A stretch of DNA of 51,567 bases from positions 1 to 51,567 of the forward strand of contig JALXBG010000102.1 of the NCBI GenBank assembly GCA_026991605.1. Direction: 5' to 3'. Every line of letters starts with the position of its first letter. Position 1 is the first letter of the stretch. The stretch is from Sulfurovum sp. Lineage in GTDB: Bacteria; Campylobacterota; Campylobacteria; Campylobacterales; Sulfurovaceae. A program made the translations under genes and the position numbers. The notes beneath the pieces were generated by a model, which ran no database searches, was not told the DNA's origin, and was given only the letters and a program-made list of their open reading frames with translations. This document shows, one piece after another, positions 1-51,567 of the stretch.

Positions 1-1348
1 TAAAGTGTTGTTCTTGTTTGATTTCATCAAGACTTACAGCCTGTCCTTTTTCTAAGTCTGGTAGGAGTTTGTCTTTATCCCCATGTCCTGTGACTTTGTA
101 AAAACCATCAAAAAGAAGTTTTCTCCCTGATGCTTTAAATGTACATGTATCACCTTTAAAGAGAATGGTTTGTGATTCTAGTTCTGCTTCTGTCATCTGA
201 CAGGCTAAGAAACGGTTATAGATAAGTCTATAGAGTTTGAGCTCATCGACGGAAAGATAATCTGCTGCCATTTTCGCATCGAAATGTACCATGGTAGGAC
301 GGATAGCCTCGTGGGCTTCTTGTGCGCCTTTTGACTTGGTAACATAATTTTTTGCTTTACTCGGAAGGTATTTGTCTCCGTATGTCTCTTTTATGTAGGT
401 ACGTGCAGATTCTACGGCTTCTTTTGCAAGGTTCATCGAGTCCGTTCTCATATAGGTGATGACACCCATGGTTCCTTGGTCTGTTTTTACCCCTTCATAG
501 AGCTTCTGTGCGACCATCATCGTCTTTTTAGGAGAAAATCCTAATTGTGTTGAAGCTGCCTGTTGCAAGGTAGAGGTCATAAATGGTGGAGGTGTTTTTG
601 TTTTACGTTTTGTTTTTTCTATAGAAGCAACAGCAAAAGATTCACTTTTAGCAGCAGTCACTATCTCTGTAGCATCTGCTTCTGTTTTGATAGTCAACTT
701 ATCTATTTTAAGACCATTATAATCATAAATACTTGCATCAATGTTTTTTTGGAATAGTGCATCTATCGTCCAGAACTCTTCTGGTTTAAAGGCTTTTATT
801 TCGCGTTCTTTGTCTACTACGAGTTTTAGTGTAGAACTCTGTACCCTACCAGCACTAAGACCCTTTTGGATTTTAGAAGCAAGCAAAGGAGAAAGTTTGT
901 ATCCAACAATACGGTCAAGCAGACGCCTTGTCTGTTGTGCATCAACAGAGTCCATATCTACCTTTCGTGGGGTTTCTAAGGCATGTTGTATAGCAGACTT
1001 GGTAATCTCATGAAAGACGATACGTGGAAGTTCTGTAGGCTCTTTACCAATGGCTTTGGCAATATGGTACCCAATCGCTTCTCCTTCGCGGTCCTCATCG
1101 GTCGCGATATAGATGGTTTCAGCTTCTTTCGCCAGTTTTTTGAGTTCTTTAACCGTAGGGTTTGCATCTCTAGGGATAGAATACTTGGGTACAAGGTCTC
1201 CCGTCTCATCATCTATAGTAATCCCAAAGGTACTTTTAGGAAGGTCACGAATATGCCCCTTTGAGGCGATAACTTTATAGTCTTTGCCTAAGAAATTGGT
1301 AATGGTACGTGCTTTTGCAGGTGATTCGACGATAATTAAATTTTTCAT
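1..1348 (-). CDS. topA: DNA topoisomerase I (N-terminal part, runs off window)
   Basis: Type IA topoisomerase that relaxes negatively supercoiled DNA through a transient 5'-phosphotyrosine link. The start is the ATG at 1348, giving MKNLIIVESPAKARTI, the typical N-terminus of the Toprim domain. The Toprim acidic motif ATDEDREGEAIGYHI follows, and further in the active-site region GVITYMRTDSMN carries the catalytic tyrosine. About 449 codons are present; the C-terminal part, normally including zinc-finger domains, lies beyond position 1. The gene is divergent from the sensor kinase at 1533, with about 180 bases between them. Identification is very secure because several hallmark motifs occur in the correct order and in one uninterrupted frame. 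Confidence 0.97.
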   Translation of the reverse strand, partial: MKNLIIVESPAKARTITNFLGKDYKVIASKGHIRDLPKSTFGITIDDETGDLVPKYSIPRDANPTVKELKKLAKEAETIYIATDEDREGEAIGYHIAKAIGKEPTELPRIVFHEITKSAIQHALETPRKVDMDSVDAQQTRRLLDRIVGYKLSPLLASKIQKGLSAGRVQSSTLKLVVDKEREIKAFKPEEFWTIDALFQKNIDASIYDYNGLKIDKLTIKTEADATEIVTAAKSESFAVASIEKTKRKTKTPPPFMTSTLQQAASTQLGFSPKKTMMVAQKLYEGVKTDQGTMGVITYMRTDSMNLAKEAVESARTYIKETYGDKYLPSKAKNYVTKSKGAQEAHEAIRPTMVHFDAKMAADYLSVDELKLYRLIYNRFLACQMTEAELESQTILFKGDTCTFKASGRKLLFDGFYKVTGHGDKDKLLPDLEKGQAVSLDEIKQEQHF

Positions 1349-1380
1349 AAATAACTTACTTTATATATAGGAATTTTGGC

Positions 1381-1389
1381 ATTGTAGCA
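1381..1389 (-). promoter_or_regulatory. possible extended -10 promoter for topA
   Basis: Read on the minus strand, the bases spell TGCTACAAT, an extended -10 box (TGn plus TACAAT), about 33 bases upstream of the topA ATG. No convincing -35 hexamer is visible at 17 bases. The rest of the 1349-1532 interval is AT-rich and shows no gene; a TTGACA at 1477-1482 on the plus strand lacks a well-spaced -10. Confidence 0.35.
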
Positions 1390-1532
1390 TAGTTGTATGG
1401 AAAATCTTATATAATGGTATTAAAATGTTAGGATAACTTTGAAAATATAATGCATCCAAATAAAATATTTATGTATTTGACATAAATAAGATAAAATAAA
1501 TCATTATTTTTGCATTAAGGAAAAATTTATAT

Positions 1533-3929
1533 ATGAAATACCCATTAAAACTTATAATGATGTTGCTTTTTTTTGGACTATCTTTTGTGTACGGTGTACC
1601 TACAGATAATAAAGAAACACAAATCAGTCATCCAGCCAGTATTAGATTAACAACAAAAGAGAGAAAATTTCTTAAAACACATCCGATTATTACTGCACAT
1701 AATGAAGCAGACTATCCTCCTTATAATTTTATTGAAAATGGAAAACCTAAAGGTTTTTCTATCGATTATTTAAATCTTCTGGCAGATAGATTAGGAATTA
1801 AAATTCATTATATATCTGGGTACAGTTGGGCAGAATATATGGATATGGCTAAAAATAATAAGATTGATGTCATGTTAAATATTATGAGAACGCCACAACG
1901 GGAAAAGTTTCTTCATTTTACACAACCATATGCAGGAACAAAAAAAGCAATATTTACCAATGATTCTAGTATAAAATTTTTAAGAGACCTCGAGGGTAAA
2001 ACAGTTTCTGTGATAAAGGGATATTTTATGCAACATTTTTTAGAAGCATATTACCCTGGTATTAAGTTGAAACTTGAAAAGAACGCACGCAGTTGCATCG
2101 ACTCAGTCAAAAATGGCACAAGTGAGGCAACAGTAGGAAGTAGTGGAATTATGCGTTACCTGATGAAAGAAAATAAACTTTACCTTGCTTATGGACATCT
2201 TATCAATGATAGAAGACTGTCACTTGATTTGAATATTGCAACATCACCTTCACAACCGATATTAAGAGATATTTTGCAAAAAGCAATGTATAGTGTGAGT
2301 AACAGTGAGCTTAATATACTTAAGGAAAAGTGGATAGGTAGTAAAGCATTAAAAATACCTGTTACGGGGACATTAACCCCAAAAGAATTGGAATATCTTC
2401 GTAAAAAACGCGTGGTAAAAATGTGTATTGACCCTGATTGGGAGCCTATAGAGTTTGCAGATACCTTAAATGGCTACATAACGAAAGGTATTACTACGGA
2501 TACGATGAACGTCATAGGTGAAGATTTGAATATTACATTCAAAGGTGTGCCGACAAAGGATTGGAGCGAATCTCAACGCTATCTTAAAGAGAGGAAGTGT
2601 GATATTCTTCCTGCTGCGGTCAAAACCAAAAAACGTGAAGCCTATGCACAATTTACATATCCGTATTTAGACTATAAATTGGCAATCATTACTAAGGAAA
2701 ATCAGGGATTTGTCAGCAGCCTTATGGATGTTATAGACAAACCTATAGCAAGAAAAAAAGGATCTGCACTTATTACTCAGCTTGAGAAACTTTATCCTGC
2801 TGTAAATATTGTTGAGTCAAAAGATACTTTAGAATCTTTTGAAATGGTAGCTGATGGTAGAGCATATGCCACAATCTCTACCCTTCCTGTTGCATCATAT
2901 TACATCAATAAATATAATCTTAAATCTATCGGTATTGCAGGGTATACAGACATGAGACTTCTTCTTTCCATCGCAGTACGTAAGGATGATCCACTGCTTT
3001 TGTCCATACTTAACAAGGCACTTGCGACAATCCCTATTGAACAACATAAGTTAATTTATGATAGATGGGTAGGAAGACAAGTTTCTCAGCCTTTTAATTA
3101 TTGGTATTTGCTGTATGGATTGGGTATATTTTTGATGATAGTTTTTCTTTTCTTGTACCGTCAATATATACTGAAAGAGGCAAACAAAGGGTTGGCAAGT
3201 GCCGTGAAAGTGAAAACAGAAGAAAATTTAAAACAACAACAACTTTTACAGGAGCAGTCAAAATTGGCAGCAATGGGAGAAATGATAGGCGCTATTGCAC
3301 ATCAGTGGAGGCAGCCGTTGAATGCACTAGGATTAAGTATCCAAAATTTAGAGTACGATTTTAATGATGGCCATGTAGATAAGGCATTTATTGAATCCTA
3401 TGTAAAAAAGAATAAAGAGACGATTTCTTTCATGAGTCAAACGATTGATGATTTTAGAAACTTTTTTAAAATAGATAAAATAAAAGAATCATTTAGTGTC
3501 AAAAAAGCGATAGAAGAGACTGTATCGATACAAGAGGCTTCTTTGAAAAAATATCAAATTACATTAAAAATACAAGGGGAGGATTTTGATATTTATGGGT
3601 TAAGAAGTGAATTTCAACAGGTTATTTTGAATATTCTTACGAATGCTGCTTATGAATTAAAAGATAATAATCTGAAAGATCCAATGATTACCATCGTTTT
3701 AGATAAACAGATGATTACAATCATAGATAATGCTCATGGTATAGCTCCTGAGATACTTGATCGTATCTTTGAACCTTACTTTACTACAAGAGAGCAAGGG
3801 GAAGGTACAGGAATAGGATTGTATATGTCTAAAATGATTATTGAAGAAAATATGGGTGGCAGACTTTATGCAAAAAATCTAAAAGAGGGTGGGGCTTCTT
3901 TTACTATTGATTTTACAGGAAGTATATAA
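1533..3929 (+). CDS. sensor histidine kinase with two periplasmic solute-binding domains
   Basis: Hybrid sensor protein of 798 residues. Residues about 1-21 form a signal peptide or membrane anchor. Two bacterial solute-binding family 3 domains follow (about 55-270 and 290-510), each starting with the characteristic stretch around YPPYNFIENGKPKGF or DPDWEPIEF. A single transmembrane helix lies at about 521-543. The cytoplasmic part has a coiled linker, an H-box AIAHQWRQPLN with phosphorylatable His590, an N-box NILTNAAYEL and a G-box GTGIGLYMSKMI. The kinase presumably senses an amino-acid-like or other small ligand in the periplasm and phosphorylates the next gene product. Its TAA stop overlaps the ATG of that gene, so the two are translationally coupled. 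A PglB-type sequon, DLNIT, is centred on N333 in the second periplasmic domain. The ligand cannot be read from sequence. Confidence 0.92.
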   Translation: MKYPLKLIMMLLFFGLSFVYGVPTDNKETQISHPASIRLTTKERKFLKTHPIITAHNEADYPPYNFIENGKPKGFSIDYLNLLADRLGIKIHYISGYSWAEYMDMAKNNKIDVMLNIMRTPQREKFLHFTQPYAGTKKAIFTNDSSIKFLRDLEGKTVSVIKGYFMQHFLEAYYPGIKLKLEKNARSCIDSVKNGTSEATVGSSGIMRYLMKENKLYLAYGHLINDRRLSLDLNIATSPSQPILRDILQKAMYSVSNSELNILKEKWIGSKALKIPVTGTLTPKELEYLRKKRVVKMCIDPDWEPIEFADTLNGYITKGITTDTMNVIGEDLNITFKGVPTKDWSESQRYLKERKCDILPAAVKTKKREAYAQFTYPYLDYKLAIITKENQGFVSSLMDVIDKPIARKKGSALITQLEKLYPAVNIVESKDTLESFEMVADGRAYATISTLPVASYYINKYNLKSIGIAGYTDMRLLLSIAVRKDDPLLLSILNKALATIPIEQHKLIYDRWVGRQVSQPFNYWYLLYGLGIFLMIVFLFLYRQYILKEANKGLASAVKVKTEENLKQQQLLQEQSKLAAMGEMIGAIAHQWRQPLNALGLSIQNLEYDFNDGHVDKAFIESYVKKNKETISFMSQTIDDFRNFFKIDKIKESFSVKKAIEETVSIQEASLKKYQITLKIQGEDFDIYGLRSEFQQVILNILTNAAYELKDNNLKDPMITIVLDKQMITIIDNAHGIAPEILDRIFEPYFTTREQGEGTGIGLYMSKMIIEENMGGRLYAKNLKEGGASFTIDFTGSI

Positions 3930-5197
3930 TGAGACAAATATTGCCTCGTATTCTTTTTGTTGAAGATGAACCTGCCGTGCGATTTGAATTAAAAAGATTT
4001 TTAGAACGTTATAGTTCTGAGGTAATTACTGCGGAAAATGGGGAAGAAGGCTTGGCACTTTTTAACAAACACATGCCAGATATAGTAGTGACAGATATTA
4101 AGATGCCAAAGATGAATGGTATTGAAATGGCAAAAAAAATTAAAAAAGATTTTCCAGATCAAACGATTATCTTTACAACGGCGCACAGTGATAACAGTTA
4201 TTTTTTAGAAGCGATTGAAATGCAGGTAGATGGGTATATACTTAAGCCTGTAGATCTCGGTCTTTTGAAAAAAAAGATAAATAATATTTGTAAAAATATG
4301 GAATATGAGAGAGAAAAAAAATTATATGAAAGTATATTAGATGATATTGCCCAAATGCAAGATACGATGCTTGCAGTCTATGATGAAAAGGGATTACCCG
4401 TTTTTTATAATAAGAAGTTACTCACTTTCTTAGGGTATAAGTCTATTGAAGGATTTTTAAAAAAACATCAATCTTTAAGTGAAAAATTTGGAGAAAAAGA
4501 AGAATGTTATGTCCCAAATGAAAGGAGTAGACTCCAATGGCTTGAGGAAATCAAAAGTATAGAAGCAGATAGACGGATTGTCTCAATGCAAGCGCAAAAT
4601 ACAACAGAAACAAATTGTTTTCTAGTGACATTATCAGATAAAACACACAGTAACAATACAATTGTTACTTTTTCTGAGATTACTACAATGTTAGAAGAAA
4701 AGAGTCAATATAAACTCAATGCATATACAGATACACTTACACAAATTCATAATCGGGCTGGGTTTGATAGTGTCTTTAAAAAAATGTTGGAAGAGAGTAT
4801 AAAAAAACAAAGTAACTTAGGTATTATTCTTTTGGATATTGATCATTTTAAAAGAGTTAATGACCAGCATGGGCATATTGTGGGAGATAATATATTGAAG
4901 GCTTTTACAAAACTTATTTTAAAGAATATAAGATCTACAGACGTCTTTTCACGATGGGGAGGAGAGGAGTTTGTATTACTGTTGGCAGATGCTGATAGAG
5001 AAAGTGCAAAGAGCATCGCAGAAAATTTACGTTTAATCATCGAACAATATGACTTTGGTATAGAAAAACAGTTAACATGTAGTTTTGGTGTAACAATGAA
5101 AGAGAGTAATGATACTAGAAATAGTGTCTTTGAGCGTGCAGATAAAGCATTGTATCAAGCAAAAAATAATGGGCGAAATCAAGTTATGATTGCATAA
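3929..5197 (+). CDS. response regulator with GGDEF domain (diguanylate cyclase)
   Basis: Protein of 422 residues. An N-terminal receiver domain (about 5-120) has the acidic pocket VEDEPAVR and phospho-acceptor Asp56 in VVTDIKMPKMNG. A middle segment of about 140 residues looks PAS-like but is divergent. The C-terminal GGDEF domain has an intact GGEEF active site at 344-348, and RSTD at the usual inhibitory I-site distance of five residues upstream, so product feedback is expected. It should make cyclic di-GMP from two GTP when phosphorylated by the upstream kinase. Its start overlaps the kinase stop (TAATG). The pair would link a periplasmic signal to motility, adhesion or surface glycan production, but the output is inference. 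Confidence 0.93.
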   Translation: MRQILPRILFVEDEPAVRFELKRFLERYSSEVITAENGEEGLALFNKHMPDIVVTDIKMPKMNGIEMAKKIKKDFPDQTIIFTTAHSDNSYFLEAIEMQVDGYILKPVDLGLLKKKINNICKNMEYEREKKLYESILDDIAQMQDTMLAVYDEKGLPVFYNKKLLTFLGYKSIEGFLKKHQSLSEKFGEKEECYVPNERSRLQWLEEIKSIEADRRIVSMQAQNTTETNCFLVTLSDKTHSNNTIVTFSEITTMLEEKSQYKLNAYTDTLTQIHNRAGFDSVFKKMLEESIKKQSNLGIILLDIDHFKRVNDQHGHIVGDNILKAFTKLILKNIRSTDVFSRWGGEEFVLLLADADRESAKSIAENLRLIIEQYDFGIEKQLTCSFGVTMKESNDTRNSVFERADKALYQAKNNGRNQVMIA

Positions 5198-5318
5198 ACT
5201 TTCGTAAGGATGTTATACTGGTTACCCATAGGCTAATTCACTAATGTAAACGTAATTTCTGAAAAGAGTAGATGCGGGTATATATTGAAAATAAAATAAA
5301 TAGATAAATTTTTTGTTG

Positions 5319-5342
5319 TTTTCACCCCAAAAGAGGTGAAAA
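5319..5342. repeat. small inverted repeat between convergent genes
   Basis: TTTTCACC at 5319-5326 pairs with GGTGAAAA at 5335-5342 around an 8-base loop. It lies between the 3' ends of the diguanylate cyclase gene and kbp. It may stabilise or terminate either transcript, but neither strand shows a clean T-run directly after the stem, so a canonical intrinsic terminator is uncertain. Confidence 0.5.
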
Positions 5343-5350
5343 AAGATGTA

Positions 5351-5821
5351 TCAAACGATTAACTCGGGAATGCGAATCGCCTGTCCCGGATAGATAAGAT
5401 CTGCATCTTTAATAACTTCAAGATTTGCTTCTACAATCAATGGATATTTGCTTCCATCTTTGTAAAAATCTGATGAGATTCCCCAAAGTGTATCCCCTTT
5501 TTGAATGGTATAAAAGACAGGTTCAAAAATCTCTTCTTCTTTTACATTTTCTTCAGAAATTTGTGCGAGTGTAACAAGTTGGTCAGCATTGACTTTTGAT
5601 ATACCTTCTACATTTCCTGCAATGAGAATAGCTTTTTCTTTTGTTGCCCCATCTGTAGCTACGCCACCAAGTGCAACTGTATCACCATCTACCTCTACAA
5701 CCAAGCCTTGCACTGGTAGTTCCGAAAAACTAGATTCTATCTCATTCTTGATGGCTTCATTGTCATCACCTTTACCGAGCAGTTTTTTACCTGCATTACC
5801 TAAAAAATCAAAAAATGCCAT
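5351..5821 (-). CDS. kbp: Kbp/YgaU-like BON and LysM domain protein
   Basis: Protein of 156 residues with the architecture of the E. coli potassium-binding protein Kbp (YgaU): a short N-terminal segment MAFFDFLGNAGKKL, a BON domain (about 20-75) and a C-terminal LysM domain (about 103-153) starting at YTIQKGDTLWGIS and ending at YPGQAIRIPE. There is no signal peptide, which agrees with the cytoplasmic location of Kbp. In E. coli the protein binds potassium ions and helps growth under osmotic stress; the same role here is inferred from length and domain order. A hyphen-free acidic linker EENVKEEEIFEP joins the two domains. It is transcribed on its own, divergent to nothing close and convergent with the cyclase gene. 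Confidence 0.85.
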   Translation of the reverse strand: MAFFDFLGNAGKKLLGKGDDNEAIKNEIESSFSELPVQGLVVEVDGDTVALGGVATDGATKEKAILIAGNVEGISKVNADQLVTLAQISEENVKEEEIFEPVFYTIQKGDTLWGISSDFYKDGSKYPLIVEANLEVIKDADLIYPGQAIRIPELIV

Positions 5822-5912
5822 TCTTTTCTCCTAATATTTAAAATGATTGGTAATAAATTATAATGGATTTATCTTAAGGAGGAGTTATTTAGTGGGGTAA
5901 TAATAAAAAGGG

Positions 5913-5935
5913 AAAAAGGAATGTTAGTCCTTTTT
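5913..5935 (-). terminator. intrinsic terminator overlapping the end of dcd
   Basis: On the minus strand AAAAAGGA, a 7-base loop holding the dcd stop codon, and TCCTTTTT form an 8-bp stem, followed by CCCTTTTTATT. The stem starts inside the last codons of dcd. Confidence 0.6.
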
Positions 5936-6490
5936 CAGTATTCGAGGCAATGTAATCCCTGTTTGACTTTGGTACTTACCACGTCTGTCTGCATAGGTTG
6001 TCTCACACGCTTCATCTCCTTGGAGGAAAAGCACCTGCGCGATACCCTCGTTGGCATAGATTTTGGCAGGCAGCGGGGTGGTGTTAGATATCTCGATGGT
6101 AATATGCCCTTCAAACCCTGGCTCGAATGGTGTAACATTGACGATGATACCACAACGTGCATAGGTACTTTTACCTAGGCAGATAGCCAATGTGTCTTTA
6201 GGCATTTTGAAGTATTCTACTGTACGCGCAAGTGCAAAAGAGTTAGGTGGTACGATACAGATGTCACCTTTAAAGTCAACAACATTGTTTTCGTTAAAAT
6301 CTTTTGGGTCTACGACTTCTGCATTGATGTTGGTAAATATTTTAAACTCATCTGTGACACGGATGTCATACCCGTAAGAGCTGAGTCCATAAGAGACAAC
6401 ACCCTCTCCTACCAAACCTTCACAAAAAGGTGTTATCATCGCTTCATTGATTGATTTTTCGCGTATCCATTTATCGGATTTTAATCCCAT
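5924..6490 (-). CDS. dcd: dCTP deaminase
   Basis: Enzyme of 188 residues that deaminates dCTP to dUTP and ammonia, feeding dTMP synthesis; it is a homotrimer in known relatives. The sequence carries the hallmark segments of the family: [11 protein letters not shown] near the N-terminus, [12 protein letters not shown] in the middle (substrate phosphate binding), [12 protein letters not shown] containing the catalytic glutamate, and [24 protein letters not shown] near the end. Length is normal for Dcd. The start ATG at 6490 lies 8 bases downstream of the stop of the SurA-like gene, so the two are probably one operon ending at the hairpin at 5913-5935. Confidence 0.97.
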
Positions 6491-6498
6491 GTTTTTCC

Positions 6499-7317
6499 TT
6501 ATCTTTTTATATATTGTATGTCAGCATTTGTTTTAAGCTTTTCAAAATAATCTTTGATTGCTTTGCTTTGTTGCTGTTGTTTCCATCTTGCAGCGACTGC
6601 GCCTTTGGCAGATTTGAAAGGCATAGTAGTCTCACCACTTTTAGAGAGTACTTTGTAGCTGATATATTTGTCTCCAGCATTAAAAGGACGGGTGTATGAG
6701 CCGTTTTGTGTTTGTAGAATAGTGCTAAGAAGTGTAGGATTTAGATTTTTAGTTGATTTGGTTACTTTATGGCTTTTCACTTTCTTTGTATTTTTAGTAC
6801 GTAAAAAATCTTTCATTTTTTGCTCTGATTTGGCACTATATTCTATGAGGTGTATGCTATTTGGTACAACAAATTGTTTTTTGTGTTTTAGATAGTAAAG
6901 TTTGAGTTCATCTTCACTCGGTTCAGGGATGGTATTGACTACATGTTCTTGAAAGAACTTTTCTTTTTTCATAGCATTACGAATACTTGAACGATATTTC
7001 CCCCAAGAGGTACCTTGTGATTTTAATATTTTCTGCATTTTAGGTACGGTAAGGTTGTTTTGTGCAGCGATACTTGATATTTTACTGTCAATTGCTTTTT
7101 CATCAATAACAATATCTCTCATGGCAGACTTTTGAAGTCGGTCTTGTATAAGTAGGTTTAATGCCTCTTTTTTAGGTATAGAATATTGTGTTTGAATGGC
7201 ACGTATTTCAGCACTGGTAATACACTCACCTTCAACAATACATGCAATACCATCTACCATTTTCCCATGTGCAAATGTTAATAGGGTAAGAAACCCAAGT
7301 AAAAGAAGTTTTTTCAT
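6499..7317 (-). CDS. SurA-like periplasmic chaperone / peptidyl-prolyl isomerase
   Basis: Exported protein of 272 residues. The start is taken at the ATG at 7317 ([18 protein letters not shown]) rather than an ATG four codons upstream, because a GGA ribosome-binding core lies about 9 bases before it and it begins directly with a signal peptide. After cleavage it starts [20 protein letters not shown], the opening of the SurA N-terminal chaperone domain. A helical core follows, and a C-terminal region (about 145-250) is compatible with a divergent parvulin fold. This resembles the SurA-like proteins of Campylobacter and Helicobacter that help outer-membrane protein folding. Isomerase activity is not assured because the parvulin region is weakly conserved. 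It is cotranscribed with dcd. Confidence 0.8.
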
Positions 7318-7347
7318 ATATACATCCAATTTTTATAAAGTGGATAA

Positions 7348-7356
7348 ATTATAACA
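7348..7356 (-). promoter_or_regulatory. possible extended -10 promoter for the surA-like/dcd operon
   Basis: The minus strand reads TGTTATAAT, an extended -10 box with a perfect TATAAT, about 31 bases upstream of the chosen start at 7317. No good -35 box is visible. It lies in the divergent intergenic region shared with the cytochrome operon. Confidence 0.45.
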
Positions 7357-7430
7357 TATTCGTGTAAATCTAATATGAATATTTACGATAATTCGCTATA
7401 GTAATAAACTTTCGTGTAGGAGTTGTGAAG

Positions 7431-9860
7431 ATGAAAAATAATCTAAAAAGTTTTATAGGGGTTTTTTTACTCCTTTCTGCGTTTATACTGGCCAAAGAAA
7501 ATGGCTGTTTACATTGTCATGATGGTTTAGCATCGATTCGCGCACACGATTCAGGCATGATGCAAGCGATACTTCTAAAAGCCAAAGAAGCAGGGGCACA
7601 GGGGAATGACTGTGTAGTATGTCATGGAGGAAACCCTTCGGTAGAAGACAATAAAACACAGGCACACTCTGGCACACTCAAATACTTTTTAAGCCATGAA
7701 GGTCCTAAAGATTTTTATCCTTACCCTGCGAGTCCGTGGATCAATGAAAATACCTGTGGGATGTGTCACAAAACACAGGTATCAGCACAGTGGAACAACC
7801 TCATGGCAACTGAACAGGGTAAAATACATGGTGCTATTTGGGGCTTTGGGGCAAAAGAAGGGTATAAACATACCTTTACAGACTTCAACACTACCGCATT
7901 GCATCAGCGGATAGGAACGAAAGCCTATACTGATTATATGGCGAAGTTACAAAAGCAAGAACCCCAAGCCATGCTAAATAAAACCAAAGAACTACCCCCT
8001 GCGCCGACGGCTGCTGAAGTAGAAAAAGATCCTACGCTCTCAGTCTATACCTATTTACGTCAGGAATGTTTACGTTGTCATACAGGCGGTAAGGGACGTG
8101 AACGAAGAGGAGACTTTAGAGGTATAGGTTGTGCAAGTTGTCACATACCTTACTCTAATGCAGGACTTTATGAAGGTAAAGACAAAAGCATTTCCAAGAC
8201 GGAACCAGGACATATGCTTATACATTCTATTCAGTCTTCAAGAGATGTGAAAGTATCTGTAAATGGTGTACACTATAGTGGTGTGCCAGTAGAGACTTGT
8301 ACAACTTGTCATAACCGTGGTAAGCGCATTGGTGTGAGTTATCAGGGACTGATGGAGTCAGGATATAAAGCAACTTTTGATGCAGAGGGGAATGCCCAAC
8401 CCAAACTACATACCAAACGCTACTTGCATCTTACAGAAGATATCCACTATAAAAAAGGGATGCTCTGTCAAGACTGTCATACCTCTAACGATATGCACGG
8501 AGATGGTTTTGCAAGAGGTGCGAACCTTGGTGCAGTGGAGATAGAGTGTCAAGATTGTCATGGAACGACTAAAAAATACCCTTGGGAGTTGCCATTGGGG
8601 TATGGTGATGAGTTTTCTACGACACCTAAGACAGGTAAAGCAAGAGGTACGACAAAAACCTTGGCGGATTACCTCAAACAAGGAAGCATTCCTAAAGACA
8701 AAGGAGATGGTTTCTTGCTTTCTGTCAGAGGCAATCCTTTAGTGAAAGCAGTACGGCATGGCAATAAAGTAATCATGCATTTAGCATCAGGGAAAGATAT
8801 TGAGCTCAAGCCACTAAAACTTCTTAAAGAAGAGAAAAAAATCTCTAAAGAGGGGCTGGTAGCTATGGATCAGATAGAAGCACACACAGATAAGATGGAG
8901 TGTTATACCTGCCATGCTACATGGGCACCTCAATGTTATGGATGTCATGTCAAGATAGACTACTCCAAAGGGCAACAAAATCCAGACTATTTGGCAGCGT
9001 CTAAACACCATAATAACCATGGTGTCACAGGCGAGGGCAAAACGCTTAAACAATTTTTGGTCGATGGTAAAGTCACAGAGACACGCTCTTATCTACGTTG
9101 GGAAAATCCACCGCTAAGTCGTAATGGTGAAGGTCGTATCTCCCCAACCATTCCAGGATGTCAAGTCACCTTGACCGTGATAGGTAAAGATGGTAAAGCG
9201 ATTTTACAAAACCATATCTTTAAACTCAAAGGTGTGGAGAACAACAGTTCAGTCAAAGTACCAAAAGAGGGTGTCAATTCTATTGTTATGTCTCCTGTAC
9301 AACCACACACTATAAGCAAAGCATCACGTACCTGTGAGAGTTGTCATGCCAGTGCTAAAGCATTGGGGTATGGTATCAATTCTGGAAAGTATTTCTCTGA
9401 TCAGAGTAAAACAACTATTGTGGATTTGATGTCTGCACAAAAAAAGCTTTTGGTCAAACAGTTTGATGAACAAATCCCGGCAATACCAAATCTCAAATAT
9501 GACTACTCGGTGATGCTAGATGCAAACGGCACGCAGGTACAAACCGTAGGAGACCACTGGAAACTCTCACAAGCCTTAGATAAAGCAACCAGAGACAAGC
9601 TCGATAGAAGAGGGGTGTGTTTAAGTTGCCATAAAGAGATACCACATAAAAGTTTAGCAGTTTCAGCGATGGTGCATATCTCACAAATGGCAGGGGTCAA
9701 GATAGACAATGATTTCCACAAGCAGATTGTGCATAAAAGTGTGTTGATTAGTGCGTGGGTGCAGGTGCTTATAGGTGTGCTTGGCTTGGTATTTGGAGGT
9801 GTCTTGGTGTATATGTATATGAGACGAAGAAAAATGAAAAAATGTGAAGAGGAGAAATAA
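7431..9860 (+). CDS. membrane-anchored twelve-heme c-type cytochrome
   Basis: Protein of 809 residues with an N-terminal signal peptide and a C-terminal transmembrane helix (about 770-795) followed by an RRRKMKK anchor, so the body faces the periplasm. Twelve CXXCH heme motifs are present in order: CLHCH, CVVCH, CGMCH, CLRCH, CASCH, CTTCH, CQDCH, CQDCH, CYTCH, CYGCH, CESCH, CLSCH. It is probably an electron-transfer or multiheme oxidoreductase protein coupled to the quinone pool; the substrate is not identifiable. ATG 7431 is preferred over GTG 7425 because AGGAG at 7418-7422 is 8 bases upstream of the ATG. It is the first gene of an operon with the ABM protein, aldolase and LsrK. Three PglB-type sequons are visible: DFNTT (N153), ENNSS (N605) and DANGT (N699). 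Confidence 0.9.
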   Translation: MKNNLKSFIGVFLLLSAFILAKENGCLHCHDGLASIRAHDSGMMQAILLKAKEAGAQGNDCVVCHGGNPSVEDNKTQAHSGTLKYFLSHEGPKDFYPYPASPWINENTCGMCHKTQVSAQWNNLMATEQGKIHGAIWGFGAKEGYKHTFTDFNTTALHQRIGTKAYTDYMAKLQKQEPQAMLNKTKELPPAPTAAEVEKDPTLSVYTYLRQECLRCHTGGKGRERRGDFRGIGCASCHIPYSNAGLYEGKDKSISKTEPGHMLIHSIQSSRDVKVSVNGVHYSGVPVETCTTCHNRGKRIGVSYQGLMESGYKATFDAEGNAQPKLHTKRYLHLTEDIHYKKGMLCQDCHTSNDMHGDGFARGANLGAVEIECQDCHGTTKKYPWELPLGYGDEFSTTPKTGKARGTTKTLADYLKQGSIPKDKGDGFLLSVRGNPLVKAVRHGNKVIMHLASGKDIELKPLKLLKEEKKISKEGLVAMDQIEAHTDKMECYTCHATWAPQCYGCHVKIDYSKGQQNPDYLAASKHHNNHGVTGEGKTLKQFLVDGKVTETRSYLRWENPPLSRNGEGRISPTIPGCQVTLTVIGKDGKAILQNHIFKLKGVENNSSVKVPKEGVNSIVMSPVQPHTISKASRTCESCHASAKALGYGINSGKYFSDQSKTTIVDLMSAQKKLLVKQFDEQIPAIPNLKYDYSVMLDANGTQVQTVGDHWKLSQALDKATRDKLDRRGVCLSCHKEIPHKSLAVSAMVHISQMAGVKIDNDFHKQIVHKSVLISAWVQVLIGVLGLVFGGVLVYMYMRRRKMKKCEEEK

Positions 9861-9861
9861 T

Positions 9862-10149
9862 ATGACAATCACAAAAAGAGTAACATTCATCGCCAAAGAG
9901 GGCTGTGAAGAGAAGATGAAAGAACTTTTATCTGCAATGGTAAAGCCTAGCAAGGCTGAAAAAGGTGTGATTTTTTATGAGATATTTCAGTATGTAGACA
10001 ACCCTAGAAAGTTTATGGCGTATGAGTCTTGGGAAGATGAAGCTGCACTTGATGGACATAAAGCATCTGCACACTATGCGGTCTATAAGTCAAGCTATGA
10101 GCCTTACTGTGAACACAAATATTCAGACAATTTAGAAGTGTTGGGCTAG
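9862..10149 (+). CDS. antibiotic biosynthesis monooxygenase (ABM)-fold protein, possible LsrG analogue
   Basis: Small protein of 95 residues with the dimeric ferredoxin-like ABM fold pattern: KRVTFIAKEGCEEKMKELL, then FYEIFQYVDNPRKFMAYESWEDEAALDGHKAS with the conserved Y/F-E-x-W and H-x-x-S/T-x-H-Y type ending. The start at 9862 follows AGAGGAG at 9848-9854 and sits one base after the cytochrome stop. Family members include quinol monooxygenases (YgiN) and LsrG, which acts on phosphorylated DPD in autoinducer-2 breakdown. Because lsrK lies two genes downstream in the same operon, an LsrG-like role is attractive, but the sequence alone does not separate it from other ABM proteins. Confidence 0.8.
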   Translation: MTITKRVTFIAKEGCEEKMKELLSAMVKPSKAEKGVIFYEIFQYVDNPRKFMAYESWEDEAALDGHKASAHYAVYKSSYEPYCEHKYSDNLEVLG

Positions 10150-10152
10150 CAT

Positions 10153-11304
10153 TTGAAAAATCTATGGGAGGATGCTAAGGCATTAGAATGCAAGAGTGAC
10201 CTTGATATGCGCGTGTATACCTCTAATTTGCTTGGGCAGAGCGATGAGCTTGTACTTCATGGTGGAGGGAATACTTCAGTAAAAAGCATGGTAGATGGTG
10301 AAGAGATACTCTATGTAAAAGGTTCTGGTTGGGACTTGGTAAGCATCAAGGCTGAAGGATTTGCCCCTGTAAAAATGGCAACACTTTTAGAGATGGCAAA
10401 GATGAAAAACCTCTCCGACACTGACATGGTAAGTGGACAAAAAGCAGCGATGATAGACGCTACTGCTCCTAATCCGTCGGTAGAAGCCATACTCCATGCA
10501 CTCATTCCCTTTAAAGTGGTAGATCATACCCATGCAGATGCTGTGGTGACCATATCTAACTCTAAACAGGGTAAAGAGATTATAGAAAAACTTTACCCGA
10601 ACTTTCTCATCGTTCCTTATGTGATGCCTGGGTTTATCTTGGCGCAGAAGATTTATGAGATGACAGAGCATGATTTTGACTGGGATACCTGTGAGGGAAT
10701 TATTTTACATAATCATGGCATTTTCACCTTTGATGATGATGCTAAAAAATCGTACGATAAGATGATAGAAGCTGTAAGCAAGGCAGAGGATTTTTTAGAA
10801 GAAAATGCTGAGGTTGTATTCGATGATATCGAACCTACGGTATTTGAATTGGATGATTTGAAGATAGACAAGTTTATGCACGTAAACCAAACACCTTTGG
10901 CAGTATACTATGCCTCTCAAAACAATTTACGACAAGCTGCAACACGAGGGGTATTAACCCCTGAGCATATCATCAGAACCAAACGTGTACCTTTGGTGGT
11001 GGAAGACTGGGACGTTGAGGATGCATTAAGACATTACCGTGTTGCGTATGAAACCTATTTTAATGCCTATAAAACAGATGAAATTATGCTTGATAGCCGA
11101 CCAAAATATGCTGTTGTTAAAAACTTTGGGATTGTCACATTTGGCAAGACCCAAAAAGAGGCAGATGTTATCAATGATGTGGTGGAACATACCATGATGG
11201 CAGTGCTACGTGCAGATAAACTGGGTGGCTATCAGAGTATCTCTATAGTAGATAGTTTTGATATGGAGTATTGGGAACTAGAGCAGGCGAAATTGAAAAA
11301 GTAA
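10153..11304 (+). CDS. class II aldolase/adducin family protein
   Basis: Protein of 383 residues resembling the aldolase half of the bifunctional rhamnulose-phosphate aldolase/alcohol dehydrogenase family, but without the C-terminal dehydrogenase. Visible motifs are RVYTSNLLGQSDELVLHGGGNTSVK near the N-terminus, VDHTHADAVVTIS and ILHNHGIFTFDD, which give the histidines of the zinc site. The start is a TTG at 10153, three bases after the previous stop; it is the only start that keeps the conserved N-terminal KNLWEDAKA segment. Class II aldolases cleave phosphorylated ketoses or sugar derivatives to a triose phosphate and an aldehyde. Placed before lsrK it may act on phosphorylated DPD or a related compound in place of the thiolase LsrF; that is inference. 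Confidence 0.85.
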   Translation: MKNLWEDAKALECKSDLDMRVYTSNLLGQSDELVLHGGGNTSVKSMVDGEEILYVKGSGWDLVSIKAEGFAPVKMATLLEMAKMKNLSDTDMVSGQKAAMIDATAPNPSVEAILHALIPFKVVDHTHADAVVTISNSKQGKEIIEKLYPNFLIVPYVMPGFILAQKIYEMTEHDFDWDTCEGIILHNHGIFTFDDDAKKSYDKMIEAVSKAEDFLEENAEVVFDDIEPTVFELDDLKIDKFMHVNQTPLAVYYASQNNLRQAATRGVLTPEHIIRTKRVPLVVEDWDVEDALRHYRVAYETYFNAYKTDEIMLDSRPKYAVVKNFGIVTFGKTQKEADVINDVVEHTMMAVLRADKLGGYQSISIVDSFDMEYWELEQAKLKK

Positions 11305-11306
11305 AA

Positions 11307-11372
11307 GGGCAACCACAAGGGATTGCCCCTACGGTATATATGTAGGGGTATACCCCCCCCTTGTGGGTACCC
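11307..11372. repeat. imperfect palindromic intergenic repeat with C8 tract in lsrK leader
   Basis: The left arm GGGCAACCACAAGGG (11307-11321) with GCCCCTAC (11325-11332) is mirrored by GTAGGGGTATACC and CCCTTGTGGGTACCC on the right, around a GGTATATAT centre. The core GGGCAACCACAAGGG/GCCCCTAC resembles short mobile palindromes seen between genes in many unrelated bacteria. It contains a run of eight C at 11353-11360. It separates the aldolase and lsrK, whose neighbours are otherwise tightly packed. Confidence 0.75.
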
Positions 11373-11391
11373 AATGGACGAAGGGACAATT

Positions 11392-12954
11392 ATGCAATAC
11401 CTCATGGCAATAGATGCAGGGACAGGCTCAGTAAGAGCGGTGATATTTGACACCAAAGGTAAGCAAATCTCTGTGGCACAAAAAGAGTGGATACACTTAG
11501 AAGTAGAAGGTGTGCCAAACTCTATGACTTTCGATGTCAAGAAGAATTGGGACTTGGCAGTCTGGTGCATAAGAACAGCATTGGAAACAGCTGAACTAAA
11601 AGGCTCTGATATTTTAGCTGTATCTGCTACCTCTATGCGCGAAGGTATTGTAGTGTATGACAAAGAGGGAACAGCCATCTGGGGCGTTGCCAATGTCGAT
11701 GCCCGTGCAGACAAAGAGGTACGTTATTTAAAAGAATACTATGAAGGCATAGAAGAAGCATTTTATGCAGAGTCTGGACAGACTTTTGCTTTGGGTACTT
11801 TGCCTCGCCTATTATGGTTAAAAAATAATGAACCTGCACTCTATGAAAACGTAGCCTCCATCAGTATGATAGGAGACTGGATACTGGCAAAACTCTCAGG
11901 TATCATAGCCACCGATCCAAGTAATGGAGGAACTACGGGCATTTTCTCTTTAGAAAAGCGTCAGTGGTCTGCACATATGGCAGAAGAAGTAGGCATAAAA
12001 ACAGACATCTTCCCTCCTGTCTTGGAAACAGGAACAGCTATGGGAAATGTCACAGTACAAGCCAGCCAAGAGACAGGACTCTCTACAGCAACCAAAGTTG
12101 TGATGGGTGGGGGAGATGTGCAGTTGGGTGCAGCAGGGCTTGGTGTCGTAAAAGAGGGACAGGTAGCCATACTCGGAGGCTCTTTTTGGCAACAAGTGGT
12201 CAATATCAAAAGTTCTGTCAACCCACCTAAAGATATGAGTATAAGGGTGAACCCTCACGTCATAGAAGGACTCTCCCAAGCAGAGGGCATTACCTTCTTT
12301 TCGGGACTTATCATGCGATGGTTTAGGGATGCCTTTTGTGATCTAGAAAAACTAGAAGCTCTTGATCGAGGTGTAGATGCCTATGAAATACTTGAAGAGA
12401 AAGCCAAAAAAGTACCCGTAGGCGCACACGGCATATTACCCATCTTCTCAGACAGCATGAACTACGGAAAATGGTACCACGCTGCCCCATCCTTCATCAA
12501 TCTTTCCATAGACCCAGAAGTATGCAATAAAGCTTCTATGTTTAGAAGTCTAGAAGAGAATGCGTGTATTGTCTCAGCCATTAACCTAGAAAAGATAAAA
12601 GCATTTACAGCATTAGAGATAGATGAAATTGTTTTTGCAGGAGGGGCGAGTAAAGGTGACCTATGGTGTCAAATACTTGCAGATGTAACGGGATGTAAAA
12701 TAAAGATACCTAAAGTGACAGAAGCTACAGCATTGGGCGCGGCTATGGCAGCGGGTGTAGGTGTGGGTGTATATGAAAGTATGGTAGATGCAGCTGAAGG
12801 ATTGGTGCAGTGGGATAAAGAGTATGTCTCAGACAATAAAAATTATAAAAGATATAAAGAGATAGAAGTCAAGTGGAAAAAAGTATATACAAGTCAACTG
12901 GCACTTGTGGATAAAAATTTGACACAGAGTATGTGGACCGCACCAGGAGTTTGA
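11392..12954 (+). CDS. lsrK: autoinducer-2 kinase LsrK (FGGY family)
   Basis: Kinase of 520 residues that in enteric bacteria phosphorylates DPD (autoinducer-2) at C5 in the cytoplasm. It matches LsrK along its full length, well beyond generic FGGY kinases: LMAIDAGTGSVRAVIFD at the N-terminus (nucleotide-binding Asp8), SMREGIVVYDKEG, IWGVANVDARA, GGDVQLGAAGLG, GSFWQQVVN, FFSGLIMRWFRDAFC, WYHAAPSFINLSIDPE, FAGGASKGDLWCQILADV and ATALGAAMAAGVG. The start ATG 11392 is preferred because AGGGA lies just upstream and it begins at the conserved kinase core; ATGs at 11323 and 11374 are in the same frame but run through the palindromic repeat. No Lsr transporter or LsrR repressor gene is nearby. It is the last gene of the cytochrome-ABM-aldolase operon. 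Confidence 0.9.
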   Translation: MQYLMAIDAGTGSVRAVIFDTKGKQISVAQKEWIHLEVEGVPNSMTFDVKKNWDLAVWCIRTALETAELKGSDILAVSATSMREGIVVYDKEGTAIWGVANVDARADKEVRYLKEYYEGIEEAFYAESGQTFALGTLPRLLWLKNNEPALYENVASISMIGDWILAKLSGIIATDPSNGGTTGIFSLEKRQWSAHMAEEVGIKTDIFPPVLETGTAMGNVTVQASQETGLSTATKVVMGGGDVQLGAAGLGVVKEGQVAILGGSFWQQVVNIKSSVNPPKDMSIRVNPHVIEGLSQAEGITFFSGLIMRWFRDAFCDLEKLEALDRGVDAYEILEEKAKKVPVGAHGILPIFSDSMNYGKWYHAAPSFINLSIDPEVCNKASMFRSLEENACIVSAINLEKIKAFTALEIDEIVFAGGASKGDLWCQILADVTGCKIKIPKVTEATALGAAMAAGVGVGVYESMVDAAEGLVQWDKEYVSDNKNYKRYKEIEVKWKKVYTSQLALVDKNLTQSMWTAPGV

Positions 12955-12964
12955 GCTATTGCTA

Positions 12965-14098
12965 TTATTGTTTCGTTAGAATATTGTTACATTCCAATTC
13001 TACAATAACATTTGTCCCCTCAAGTAGAAACTTTTTTTCTATGTGTAGAGTTTGACATAGTTTATCAACGATATGTAGTCCTATCCCCAGGCCTCTTTCA
13101 CTCTCTTTATAAAAGCGTTCAAAGACCTTCTCTGGATGGCTCACTCCATAACTGTTGTTTTGTATTGATAAGCATGTATCCTTCATAGTTATCTTTATAG
13201 TCCCATCATTTATGTTGTATTTACATGCATTACTTAAGAGGTTATAGACTATGCGTTCAAAGGCTTGTTTGTCTGTAAAGAGTACACATTTTTCTAGCTC
13301 TACCTCCCAACGTAAATAATCATACATAGGGGTAAAAAACTTGATATAGGTTTCGAGTACTTCCTTCACATTAAAATGCTCATTTGTCTGTTTTTGATCC
13401 CTAATGTAGGCATCAAGGTTATGGTGTAACATCTCTATGGTTTGGGTAGCGATGCGTATATCTTCTATCTCTTCATTTTGTTCTTTAACGTCCTCGTCAA
13501 TAATCTTTAAATTTAATAAAATAGAGGTCAATGGTGTATTGATATCATGGATGATGTCTTTGATAAAATCTTCAAGGAGATGTAAGGAACTACGTAGAGG
13601 ACGTAACGTGTACCATGCCGCAAGAAGCGCTACTATCACTGCACCCAAAGAGAAGAAAAGAAACTGTATCAAAAAACGATACTGCATCTGGCTAATTTCA
13701 TGCGCATAGTCTGCTTTAGAGTACCATACTTTAAGTACCTCTCTTGCATCTTTCGCATAAGGCACCATAATCATGCCGGCAGGACTAACTATCATCATCA
13801 TCTCTTTTTTACTTGTCTCCGCAGTTGGATTATCGGAAGGGACTAAGATATAGAGACTATTCTTATCTTCGTAAAGTGTATAAAATGTTTGCTTTTTTGC
13901 CTTTTTTACAACATCAGTATTAAAACGTTTATCTTCATGGTTCAGACTATAGTTTTTCATCTCTAGAAATATAGTATTCCTCATATTGGCTTTTTCTTTT
14001 AGGAAGTTATCATAAAATATAAACATCAAAAACAGAATGATTACAGTAAAAAAAAGTAAAAAACTTTTAAGAAATGATTCTTTTTCAGAGAATTTTAT
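12965..14098 (-). CDS. sensor histidine kinase of OmpR-type pair, probable ATA start
   Basis: Kinase of about 377 residues: N-terminal transmembrane helix, short periplasmic domain, second helix at about residues 152-172, H-box KDIIHDINTPLTSIL, N-box IVYNLLSNACKYN and G-box GLGIGLHIVDKLC. The first canonical in-frame start (TTG at 14029, next codon ATG) would cut the first membrane helix in half, because the upstream in-frame codons encode KFSEKESFLKSFLLFFTVII. The open frame extends only to a stop at 14113-14111. An ATA at 14098 lies 6 bases after a GAGGAG at 14110-14105 and would give a normal N-terminus, so it is chosen here. The gene then overlaps the response regulator stop by 14 bases. 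The signal sensed is unknown. Confidence 0.85.
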   Translation of the reverse strand: MKFSEKESFLKSFLLFFTVIILFLMFIFYDNFLKEKANMRNTIFLEMKNYSLNHEDKRFNTDVVKKAKKQTFYTLYEDKNSLYILVPSDNPTAETSKKEMMMIVSPAGMIMVPYAKDAREVLKVWYSKADYAHEISQMQYRFLIQFLFFSLGAVIVALLAAWYTLRPLRSSLHLLEDFIKDIIHDINTPLTSILLNLKIIDEDVKEQNEEIEDIRIATQTIEMLHHNLDAYIRDQKQTNEHFNVKEVLETYIKFFTPMYDYLRWEVELEKCVLFTDKQAFERIVYNLLSNACKYNINDGTIKITMKDTCLSIQNNSYGVSHPEKVFERFYKESERGLGIGLHIVDKLCQTLHIEKKFLLEGTNVIVELECNNILTKQ

Positions 14099-14714
14099 AA
14101 CCCACTCCTCTTACGGCTTGTATATCAAGCCCTGTCTCTTTTTTTAACTTAACGATGTTGACACGTAATGCACCATCATTATGCGTTGCCAACGATTCCA
14201 TGAGCATTTCTTTTCTTGCCGGTTCTGGGTATGCTGTTAAGAGTGCTGCAAAAATGTTTTTTTGCACCTCTCCCATACCATAAAGTGTGTCACCTCTGTA
14301 TATCTCATGGCTCGTCATATCTAGACTAAATCCATGCACGGTGCGTTTCTCTTTGGCTGGCTTTACTTTCGCCATAATACGTAAGAGCAATTCTTCTGGG
14401 TCAAATGGTTTTTTGATATAATCATCTGCCCCTGCATCAAAGCCTTTAGCCATGGAGTCAATATCGATTTGCGCAGAGATGAAGATTGCAGGTGTTCTGT
14501 CTTCGGCATTACGTAGCCCACTAAGCACATCAATTCCATTGACCAAGGGTACATTCACATCAAATAAATAGAGGTCATACTTATGGTCATAACTCAAATC
14601 TATCGCCTCTTCTCCCTGCTTCGCCCAATCAATTTCACAATCATGTCTCTTTAGGTATTTTATAAGAGATCTAGCTAAAGTAGGGTTGTCTTCTAGTAAG
14701 AGTATTTTAATCAT
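14085..14714 (-). CDS. OmpR/PhoB-type response regulator
   Basis: Regulator of 209 residues. The receiver domain (about 1-115) has LLLEDNPTLA, phospho-acceptor Asp52 in LYLFDVNVPLVNG, and the conserved lysine in DDYIKKPFD. The C-terminal winged-helix DNA-binding domain (about 125-209) ends with VNIVKLKKETGLDIQAVRGVGYKIL, the usual end of the transcription-factor wing. It precedes and overlaps the kinase gene, so the two form a two-component system. Similar RR-HK pairs in Campylobacter and Helicobacter control acid, colonisation or envelope genes; its targets cannot be inferred here. Confidence 0.93.
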   Translation of the reverse strand: MIKILLLEDNPTLARSLIKYLKRHDCEIDWAKQGEEAIDLSYDHKYDLYLFDVNVPLVNGIDVLSGLRNAEDRTPAIFISAQIDIDSMAKGFDAGADDYIKKPFDPEELLLRIMAKVKPAKEKRTVHGFSLDMTSHEIYRGDTLYGMGEVQKNIFAALLTAYPEPARKEMLMESLATHNDGALRVNIVKLKKETGLDIQAVRGVGYKIL

Positions 14715-14812
14715 AATTCATAATTCCTAATTCTACAAGATAGTAGCATCATTTGGATTAAATCATAGAGAATTTTTATTCCAAAAGTTACCATACTACC
14801 TAGGTCGAATTA

Positions 14813-14821
14813 TGATATAAT
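14813..14821 (+). promoter_or_regulatory. extended -10 promoter upstream of the nucleotidyltransferase pair
   Basis: TGATATAAT is an extended -10 box with a perfect TATAAT at 14816-14821, 19 bases before the ATG at 14841. No clear -35 box is present. An AAAGGG ribosome-binding site follows at about 14829-14834. Confidence 0.55.
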
Positions 14822-14840
14822 TTTACACAAAGGGTTATCT

Positions 14841-15038
14841 ATGAAGAAAAGAATGGTCACATTAAAGAAAATGTCACTCCATGACAATGCTCACCATAGC
14901 TTTATCTTTGGCTTGACTGGAGATGAGCTATTTAAGATGATGACATCTATGACGGCACAACGCTATTATGAAATACATGGCAAATATCCTCCACGATTAG
15001 ATAAAACAAAAATTACCTTTAAACATGTAGAGGTCTAA
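14841..15038 (+). CDS. small protein upstream of nucleotidyltransferase (possible antitoxin-like partner)
   Basis: Protein of 65 residues, basic at the N-terminus and rich in histidine and methionine, with no family recognised. It has a good ribosome-binding site (AAAGGG) and its own promoter, and its stop lies only 4 bases before the ATG of the nucleotidyltransferase-like gene, so both belong to one unit. A pattern GLTGDELFKMMTSMTAQRYYEIHGKYPPRL recalls short partner proteins found beside nucleotidyltransferase-fold toxins or nucleotidyl-transfer antitoxins. The pairing is seen; the function is a guess. Confidence 0.65.
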   Translation: MKKRMVTLKKMSLHDNAHHSFIFGLTGDELFKMMTSMTAQRYYEIHGKYPPRLDKTKITFKHVEV

Positions 15039-15042
15039 CTAG

Positions 15043-15507
15043 ATGGATTACTTTGAAGACTATAAAGATATGTTGCAACTTTTTAACAAATATAATGTCA
15101 AATATCTCGTTATTGGAGCTTATGCAATGGGAAACTATGGATACAGCAGGCATACGCTAGATATAGATCTATGGATTGAAAAGTCTATAGATAATGCGAA
15201 GAACATACAAAAAGCTTTTAGTGATTTTCCCATACCTTATGAAATTACCGTAGATGAATTAAATAAAGAAAACTTTGTACTACAGATAGGTATAGAACCT
15301 ATGCGTATTGATATTTTAACCGATATTGATGGCGTTGAATTTTCTGAAGCATGGGAAAACAAAACAAACAATAGTCTATTTGGTGAAGAAATTAATTTCA
15401 TAAGTCTACATGATCTTATAAAAAACAAAAGAGCTACCAATAGACCAAAAGATAAATATGATGTGCTAGAGCTAGAGACCATTAAAACCTTAGAAAACAA
15501 ACGCTAA
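15043..15507 (+). CDS. nucleotidyltransferase-fold protein
   Basis: Protein of 154 residues with the minimal nucleotidyltransferase pattern: a LFNKYNVKYLVIGAYAMGNYG segment corresponding to the GG/GS-x-A motif, followed by YSRHTLDIDLWIE, where the DxD aspartates would bind metal, and a later MRIDILTDIDG strand with a third acidic residue. The ending LIKNKRATNRPKDKYDVLEL is shared by many small proteins of this type in bacterial genomes, some of which are parts of toxin-antitoxin or abortive-infection systems. It forms a two-gene unit with the 65-residue gene. Whether it modifies tRNA, protein or nothing is unknown. A possible terminator (AAACG-CTAA-CGTTT followed by a T-run) lies immediately after it at about 15497-15530. 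Confidence 0.75.
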   Translation: MDYFEDYKDMLQLFNKYNVKYLVIGAYAMGNYGYSRHTLDIDLWIEKSIDNAKNIQKAFSDFPIPYEITVDELNKENFVLQIGIEPMRIDILTDIDGVEFSEAWENKTNNSLFGEEINFISLHDLIKNKRATNRPKDKYDVLELETIKTLENKR

Positions 15508-15589
15508 CGTTTTACTAACGTTTTTTTTATATACTTTTAAATGTCTTACTACTAATTACTAAAAGGTAATGACAAGAAGGAGACGAGTG

Positions 15590-16024
15590 ATGAAATTTGT
15601 ATTGGGGTTAGTCGCCCTTGTTCTTGTAGGACTTTTACTCTATGTCTACACAGGCAAAGAGAACAAGCAGCCACAAAAACAAACAGTACATAAAACTGTA
15701 AAAGAAGTAACACCTTCGCATGAAGTTGTAGCTTCTGTTGAAAAAAAGGTTTCTGTAAAAAGTAAACCGGTCGTTCAGCATACAGTGAAGAAAGAGAATT
15801 TGAAGGTAGCAAATACTTCAAATTCAGACGGTGAAATAGGTGAAGATCTTACACTCGAAAGTATTGAAAATGCTGATGTGAGTGAGGAAGAAAAAGCAGT
15901 TATGCGTATGGATATCGCATATAAACATAACCAAAACTCTGAACCTTCAAAGCCTTTAAGCTATGAAGAGATGAGAAATATGATTGAGCAAGATGTCAAA
16001 AATGGCATTACCTCAAGCAAATAA
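15590..16024 (+). CDS. hypothetical membrane-anchored protein
   Basis: Protein of 144 residues with an N-terminal hydrophobic segment (MKFVLGLVALVLVGLLLYVY) that is a signal anchor or uncleaved signal, then a lysine- and valine-rich low-complexity region and an acidic C-terminal part (EDLTLESIENADVSEEEKAV). ATG 15590 is chosen because AAGGAG lies 7 bases upstream; an in-frame ATG at 15569 would add MTRRRRV. No family was recognised. It is 15 bases upstream of a second small exported protein gene, and the two share the terminator at 16390-16425. Role unknown. Confidence 0.7.
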   Translation: MKFVLGLVALVLVGLLLYVYTGKENKQPQKQTVHKTVKEVTPSHEVVASVEKKVSVKSKPVVQHTVKKENLKVANTSNSDGEIGEDLTLESIENADVSEEEKAVMRMDIAYKHNQNSEPSKPLSYEEMRNMIEQDVKNGITSSK

Positions 16025-16039
16025 AATAAAGGATAAATA

Positions 16040-16366
16040 ATGAGAAAAATAATAATAAGTGCAATCGCAATGGGAACTTTAGCAAGTAGTGCATATGCAA
16101 CATGTGCAAGTTACGGATGTACAGGGAAAGTTACAAGATTACAAGTGACATCAACAGGAAATGTGCAAGTAGGTATTGACGGTGTTGCAACACAGATGAA
16201 TTGTACGCCTGTTGCTAATGCATACTCAGAGATTGATTTATCTTCAGCAGGTGGAAATGCAGTTTATTCTGCTCTATTGACAGCACAGACAACACAAAAG
16301 TCAATTTTGGTAAGAATAGTAGAAGGCTCTTCAAACTGTGAAATTGGCTATGTGACTCCTCAATAA
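16040..16366 (+). CDS. hypothetical small secreted protein with four cysteines
   Basis: Protein of 108 residues with a clear cleavable signal peptide (MRKIIISAIAMGTLASSAYA) and a mature domain of about 88 residues with four cysteines (TCASYGCTG, MNCTP, SNCEIG), likely forming two disulfides. Predicted mainly beta. The pattern CxxxGCTGKVTRLQV followed by VRIVEGSSNCEIGYV looks like a compact conserved domain, but I cannot name the family with confidence. It has a ribosome-binding site AAAGGA and is in an operon with the preceding membrane-anchored protein. It is followed by a strong hairpin terminator. Confidence 0.75.
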   Translation: MRKIIISAIAMGTLASSAYATCASYGCTGKVTRLQVTSTGNVQVGIDGVATQMNCTPVANAYSEIDLSSAGGNAVYSALLTAQTTQKSILVRIVEGSSNCEIGYVTPQ

Positions 16367-16389
16367 GACATACTGTAGAATGAGTTATG

Positions 16390-16425
16390 GTAACTATGAA
16401 ATTTTTTCATAGTTACTTTTATCTT
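16390..16425 (+). terminator. intrinsic terminator after the small secreted protein gene
   Basis: GTAACTATGAA (16390-16400) and TTCATAGTTAC (16406-16416) form a perfect 11-bp stem with a 5-base loop, followed by TTTTATCTT. It separates the small exported genes from the glycan locus. Confidence 0.8.
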
Positions 16426-16498
16426 AAACGCTATTTATAAATTCACTTCAAAATCATATACTTATGATTTCTATCCCAAACTTTATATTAACATATAG

Positions 16499-16504
16499 TA
16501 TAAT
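16499..16504 (+). promoter_or_regulatory. candidate -10 box upstream of wecB
   Basis: TATAAT at 16499-16504 in an AT-rich 212-base gene-free stretch (16367-16578), 75 bases before the wecB start. No good -35 is seen at 16-18 bases. It is the most likely place for the main promoter of the glycan locus. Confidence 0.35.
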
Positions 16505-16578
16505 TCAGTAACCTATTGCATATTTTAATCTAATTTAAAATAAACATATAATCTTACATTTTGGAGTTTTATATCATC

Positions 16579-17727
16579 ATGAAAATACTAATAGTGTTTG
16601 GTACAAGACCAGAAGCCATTAAAATGGCTCCACTTGTAAAAGAATTCCAAAAATATTCTATAGACTTCGAAACTAAAGTATGTGTTACTGCACAACATCG
16701 TGAGATGCTAGATCAGGTACTTGACCTTTTTGAGATAACCCCTGAGTATGACCTTAACATTATGAAGGAAGGACAAGACCTCTATGATGTCACATCAAAT
16801 GTTCTAAAAGGTATGAAAGATGTACTCAACGATTTTAAACCTGATATAGTCTTTGTACATGGAGATACATCCACTACTTTTGCCGCAGCACTTGCTGCTT
16901 TTTATCAACAGATAAAAGTTGCACATGTTGAAGCAGGTTTAAGAACAGGGGACATTTACTCTCCTTGGCCCGAAGAGGCAAATCGCCAGCTCACCACACA
17001 AATAACGGCTTTTCATTTTGCACCTACAGACACAAGTAAAAGCAACTTACTACAAGAAAATGTACAAGAAAAAAATATTGTTATCATGGGGAATACTGTG
17101 ATAGATGCTCTATTTTTAGCATTAGATAAAATAAAAAATAATGCTAAACTTGAAAAACAAATCATACATCAATTATCAGAAAATAACTATCTTTTCAAAG
17201 AATCACAAAAAATTATACTTGTTACAGGTCACCGACGGGAAAATCATGGACAAGGTTTTATAAATATCTGTACAGCATTAAAAGAAATAGCCCTAAAAAA
17301 TCCAAAATATGACATAGTCTACCCTGTACATCTCAATCCTAATGTTCAAAAACCTGTAAAAGAACTCCTCAGTAATATTGACAATATCTACCTTATCGAG
17401 CCATTACAATATGAACAGTTCATCTATATGATGGATAAATCATACTTTATCATTACCGATAGTGGTGGAGTACAAGAAGAGGCTCCGAGCCTTGGCAAGC
17501 CCGTGCTGGTTATGCGAGATACAACAGAACGTCCAGAGGCGGTAGATGCAGGTACTGTAAAACTTGTGGGTACAAATACTGCACTCATCATTTCAGAAGC
17601 ACAGAAACTCATAGATGACACAAAAGCATATAAAGTCATGAGTAAGGCGAGTAATCCTTATGGCGATGGGCATGCTTGTAGAAAAATTATCAACTTTTTA
17701 GAGGAAATAACAAATGAATCAAAATAA
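16579..17727 (+). CDS. wecB: UDP-N-acetylglucosamine 2-epimerase (non-hydrolysing)
   Basis: Cytoplasmic enzyme of 382 residues that interconverts UDP-GlcNAc and UDP-ManNAc. Conserved segments are FGTRPEAIKMAPLV at the N-terminus, VHGDTSTTFAAALAAFY, HVEAGLRTGD, PWPEEANRQLTT, VTGHRRENHG and SGGVQEEAPSLGKPVLVMRDTTERPEA, all in normal order. The start is the ATG at 16579; an in-frame TTG at 16561 would add six residues unlike the family. The gene overlaps wecC by 14 bases, so the pair should be cotranslated to make UDP-ManNAcA. It is the first gene of the glycan locus. Confidence 0.96.
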   Translation: MKILIVFGTRPEAIKMAPLVKEFQKYSIDFETKVCVTAQHREMLDQVLDLFEITPEYDLNIMKEGQDLYDVTSNVLKGMKDVLNDFKPDIVFVHGDTSTTFAAALAAFYQQIKVAHVEAGLRTGDIYSPWPEEANRQLTTQITAFHFAPTDTSKSNLLQENVQEKNIVIMGNTVIDALFLALDKIKNNAKLEKQIIHQLSENNYLFKESQKIILVTGHRRENHGQGFINICTALKEIALKNPKYDIVYPVHLNPNVQKPVKELLSNIDNIYLIEPLQYEQFIYMMDKSYFIITDSGGVQEEAPSLGKPVLVMRDTTERPEAVDAGTVKLVGTNTALIISEAQKLIDDTKAYKVMSKASNPYGDGHACRKIINFLEEITNESK

Positions 17728-18910
17728 AACAATCTGTGTCATCGGACTAGGCTATATAGGTCTACCAACTGCTGCATTACTTGCAAATAGAGGCTATGAT
17801 GTACATGGAGTAGATGTAGTAGAAAGTACGGTTGAGACCATTAACCGTGGAGAGATTCATATTGTTGAACCAGAGCTAGATACATTTGTCCAATCAGCAG
17901 TACATAGTGGAAAATTAAAGGCATCACTTATTCCAAAAGAAGCGGATATATTTATTATTGCTGTGCCAACGCCGTTTCATGATGGTTATGTGCCAAATAT
18001 AGACTATGTCGTCTCAGCTACCAAGGCTATAGCCCCTTATGTTAAAGCAGGAAACATCATTATCTTAGAATCTACCTCTCCTGTAGGTACTACAGATAAA
18101 GTAGAAGAAGTACTTAAAGAAGAAGGTATAGATACTTCTTCCCTCCACATCGCACATTGTCCAGAAAGAGTTTTACCTGGGCAAATTATGCGTGAGTTAG
18201 TAGAAAATGACCGTATCGTGGGTGGTACAACGGAACAAGCTACTATAGAGACAGTGAATTTTTACAAAACATTTGTAAGTGGTGAAGTACTTAGTACCGA
18301 TGCAAAAACTGCTGAAATGGCAAAACTTACTGAAAATAGTTTTCGTGACACAAATATTGCCTTTGCAAATGAACTAAGTATCCTTTGTGATAAGTTTGAC
18401 ATCAATGTATGGGAACTTATAGCGCTGGCTAACCGTCATCCTCGTGTTAACATCTTACAACCTGGTGCTGGGGTAGGGGGGCACTGTATCGCTGTAGATC
18501 CTTGGTTCATTGTGCATGCAGGTGGTGAAGATGCGAAGATGATCCGTACAGCCCGTGAAGTGAATACCTATAAAACAGAGTGGGCGATAGAAAAAATAAA
18601 AAATGCAGCACTAAAATTTGAAAATGCCCATGGAAGAAAAGCAAAAGTTGCTTGTATGGGTCTAGCTTTTAAACCAGACATTGATGATTTAAGAGAGTCA
18701 CCGGCACTTTATATTACGAGAAGGCTTATGTCGGATGGACTTGATGTTTTAGCTGTTGAGCCAAATATTGCTACATATGATGAATTTGAAATTATTAACT
18801 ATAAAAAAGCTTTAGAAGAAGCAGATATCATTACATTTTTAGTAGGACATAAAGAATTTAAAAATCTAAAAGTTAAAACTGAATTGGATTTTTGTGGTGT
18901 TTTAAATTAA
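17714..18910 (+). CDS. wecC: UDP-N-acetyl-D-mannosamine dehydrogenase
   Basis: NAD-dependent four-electron dehydrogenase of 398 residues converting UDP-ManNAc to UDP-ManNAcA. It has the N-terminal Rossmann motif CVIGLGYIGLPTAALLANRGYDV, ESTSPVGTT, CPERVLPGQ, NSFRDTNIAFANELS and the active-site segment GAGVGGHCIAVDPWF holding the nucleophilic cysteine; the C-terminal UDP-binding domain contains GLAFKPDIDDLRESPA. Length is normal. It overlaps wecB at its start. The end product implies an acidic sugar in a surface glycan made by this locus. Confidence 0.95.
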   Translation: MNQNKTICVIGLGYIGLPTAALLANRGYDVHGVDVVESTVETINRGEIHIVEPELDTFVQSAVHSGKLKASLIPKEADIFIIAVPTPFHDGYVPNIDYVVSATKAIAPYVKAGNIIILESTSPVGTTDKVEEVLKEEGIDTSSLHIAHCPERVLPGQIMRELVENDRIVGGTTEQATIETVNFYKTFVSGEVLSTDAKTAEMAKLTENSFRDTNIAFANELSILCDKFDINVWELIALANRHPRVNILQPGAGVGGHCIAVDPWFIVHAGGEDAKMIRTAREVNTYKTEWAIEKIKNAALKFENAHGRKAKVACMGLAFKPDIDDLRESPALYITRRLMSDGLDVLAVEPNIATYDEFEIINYKKALEEADIITFLVGHKEFKNLKVKTELDFCGVLN

Positions 18911-18941
18911 AAATTTTTATAAAAACTTAATGTAAATATTC

Positions 18942-20204
18942 ATGATAAAAAGAAATAGTATAAACCTCATTTCACTCATCATTATTCAGGCTTCAAATGC
19001 TGTTGTCCCACTCATATTATTTCCTTTTGTTTTGAAGGTCATGGGAAGTGATGCCTATGCAAAGGTTGTAACTACTGAAGCACTTATGTTTATTATTTAT
19101 GCATTTTCACTCTATAGTTTTGAGATAAATGGGGTCAGTTCCGTTGTAAACTCACGTCATGAAGTAAATACTACCACTTTAGGAAAAGTCTTTATCAATA
19201 TTTTCTTGATTCGATTTTCTATTTTATTTATAATAGGGTTTTTTATTTTCATATTCTATTTATTTTACCAAAATACATTTATTGAATTGTTATTGCTATG
19301 GTTACTTTATCCGCTAAGTTTTATTTTTCAATCTGCCTACTTTTTTCAGGGGCTTGAAAAAAATGTTTTTTTAGCACTTTTTGTTTTAGTTAGTCGTGTA
19401 TTTACACTTATATTTATATTTGTATTTATTTCAGATAGTTCAGATATTTATTTAGTTCCCACTCTTATTGGGGGAACCTATATGTTTGCGGGTATACTTT
19501 CTTTTTTGTATATTTGGATAAAATACAAAATAAGTCTAAACCTTATTGACTTCACCTATATAAAAGCGCTGATATTGGAAGGTAAAGAGATTTTTTTTGG
19601 TAATGTATCGGTTATATTATTTAGGGGGTCAAATGTGCTATTGTTAGAAGTTTTTACCCATGATGCTATAGCTGTTTCAGCCTATTCTATTGCAGAAAAG
19701 TTTATTAAAAGTTTACAAGCGGTTATGCGTCCATTAAATCAATATTATTTCCCTAAAGCTATTGTAATGCTTCAAAAAAGTACCTATCCCAACAAATATT
19801 CATTTTTACAGCTCTTTAAGCTATCTGTTGTGCAGTTACTTGCGTTGCTATGTGTTATTATAATTCTATTCATTACATATATTAACAGGTCATACATCAA
19901 TGCACTTAACACGTATCCACATATAGAACACATCGCTACGGTCATAGCCATTATGTTGCCTGCTGTTTTTGTTGGAATATTGAATTTTATGTTTGGATCT
20001 GTGGGGCTGAACCACTTAAATAAGAAATCCTATTATGCGAAAGCTATTTTTACTACAGGAATACTTAGTCTAGTTATTGCTTCTGTTCTTATTGTCTATC
20101 TAAAAGACTATGGTGCAGCAATGGCTTTTTTGATATCTGAAAGTTTATTGTTATTATTCATCATATCTCAATACCTCAAAAAAAATACGCATATGGAGGC
20201 ATAG
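18942..20204 (+). CDS. wzx: oligosaccharide flippase, Wzx family
   Basis: Integral membrane protein of 420 residues with about 12 predicted transmembrane helices and the beginning NLISLIIIQASNAVVPLILFPFVLKVMG, typical of polysaccharide-specific MOP-superfamily flippases. These move lipid-linked oligosaccharide repeat units across the inner membrane. The stop directly abuts the start of the polymerase-like gene, in agreement with a Wzx/Wzy pair. PglK, a second kind of flippase, is found further down in the same locus. The sugar specificity is not readable. Confidence 0.85.
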   Translation: MIKRNSINLISLIIIQASNAVVPLILFPFVLKVMGSDAYAKVVTTEALMFIIYAFSLYSFEINGVSSVVNSRHEVNTTTLGKVFINIFLIRFSILFIIGFFIFIFYLFYQNTFIELLLLWLLYPLSFIFQSAYFFQGLEKNVFLALFVLVSRVFTLIFIFVFISDSSDIYLVPTLIGGTYMFAGILSFLYIWIKYKISLNLIDFTYIKALILEGKEIFFGNVSVILFRGSNVLLLEVFTHDAIAVSAYSIAEKFIKSLQAVMRPLNQYYFPKAIVMLQKSTYPNKYSFLQLFKLSVVQLLALLCVIIILFITYINRSYINALNTYPHIEHIATVIAIMLPAVFVGILNFMFGSVGLNHLNKKSYYAKAIFTTGILSLVIASVLIVYLKDYGAAMAFLISESLLLLFIISQYLKKNTHMEA

Positions 20205-21539
20205 ATGGAAATAGATATCTTAGAAAAATCTTTGTCTATATTATATTCTTTATTAATTCTAGGGAATGCCGTATTTGTAAAAAAATATGTAGGTACTTTT
20301 TTATTTCCAGCTAGTATATTCTCTTTGTTTTGGTTTGCATACACATTCTTCCCTTTAATTTTAGTACCTATACCTACTGAACCATTAGCAATATTTTTTA
20401 TTTTATTATGTACAATTATGTTTACAGCTTCATCGCTATTTTTTGATTGGGAAAAAGCTTTTTATACAAATAGGATTAAATTAACTTTGAAAGAGAAAGC
20501 ATTGTTATATAACAATTCCTTCCTTAAAGTTGTGTTTTTCAGTATACAGGTTATTGTTATACTTTTTTTAATTATAAATTTATATTTTCAAGGTTTTTCA
20601 TTATACGATATTGTGTTCAATACATTAAGTAGTGCGAATCGCTATATGACTATGCGATATTCAGGTTCCATTGTACCAAATGTCTTTAGCCAGTTTGCAT
20701 TAATCTTTAACTATATAGGTGTAGTACTAGGTGGAATACTATTAATACATACAAAAAATTTGAAAATATCTATTCTCATTATAGTAATGTCATTTTTACC
20801 TTCTGTAATGATAATGATTACTCAAGCTGCTAAAGGATATATATTTTTATCCTCTGTATTATTTTATAGTGGCGTATTAATCGCACGGATAAACTTAGGA
20901 GACATCTCATTAACAAATAAAAAAACGAATAAAATAATATTATATATAATTTTATTTTTATTTCCCGCTTTAGTAATATCCTTCTTATCTCGAGGTATCT
21001 ATCAAGAAGATAGTGATGTTGTCATCAATAAACTAATTTACTATTTTTCTTCCTATGCTTTTGGACACGTTTTTGCATTCTCAGATTGGTTTTCCCATTA
21101 TATTAATGGGAGCTCATTATTGCAATATGAGCCTACAGATGCACCTTACTTTGGCTTTTATACATTTATGTCTATTTTTAAATTTTTTGGAACGGACATA
21201 ACTGTCCCTAGCGGAACTTATAATGATTATTATATGTATGAAAATTTAATTAAAACGAATATCTATACTATATATAGAGGTTTAATATTAGATTTTGGGC
21301 TCTATGGCACATTGGTTTTTTGGTTTCTTCTGGGAGTCTTGTCACATTTAGCTTTTTATCTTTTGTTGATTTTGAAAAGACCTATTGTGCCTGTTGTATA
21401 TTTTTCAGTGATGTTGGGTTTTTTTTATATGTCTTATCTTATAAGCCTTTTAATGTGGAATAGTATATTTGCTTCAGGAATTATACTCTCTATTATTCTC
21501 TTTATAAATATTTACAAAAGGAAAAGAAATAAATGCTAA
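20205..21539 (+). CDS. wzy: oligosaccharide repeat-unit polymerase (Wzy-like)
   Basis: Integral membrane protein of 444 residues with about 11 predicted transmembrane helices and a large extracytoplasmic loop (about 255-345) holding SRGIYQEDSDVVINKL and YASGHVFAFSDWF-like residues. This topology and its place next to wzx fit an O-antigen polymerase, a family with little sequence conservation. A ligase or other membrane-embedded enzyme cannot be excluded. It begins at the base after the wzx stop and overlaps the following glycosyltransferase by 7 bases. Confidence 0.7.
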   Translation: MEIDILEKSLSILYSLLILGNAVFVKKYVGTFLFPASIFSLFWFAYTFFPLILVPIPTEPLAIFFILLCTIMFTASSLFFDWEKAFYTNRIKLTLKEKALLYNNSFLKVVFFSIQVIVILFLIINLYFQGFSLYDIVFNTLSSANRYMTMRYSGSIVPNVFSQFALIFNYIGVVLGGILLIHTKNLKISILIIVMSFLPSVMIMITQAAKGYIFLSSVLFYSGVLIARINLGDISLTNKKTNKIILYIILFLFPALVISFLSRGIYQEDSDVVINKLIYYFSSYAFGHVFAFSDWFSHYINGSSLLQYEPTDAPYFGFYTFMSIFKFFGTDITVPSGTYNDYYMYENLIKTNIYTIYRGLILDFGLYGTLVFWFLLGVLSHLAFYLLLILKRPIVPVVYFSVMLGFFYMSYLISLLMWNSIFASGIILSIILFINIYKRKRNKC

Positions 21540-22342
21540 ATATCCTATATGTTATTGTAAACTATAACTCAGAAGAAGATACTGTACGCTATCTGCAAAG
21601 TATACAAAAGAGTCAAGATTCAAACCCTAGTACTATAGACATTGTACTTGTAGACAATTCAACTACAAAGTCAAAAAAATTACGAGATACGATATCTCTC
21701 ATGGACTTAAACATCACCATACTTGACAGTAACAATGTAGGGTACTTCGGCGCTTTCAAAGTAGCACTTGAGTCTGTAGAATACCCAAAAGTTTCAACAT
21801 ATGATCATGTCATTATTTCAAATGTTGATTTAGAAATGACGGAAGATTTCTTTTCAAAACTTGAAGAGACCAAAGTCGGGACAGATATTGGAGTTATTGC
21901 ACCTTCAATCGTATCTAAGCATAGACATAATGATTTAAATCCAAAGATAATAACAAAACCTTCAAAAGGAAAAATATTACGAAACTATATGTTATTTAAA
22001 TATCCATTTTTATTTAAGTTTTATGTAAAACTGTCAGATAAAAAAATAAAACATAATAAAATACAAGATATGCCCCAAATAATATATGCACCCCATGGGT
22101 CATTTATCATTTTTAATCAAGTATTTTTTAAACAAGGTGGAATTATAGATTATCCAGTATTTTTATTTGGTGAGGAGATGTATGTTGCAGAAAGCATGAA
22201 AGCAATGAACCTAAAAGTGCAATATAATCCGAATATCAAGATTTTTGACTTTGACCATGGCTCAACATCAAAAGAAAATAGATCATTTATTTCTGCTGAA
22301 CACAGAAAAGCTTTAAAATATATTTTAAAGAATTATTATTAA
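21533..22342 (+). CDS. glycosyltransferase family 2
   Basis: Cytoplasmic or membrane-associated GT-A enzyme of 269 residues. The nucleotide-sugar site is visible as IVNYNSEEDTVRYLQSI, VDNSTT, NNVGYFGAF and SNVDLEM, the last in place of the DxD metal motif, and a later FGEEMYVAE stretch is where the catalytic base usually lies. It resembles rhamnosyl- and related transferases of O-antigen clusters. Donor and acceptor are unknown. It overlaps wzy and is followed by a 105-base gap with a possible -10 (TATAAT at 22410-22415) before the bi-domain oxidoreductase gene. Confidence 0.85.
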   Translation: MLNILYVIVNYNSEEDTVRYLQSIQKSQDSNPSTIDIVLVDNSTTKSKKLRDTISLMDLNITILDSNNVGYFGAFKVALESVEYPKVSTYDHVIISNVDLEMTEDFFSKLEETKVGTDIGVIAPSIVSKHRHNDLNPKIITKPSKGKILRNYMLFKYPFLFKFYVKLSDKKIKHNKIQDMPQIIYAPHGSFIIFNQVFFKQGGIIDYPVFLFGEEMYVAESMKAMNLKVQYNPNIKIFDFDHGSTSKENRSFISAEHRKALKYILKNYY

Positions 22343-22447
22343 TTTATATACTAAAAGATTCAAATCAACATGAAAATTTGATTTCAGTCCTTTAAAACTT
22401 TTATTAAACTATAATTCTAATATTTAAATTTAAAGGTCATTTTTCTT

Positions 22448-24628
22448 ATGAAACAACTCTTACAAAACCTAAAAACAGGTGAAATACTTTTAGAAGAAAT
22501 CCCTCTTCCCAACTGTGGTAGCAATGAAGTATTGATAAAAGTAGAAAGAAGTCTTATCTCTCCTGGTACAGAAAGAATGCTCCTAGAGTTTGGTAAGTCT
22601 TCATATTTACAAAAAGCAAGACAGCAGCCTGACAAAGTAAAAATGGTACTGGATAAAATAAAAACAGATGGGTTAGCTCCTACACTTGAAACTGTATTCT
22701 CAAAATTAGGGGAACCTATGCCTTTGGGCTATAACAGTGCAGGTATAGTTATGGAAATCGGATCAAACGTGACGGAGTTTAAAGTAGGAGACAAAGTTGT
22801 TTCAAATGGTGCACATAGTGAGATAGTTGTAGTTGGTAAAAACCTTGTAGCTAAAATACCTGATGAAGTAAGTTTTGATGAAGCGTCATTAACTGTTTTG
22901 GCATCTGTGGCCCTTCAAGGTGTGAGATTGGCTCAGCCAACACTTGGAGAGACATTCGTTGTGATTGGACTGGGGCTTTTGGGGCAAATAACACTTGACC
23001 TTTTAAAGGCAAATGGTTGTGAAGTTATTGGAGTAGATATCGATCAGGGAAAAGTTGATTTGGCTAAGTCAAATGGATATAAAGCACTGAACCCTCTGCA
23101 GGGTGAAGATCCGATAAATTATGTCAACCAACTCACAGATGAGATTGGTGTAGATGGTGTTATTATTACCGCTGCTGCCAAGTCCAATGGCCCGATAGAA
23201 CAAGCAGCAGAGATGGTGAGACGAAAAGGTCGTATCATCGCCGTAGGTGCTATTGGTATGGATATACCTAGACCTCCTTTTTATGCAAAAGAGATAGAGT
23301 TTTTTGTATCAAACTCATTTGGTCCAGGTAAGCATGACCCATTTTATGAAATAGATGGCAATGATTATCCTATTGGTTATGTGAGATGGACGGAAAATAG
23401 AAACTTTCAAGCAATCCTTTCCTTGCTTGCATCTGGATCGTTGGATTTCAAATATCTTTTAACACATCATTATAAGTTTGATGAAGCACCCAAGGCATAT
23501 GATGAGATTATGAACAATCGTGAGGCATTGGGTGTGGTGCTTGAGTATAACTCTGAAAAAGTAAAGATAGAAAAAAAAGTTGAGTTTGGAAAAGGGCAGA
23601 TAGTTAATTCTAGTGATGTGGGGGTCGGTATCATCGGTTCTGGTAATTTTACCAAATTGATAGTGCTTCCGAACTTAGCTAAAAGCAGTGCAAAACTTGT
23701 GGCTGTTTCTAGTGAGAAGGGACTCTCTTCTTCACTCGCTGGTAAAAAATTTGAAGCAGAGTATTCTACTACAGACTATAAAGAACTTATGCATGATACA
23801 AGCATCAATACTATCTTCATCACGACAAGACATAACAATCATGCAGACTTGGTCATCGAGTCTCTTGAAAATGGTAAACATGTCTTTGTAGAGAAGCCAT
23901 TGGCAGTAGATATGGAACAGTTGGCTCGTGTAACTGCATCTTATGAAAAGTTACTAAAGGTGAACAAAGCACCTCAATTAATGGTTGGTTTTAATAGACG
24001 ATTTTCTCCACATGCAGAATTTATGTATAAAAATGTTAGCGGGAGAAGTTCGGCATTAGCAATGAGTATGACGGTTAACGCTGGAGCATTACCAAAAGAT
24101 TTGTGGGTACATGAACCATCTCAGGGGGGCCGCATTATAGGTGAAGGATGTCATTGGATTGATTTAATGAGTTTTATGGCAAACAGTAAAGTAAAGAGTG
24201 TTCACTCAATCGCTATTGGGCAAGAGACAGAACAGGCTATTAAAAATGACAATGCTATTCTAAATCTAAAATTTGAAGATGGCTCTATAGGGACTTTACA
24301 ATATATCTCAGCAGGAAATAAATCATTTTCAAAAGAGAGATTGACACTTTTTTCTGAAGGTAAGGTGCTGGAGCTTGATAATTTCAAAAAGGTAAATGGA
24401 TTTGGTGTCCCTAACTTTAAGAAGATGGGACAAGATAAAGGACATCAGGCAGAGATGGTAGGATTTGTAGAAAACATCAAAAATGCTAAATCTCCAATGA
24501 TATCTTTTGACTCTTTGGTAAATACTACTTTGGTTACGTTTGCCCATGTGAAATCTCTGGAAGAAAATCGCGAAGTTTTTATCAGTGAGCTAGAAAGTGA
24601 GTTAAATGAGCTTGTCTCAAAAATATAG
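22448..24628 (+). CDS. bi-domain oxidoreductase (zinc-alcohol dehydrogenase-like plus Gfo/Idh/MocA)
   Basis: Fusion protein of 726 residues. The N-terminal half (about 1-370) is a medium-chain dehydrogenase with GYNSAGIVMEIGSNVTEFKVGDKV and a nucleotide-binding VVIGLGLLGQITLDLL. The C-terminal half (about 390-726) is a Gfo/Idh/MocA domain with VGIIGSGNFTKLIVLP, the catalytic EKP motif (HVFVEKPLAV) and GFNRRFSPH. Such two-headed proteins are common in O-antigen and capsule clusters, next to a heparinase-like gene as here; a role in oxidising or reducing a nucleotide-linked or lipid-linked sugar is assumed. Substrate unknown. The heparinase-like gene begins inside its 3' end. Confidence 0.88.
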   Translation: MKQLLQNLKTGEILLEEIPLPNCGSNEVLIKVERSLISPGTERMLLEFGKSSYLQKARQQPDKVKMVLDKIKTDGLAPTLETVFSKLGEPMPLGYNSAGIVMEIGSNVTEFKVGDKVVSNGAHSEIVVVGKNLVAKIPDEVSFDEASLTVLASVALQGVRLAQPTLGETFVVIGLGLLGQITLDLLKANGCEVIGVDIDQGKVDLAKSNGYKALNPLQGEDPINYVNQLTDEIGVDGVIITAAAKSNGPIEQAAEMVRRKGRIIAVGAIGMDIPRPPFYAKEIEFFVSNSFGPGKHDPFYEIDGNDYPIGYVRWTENRNFQAILSLLASGSLDFKYLLTHHYKFDEAPKAYDEIMNNREALGVVLEYNSEKVKIEKKVEFGKGQIVNSSDVGVGIIGSGNFTKLIVLPNLAKSSAKLVAVSSEKGLSSSLAGKKFEAEYSTTDYKELMHDTSINTIFITTRHNNHADLVIESLENGKHVFVEKPLAVDMEQLARVTASYEKLLKVNKAPQLMVGFNRRFSPHAEFMYKNVSGRSSALAMSMTVNAGALPKDLWVHEPSQGGRIIGEGCHWIDLMSFMANSKVKSVHSIAIGQETEQAIKNDNAILNLKFEDGSIGTLQYISAGNKSFSKERLTLFSEGKVLELDNFKKVNGFGVPNFKKMGQDKGHQAEMVGFVENIKNAKSPMISFDSLVNTTLVTFAHVKSLEENREVFISELESELNELVSKI

Positions 24629-26468
24629 CTCTATCTTTCAGTATGTCAAGCTGATGGGATTAGATTGGCTACTTTTTAGAATAAAATATCTGTGGATGCA
24701 AAAGAGTGGTCATTTTGATAAAGTCAACGACAAGATACTCAAAAAAATCGCATCGATAGAAACATCGAAGTTGACTATACCTAAACTCGGCTTGATCAAT
24801 AAAAATTTTAGAGGCACTAAAATATTTCTACAAAGAGCAGATTTTGCCATAGATGGGAAAATATATGCTTTTTCTCATGAATACTTTGACTATCAGGACA
24901 AAGGAATAATAGCCTGGAATATGAATCCTGTTACGAAGGTAAAAGCCGATACTACTTTAAACTGGAATAGACTTCCTGATTTTGGAGAGTATGGGGATAT
25001 CAAACTCATTTGGGAAGCATCAAGATTTCCACAAGTATATAGTTTTATCAATGCCTATGCTGCAACAAAAGATGAAAAGTATGCCAAGGCTTGTTTGAAA
25101 CAGATGGTTGCGTGGATCGATGCTAACCCTTATCCTAAAGGGGTTAACTATAAATGTGGTCAAGAGATTACTTTTCGCCTGATAGCATGGATGGTGGGGA
25201 TTGATTATTTTAGGGACTTTTTATCTTATGAAGATGAAGCAAAAATTGTTCGAAATATCTATGCTTCAGTGTTGCGCATCGATGCAAATATCGACTATGC
25301 TGCGCGTGCAGTAAAAAACAACCATTCACTTAGTGAAGCTACAGGGTTAATACTGTTTGGGCTCTATTTTAAACAGTTTGATGAGTCAAAGCGGCTTCTC
25401 AAAAAAGGGGTAAAATATCTTCAAAAAGAGAGTGCCTATCAAATCTATCGAGATGGTTCTTATATTCAACACTCTTTTACTTATCAGCGGTTGGCTTTGG
25501 ATGTCTTGTCCTTTGTTATTATGTTAGCTCAAAAAAAAGAGTTTTCATTGCCAACGGAAGTACAAGATAGACATAAAAAAATGATACATTTTTTAAACAG
25601 CTTTATGCAAAAAGATGGTTGGCTACCAAACTACGGAAGCAATGACGGGGCAAATCTCTTTCCTGTATCTGATAGCGACTACCGTGATTTTAGGCCAAGC
25701 TTGAACTTTGCTTCCGTGTTGGCAAAGGGAAGTATAATTTATAAAGGAAACAGTGCACTATCCGAGCTTTTTGGGTTTGATACTACTAAGCAGCAGAGTC
25801 TAGAAAAAATACAACAATTTGATGTTGGTGGATATTATATATTAGAAAATGACAATACATTTGTTTTTACGCGTTGTCATAGTTATAGAGACAGACCAGC
25901 CCAAAATGATATGCTGCATGCAGATATATGGCATAGAGGAAAAAATATATTTTGTGATGCAGGGTCTTTCTCTTATAATACAGATAAAAAATTTAAAAAC
26001 AATTTCAATGGAACGATAGGGCATAACACTATCATGATAGATGATGAGAATCAGATGGAACAGGTATTAAATTTTGGTTGGGCAAATTGGACTAAATCTA
26101 AAATGCTAAAATTTAATGATAATGTTTTTCAAGGTGAACACTACGGGTATCAAAAAAAGTATGGTACACTCTGCAATAGAACTATAATATTAAAAGATAA
26201 TGAGATGAAAACTGTAGATAAAATCTCATCGATACAGAGAAATATAAATATAAAACAGATTTGGAATACGCAAGAAAAAATAGAGGTGATAGATGCGTAT
26301 ACTGTAAAGGTTGATACTTGCATAGTAAAATCAAATTACCCCATTAATATAGAAGCGTCATACATCTCAGATTATTATAATAGTTATAAAACTGGAGCAA
26401 AACTTGTTATAGAAACAAATAGTGATAAAGATGTAGAAATAGAAACGATTATGGAGTTTTTAAAATGA
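24606..26468 (+). CDS. heparinase II/III-like protein without signal peptide
   Basis: Protein of 620 residues. The N-terminal half is an alpha-helical toroid with KNNHSLSEATGL, the conserved catalytic-site region of alginate lyase-like proteins; the C-terminal half has the heparinase II/III segment NDMLHADIWHRGKNIFCDAGSFSYN and IGHNTIMIDDENQ. Known relatives are polysaccharide lyases that cleave uronic-acid polymers. No signal peptide is evident, so it should be cytoplasmic or membrane-associated, which is odd for a degradative lyase. In this context it may edit or process a uronate-containing (for example ManNAcA) intermediate. It overlaps the upstream oxidoreductase gene by 23 bases and the next GT4 gene by 4 bases. 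Confidence 0.85.
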   Translation: MSLSQKYSSIFQYVKLMGLDWLLFRIKYLWMQKSGHFDKVNDKILKKIASIETSKLTIPKLGLINKNFRGTKIFLQRADFAIDGKIYAFSHEYFDYQDKGIIAWNMNPVTKVKADTTLNWNRLPDFGEYGDIKLIWEASRFPQVYSFINAYAATKDEKYAKACLKQMVAWIDANPYPKGVNYKCGQEITFRLIAWMVGIDYFRDFLSYEDEAKIVRNIYASVLRIDANIDYAARAVKNNHSLSEATGLILFGLYFKQFDESKRLLKKGVKYLQKESAYQIYRDGSYIQHSFTYQRLALDVLSFVIMLAQKKEFSLPTEVQDRHKKMIHFLNSFMQKDGWLPNYGSNDGANLFPVSDSDYRDFRPSLNFASVLAKGSIIYKGNSALSELFGFDTTKQQSLEKIQQFDVGGYYILENDNTFVFTRCHSYRDRPAQNDMLHADIWHRGKNIFCDAGSFSYNTDKKFKNNFNGTIGHNTIMIDDENQMEQVLNFGWANWTKSKMLKFNDNVFQGEHYGYQKKYGTLCNRTIILKDNEMKTVDKISSIQRNINIKQIWNTQEKIEVIDAYTVKVDTCIVKSNYPINIEASYISDYYNSYKTGAKLVIETNSDKDVEIETIMEFLK

Positions 26469-27694
26469 GAATAGTACTTTTTCATCAGTATTTTTTAGGT
26501 AAAAATGATCCTGGTGGTTCACGATGGAACGAGTTGACAAGCTTTTTTTCAAAGAAAGAAAATTTTATTATTGATGTTGTCGCAGGTAATATACACTATG
26601 CTACAGGAAAACAAATATCTCCAAAACTATGGTCTAACAAAGAAATAGTAGATGACAATATAACCTTATATAGGACTTGGACTTATGCAGGGTATAACAG
26701 CAATTTTATAGGCAGAGTCATAGGCTATCTCTCCTATACTTTTTCATCTTTAATAAAATCTATAATGCTAAAAAAACCTAATATTATTATTATTACTTCT
26801 CCCTCTATTTTTGTCGGAATCTCTGCTATTATTCTTTCTAAAATAAAAAATGTTCCTTTTATCCTAGAAGTTCGAGATCTTTGGCCGGAATCGGCTGTTG
26901 CTACAGGGGTATTGAATAATAAAGTACTGTTAAATATTTTATATTGGCTTGAATACAAATTATATAAGCTGAGTAAAAAAATCGTAGTGCTTACACCTGC
27001 ATTTAAAGACAATATTGAAGCAAGGTTTCCAGAGTTCATCGGTAAAATTGAGATTATTACGAACGGGGCAGATTTTAGTATCATGAATAGTGATACCCAA
27101 CGTAAAAAAATTCGAGAACAGAACCGATGGAATAACAAACAGGTATTTGCCTATTTTGGAGCGCATGGTTTAGCCAATGATTTAGTGCAAGTCATAGATG
27201 TAGCTAAAGCAATGCAACAGAATACAGATGTTTTGTTTGTCCTTATAGGTGATGGGATGCAGAAGAAATTGTTACAAAATAAAGCAAAAAAATATAAACT
27301 AAATAATTTACAATTTATTGATTCTGTCCCTAAAAATGAGGTAGTTAATTATATAAATGCTGCTGATATTTGTATGGCAATCTTGAAAAAAACAGATACA
27401 TTTAAAACGGTATATCCCAATAAAGTATTTGATTATATGAGTTGCAAAAAGCCTGTACTTGTTACTATAGATGGGATTACCAGAACATTAATAGAAAGTG
27501 CACAATGTGGTTTGTATTCAGAACCAGAAAACTTACAAGATTTTATAAAGACTGTCCAAAAATTTTCTAAAATGAATAAAGAACAATTATTGTTATTGGG
27601 TAAAAATGGGTTTGAATATGTTAAAGATCATTTTGACAGAGAAAAGCTAGCGGAACGCTATATTAAAATTATTAAAGATGTTGTAAATGATTAA
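26465..27694 (+). CDS. glycosyltransferase family 4 (WbuB-like)
   Basis: GT-B glycosyltransferase of 409 residues. The N-terminal domain has [19 protein letters not shown] and [17 protein letters not shown], typical of WbuB-like transferases; the C-terminal domain has [20 protein letters not shown] and [15 protein letters not shown] at the nucleotide-sugar site. WbuB-type enzymes add a second sugar to the lipid-linked first sugar. Directly upstream of pglC, it is the best candidate for the second transferase after bacillosamine, filling the place of PglA. It overlaps pglC by 8 bases. Donor sugar not known. Confidence 0.88.
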
Positions 27695-28286
27695 AAGATT
27701 TTTTGATATATTACTAGCAATAATTTTAATTATATTATTTTCACCATTTTATATTATCGTGGCTGTATTGATACTCATTAAAATGGGAAGACCGATACTC
27801 TTTAGACAAAAAAGACCTGGATATAAAGAAAAAATATTTGGCATATACAAATTTAGAACTATGACAAATGAAAAAGATGAAGAGGGTAATTTATTGCCAG
27901 ATAACCAGCGTTTGGTGGGGGTAGGTAAATTCATACGTAGTACCTCACTTGATGAGTTGCCTCAACTTTTTAATGTGCTCAAAGGAGATATGAGTTTTGT
28001 AGGTCCTCGGCCACTGCTCATAGAGTATCTTCCCCTCTATAACGAGAGACAAAAAAAACGTCATGATGTCAAACCAGGCATCACGGGGTGGGCACAGGTC
28101 AATGGACGGAATGCCATAAGCTGGGAGCAGAAGTTCGAGTATGATGTATGGTATGTGGAGCATCACTCCTTTTGGCTAGATATGAAGATACTCTGGAGGA
28201 CATTTTTGAAAGTTATGAAACGAAGTGATATAAGTTCAGATAGTTCAGTAACCATGGAAAAATTTGAAGGTAGTAAAACTTATTGA
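27687..28286 (+). CDS. pglC: undecaprenyl phosphate bacillosamine-1-phosphate transferase
   Basis: Monotopic phosphoglycosyltransferase of 199 residues, the minimal size of C. jejuni PglC. Residues 1-35 form the re-entrant membrane segment [22 protein letters not shown]; the catalytic Asp-Glu pair is in [27 protein letters not shown], and [22 protein letters not shown] matches PglC closely. It transfers phospho-diacetylbacillosamine from UDP to undecaprenyl phosphate, starting the glycan. Its neighbours pglD, pglE and pglF support that substrate. A toxin-antitoxin module follows directly, its promoter overlapping the last codons of pglC. Confidence 0.92.
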
Positions 28287-28311
28287 CTTTGCATCCCTTT
28301 TGGGATATAAT
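28283..28311 (+). promoter_or_regulatory. sigma70-type promoter with built-in operator for the relB/yafQ module
   Basis: TTGACT (28283-28288), a 17-base spacer and TATAAT (28306-28311) form a near-consensus promoter, beginning in the last codons of pglC. Within the spacer ATCCC (28293-28297) and GGGAT (28302-28306) form an inverted repeat around TTTT, well placed for autoregulation by the antitoxin. The TA genes therefore have independent control inside the glycan locus. Confidence 0.8.
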
Positions 28312-28330
28312 TAATAAAAAAGGATACACT

Positions 28331-28588
28331 ATGCCTAAAACACAAACAACCATCCGTTTAGAAGAGAATGATTATAAAGAAGCACGAGAAATATTGGAAT
28401 ACATTGGTATGAGCTATGCACAGGCAGTCAATATGTTTAACCGTATGATTGTTCTGGAAAGAGGACTGCCTTTTGAAGCCAAGATACCCAATAAGACAAC
28501 CAAAAAAGCGATGAAAGAGGCACTAGAAGGTACAAATCTTGAAGAGATTACTTTGGATGATCTGAAGGTAGAGAGAAATGTCTCTTAG
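28331..28588 (+). CDS. RelB/DinJ-family antitoxin
   Basis: Antitoxin of 85 residues with an N-terminal ribbon-helix-helix DNA-binding segment TQTTIRLEENDYKEAREILEYIG and the DinJ-type continuation SYAQAVNMFNRMIVLERGLPFE, then an acidic C-terminal toxin-binding tail. ATG 28331 is chosen because it follows AAAAAGGA and begins with the family core; a longer in-frame ATG at 28283 overlaps the promoter. It overlaps the toxin gene by 11 bases and should repress the promoter at 28283-28311 as antitoxin-toxin complex. Confidence 0.9.
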   Translation: MPKTQTTIRLEENDYKEAREILEYIGMSYAQAVNMFNRMIVLERGLPFEAKIPNKTTKKAMKEALEGTNLEEITLDDLKVERNVS

Positions 28589-28850
28589 TTTGCAACGACA
28601 TAAACAATTTAAAAAAGATATACTCAAAGTAAAATTGACAGATACTCAGTATGCTAAATTTATTCGTTTTGTTGCATTGGCTATGGAAGGAGAATCTTTA
28701 CCTGCTGAATCAAAAGATCATGCTTTGACTGGTAAATGGAAAGGTTGTAGAGAACTGTATTTAGGTGGAGATATGCTCCTAATATACACCGTGACAGAAA
28801 ATAGTATAATCTTAATTCGTATTGGTTCACATTCACAATTATTCAATTAG
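28578..28850 (+). CDS. YafQ-family mRNA interferase toxin
   Basis: Toxin of 90 residues from the RelE/YafQ family. The signature DHALTGKWKGCRELYLGGDMLLIYTV and the C-terminal RIGSHSQLF, with the likely catalytic His85, match YafQ, which cleaves ribosome-bound mRNA. The frame is intact and all recognisable motifs are present, so it is probably active. It overlaps the antitoxin gene and ends 22 bases before pglD. Confidence 0.92.
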   Translation: MSLSLQRHKQFKKDILKVKLTDTQYAKFIRFVALAMEGESLPAESKDHALTGKWKGCRELYLGGDMLLIYTVTENSIILIRIGSHSQLFN

Positions 28851-28872
28851 GTAATATAATGGTGCAAAAGAG

Positions 28873-30572
<1,700 letters not shown>

Positions 30573-32189
30573 ATGGTTTCCCATGGATTAAAAGAACAAA
30601 TAATATTTTATGTATTCATGAGCCTAGGACTCTTAGCTGTTCTTTTGTCTTCCCCCTTTTTACGTTATCCATATGATATGATTTACCATCTTATGGTGAT
30701 AGATGATTTTTATGTACAACTGACACACCCCATACAAAAAATGGTAGGAATCTGGACAAATGATATTTACTTCATGATACCAAGTGGTGGTTATGAATCG
30801 ATAGAGTTCGCACGTCCTCGGTTTTTATGGCATTATATATGGGCATATCTATTTTACTTGTTTGACATAGACAGTACACAAATGTTTTTACGTGCGAAGA
30901 TTATTCACGTGATACAGACCTATATAAGTTTGTTTTCTATCTACTACTTTTCGAAAGTGGTGATAAGAAATACGTTTAAAACAATAAATAGTCTCACAGT
31001 AAAATGGCTCTCTTTTTGGTCCGTTGTTATCTGGCTTACTATATACGCAACTTTTTCTGCTGCCTATCACCAAGTTTGGTTGATGTGGTATTCGGTCAAT
31101 TATCAGATTACCTTGCCGCTGTTTTGGTATATGTTGGGCCTTACACTGGTGTTGTTACTTGAAGAGACATCATGGAAGACAAGAGTGTTTTTTGCGTTGC
31201 AAATAGTGCTGTTGTCTCGGTTTATGTTACAAGTACACTCTATGGAGTTTTTGTATTATCTGATGCACCTTTCAGTATTTGGTTTGGTGTTTATAGATAA
31301 AATCTATCTATTGGCTAAAAGATATCTTTACATTGTTCTTCCTGTGGTTTTGGCAATGGTATACATGGCTAAACATTATCAACCTGAGAAATCTCAAATT
31401 TTTAATTATCTCTCAATAGAAAAACTTCCTGAACTTTATGATAAGATTATGCAACAGGGGTTATATCTTATCAATGGCTATAATAGAGCTTTTTCTTCTG
31501 TCAACGAACTGATGGTTTTTATTGGTGTTTTGGGAGGTCTATTTTTATTGTATCAACTTTATTTGAACATGTATAAAAAAATAGATACACATATTAATAT
31601 TAGAATGCTCATCTATATAACATTGACATCTTTGTTTGTACTTATACCACTTTATCAGTTTAGTGGAGGATTGTTTTCTATGATTACCAAAACAATGGTA
31701 GTTAACAGACTTTACTACAGTGCCTCATTGTTTGTTTTGCTCCCAATGATTACTTACTATGTACTTCAAAAATATAATTTTAAATATACACATATATTTA
31801 TTTTGTCATCTTTGATTTTGGTGACGGTATTTTCTAGGTATACCGATACAATGCATCATAACTATTATAAAAATATACAATCAATCAAAAATAGTTTTTA
31901 TGAGAGAAAGGTTGGGTTTAATCTTTCTTCTAAACAGATAGAAGAGATAGGGGAGAGACTTAAAAATGATAAAGCAAATAACATAACCGGCAGCCCCATC
32001 TGTTACTATGCCCGTGCAGATATTGCCTTTGTTATTAAGTATATTTTTCATAAAAATGTCTACTGGAAAGGAAGAAGAAGAAACCCTAATTATATAAAAA
32101 TGTATGAAAAACATAAAAGGGATAAAAACTTTAAACATATTTTATTTGAGACACCTAAAGGTTTCCCTCATTACACCCCTTATACCTAA
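30573..32189 (+). CDS. polytopic membrane protein of unknown function (GT-C-like?)
   Basis: Protein of 538 residues with about 10-11 predicted transmembrane helices and a C-terminal soluble tail of about 100 residues that is rich in basic and aromatic residues. The first periplasmic loop after helix 1 begins RYPYDMIYHLMVIDDFYVQL, whose acidic pair recalls the catalytic aspartates in the first loop of GT-C glycosyltransferases. No named family was recognised. It lies between pglE and pglF, starting at the base after the pglE stop, and is followed by 66 bases with a possible -10 (TATAAT at 32213-32218). A GT-C transferase, polymerase or phosphoethanolamine-type enzyme are all possible. Confidence 0.6.
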   Translation: MVSHGLKEQIIFYVFMSLGLLAVLLSSPFLRYPYDMIYHLMVIDDFYVQLTHPIQKMVGIWTNDIYFMIPSGGYESIEFARPRFLWHYIWAYLFYLFDIDSTQMFLRAKIIHVIQTYISLFSIYYFSKVVIRNTFKTINSLTVKWLSFWSVVIWLTIYATFSAAYHQVWLMWYSVNYQITLPLFWYMLGLTLVLLLEETSWKTRVFFALQIVLLSRFMLQVHSMEFLYYLMHLSVFGLVFIDKIYLLAKRYLYIVLPVVLAMVYMAKHYQPEKSQIFNYLSIEKLPELYDKIMQQGLYLINGYNRAFSSVNELMVFIGVLGGLFLLYQLYLNMYKKIDTHINIRMLIYITLTSLFVLIPLYQFSGGLFSMITKTMVVNRLYYSASLFVLLPMITYYVLQKYNFKYTHIFILSSLILVTVFSRYTDTMHHNYYKNIQSIKNSFYERKVGFNLSSKQIEEIGERLKNDKANNITGSPICYYARADIAFVIKYIFHKNVYWKGRRRNPNYIKMYEKHKRDKNFKHILFETPKGFPHYTPYT

Positions 32190-32255
32190 TCTATCCAATA
32201 CATAAAATAGTATATAATACGCAAAGAATAGAAGTGAGACAGAGGATAAAAATAG

Positions 32256-33989
32256 ATGCATATAGATAAACGTTTTTTAAACATTTTGGTCATTATTTGT
32301 CTCTCTTTTCTTACTTTTTCTTGGACTTTTTGGATATTTCATCAACCATTTCTTCTCAAAGTTGTTCTTACTGTTATTGTCCTGCGACTTATTGCCTCTG
32401 TGGTTATGTTTAAAGATTTTTCTCTCTCTTGGAGTAAAGCATCCCAAAAAACATTTCTCATGAAGAGTATCGTCTATTTTGTGGCATTTGCGATGTACGT
32501 ACCTATTTTTTATGGTAAAGTCTATATCAGTTTTTTTGTTGCAGAACTTTTTGTGTATCTTTTTGCTATTAATTTTTTGATGTATGGTTACTATTTTTTT
32601 ATCAACAAGAGTCAGGTATCAAAAACCAAAACGGTGGCTATTTATGGAGCAGGGAAAGCAGGCTTGAAATTGGCAGAAGAATTTTCTCCTACAGCCTATA
32701 AAGTCAAGTATTTTATCGATGATGATTCTTCTTTGCAAAAAAGAAGTATTGATGGTATACCTATTATTTCAAAAGAAAAACTCAAATCCAAATTGATAGA
32801 TAGAAAACTGGATCTTCTTGTGATAGCGATGCCTTCAGCATCTACAGTACGCATTAAAGAAATTTACGAACGGCTCAATGATTATTTTTATGAAATTAAG
32901 GTGTTGCCTTCTATGGATAATATACTTATAGATAAACCTTTTTCTTCACAGTTAAAAGAAGTTTCAGTCAGTGATTTACTTGCCAGACATCCTCAAGATT
33001 TAGATAAGGGTATGATCTCTATTTTTATCAAAAATAAAACCATTCTTATTACTGGTGCAGGAGGAAGCATAGGGTCAGAGATTGTAAGGCAGTGTGTAAA
33101 GTTTGGAGCAAAAAAACTTATCTTACTTGACCACAGTGAGTTTAACCTTTACCAGATAGAACAGGAGATAGGTGATAAAGCAGATGTGGTGTGTGTGATG
33201 CAATCGGTTGTACATAAAGAACAACTTCAAAAGACATTTGCAGTGTACCATCCGGAAATAGTGATACATGCAGCAGCATACAAACATGTACCTATGGTTG
33301 AAGCCAATATGGAAGAGGGAATTCTTAATAATATTATTGGCACTAAAAATACTATTGATGTGGCTATTGAGAATAATGTGGAGAAATTTATTCTTATCAG
33401 TACAGATAAAGCAGTACGTCCTACCAATGTTATGGGGGCTACAAAAAGGATTTGTGAACTTTATGCTCAGAATTCAAATGGACATGGTACAGATATTGTG
33501 GCAGTACGTTTTGGTAATGTATTGGGTTCAAGTGGTTCTGTGATACCTAAATTTAAACAGCAAATTGAAAATGGTCAAAATATTACAGTGACGCATCCTG
33601 ATATTACGCGCTACTTTATGCTTATTCCGGAAGCTTGTGAGCTTGTGCTGCAAGCAGGAGCCATTGGTAAAGGTGGAGAGATATTTATATTGGATATGGG
33701 AGAACCCATTAAGATAGTAGATTTGGCACAAAAAATGATAGACTTAAGCGGACGTGAGGATATAGAGATAGAATTTACAGGATTAAGACCGGGAGAGAAA
33801 CTCTACGAAGAGTTACTTATCGATGATAGTGATATGCATACGGAGTATCAGTCTATCACAGTTGCGTCACCTACTCAATACAATATAGAGACACTCAATA
33901 AAGACATTGATCAATTACTTTGTGAAGATGATATACTTAAAGCTTTAAAAAAGATAGTCCCTGAATTTACACATAAAGCAAACAAATAA
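32256..33989 (+). CDS. pglF: membrane-bound UDP-GlcNAc 4,6-dehydratase (retaining)
   Basis: Protein of 577 residues of the PglF/WbpM type. Four N-terminal transmembrane helices (about 1-120) are followed by a first Rossmann domain (VAIYGAGKAGLKLAEE) and the catalytic short-chain dehydrogenase domain with TGAGGSIGSEIVRQC, ILISTDKAV and MGATKR, where methionine replaces the usual tyrosine as in this family. It makes UDP-4-keto-6-deoxy-GlcNAc for the bacillosamine branch. It is distinct from PseB further on, the inverting enzyme of the pseudaminic acid branch. Length is as for C. jejuni PglF. Confidence 0.94.
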   Translation: MHIDKRFLNILVIICLSFLTFSWTFWIFHQPFLLKVVLTVIVLRLIASVVMFKDFSLSWSKASQKTFLMKSIVYFVAFAMYVPIFYGKVYISFFVAELFVYLFAINFLMYGYYFFINKSQVSKTKTVAIYGAGKAGLKLAEEFSPTAYKVKYFIDDDSSLQKRSIDGIPIISKEKLKSKLIDRKLDLLVIAMPSASTVRIKEIYERLNDYFYEIKVLPSMDNILIDKPFSSQLKEVSVSDLLARHPQDLDKGMISIFIKNKTILITGAGGSIGSEIVRQCVKFGAKKLILLDHSEFNLYQIEQEIGDKADVVCVMQSVVHKEQLQKTFAVYHPEIVIHAAAYKHVPMVEANMEEGILNNIIGTKNTIDVAIENNVEKFILISTDKAVRPTNVMGATKRICELYAQNSNGHGTDIVAVRFGNVLGSSGSVIPKFKQQIENGQNITVTHPDITRYFMLIPEACELVLQAGAIGKGGEIFILDMGEPIKIVDLAQKMIDLSGREDIEIEFTGLRPGEKLYEELLIDDSDMHTEYQSITVASPTQYNIETLNKDIDQLLCEDDILKALKKIVPEFTHKANK

Positions 33990-34031
33990 GTATGAAGATG
34001 TTAAGATACTAGACATAAATAAGAGGTGAAA

Positions 34032-34889
34032 ATGAATAATCAGACAGTACAATTGCAAGAAAATACGATAGATTTAAGCGAGTTGTTTCAAACGTTGAAA
34101 AGACGTAAAAAAATGATTTTATTGATAACATTACTAGTGACGCTTTTAGCAGCTGTCTATGCGTGGACAGCCAAACCTGTGTATGAAGTAAAAGCTATGA
34201 TAGAAGTAGGTAAACTGGAAGCAGGAACTAAAGATGAAAAATCGTTAGATAATGTAGCAGATATAAAACAGAAATTAGAATATATTTATGGGGTAAAATC
34301 TAAGAAAAAAAAGCATTACCCTAAGGTGAAGTCTATTGGGCTAAATAAACAAGCAAAAGGTGTATTTACCGTTACTGTTGAGGGACATAGCAATGAAGAA
34401 GCCATTGCACTTGTTGAAAAAATTATCCAAAAGATAGAAAAAGAATATCAAGAGAAAATTGATACCTATGTTAACTCAAAGAAAGAGTTAATTGCATTAA
34501 CACGAGAAGATATAGAAACGGCTAAACAGAATTTAGAAAAAATAGAAAAAACTTTAGATAACTATAGTCAAAAAATTATGAATATCACAGCTGAAGATGC
34601 TGCACTTGCTGGAATTTATACGATACAGATTAGTCAGAATCAAAAAACTATACAATCATTGCAAGCACGTATATCTACTTTAAAAGCAAATGTCTATGAT
34701 AAAGAGCTTTCCATTACTCCTTTACGCATTAAGCAGACGCATATAGTAGGAGAAGTGGAAGTTCTAGACAAACCAGTGAAGCCTAAAAAAGTACTTATTG
34801 TTATCGTAGCATTTATTACAGGCTTAATGCTCTCTATCTTTTTGGTTTTCTTTTTAGAGTTTTTAAAGGGTGTTAGGGAAGAAGAATGA
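34032..34889 (+). CDS. wzz: chain-length determinant protein (Wzz-like)
   Basis: Inner-membrane polysaccharide co-polymerase of 285 residues. Transmembrane helix 1 is at about 32-52 after the cytoplasmic NTIDLSELFQTLKRRKKM, a coiled-coil periplasmic domain (about 140-225) follows, and the second helix is at about 255-280 after EVLDKPVKPKKVL, the usual proline-rich segment. No tyrosine kinase domain is attached. ATG 34032 follows AAGAGG at 34021-34026; an in-frame GTG at 34026 would overlap that site. With wzx and wzy it supports a Wzy-dependent polymer pathway in the locus. Confidence 0.85.
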   Translation: MNNQTVQLQENTIDLSELFQTLKRRKKMILLITLLVTLLAAVYAWTAKPVYEVKAMIEVGKLEAGTKDEKSLDNVADIKQKLEYIYGVKSKKKKHYPKVKSIGLNKQAKGVFTVTVEGHSNEEAIALVEKIIQKIEKEYQEKIDTYVNSKKELIALTREDIETAKQNLEKIEKTLDNYSQKIMNITAEDAALAGIYTIQISQNQKTIQSLQARISTLKANVYDKELSITPLRIKQTHIVGEVEVLDKPVKPKKVLIVIVAFITGLMLSIFLVFFLEFLKGVREEE

Positions 34890-34929
34890 AAGTATGGACA
34901 TCCTCGGTATTTTAAACCGTAGGTATTAA

Positions 34930-35942
<1,013 letters not shown>

Positions 35943-35943
<1 letters not shown>

Positions 35944-37070
35944 TGGATTTTATTCCCTATGGTAAACAGTGGATTGGTCAAGAGGATATTGATGCTGTTG
36001 TAGAGGTATTAAATTCTGACTATTTAACCACTGGTCCAAAGGTTCAAGAGTTTGAAAAGGCATTAAGTGACTATTGTAATGTTCAGTATGTAATTGCTGT
36101 AGCAAATGGTACGGCAGCTCTTCATTTAGCCTCTTTGGCTCTTTTAAAAAAAGGAGATAGAGTCTTAACCACCCCAAACTCTTTTTTGGCAACCTCGAAT
36201 GCTATTTTATATGCGGGAGCAGAGCCAATATTTGTCGATATCGCTGAGGAAGGAAATATTGACCTTGACCTTTGTGAGAAGATACTTAAAAACGACAACT
36301 CTATCAAAGCTATCTATGGAGTAGCATTTTCTGGACGAATGCTTAATCAAAAAAAGTTACAATTCTTAAAAGAAACCTATGGAGTTCTTGTATTAGAGGA
36401 CAATGCTCATGCTATTGGAGCACAAGAGGGAGAGGTCAAGTCAGCCTCCTGTAAGAACTCTGATGTCTCAATCCTCTCGTTTCACCCTGTTAAGCATCTA
36501 ACCACAGGTGAGGGTGGAGCCATTACAACCAATTCAAAAGTACTTTATGAAAAGATGATTACTCTTAGAGGACATGGTATGGTAAAAACGCCTGAGATGA
36601 AACCATGGGAGTATGAGATGAGAGAGCTTGGTTTTAACTATCGTATGACTGATATTCAGTGTGCTTTGGGGCTTTCTCAGCTTAAAAAATTGGATGATTT
36701 TATTGCAAGACGGATTGAGATTGCACAACGGTATGATGAAGCTTTTAAAAATAGTATAATAAAACCCCTTTATACTTATGATGGTAAATCCTCTTATCAT
36801 CTTTATGTAGTTCAAGTAGATTTTTCTAAACTTGTTCTTAGTAAAGAGGAGCTTTTTGTAAAGATGAGAGAAAGAAGTATAGGATTACAACTACACTATA
36901 TTCCTATCAATAAACAGCTTTATTATAAAAGCTTGGGTTATGGTGATGAAGATACTCCTGTTATGGACAGGTACTATGAGGAGTGTTTCTCTTTACCAAT
37001 ATTTCCTAAATTAAGTAATGAAGAGCAAGAGTATGTGATTGAGACACTTTTTGAGCTTTTAAATGCCTAA
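35943..37070 (+). CDS. pseC: UDP-4-amino-4,6-dideoxy-altrose aminotransferase
   Basis: PLP-dependent aminotransferase of 375 residues, second step of the pseudaminic acid pathway. Motifs are PYGKQWIGQEDIDAVVEVL near the N-terminus, VANGTAALHLASLALL, LEDNAHAIGA and FHPVKHLTTGEGGAI with the PLP lysine. The closing region TPVMDRYYEECFSLPIFPKLSNEEQ is typical of PseC. It overlaps pseB by one base and pseF by 8 bases, giving tight translational coupling. Confidence 0.95.
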
Positions 37071-37767
37071 AGTTGTAGCTGTGATTCCTGCACGTAGTGG
37101 AAGTAAAAGAATTCCTCGAAAAAATATTAAAAAGTTTCATGGCAAACCTCTTATTGCCTACTCTATAGAGGTGGCATTGAGTTCAAAACTTTTTGATAAA
37201 GTGGTAGTAAGTACAGATGATGAAGAGATAGCTTCTATTGCTAAAGCTTATGGGGCTGATGTTCCTTTTATTCGACCTAAAGAGCTATCAGATGATTTTA
37301 CAGGAACAGATGAAGTTGTTATTCATACCCTAGAGTGTTTACGAGATAGAGGTGAGGTGTTTGATTATGCTTGTACTATCTATGCAACAGCTCCATTACT
37401 TCAAAAAAAATATTTGGTTGAAGGGTTTGAAAAGTTAAAAAACTCTACTGCCATTCATGCATTTTCTACAACATCCATGCCTTTTCCAATTCAAAGAACA
37501 TTTAAAATAGATAAAGATGGACGCTGTGAAATGTTTATGCCTGAGCATTATATGACACGTTCACAAGACCTTGAAGAAGCATATCAAGATGCAGGACAGT
37601 TCTATTGGACAAAATTAAATGAAGAATCTGATGAGATTATGTTTGGAAAAGAGTCTATTCCTATTGTTTTACCTCGTCATTTGGTACAGGATATTGACAC
37701 TTTAGAGGATTGGAAGAGGGCGGAGATTATGTATCGTGTTTTAGAGGAACAGAAGAATCATGCATAA
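37063..37767 (+). CDS. pseF: CMP-pseudaminic acid synthetase
   Basis: Cytidylyltransferase of 234 residues that activates pseudaminic acid with CTP, the last pathway step. The N-terminal nucleotide-binding segment AVIPARSGSKRIPRKNIKKFHGKPLIAYSIE, VVSTDDEEIA and the late DIDTLEDWKRAEIMY are characteristic of PseF/NeuA-type enzymes. It overlaps pseC and the pseG-pseH fusion gene by 8 bases on each side. The enzyme could in principle use another nonulosonic acid, but the pseB, pseC, pseG and pseI neighbours make pseudaminic acid the likely substrate. Confidence 0.94.
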   Translation: MPKVVAVIPARSGSKRIPRKNIKKFHGKPLIAYSIEVALSSKLFDKVVVSTDDEEIASIAKAYGADVPFIRPKELSDDFTGTDEVVIHTLECLRDRGEVFDYACTIYATAPLLQKKYLVEGFEKLKNSTAIHAFSTTSMPFPIQRTFKIDKDGRCEMFMPEHYMTRSQDLEEAYQDAGQFYWTKLNEESDEIMFGKESIPIVLPRHLVQDIDTLEDWKRAEIMYRVLEEQKNHA

Positions 37768-39094
37768 AATTCTCTTTCGAGCTGACTCCTCATCAACTAT
37801 TGGTATAGGACATATTATGCGAGATTTAGTTCTTGCTAAACAGTACCCGAATAGTCAAATTATCTTTGCTACACAGGACTTAGTGGGGAACATTAACCAT
37901 AAGATAATTGAAGCTGAGTATCAATTAGAGATTTTAAACACAAATAGCCCTGAAGAACTTGATAGACTTATCAAAAAAATTCAAATAGATATGCTTGTTA
38001 TAGACCATTACGAGATAGATTGTGGTTTTGAAAAAGAGCTAAAAATCCAAAATCCAAAACTTACTATTTTATCATTTGATGATACGTATGAGAAACACTA
38101 TTGTGATATACTGCTTAATCATAATATAAGTGCAAATGAGCAGAGATATGAAGATTTAGTTCCTGAGGGATGTGAGCTTAGATGTGGGGTTAAACATACG
38201 CTTTTGAGAGAGGAATTTTATCAAGAAAAAGAGATAAAACGAGAGAAAATTTATGATATTTTTATTGCGATGGGTGGGGCTGATACTCAAAATTTAAATA
38301 TTCAACTTTTAGAACTTCTTCCAGACTATTTTAAAGTAGCCATTGTTACCACTATAGCTAATAATAATTTAGATGCTTTAAAAGCTTATATAGGGGATAA
38401 TGAGTTGATTCATTTATATATTAACTCTATTCAAATAGCCAAATTGATGAATGAGAGCAGATTTGCTATTGTGACTCCTAGCGTAACGGTTAATGAAATC
38501 TATTTTATGGAGTTACCTTTTTTGGCGATTAAAACGGCTAAGAATCAAGAGGATATTTATGAGTATCTGCGGAAGAGTGGCTATAAGGTAGTGGATAGTT
38601 TTCAAAAAAATAAGATAGAGAAGATAGCCATTGAATTAATAAACTTTATAGATTTATCGTTTGATGAAAAAGTTGAAGTATTATCATGGAGAAATCATCC
38701 ATCTATTAGAAAATGGATGTTTGATAAAGAGCCAATAGATTTAGAAAATCATATCTCTTATATTGAGTCACTTAAAGAAAAAAATGATAGGGTTTATTTT
38801 GTTGTCAAGCAGTATGGTCAAGCCGTAGGTGTTATAGATTTGACAAATATAAATCTAAATAGTTTAGAAGCAGAGATAGGACTCTATGCTAAGCCAATGC
38901 TTAAAGGAGTGGGTAGTTTGTTGATGCAAAAGATACTTGAGTATGGTTTTAATGAACTAAAACTCAAAAAATTAGTAGCTAAAGTACTTGAAGATAATTT
39001 TTCAGCTATACAACTCTATGAAAAGTTTGATTTTAAGCAAGTAGATAAACAAGATTCACTGATTGTAATGGAGAGAATAGATGAAAATAGGTAA
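37760..39094 (+). CDS. pseG: fusion of PseG UDP-sugar hydrolase and PseH N-acetyltransferase
   Basis: Bifunctional protein of 444 residues. The N-terminal part (about 1-285) is a GT-B-like UDP-sugar hydrolase, with GIGHIMRDLVLA carrying the likely catalytic His18 and MGGADTQNLNIQLLELL in the nucleotide-binding half. The C-terminal part (about 295-440) is a GNAT acetyltransferase with SWRNHPSIRKWMFDKEPI, IGLYAKPMLKGVGSLLMQKIL and ENFSAIQLYEKFDF-like residues, matching PseH. PseH acetylates the 4-amino group and PseG then removes UDP, so joining both in one chain channels consecutive steps. In Campylobacter the two are separate genes. The frame is continuous; no frameshift is needed. Confidence 0.92.
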   Translation: MHKILFRADSSSTIGIGHIMRDLVLAKQYPNSQIIFATQDLVGNINHKIIEAEYQLEILNTNSPEELDRLIKKIQIDMLVIDHYEIDCGFEKELKIQNPKLTILSFDDTYEKHYCDILLNHNISANEQRYEDLVPEGCELRCGVKHTLLREEFYQEKEIKREKIYDIFIAMGGADTQNLNIQLLELLPDYFKVAIVTTIANNNLDALKAYIGDNELIHLYINSIQIAKLMNESRFAIVTPSVTVNEIYFMELPFLAIKTAKNQEDIYEYLRKSGYKVVDSFQKNKIEKIAIELINFIDLSFDEKVEVLSWRNHPSIRKWMFDKEPIDLENHISYIESLKEKNDRVYFVVKQYGQAVGVIDLTNINLNSLEAEIGLYAKPMLKGVGSLLMQKILEYGFNELKLKKLVAKVLEDNFSAIQLYEKFDFKQVDKQDSLIVMERIDENR

Positions 39095-40106
39095 TTTTGA
39101 TTTAGAAAAAGATGGTACATACATTATCGCAGAACTCTCAGCCAATCATGGTGGTAAAATAGAAATAGCAAAAGAGACCATTAAATGTGCTAAAGAGATA
39201 GGAGCAAATGCAATTAAACTTCAGACCTATACGGCTGATACACTGACACTAGATAGCGATAAAGAGGATTTTGTTATCAAAGGTGGTACCCTTTGGGATG
39301 ATAGAAAACTTTATGATTTGTATCAAGAAGCCTATTTACCTTGGGAGTGGCATGAAGAGCTTTTTTCCTATGCTAGAGAGATAGGCATAGATATCTTCTC
39401 TTCTCCATTTGATAAAACAGCGGTAGATTTTTTAGAGCAGTTTAATCCAAGTGCGTACAAGATAGCCTCTTTTGAGATAACAGATTATGAGCTAATACGC
39501 TATACAGCAAGTAAAAGAAAACCTATTATCATTAGTACTGGAATAGCAACAATTGGTGAGATACAAGATGCTGTAGATATGTGTAGGAGTGAGGGAAATG
39601 ATGATATCGTTTTGCTTAAATGTACCTCTGCTTATCCTGCACCATTAGAGGAAGCAAATTTGAAGATGATTCCTAATTTAGCCCAAACTTTTAATGTAGT
39701 TAGTGGTTTTTCAGACCATACTTTAGGAAGTTTTGCTCCTATTGTTGCTGTAAGTCTTGGAGCGAAGATAATTGAGAAGCATTTTATTTTAGATAAATCC
39801 ATTGGTGGAGCTGATGCTGATTTTTCCATGGACAAAGAGGAGTTTTCTCAGATGGTCAAAGCTATTCGAGATACTGAGAAGTTACTTGGTAGGGTGGACT
39901 ATTCTATGACAGAGAATAAGAGAAAATCTCGTCAGTTTAGTCGTAGTCTTTATGTGGCTGAAGATATTAAAAAGGGTGAAGTATTTAGCGAGAAAAATGT
40001 TCGTTCGGTGAGACCTGGATATGGTTTGCATCCTAAGTATTTGAATGATATCTTAGGTAAGGTATCTATGAAGTCATATAAATTTGGCGATAGAATAGAA
40101 GAGTAG
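39081..40106 (+). CDS. pseI: pseudaminic acid synthase
   Basis: Enzyme of 341 residues that condenses the 6-deoxy-diacetamido-altrose with phosphoenolpyruvate to form pseudaminic acid. The TIM-barrel N-terminal part has IIAELSANHGGKIEIAKETIK, AIKLQTYTADTLTLD and FSSPFDKTAVDFLE, and the C-terminal SAF (antifreeze-like) domain covers about 285-341. Length and domain order are normal for the NeuB/PseI family, and the neighbours argue for the Pse rather than sialic or legionaminic branch. It overlaps the pseG-pseH gene by 14 bases and is 6 bases upstream of pglK. Confidence 0.95.
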   Translation: MKIGNFDLEKDGTYIIAELSANHGGKIEIAKETIKCAKEIGANAIKLQTYTADTLTLDSDKEDFVIKGGTLWDDRKLYDLYQEAYLPWEWHEELFSYAREIGIDIFSSPFDKTAVDFLEQFNPSAYKIASFEITDYELIRYTASKRKPIIISTGIATIGEIQDAVDMCRSEGNDDIVLLKCTSAYPAPLEEANLKMIPNLAQTFNVVSGFSDHTLGSFAPIVAVSLGAKIIEKHFILDKSIGGADADFSMDKEEFSQMVKAIRDTEKLLGRVDYSMTENKRKSRQFSRSLYVAEDIKKGEVFSEKNVRSVRPGYGLHPKYLNDILGKVSMKSYKFGDRIEE

Positions 40107-40112
40107 TCAAAT

Positions 40113-41801
40113 ATGTTTAAAAAAATAAATGCACTACTCTCAAAACATGATAAAAATTTTTTACTTGCGTTAATCTTTTTTTCTATTTTTATTTCACTTA
40201 TTGAAACATTTGCTGTTTCTATTCTTATGCCTTTTATATCAGCAGCAAGTGATTTTGAGTTTATTCAAAAGAATAAATATATGTCAGCTTTATATGATTT
40301 TTTTAATATGAGTTCTAACTCCAAATTTGTCATTTATTTTGGGATACTATTATGTATATTTTATGTGTTTAGAAGCCTTATAAATATGTTTTATTATTAT
40401 ATGCTTTCAAAATTCTCAGAGGGGAGATATTTTGCTATAAGCAAAAGGTTATTTGAAGGATATTTAAATCTCCCATATCAAAAATTCAATAGTTTAAATA
40501 CAAGTCATTTAACAAAAATTATTATAAATGAGGCAAGTTATTATACACAGGTCATTTCATCTTTATTGGTTATGATTTCTGAGATTTTTGTTATTATATT
40601 TATTTATTCTCTTCTTCTTTATATTGATTGGCAAAGTACTTTATTCCTTTCGCTTATACTTTTGTTTGTTGTAGGTATTATTTTAGGAAAAATTACTCAT
40701 TTGATTAAAACAAAAGGAAAAGATAGAGAAGTTTATCAACGCGGTATTTATGATGTTTTGTCTTCTAGTTTTGGAAATTTTAAAGTAATTAAACTATTTT
40801 CAAATGAGAAAAAAATAGTTGAAAATTTTACGGGAGTAAGTCAAAAACTTGTACACAGCAACATTATTTTTGAAACTTCTTCACACATTCCACGGCTACT
40901 TTTAGATGGTCTAGGTTTTGCATTACTTTCCTTATTGGTATCATTTTTAGTTTGGAAATATAATGCAGATATCTCTAAGTGGATGCCTATTTTATCTTTA
41001 TATATTTTAGCCCTTTATAGATTGTTGCCTTCCGTTCATCGTATTATTGTACGTTATAATAAAATTATGTTTTATGCGCAAGCAGTAGAATTAATTTATA
41101 ATGAATTACAATATGAGGGAGAACATTTGGGAGAAGAATCTCTTAATTTTAACCATAATATTATATTTAAAGATGTGAATTTCTTTTATGAAAATGGAGA
41201 AAAAGTTTTAGACACTATTAATTTATCAATTCAAAAAGGGGAGAATATTGGTGTTATTGGGGAAAGCGGAAGTGGGAAAAGTACTTTTGTAGATATGCTT
41301 ATTGGACTTAATTTCCCTACGGGTGGTGCTATTTTAATAGATAATCAAGAATTAACGATAAATAATATTGTTTCATGGCGAAAACAAATAGGATATATTC
41401 CTCAATCTATTTATCTTTTTGATGGGACAGTTGGGGAGAATATTGTGTTTGCTAGAGAATATGATAAAGATAAACTTATTGATGTCCTTAAAAAAGTGAA
41501 TTTGTGGGATATGTTTGATGAAAAAGAGGGACTTAATACACAAGTGGGTGAGATGGGTAAACTACTAAGTGGTGGACAACAACAGCGTATAGCTATAGCA
41601 AGAGCGCTATATTCTTCCCCCAATATATTGGTATTAGATGAGGCAACATCAGCATTAGATGCAAAAATAGAACAAAAAATAATGCAGGAAATATATACGC
41701 TTTGCAAAGATAAAACACTGATCATTATTTCTCATAAACAAGAGATTTTAAAAGAGTGCAATAGAGTATTTAAAGTAGAGAATAAAAGAGTTATCGTATG
41801 A
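40113..41801 (+). CDS. pglK: lipid-linked oligosaccharide flippase PglK (ABC transporter)
   Basis: Half-transporter of 562 residues that uses ATP to flip undecaprenyl-PP-glycan to the periplasm. Six transmembrane helices (about 15-315) are followed by a nucleotide-binding domain with Walker A GESGSGKST (about 384-392), QIGYIPQSIYLFDGTVGENI, signature LSGGQQQR (about 485) and Walker B ILVLDEATSALDA. The membrane part, beginning LSKHDKNFLLALIFFSIFIS and LIETFAVSILMPFISAASDF, is very like C. jejuni PglK and unlike MsbA. Its TGA overlaps the following ATG. With pglB downstream it completes the N-glycan export machinery. Confidence 0.94.
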   Translation: MFKKINALLSKHDKNFLLALIFFSIFISLIETFAVSILMPFISAASDFEFIQKNKYMSALYDFFNMSSNSKFVIYFGILLCIFYVFRSLINMFYYYMLSKFSEGRYFAISKRLFEGYLNLPYQKFNSLNTSHLTKIIINEASYYTQVISSLLVMISEIFVIIFIYSLLLYIDWQSTLFLSLILLFVVGIILGKITHLIKTKGKDREVYQRGIYDVLSSSFGNFKVIKLFSNEKKIVENFTGVSQKLVHSNIIFETSSHIPRLLLDGLGFALLSLLVSFLVWKYNADISKWMPILSLYILALYRLLPSVHRIIVRYNKIMFYAQAVELIYNELQYEGEHLGEESLNFNHNIIFKDVNFFYENGEKVLDTINLSIQKGENIGVIGESGSGKSTFVDMLIGLNFPTGGAILIDNQELTINNIVSWRKQIGYIPQSIYLFDGTVGENIVFAREYDKDKLIDVLKKVNLWDMFDEKEGLNTQVGEMGKLLSGGQQQRIAIARALYSSPNILVLDEATSALDAKIEQKIMQEIYTLCKDKTLIIISHKQEILKECNRVFKVENKRVIV

Positions 41802-43285
41802 GAGTTATTTATGCAACAAGTGACTTAAATGCATGGATAGACGTAGCAAAAAATATGCAGATGTTACGAAGTTGGAATCCTATTTATTGGATTACTACAC
41901 CCCATAATGAAAAGTCTATACATAAAGCCTTTCCTTTGACCATTACCCAAGGATATATTGATTCCATTCGTGGACTTTATACAAATATTAATTTGCCAAT
42001 TAATAAAAAAGTCTTAGATGAAAAAACTTTAATAAAGTATTATTTTTATGAAAAAACTGCACTTAAAATGATGGATAGGATGGATCCTACTGCCTATGCA
42101 TTTAATTTAACTGAGAGAACAGAACTATATTATGAGTTGTTGGAATATTGGATAAACGCAGTGAATGTATTAAAACCTAATTTTGTGGTTTTTACAGAGT
42201 CCCCACATGCAATTTTTCAATATCTATTATATGCAGTATGTGTTGAAAATAATATAAAAGTTATTCGATTTACTCCAACTCATATAGAAGGATTAACATT
42301 TTTATCTTCATCTATCAATACAATACCAGAGTATTTACAAGAAGTATATAAAGAGTGTCTAGAGAATAGTTCTACTTCTCATTACAAGATTGCGAATACT
42401 TATTTAAATAAAAATAGAAATTCTTATCAGGAGGCGTTACCTTACTATATGCAAGATATAACTCAAAAAAAGAGTATCAAAAAAATACTACAAAATATTA
42501 GTAAGTTAAAACGTTTTTTTAAAAATAAAATATTTACAGCATATAAAAGAGGAAGCTCTCATAGTCTTAATGACAACAATATTACTAAGTTGGATTTATT
42601 AAAGTATAAGGTAAAAGGGTATTTTTTCAAGAAAAATTTAGAAAAAAAATACAATAGTTTAGTAATACAAGTAGATTTGACACAACCTTATATTTATGTT
42701 GCCCTACATTATCAGCCTGAAAAAACAACTTCTCCAGAAGGAGGAGTATTTGTAGATCAATGGTTAATGATAAATATGCTTTCTGTAGCTATTCCAAAAA
42801 CATGGAAGCTTTATGTTAAAGAACATATATCTCAATTTTCTGAAAAATTTTATGGAGAACAAGGGAGAAATGTAGATTTTTATAAAAAGGTATCAGCTCT
42901 ACCAAATGTGCAGTTTGTTCGCAATGATTTAAGTTCTTTTGATTTGATTGATAATGCAAAAGCGGTAGCTACTGTTACGGGGACTGTAGGATTAGAGGCA
43001 GTTATTAGGTCTAAACCTGTTCTTAGTTTTGGATATGCTTGGTATAGATTGTGTCATGGGGTGTTAGATATTAAACAGATAGAAGATTTAGAACAGGCAC
43101 TAAGACTTGTTGAAAAAGGATACAAAGTAGAAATGCAAAAGGTAAATGCTTTTTTGTATGCCATAGAAAAAGTATCATTTCCTACCTACCTTAATCCTGG
43201 AAATAAGGTAGGTGTTTCATTTGGAGAAGAGGTTAATATAAAAAATTTAACACAATGTTTATTAAAATATGCGCATAAGGTATAG
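41798..43285 (+). CDS. probable capsule/nonulosonate-type glycosyltransferase
   Basis: Protein of 495 residues without signal peptide. The C-terminal half has IYVALHYQPEKTTSPEGG and VATVTGTVGLEAVIRSKPVLSFGYAWY, a pattern found in capsule polysaccharide biosynthesis proteins of the KpsC/KpsS type and in other GT-B transferases that use CMP-activated sugars. The N-terminal half is not recognised. It starts inside the pglK stop (ATGA), so it is coupled to the pse-pglK operon. A CMP-pseudaminic acid transferase is a reasonable hypothesis given five pse genes directly upstream; this is inference. Base composition is even more AT-rich than neighbours. Confidence 0.7.
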   Translation: MRVIYATSDLNAWIDVAKNMQMLRSWNPIYWITTPHNEKSIHKAFPLTITQGYIDSIRGLYTNINLPINKKVLDEKTLIKYYFYEKTALKMMDRMDPTAYAFNLTERTELYYELLEYWINAVNVLKPNFVVFTESPHAIFQYLLYAVCVENNIKVIRFTPTHIEGLTFLSSSINTIPEYLQEVYKECLENSSTSHYKIANTYLNKNRNSYQEALPYYMQDITQKKSIKKILQNISKLKRFFKNKIFTAYKRGSSHSLNDNNITKLDLLKYKVKGYFFKKNLEKKYNSLVIQVDLTQPYIYVALHYQPEKTTSPEGGVFVDQWLMINMLSVAIPKTWKLYVKEHISQFSEKFYGEQGRNVDFYKKVSALPNVQFVRNDLSSFDLIDNAKAVATVTGTVGLEAVIRSKPVLSFGYAWYRLCHGVLDIKQIEDLEQALRLVEKGYKVEMQKVNAFLYAIEKVSFPTYLNPGNKVGVSFGEEVNIKNLTQCLLKYAHKV

Positions 43286-43287
43286 TC

Positions 43288-44442
43288 TTGCAAAAATTGT
43301 CTATGAATGAGTTGGTTACTTTTGAGAAAAAATATTCTCTTTGGGAATATCAGTTATTTAATTATCCATTATGGATACATTGCCGAGAACCCCTACTTAA
43401 CACGGGGATCATGGCTGAAAGAAGAATCGTAAGACCAAGATTAAGTACTATGTTTAAAAGTTTTATTTTTACAATAAAATTTTTGTTGACACAAAAAAAA
43501 TATGATAAAGTTTTTTTCTTAATGGAAAGATCTGAGTTATTAGAGATATATAAAGAAGAAAAAAACACTAAAAAAATACTTTTTTTAAACCCAGAACAAG
43601 AAAAAGTTTATAAAGGTAATTATATTAGTAGTGATTTTTTTAGTTTTTTACGCTTGATAAGTCGCAAAATTTCGTTTGTTTTGTTTTATAAGAAATATAT
43701 AAATATAGCAGAGCATTTAGAGATAATAGGTTTAGACAAAGGTTTAAATAAATATATTAAAATTGCAATGGGTGATGCATTCTTTTTAAAACTCCTGTCT
43801 TTTATTTTATGGAAAAAAAATGAAAAAATTTATACTGGTGCAGTTATTCCTATGGGAGAAAAGTTTGTAAATATATTAAATTCTTATGAAGTACAACATG
43901 GTGTTATTCATCCTGAACATCCTGGGTATATAAGTATCCCCCCTGTAATGAATACTCTGATTTTATATGCTAAACGTTATGAAACTATATTAATGAAATA
44001 TGGATATAAAGGTAATTTAAGTATTCAAGAATATAAAAAAACTTTTTTTGAAAGGAATACAGATAGATCTTATACTATTGTAATTTATACACAACCTTTA
44101 AAAAGTATGCAAGAAGGAATATATAAATTTTTACATAAATATCGACCTACAAATGTATTTATTCAAAAACACCCTAAAGATTATTTTGATTATAAAATAG
44201 ATGATAAGTTCTTTGTAAGTGCAACAACACCTTTTGAGGTAGAATATCCTATAATGTATTTAAGTAGTATTATAGAAAATTTTACGCTTTATGATAAGGA
44301 TTGTTATATATACGATGTAAAGCATTCCTCTATTGATATAAAAACATTTTTAAATATATATACATCAGATACAGAGTCACAAATGATTATTATGAGTAGT
44401 TTAGATAAAATATACACAACGATACAGTCAAGAATGTTATGA
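43288..44442 (+). CDS. hypothetical protein, possible glycosyltransferase
   Basis: Protein of 384 residues, strongly AT-rich, with no family recognised. It contains YEVQHGVIHPEHPGYIS, and then NTLILYAKRYETILMKYGY and VIYTQPLKSMQEGIYKFL with FIQKHPKDYFDY, which together look like a GT-B fold related to polysialyl- or capsule-type transferases; the histidine-rich stretches would be in the donor site. The start TTG 43288 is chosen because AAGG lies 7 bases upstream; ATG 43303 is an alternative. It sits between the KpsC-like gene and the GT2 gene and overlaps the latter by 4 bases. It is most likely part of glycan assembly. Confidence 0.6.
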   Translation: MQKLSMNELVTFEKKYSLWEYQLFNYPLWIHCREPLLNTGIMAERRIVRPRLSTMFKSFIFTIKFLLTQKKYDKVFFLMERSELLEIYKEEKNTKKILFLNPEQEKVYKGNYISSDFFSFLRLISRKISFVLFYKKYINIAEHLEIIGLDKGLNKYIKIAMGDAFFLKLLSFILWKKNEKIYTGAVIPMGEKFVNILNSYEVQHGVIHPEHPGYISIPPVMNTLILYAKRYETILMKYGYKGNLSIQEYKKTFFERNTDRSYTIVIYTQPLKSMQEGIYKFLHKYRPTNVFIQKHPKDYFDYKIDDKFFVSATTPFEVEYPIMYLSSIIENFTLYDKDCYIYDVKHSSIDIKTFLNIYTSDTESQMIIMSSLDKIYTTIQSRML

Positions 44443-45251
44443 AATTTTCTCTTTTACTATCCATATACTATAAAGAACAGGCTAACTATTTCAATAAAGC
44501 TATGCAATCTATTTGGGATAATCAAACAGTAAGACCTAATGAAATTGTCTTGGTACAAGATGGAAGGCTTACTAGAGAGCTATATCAAGAAATAGCTTTT
44601 TGGCAGAAAAAATTAGGAAACATTCTTAGGGTGATTAAGATAGAAGAGAATGTCGGATTGGGGAATGCTCTTAATATAGGACTTAAAAACTGTAGCCATG
44701 AACTTATAGCAAGAATGGATACGGATGATATTGCACTTACAAATCGATTTGAAAAACAGTTAAAAATATTTCAAAATAGTGATATTGATATATGTAGTTC
44801 TTGGGTAAGTGAATTTGAATCAATGGAAAATAATATAGTATCTTATAGGAGATTACCAGAGAATCATCAACGTTTAGTACAATTTGCAAAAAAACGAAAT
44901 CCACTAAATCATCCAGCGGTTATGTATAAAAAATCAATAGTACAATATGCTGGTGGATATAAGGATATGACTTGGTTTGAAGATTATTATCTTTGGGTAA
45001 GGATGATGCAAAAGGGAGCTAAATTTTATAATATACAAGAAGTATTAGTAAATATGAGAGCTGGTTATGCACAATTGGAGAGAAGAGGGGGGCTTCAATA
45101 TGCTATGAATGAAGTAATTCTACAAAAAAAACTTTTGAAATTGGGGTTTATCAATAGTTTTGAATTCATACGAAATGTAGGTATAAGGATTACAGCTAGG
45201 TTAGTACCCAAATATTTACTCAAGAAAATATATAGTAAAATAAGAACTTAA
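44439..45251 (+). CDS. glycosyltransferase family 2
   Basis: GT-A enzyme of 270 residues: LSIYYKEQANYFNKAMQSI, LVQDGRLTRELYQEI, ENVGLGNALNIGLKNCSHELIARMDTDDIAL, in which DTDD is the metal-binding DxD motif, and NHPAVMYKKS with WFEDYYLWVRM, where ED is the usual catalytic base. It resembles transferases such as C. jejuni PglI or WfaP-like enzymes. It overlaps the previous gene (ATGA) and is 13 bases upstream of pglB, so it is probably a late enzyme of the N-glycan. Donor and linkage unknown. Confidence 0.9.
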   Translation: MKFSLLLSIYYKEQANYFNKAMQSIWDNQTVRPNEIVLVQDGRLTRELYQEIAFWQKKLGNILRVIKIEENVGLGNALNIGLKNCSHELIARMDTDDIALTNRFEKQLKIFQNSDIDICSSWVSEFESMENNIVSYRRLPENHQRLVQFAKKRNPLNHPAVMYKKSIVQYAGGYKDMTWFEDYYLWVRMMQKGAKFYNIQEVLVNMRAGYAQLERRGGLQYAMNEVILQKKLLKLGFINSFEFIRNVGIRITARLVPKYLLKKIYSKIRT

Positions 45252-45264
45252 TTAAAGGAAAATA

Positions 45265-47379
45265 ATGAAAAACAATAATTATAATATAACCCAATTACAA
45301 CTATGGGGACTTATACTTATAGCATATGCTTTTTCATTTGCTGTACGTATAATATGGGTATATCAATTTCAAGATAATCCAAATTTTTATTGGAATAATC
45401 AGTTGATGATAAATACCAATGATGGCTATACATGGGCTGCTGGAGCACAAAATATTCTTTATGGGATACATGAACATAATCCAGGTATACGCAATATGTG
45501 GGGGAATGCAACAATATTTTTTACCGTGCTCTTGGTAAAAATAACACCATTTTCTTTGGAAACAGTTATTTTATATATGCCAACAGTCATATCTTCTTTG
45601 GTGGTTGTTCCAATTATACTTATTGCAAGGCTTTATGGGCAAGTTACATGGGGTTTCTTTGCTGCACTTTTAGGAAGTATTGCTTGGAGCTATTATAACC
45701 GTACGATGACAGGGTATTATGATACTGATATGTTTTCTGCGATGGCTCCTATGTTTATACTCTATTTTCTTATGAAAAGTACGATTGATTTTAATTTAAA
45801 ATCTGCACTTTATGCTGCTATAGCAATAGCAATATATCCTTTCCTCTATGATGCCGGAGCTTCTATAGTATACGCGATGGGGATTATCTATGCGGCATAC
45901 CTTATTTTTTATCATCGCAAAGAGACCAATACGTATTATTCGCTGATATTGGTGTTTTTTGCACTTTTACATTTACCAATTTCCGCTCCTTTCAATTATA
46001 TTGCAACGATTATTATATTGATTGTTCTTTATATGTATTTTCAAAAAACAACAATAGCACAAAAAAAATTAATCATAGCGGCTGCTATTTTATTGATGTT
46101 ATTTATGTATTTTGGCAATGTGTTTGGGTTGATTGTTGGAAAAGTAATGAGTTATATTACTACTGGAACATCAGTAGAGGGATTGCACTTTTATGGAGTA
46201 CATCAGACTATTAGAGAGGCAGGAAAAATACCTTTTCAAACCTTTGCCAATCGTATCTCTGGCTCAGAACTTGGTGTTATACTTTCACTCGTCGGATATA
46301 TCGTTTTAGTCCTAAAACATAGAACGTTTATACTAGCATTACCACTTGTAGGTATAGGAGCTTTTGCTTTAGCTGGGGGACTTAGATTTACAGTATATGC
46401 CGTGCCAATAGCTGCGATGTCAGCTACTTATCTTTTTCATGTTGTGATTACAATGATTTCAAATAAAAAAAGTAGTTATATAGTTTCGATGACACTACTC
46501 ACCGCTTTTATGTTGCTTCCAAATATTGAACACATAATAGCTTATAAAGTACCAACAGTTTTAAATAAATCTGAAGTACAGGATTTAGAAAAACTAAAAA
46601 GTATTTCAAGTAGTAAAGACTATACGCTTACTTGGTGGGATTATGGATATCCTATATGGTTTTATTCAAATACAAATACTATTATAGATGGTGGAAAGCA
46701 TCAAAATGATAATTTTATTATCTCTAAAATAATGCAAACGTCTTCTCCTGAGTTGGCTGCTCGTCTAAGTAGAGTAGCTGTTGAAACTTATGTCGATTCT
46801 AATTATAGTGTTATCGCAGATACACTTTTTAAAAATGGAAAAAAAGATCAAGTTAATCCAAATATTTTGTTGGCAGAATTGGAAAATGGCACATACCCGT
46901 TACCTAAAAAGACACGTGATATTTATTTATATCTACCTTACCGAATGCTCAATATCTTTCCAACGGTTTCTGTATTTGGAAACTTAGATTTAATGACAGG
47001 GAAAGCCCTCAGAAAAATAGTATTTTATCCTACTGTAGCGATTAGCAATCAAAAAGGTATATTGCGATTTCAGAATGGCATTATTTTTAATAGTAAAACG
47101 GGTAGACTAAAATTAGGGCAGATGGAGGGTGATGTTAAATATTTTATTGCTACACAAAATACTAACGATAATAAAATTCAATTGCAATCACAACTTTATC
47201 ATGTGGATGGAAAATATGCAGTTGTTTATATGAAAAGTTATAATCGTTTTATCGTTATGGATATTGAAACATTTAAATCAACATATGTGCAAATGTTTAT
47301 ATTGGGTAAGTATGATAAAGAACTTTATGAACTGGTGGTTACTTCACCATATACACGTATCTATAGGCTTAAGATATAA
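45265..47379 (+). CDS. pglB: bacterial oligosaccharyltransferase PglB (STT3 family)
   Basis: Integral membrane enzyme of 704 residues that transfers the lipid-linked glycan to asparagine of D/E-x-N-x-S/T sequons in the periplasm. Catalytic and binding features of C. jejuni PglB are all present: Asp53 in the first loop (NTNDGYTWAAGA), the DTD motif at 153-155 (TGYYDTDMF), the TIRE segment at 315-318 in external loop 5 followed by RISGSELG, GGLRFTVYAVP, the WWDYG motif at 457-461 and MLNI at 561-564 as MxxI motif. About 13 transmembrane helices precede a periplasmic domain. It has a DSNYS sequon around N513. The ribosome-binding site AAAGG precedes the ATG. Last gene of the pse-pgl operon. Confidence 0.97.
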   Translation: MKNNNYNITQLQLWGLILIAYAFSFAVRIIWVYQFQDNPNFYWNNQLMINTNDGYTWAAGAQNILYGIHEHNPGIRNMWGNATIFFTVLLVKITPFSLETVILYMPTVISSLVVVPIILIARLYGQVTWGFFAALLGSIAWSYYNRTMTGYYDTDMFSAMAPMFILYFLMKSTIDFNLKSALYAAIAIAIYPFLYDAGASIVYAMGIIYAAYLIFYHRKETNTYYSLILVFFALLHLPISAPFNYIATIIILIVLYMYFQKTTIAQKKLIIAAAILLMLFMYFGNVFGLIVGKVMSYITTGTSVEGLHFYGVHQTIREAGKIPFQTFANRISGSELGVILSLVGYIVLVLKHRTFILALPLVGIGAFALAGGLRFTVYAVPIAAMSATYLFHVVITMISNKKSSYIVSMTLLTAFMLLPNIEHIIAYKVPTVLNKSEVQDLEKLKSISSSKDYTLTWWDYGYPIWFYSNTNTIIDGGKHQNDNFIISKIMQTSSPELAARLSRVAVETYVDSNYSVIADTLFKNGKKDQVNPNILLAELENGTYPLPKKTRDIYLYLPYRMLNIFPTVSVFGNLDLMTGKALRKIVFYPTVAISNQKGILRFQNGIIFNSKTGRLKLGQMEGDVKYFIATQNTNDNKIQLQSQLYHVDGKYAVVYMKSYNRFIVMDIETFKSTYVQMFILGKYDKELYELVVTSPYTRIYRLKI

Positions 47380-47384
47380 AAATG

Positions 47385-48386
47385 CTACTTGTCCTTGTTC
47401 CTTTCTTTTTTCCAAAGATAGGCATAGAGACTGAGATAGCAAAGGATAAAAATACCGGCAATGAAAATATTGGCAATTGAGCTTTTGGAGTAGATAGTAG
47501 AGAAAAAGCTACTAGGAATTAGAAAGGATACGATAAAAATTGTTGTTTTGGGATTATTTTTTGTTATTTGTCTATATATGAGCATATGTAGGTGGTAACG
47601 ATCCGGTTGCATAGGAGATAATCCTATGTATAATTTTCTAAATATTGAAAATATAACTTCCCAAACTGGATATATAAAAATGGCAAGTGTATACCATGGG
47701 CTAACATCTTTATATGTACTTGCTAAAAATATACCAATAATAGCAATAATAAATCCTAAAAGGTAAGCTCCTCCATCTCCTAAAAATATTTTTCCTTTTG
47801 GAAAATTTAAAATGAAAAATCCAAAAGTTGATCCTGCTATAGTAGATATGAAAAAAAGTAGATCTATATTATGATGATGGTATGAGACAAAGGCAAAAGA
47901 AATTAGAATGATAAGTATGACACTTGATGCTAAGCCATTAAATCCGTCAATAATATTAATCGCATTCATCATGCCAACGATGGCAAAAAGGCTAAACACG
48001 ACGCCTAGCCAATAAGGTAATGTAATGCCTAAACCCAAATATGTTACAACGGAATTGGTCAAAATGATAGCTGTTATTGCCGCAATAAATTGTAAGAATA
48101 AGCGTATTTTGGGACTCAGTGAATTATGATAATCTTCAAAAATACCACTAAAGAATGCAAAAATGATAGAGGGTATAAGTTTAATTCCAAATCCTCCCAT
48201 TAGTATTAAACTTAATCCTGCTAATATGCCAATACCACCTGCTCTAGGTGTTGTGTCTTCATGATACCTTTGTGGTTTATCTGTGTCACTTTTGTCAAGA
48301 AAAAAATTGTATTTATGAGTTAGGAAAATGACTAATAATAGTGTTAGGCTAGAGATAAATGCTGAAAGGAGAAAAATATTTATCAT
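47385..48386 (-). CDS. WecA/MraY-like undecaprenyl-phosphate sugar-1-phosphate transferase
   Basis: Polytopic membrane protein of 333 residues in glycosyltransferase family 4 of the MraY/WecA/WbpL type, with about 10 transmembrane helices. Motifs: TPRAGGIGILAGL, FSGIFEDYHNSLSPKIRL, NAINIIDGFNGLASS (catalytic aspartates) and FPKGKIFLGDGGAYLLGF, then RYHLHMLIYRQI with HxH of the last cytoplasmic loop. It is closer to WecA/WbpL than MraY in length and loop pattern. It would start a second lipid-linked glycan from UDP-GlcNAc, UDP-FucNAc or UDP-QuiNAc. It is transcribed toward pglB with a gap of 5 bases. Confidence 0.9.
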   Translation of the reverse strand: MINIFLLSAFISSLTLLLVIFLTHKYNFFLDKSDTDKPQRYHEDTTPRAGGIGILAGLSLILMGGFGIKLIPSIIFAFFSGIFEDYHNSLSPKIRLFLQFIAAITAIILTNSVVTYLGLGITLPYWLGVVFSLFAIVGMMNAINIIDGFNGLASSVILIILISFAFVSYHHHNIDLLFFISTIAGSTFGFFILNFPKGKIFLGDGGAYLLGFIIAIIGIFLASTYKDVSPWYTLAIFIYPVWEVIFSIFRKLYIGLSPMQPDRYHLHMLIYRQITKNNPKTTIFIVSFLIPSSFFSTIYSKSSIANIFIAGIFILCYLSLYAYLWKKERNKDK

Positions 48387-48449
48387 AATTTATACTTTTT
48401 ATAAGTATTATACTCTAGTCAAGATTAGTAATTGGAGTCATTAATTGTA

Positions 48450-48479
48450 TTGTAAACAAAAAGAAAAATTTGTTATAAT
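48450..48479 (+). promoter_or_regulatory. promoter upstream of the comEA-like gene
   Basis: TTGTAA at 48450-48455, 18 bases, then TATAAT at 48474-48479 with an extended TGTTATAAT. It lies 54 bases upstream of the ATG at 48533 and is divergent from the WecA-like gene. Confidence 0.55.
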
Positions 48480-48532
48480 ATTCCTGTTATAGACAACTAT
48501 AATTAACATAATAAATACATTAGGGAAAAAGA

Positions 48533-49012
48533 ATGTTAAAAAAAATAATTGCAGGTTTTTTAATACTTGCTACGACGACACTATTTGGTATGAGTTTGTC
48601 TGCATTGAACAGTGCATCCAAGACAGAGTTAATGGAGATAAATGGTATTGGTGAAGTGAAAGCTGCTGCTATTATCAAAGAGAGACGCAAAGGTAAGTTT
48701 AAATCTTTTGAAGATTTACAGCGTGTTGAAGGTATAGGTGAGCAGACTGCTGCCAATGTACGTGGTGGTGTAAAGTCTGCATCGGATGTGAAAAAAGTTA
48801 AAAAAACAACGAAGAAAAAAACAGCTAAAAAAGCAAAGTCTACAAAAAAAGATACAAAAGCAAAAGCTACCAAGAAACGTAAGATAAAAACAACGGACGA
48901 AAAAAAGAAAGAGTTAAAAAGTAAGTCCAAAAAAACAAAGACGAAGAAAACAAAAACGAAAAAGACTAAAGCTAAAAAAGAGAAGAAAACAAAGTCTAAA
49001 AAGAAGAACTAA
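48533..49012 (+). CDS. exported ComEA-like helix-hairpin-helix protein with lysine-rich tail
   Basis: Protein of 159 residues. A signal peptide (about 1-20) is followed by a ComEA-type helix-hairpin-helix domain (about 23-80): LNSASKTELMEINGIGEVKAA and FEDLQRVEGIGEQTAANVRGG, both G-I-G hairpins intact. Residues about 85-159 form a low-complexity tail of lysine, threonine and alanine repeats (KKTKTKKT-like), similar to eukaryotic histone H1 tails. ComEA proteins bind incoming DNA in the periplasm during natural transformation; the added tail should increase non-specific DNA binding. A ribosome-binding AGGGA precedes the ATG. Many Campylobacterota ComEA-like proteins lack such a tail. It is alone, without other com genes nearby. 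Confidence 0.85.
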   Translation: MLKKIIAGFLILATTTLFGMSLSALNSASKTELMEINGIGEVKAAAIIKERRKGKFKSFEDLQRVEGIGEQTAANVRGGVKSASDVKKVKKTTKKKTAKKAKSTKKDTKAKATKKRKIKTTDEKKKELKSKSKKTKTKKTKTKKTKAKKEKKTKSKKKN

Positions 49013-49021
49013 TTATTCGGA

Positions 49022-49110
49022 GTGTTAAAAAATGGCACTCCTGCACATCGCAAACGCAAGCGTCCTCTTCGAGGATAGAGTGCGATGTTTGTCGCACCAT
49101 CTTTTAACAC
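49022..49110. repeat. 89-base imperfect inverted repeat (large hairpin)
   Basis: GTGTTAAAAAATGG (49022-49035) is complementary to CCATCTTTTAACAC (49097-49110) with one mismatch. Inside are a partial match CATCGCA (49046-49052)/TGCGATG (49081-49087) and a central perfect TCCTC-TTC-GAGGA hairpin (49063-49075). The element could act as transcription terminator for the comEA-like gene or be a mobile palindrome. It occupies most of the 168 bases before gltX. Confidence 0.65.
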
Positions 49111-49180
49111 ACCTCATTCACCAAAAAGTATTAACCACATTTTAGCTACAATCACATAATTTATTTACGAAGGTACCCCT

Positions 49181-50563
49181 ATGACAGTCACACGTTTTGC
49201 ACCCTCTCCTACAGGATATTTACATATTGGTGGTTTAAGAACCGCTCTTTTTTCTTGGCTTACAGCACAGCATAACAAAGGTGAGTTTCTTTTGCGTATC
49301 GAAGATACAGATATGGCACGTAACTCAGAAGAGGCTAAAGATGCTATCTTAAAAGCCTTTGAATGGGTAGGGATGAGTCACGATGGTGAGGTAGTCTATC
49401 AATCTAAGCGTTTTGATTTGTATAAAAAGTATATTGACCAGTTGCTTGAAGAGGGTAAGGCATATAAGTGTTATATGTCAAAAGAAGAACTCGCAGCACT
49501 ACGTGAAGAGCAGATGGCAAAAAAAGAGCGTACACGTTATGATGGGCGTTACCGTGATTTTGATGGTACACCTCCAGAGGGTATTGACCCAGTTATTCGT
49601 ATAAAGGCACCACAAGAGGGGCGTATCTCTTTTGTTGATGGTGTGAAGGGGGAGTTTTCTGTAGATGCTACTGAGGTAGATGACTTTGTTATCGCACGTG
49701 CAGATGGGGCTCCTACCTATAACTTCGTGGTAGCCATAGATGATGCGTTAATGGGACTTACCGATGTCATTCGTGGAGATGACCATCTTTATAATACACC
49801 TAAGCAGATAGTTGTTTATAATGCATTGGGATTTGCACTGCCAAACTTCTACCATGTTGCGATGATCAACAATGAGCAGGGTAAAAAACTCTCTAAGCGT
49901 GACGGTGCAACCGATGTGATGGAATATAAAGCTATGGGTTACCTGCCAGAAGCATTGCTCAACTTCCTTGTACGTCTGGGGTGGAGTCATGGTGACCAAG
50001 AGATATTTAGTCTAGAAGAGATGATAAGTCTTTTTGACCCAAATGACATTAACAAGAGTTCTTCTAACTACAACTTAGACAAACTCCTTTGGCTTAATGC
50101 CCACTACATCAAAGAAGCATCAGATGAAAAGCTTATTACACTACTTAAAGAGTTCGGTGTAGACTTAGAGGGTAATGGAAAAGCCTCTATCATCCTTACT
50201 GCAACCAAAGAGCGAGGTAAAACCCTTGTAGAGTTGGCAGAACAAATTAAACTTTTGACTATAGCCCCTGAGAGTTATGACGAAAAGTCAGCGAAAAAAG
50301 CCTTTAAGGGTGAAGCCAAAGAGATACTCTCTACTTTCGCAGATATGCTAGCACTTGCACAACCGACAACAAAAGAAGCTTACCATGCTGTTATGGAAAA
50401 GATAGTAGAGGAAAAAGAGATAGGCTTTGGTAAGATAGGTATGCCTCTACGCGTTAGCCTCATGGGAAGCATGACAGGTGCTGGTATGGATGAAGTGATG
50501 GCAATCTTGGGTACAGATGAGACGATAAAACGTATTGAAAAGGCGATTGCTACTATAGGGTAG
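49181..50563 (+). CDS. gltX: glutamyl-tRNA synthetase (GltX1 type)
   Basis: Class I aminoacyl-tRNA synthetase of 460 residues that attaches glutamate to tRNA-Glu. The HIGH-type motif is in RFAPSPTGYLHIGGLRTALF and the KMSKS-type motif in EQGKKLSKRDGATDVMEY. The catalytic core, including FLLRIEDTDMARNSEEAKDAI, RIKAPQEG, DDFVIARADGAPTYNFVVAIDDALMG and VIRGDDHLYNTPKQI, matches GltX1 of Helicobacter and Campylobacter, which often carry a second GltX that charges tRNA-Gln. Length is normal. It has a ribosome-binding GAAGG before the ATG and overlaps the end of the convergent minus-strand gene by 11 bases. Confidence 0.97.
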   Translation: MTVTRFAPSPTGYLHIGGLRTALFSWLTAQHNKGEFLLRIEDTDMARNSEEAKDAILKAFEWVGMSHDGEVVYQSKRFDLYKKYIDQLLEEGKAYKCYMSKEELAALREEQMAKKERTRYDGRYRDFDGTPPEGIDPVIRIKAPQEGRISFVDGVKGEFSVDATEVDDFVIARADGAPTYNFVVAIDDALMGLTDVIRGDDHLYNTPKQIVVYNALGFALPNFYHVAMINNEQGKKLSKRDGATDVMEYKAMGYLPEALLNFLVRLGWSHGDQEIFSLEEMISLFDPNDINKSSSNYNLDKLLWLNAHYIKEASDEKLITLLKEFGVDLEGNGKASIILTATKERGKTLVELAEQIKLLTIAPESYDEKSAKKAFKGEAKEILSTFADMLALAQPTTKEAYHAVMEKIVEEKEIGFGKIGMPLRVSLMGSMTGAGMDEVMAILGTDETIKRIEKAIATIG

Positions 50564-50876
50564 AGCTTTCGCTTAATGTAAATATATAACCATCACTTGT
50601 ACCATTATTTAGCATATCTCTAATAAAATTTTCAGCAAGGTTGTAGCAGTTTTGTAAATTTTTTTCTGTTTTTGAAAAATCTACTATTTCAACTAGATTT
50701 ACTTTGAGTGATGTATTTTCTATAATATATCCATCGATGCCAAGAATTAACAGTTGAGATTTTTTACATGATTGAATATACTCAAGACAAAATTCTTTTA
50801 AAATAATAATTTCTTCATTATCAATAATTAAACCTTTATTTGCATAAAGTTTTAAAAGTTTTTGTTCTTTGTGCAT
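50553..50876 (-). CDS. hypothetical protein downstream of mqnA
   Basis: Protein of 107 residues with no signal peptide, no membrane segment and no family recognised. It is acidic to neutral with a predicted alpha/beta pattern (LLILGIDGYIIENTSLKVNLVEIV). The ATG lies 2 bases after the mqnA stop, with AAGAGAG upstream, so it is cotranscribed and may be coupled. Its last codons overlap the end of gltX on the other strand. Reality is supported by the tight spacing; function unknown. Confidence 0.65.
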   Translation of the reverse strand: MHKEQKLLKLYANKGLIIDNEEIIILKEFCLEYIQSCKKSQLLILGIDGYIIENTSLKVNLVEIVDFSKTEKNLQNCYNLAENFIRDMLNNGTSDGYIFTLSESSTL

Positions 50877-50878
50877 AT

Positions 50879-51520
50879 CTATCTACTCTCTTTTAAAAAC
50901 AATTTTAAAGACCTCTTAGCCTTCCAATCCATTTCATAATAAATATGCTCCAAGTACCAAGTAAGTTGTTTAGGCGTAATCCCTCTTTTTTTTGCTTCAC
51001 GTTTTAAAATGTATTGGGGTATTTTTACTTTGCTATTTGCAAAAGTATGTGCCAGTTTTTTTATGCTTTTACCATGTTTGTTGTAACAGAGTCTTGCAAA
51101 AACGAAAGGTAAACCTGTTTTACTATACCACTCTTGGGCAAGGTCTAAGCCTTTGCCTCCGTCTAGGTAGTATTTGAGTGCAGCGTCACCTATGAGGACT
51201 TTACCTCGTAAGTCCAATACTTTTGCAAGTTGATTGGAAGTAGCAGAAGCTGGGTCTGGTTGGTTGTTGCCTTCAAGGAGCAGAACAGAGTAAACCTTTT
51301 TATGGGCGATGATGCCTAAGTCTGTACATTTACACTTACGAGACTCCACAGAAGAGATGAAGCCTGCGTTGATGGCTCTACGTTTGAGTGCCTTGTTGAT
51401 GGTGGAGGGGACGGCACGGTTGTAGTGAAAGGACATACTCGCTGCATTGTTAGAGATGTAGCGTTTTAAGAAAACTTGAAAGGGTAAGAGGTTAAGATAA
51501 CTAATAGACCCAAATAGCAT
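50879..51520 (-). CDS. mqnA: chorismate dehydratase MqnA (futalosine menaquinone pathway)
   Basis: Protein of 213 residues in the MqnA/MqnD family with a periplasmic-binding-protein-like fold. MqnA dehydrates chorismate to 3-enolpyruvylbenzoate, the first step of the futalosine route used by Campylobacterota for menaquinone. Visible features are MLFGSISYLNLLPFQVFL at the N-terminus, the AGFISSVESR segment and VLIGDAALKYYLDGGKGLDLAQEWYSKTGLPFVFARL. The ATG at 51520 is chosen (AAGGGG upstream, conserved beginning) over an in-frame ATG at 51553. It is slightly shorter than many MqnA proteins. Cotranscribed with the 107-residue gene. Confidence 0.88.
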   Translation of the reverse strand: MLFGSISYLNLLPFQVFLKRYISNNAASMSFHYNRAVPSTINKALKRRAINAGFISSVESRKCKCTDLGIIAHKKVYSVLLLEGNNQPDPASATSNQLAKVLDLRGKVLIGDAALKYYLDGGKGLDLAQEWYSKTGLPFVFARLCYNKHGKSIKKLAHTFANSKVKIPQYILKREAKKRGITPKQLTWYLEHIYYEMDWKAKRSLKLFLKESR

Positions 51521-51567
51521 ACTGCCCCTTTTAATATAACACGAATTATGCACTAGTAATCATAAAA

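Follow-up and report, generated by a model that had tools for sequence, protein, structure and literature searches.

What becomes of phosphorylated autoinducer-2 (AI-2) in a bacterium which encodes the AI-2 kinase LsrK and lacks the thiolase LsrF? DPD (AI-2) is the carbon skeleton released as LuxS regenerates homocysteine. In Escherichia coli LsrK converts it to phospho-DPD (P-DPD), LsrG isomerises the latter, and LsrF moves the acetyl group to CoA, leaving DHAP (PMC8016206; PMC7828210); for bacteria that lack LsrF, the literature leaves the fate of AI-2 to be determined (PMC7828210). The question is raised by a stretch of 51,567 bp (contig JALXBG010000102.1, assembly GCA_026991605.1), which was analysed whole and is here called the window. 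It derives from a 1.97 Mb, 89% complete genome of the Campylobacterota which lies near Sulfurovum, and it contains a run of three genes on one strand, for an ABM protein, a class II aldolase and LsrK in that order. We propose that this unit of the sulfur-oxidising Campylobacterota probably takes apart AI-2 made by the cell's own LuxS, a metal-dependent aldolase standing in for LsrF, without the uptake and control genes of E. coli. The features of the locus are:

9862..10149, + strand: ABM-fold protein, 95 aa, proposed phospho-DPD isomerase (LsrG role); PF03992 at 1e-14, AlphaFold (AF2) model, orthologue in 59 of 63 LsrK-positive genomes
10153..11304, + strand: class II aldolase, 383 aa, TTG start, without a short-chain dehydrogenase/reductase (SDR) domain, proposed for the C-C cleavage step (LsrF role); PF00596 at 2e-21, aldolase half of PRK08324, AF2 pLDDT 91, residues E111, H125, H127 and H188
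11392..12954, + strand: LsrK, autoinducer-2 (DPD) kinase, 520 aa; NF008187 at 870 bits against a cut-off of 528, PDB 5ya0 at 3e-190, ten DPD-pocket residues
11303..11373, no strand assigned: inverted-repeat (REP-like) element between the aldolase gene and lsrK; RNA fold -38.1 kcal/mol, z -2.8, dispersed genome copies

The first two genes are separated by 3 bp and the aldolase gene and lsrK by 87 bp, part of which is occupied by the inverted repeat. The latter has about four other good copies in the genome along with several partial ones, and is regarded as unconnected with the pathway.

The AI-2 kinase

The protein starting at 11392 had been described in an initial annotation of this DNA as an LsrK along its whole length, beyond generic FGGY similarity. 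It exceeds the cut-off of the "autoinducer-2 kinase" equivalog by a wide score, and the second-best equivalog is xylulokinase at 192 bits, which rules out a generic FGGY sugar kinase. It matches the structure of E. coli LsrK (5ya0), and identity to the K-12 protein is 55.5% over 519 aa. The putative DPD-binding residues modelled for the E. coli enzyme (T21, S91, M92, R93, D253, V254, F276, Q278, E308 and I310; PMC8016206) are all kept (10/10), and are likewise kept in 14 diverse LsrK sequences from the Campylobacterota with a single V to T exception. We therefore regard the prediction of LsrK as secure and hold it with high confidence. Three residues through which E. coli LsrK contacts HPr are changed (E122Y, A155K and M210E); control of the kinase by HPr is therefore unlikely here.

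Absence of the other Lsr components

It had also been stated that neither lsrACDB nor lsrR lies nearby, and this holds: E. coli LsrF, LsrB and LsrR gave no tblastn match in the window, and lsrA, lsrC and lsrD were not recognised there from gene context. Across the host genome (at 89% completeness) no gene of the LsrR family (PF04198), the LsrF superfamily (PF01791) or the LsrB family (PF13407) was found. Among the 63 LsrK-positive genomes of a wider sample described below, none has a gene of the LsrR family, 55 lack PF01791 and eight have it, and 33 lack PF13407. An LsrF hidden elsewhere is ruled out for most of these genomes. Three PF01791 sequences from other LsrK-positive genomes belong to the PRK06852 aldolases, and with the LsrF model, for which the cut-off is 297, they scored 46–53 bits.

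AI-2 is taken up through other importers in some other bacteria, and one might imagine a quorum-quenching or signalling module in which external AI-2 enters by a non-Lsr importer and P-DPD is read by some regulator. Thirty of the 63 genomes encode sugar-binding proteins of the periplasm that belong to the LsrB superfamily, and these would suit such a module; against it are the lack of any such protein in the host genome and in 33 of the 63, the absence of LsrR-family regulators throughout, and neighbourhoods in which no transporter is widely conserved. We consider it very improbable. Since the cassette contains neither an importer nor LsrR, its substrate is likely to be the cell's own DPD. The luxS gene, which the initial annotation proposed looking for, is present in the host genome. 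LuxS is encoded by all 63 LsrK-positive genomes, but this discriminates little since the protein is nearly universal in the phylum (350 of 397 genomes), and we do not use this co-occurrence as strong evidence.

Distribution and gene order in the Campylobacterota

Of 397 genomes drawn evenly from the Campylobacterota, 63 encode LsrK; these belong to 20 genera, with Sulfurovum, Sulfurimonas, Sulfurospirillum, Arcobacter and Sulfuricurvum among the named carriers. The aldolase was found in 65 genomes, which include all 63 with LsrK; only two of the 334 LsrK-negative genomes possess it (G335 and G389), in both cases at a contig end, the ABM gene adjoining it in the former and luxS in the latter. 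Within genera of mixed presence the two proteins remain concordant (within-genus shuffling, p ~3e-14, with genus lists compiled by hand and G389 and genus g5 left out), which rules out a mere clade marker. A high-scoring tier of ABM proteins (≥132 bits) is represented in 59 of the 63 genomes and in G335, while a lower tier (95–105 bits), found in six LsrK-negative genomes, looks like a paralogue.

The linkage is not private to the host genome. Excluding the window, 62 loci were compared: the order ABM-aldolase-lsrK with gaps of <500 bp is seen in 23, and lsrK has the aldolase gene no more than 5 kb away in 41 and the ABM gene in 44. The reading of the three as partners had been made to hang on their being conserved together elsewhere, and they are, the aldolase in 63/63 and the ABM protein in 59/63. 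We have high confidence in this partnership and regard the trio as a real functional unit which is phylum-wide. No description of such a cassette was found in the open-licence literature on LsrK in Sulfurimonas, Sulfurovum or Arcobacter.

Adjacency to luxS and metK

A 2008 survey noted that luxS and the lsr operon were never near each other (PMC2561040). Six genomes of the Sulfuricurvum type have the trio next to luxS, and so has Sulfuricurvum sp. 17-40-25 (L173), where lsrK, the ABM and aldolase genes and a luxS which passes its equivalog model fall inside ~4.3 kb. In 13 other loci, of the Sulfurimonas type, metK is beside or near lsrK. As the luxS case is confined to one genus and the metK case mostly to one genus, each adjacency may reflect a single event. 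In the Sulfurimonas-type genomes lsrK is also adjoined by a radical-SAM menaquinone gene (MqnE-like, an assignment made by sequence only).

The ABM protein

The upstream gene was initially annotated as an ABM-fold protein, the fold being that of LsrG. The fold is borne out by the PF03992 match and by the AF2 model (pLDDT 97), which superimposes on LsrG (3qmq) with a TM-score of 0.92 but at 20% identity. Orthology to LsrG is not: the protein scores 28 bits with the LsrG equivalog NF007791, for which the cut-off is 135, and PA3566 and other uncharacterised members of the ABM family lie at least as near to it as LsrG does. Going by the model, we describe it as an LsrG-fold protein and not as a demonstrated LsrG orthologue.

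The aldolase

The second gene product had been called a class II aldolase upstream in the same operon. It matches PF00596 (77 bits), and along its full 383 aa it is homologous to the aldolase portion of the two-domain family PRK08324 (aldolase/SDR), which upholds that description. The best PDB match to its model is 3m4r, followed by fuculose-1-phosphate aldolases and DrdA, a 5-deoxyribulose-1-phosphate aldolase (6btd). E111, H125, H127 and H188 are invariant in an alignment of 21 orthologues; by motif comparison with FucA, we take these to be the catalytic Glu and the three metal-binding His. The C-terminal SDR is missing from the window protein, which stops after the aldolase part.

A tree of 116 aldolase sequences resolves two clades (SH-aLRT 99). 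The cassette clade (75 rows) has 61 members linked to lsrK and none to mtnA, and the protein stops after the aldolase part, without SDR, in all 74 members tested. The sister clade (41 rows) has 17 mtnA-linked and five lsrK-linked members, and 39 of its 40 complete members carry an extension of at least 150 aa, which in the aldolase of L080 is an SDR. Among the long forms, the SDR is decayed in four of the five that are linked to lsrK without mtnA, compared with two of the 17 linked to mtnA, as scored by motif and length on these small numbers. The tree and gene contexts place the cassette aldolases in a clade of their own which has evidently lost the SDR, with a sister clade which by its linkage serves mtnK-mtnA, i.e. 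5-deoxypentose salvage. This service of the family in MtnK/MtnA salvage gives a chemical reason for the recruitment of the aldolase, and loss of the SDR beside lsrK is what would be expected if the product required no redox step.

The same ancestry invites a different reading, in which the "LsrK" is a 5-deoxypentulose kinase, DPD is not its substrate and the cassette represents a modified 5-deoxyribose/methylthioribose salvage (DHAP shunt) that replaces MtnK-MtnA. It would agree with the metK and MqnE-like genes adjoining lsrK in Sulfurimonas-type genomes, and with the absence of MtnA (TIGR00512) from the host genome and from 42 of the 63 LsrK-positive genomes. The strong equivalog score, the conserved DPD pocket and the adjacency to luxS speak for a DPD kinase instead. 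Moreover, MtnA is present in the other 21 genomes, and L080 and L093 possess lsrK, mtnK and mtnA together in a run of ABM-lsrK-metK-mtnK-mtnA-aldolase/SDR, so that a simple replacement does not apply. We judge this reading improbable.

Proposed pathway

The reading which we favour, and consider rather likely, is that the cassette is a cytosolic route for the disposal of DPD and the salvage of its carbon through phosphorylation by LsrK, isomerisation by the ABM protein, and cleavage by the metal-dependent aldolase to DHAP and acetate. Our confidence in the chemistry is moderate; the ABM and aldolase steps are those that we infer. In the first step, to which orthology and the pocket residues point, LsrK would phosphorylate DPD at C5. 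The ABM protein, judging from its fold, linkage and co-occurrence, would then shift the ketone in the manner of LsrG, giving 3-hydroxy-2,4-pentadione-5-phosphate. Finally, the aldolase would bind the DHAP moiety as an enediolate on its metal and cut between C2 and C3, the C2 ketone being hydrated, to yield DHAP and a two-carbon product which is probably acetate. With a hydrated ketone and these products, neither CoA, as used by LsrF, nor a redox domain would be needed. The leaving group, the DHAP enediolate, is the same species as the one stabilised by the metal of class II aldolases. We know of no class II aldolase which carries out a hydrolytic retro-Claisen cleavage of this type.

The DHAP shunt cleaves 5-deoxyribulose-1-phosphate to DHAP and acetaldehyde (PMC6079011; PMC10986504). 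The isomer of P-DPD differs from this substrate solely in having a ketone for an alcohol, and an aldolase of that lineage could accordingly cleave the hydrated diketone to DHAP and acetate. The main rival starts from the same resemblance: an unlinked reductase would turn the ABM product into 5-deoxypentulose-1-phosphate, which an ordinary retro-aldol reaction would split into DHAP and acetaldehyde. The two substrates are only two hydrogens apart, in the sister clade the aldolase carries a fused SDR and is linked to mtnK-mtnA, i.e. to the making of 5-deoxypentulose-1-phosphates, and DrdA, one of the fold neighbours, prefers acetaldehyde as its aldehyde (PMC6079011). However, the SDR is missing throughout the cassette clade, most long forms found with lsrK rather than mtnA have it in a decayed state, and no conserved reductase gene is evident in the neighbourhoods (gene clusters judged by sequence, part of them scanned). 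We consider a prior reduction unlikely.

For the hydrolytic cleavage route, the expected output is recovery of carbon and a lowering of AI-2, not gene control induced by AI-2. The suggestion in the initial annotation that the trio forms an alternative route for P-DPD is still something that we infer, but near-perfect co-occurrence, adjacency to luxS and metK and the lack of LsrF and LsrR give this joint pathway much stronger support than a single genome could. The broadest form of the proposal, to which we give an even chance, is that this is a second, LsrF-independent catabolism of phospho-AI-2 which is widespread in the Campylobacterota, uses a class II metal aldolase recruited from 5-deoxypentose salvage for hydrolytic cleavage to DHAP and acetate, and deals with what the cell's own LuxS produces, not with signalling.

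Comparison with known systems

With the Lsr system of E. coli and Salmonella (lsrACDBFG, lsrRK) the cassette shares an LsrK orthologue, an ABM-fold protein in the position of LsrG, and DHAP as expected end product. It differs in lacking the LsrACDB genes, LsrR and LsrF, in having a class II metal aldolase where the Lsr system employs a CoA thiolase of class I fold (LsrF), and in an LsrK which does not keep the HPr contacts of the E. coli enzyme. Several Clostridium Lsr systems internalise AI-2 and likewise process it without the thiolase (PMC7828210), but these possess the LsrB receptor and importer, which the cassette does not.

Like the pathways for disposal of 5-deoxyribose (the DHAP shunt; MtnK-MtnA-Ald2 and DrdK-DrdI-DrdA), the cassette combines a kinase, a proposed isomerase and a class II aldolase for a five-carbon by-product of SAM metabolism, and the sister clade of its aldolase is linked to mtnK-mtnA. 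In contrast, its kinase, LsrK, belongs to the FGGY family and not to that of the MTR kinases, the ABM protein takes the place of MtnA, the SDR is missing, and in Sulfuricurvum the genes are linked to luxS. The bifunctional rhamnulose-1-phosphate aldolase/SDR of PRK08324 (RhaD-ADH) shares its aldolase half over the whole 383 aa, but the cassette enzyme has no SDR and is found with LsrK and the ABM protein, not with rhamnose or methylthioribose genes.

The three enzymes of the cassette form a concrete candidate route for AI-2 where LsrF is lacking, and one strongly backed by genome comparison. The cassette also bears on the debate over LuxS in signalling versus metabolism (PMC2561040), since a DPD kinase and cleavage enzymes beside luxS or metK, with no importer or regulator, point to metabolism. 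If the proposal is true, LuxS bacteria recover or remove DPD internally rather than exporting all of it as AI-2, and LsrK-positive Campylobacterota are predicted to release less AI-2 than their LsrK-negative relatives.

Outside the phylum, Shewanella sp. UCD-KL12 (L154) has three consecutive genes, which encode an aldolase retaining a remnant of the SDR, LsrK and a cupin; its best match to the ABM protein, at 50 bits, is not a close orthologue. Genomes of the Arcobacteraceae type also have this cupin gene 3' of lsrK, and a genome search placed it in 11 of the 63 LsrK-positive genomes and in none of the 11 LsrK-negative genomes tested.

Gene neighbours of lsrK

A small Cupin_2 protein (ca. 123 amino acids), a possible fourth enzyme of the cassette, is encoded immediately 3' of lsrK at loci of the Arcobacteraceae type, at some from Sulfurovaceae and in Shewanella. 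A genome search revealed it in 11 of the 63 Campylobacterota genomes possessing LsrK, the AI-2 kinase, versus none of 11 genomes lacking it. The loci with this cupin next to lsrK are L049, L051, L054, L055, L073, L079, L085, L103, L108, L126 and L154, the last from Shewanella sp. UCD-KL12.

L154, 10791-11165: cupin (Cupin_2)

In Shewanella the cupin has perhaps taken over the role of the ABM-fold protein. At 6986-9190 of L160 (Shewanella benthica KT99) an aldolase with a decayed SDR domain is followed directly by this cupin, without lsrK, which has apparently been lost from the Shewanella cassette at this locus. Another decayed aldolase-SDR, in locus L088, continues in frame into the downstream MqnE-like radical-SAM gene; the resulting 908-amino acid reading frame is apparently a natural fusion or a decay product.

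The Sulfurimonas-type genomes of L080 and L093 carry a single row, lsrK-metK-mtnK-mtnA-aldolase/SDR, in which a complete-looking 5-deoxypentose operon of the DHAP-shunt type is linked to the AI-2 kinase gene.

HPr-contact residues

The E. coli LsrK residues contacting HPr (E122, A155 and M210) are substituted, some by charged residues, in Campylobacterota LsrK, which suggests that PTS control has been lost.

11392-12954: LsrK of the window; residues 112, 144 and 199 match E122, A155 and M210

Flanking cytochrome and inverted repeat

7425-9860: multihaem cytochrome, 811 amino acids, with MtrC/MtrF-like and c7-type Pfam matches
11303-11373: REP-like inverted repeat between the aldolase gene and lsrK; RNA fold, -38 kcal/mol

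Among the relatives compared the multihaem cytochrome was not found 5' of the cassette. Since in the window a single bp separates the cytochrome stop codon from the ABM start, this gene may be cotranscribed with the cassette there. Approximately four further good copies of the REP-like repeat, and several partial ones, occur elsewhere in the same genome.
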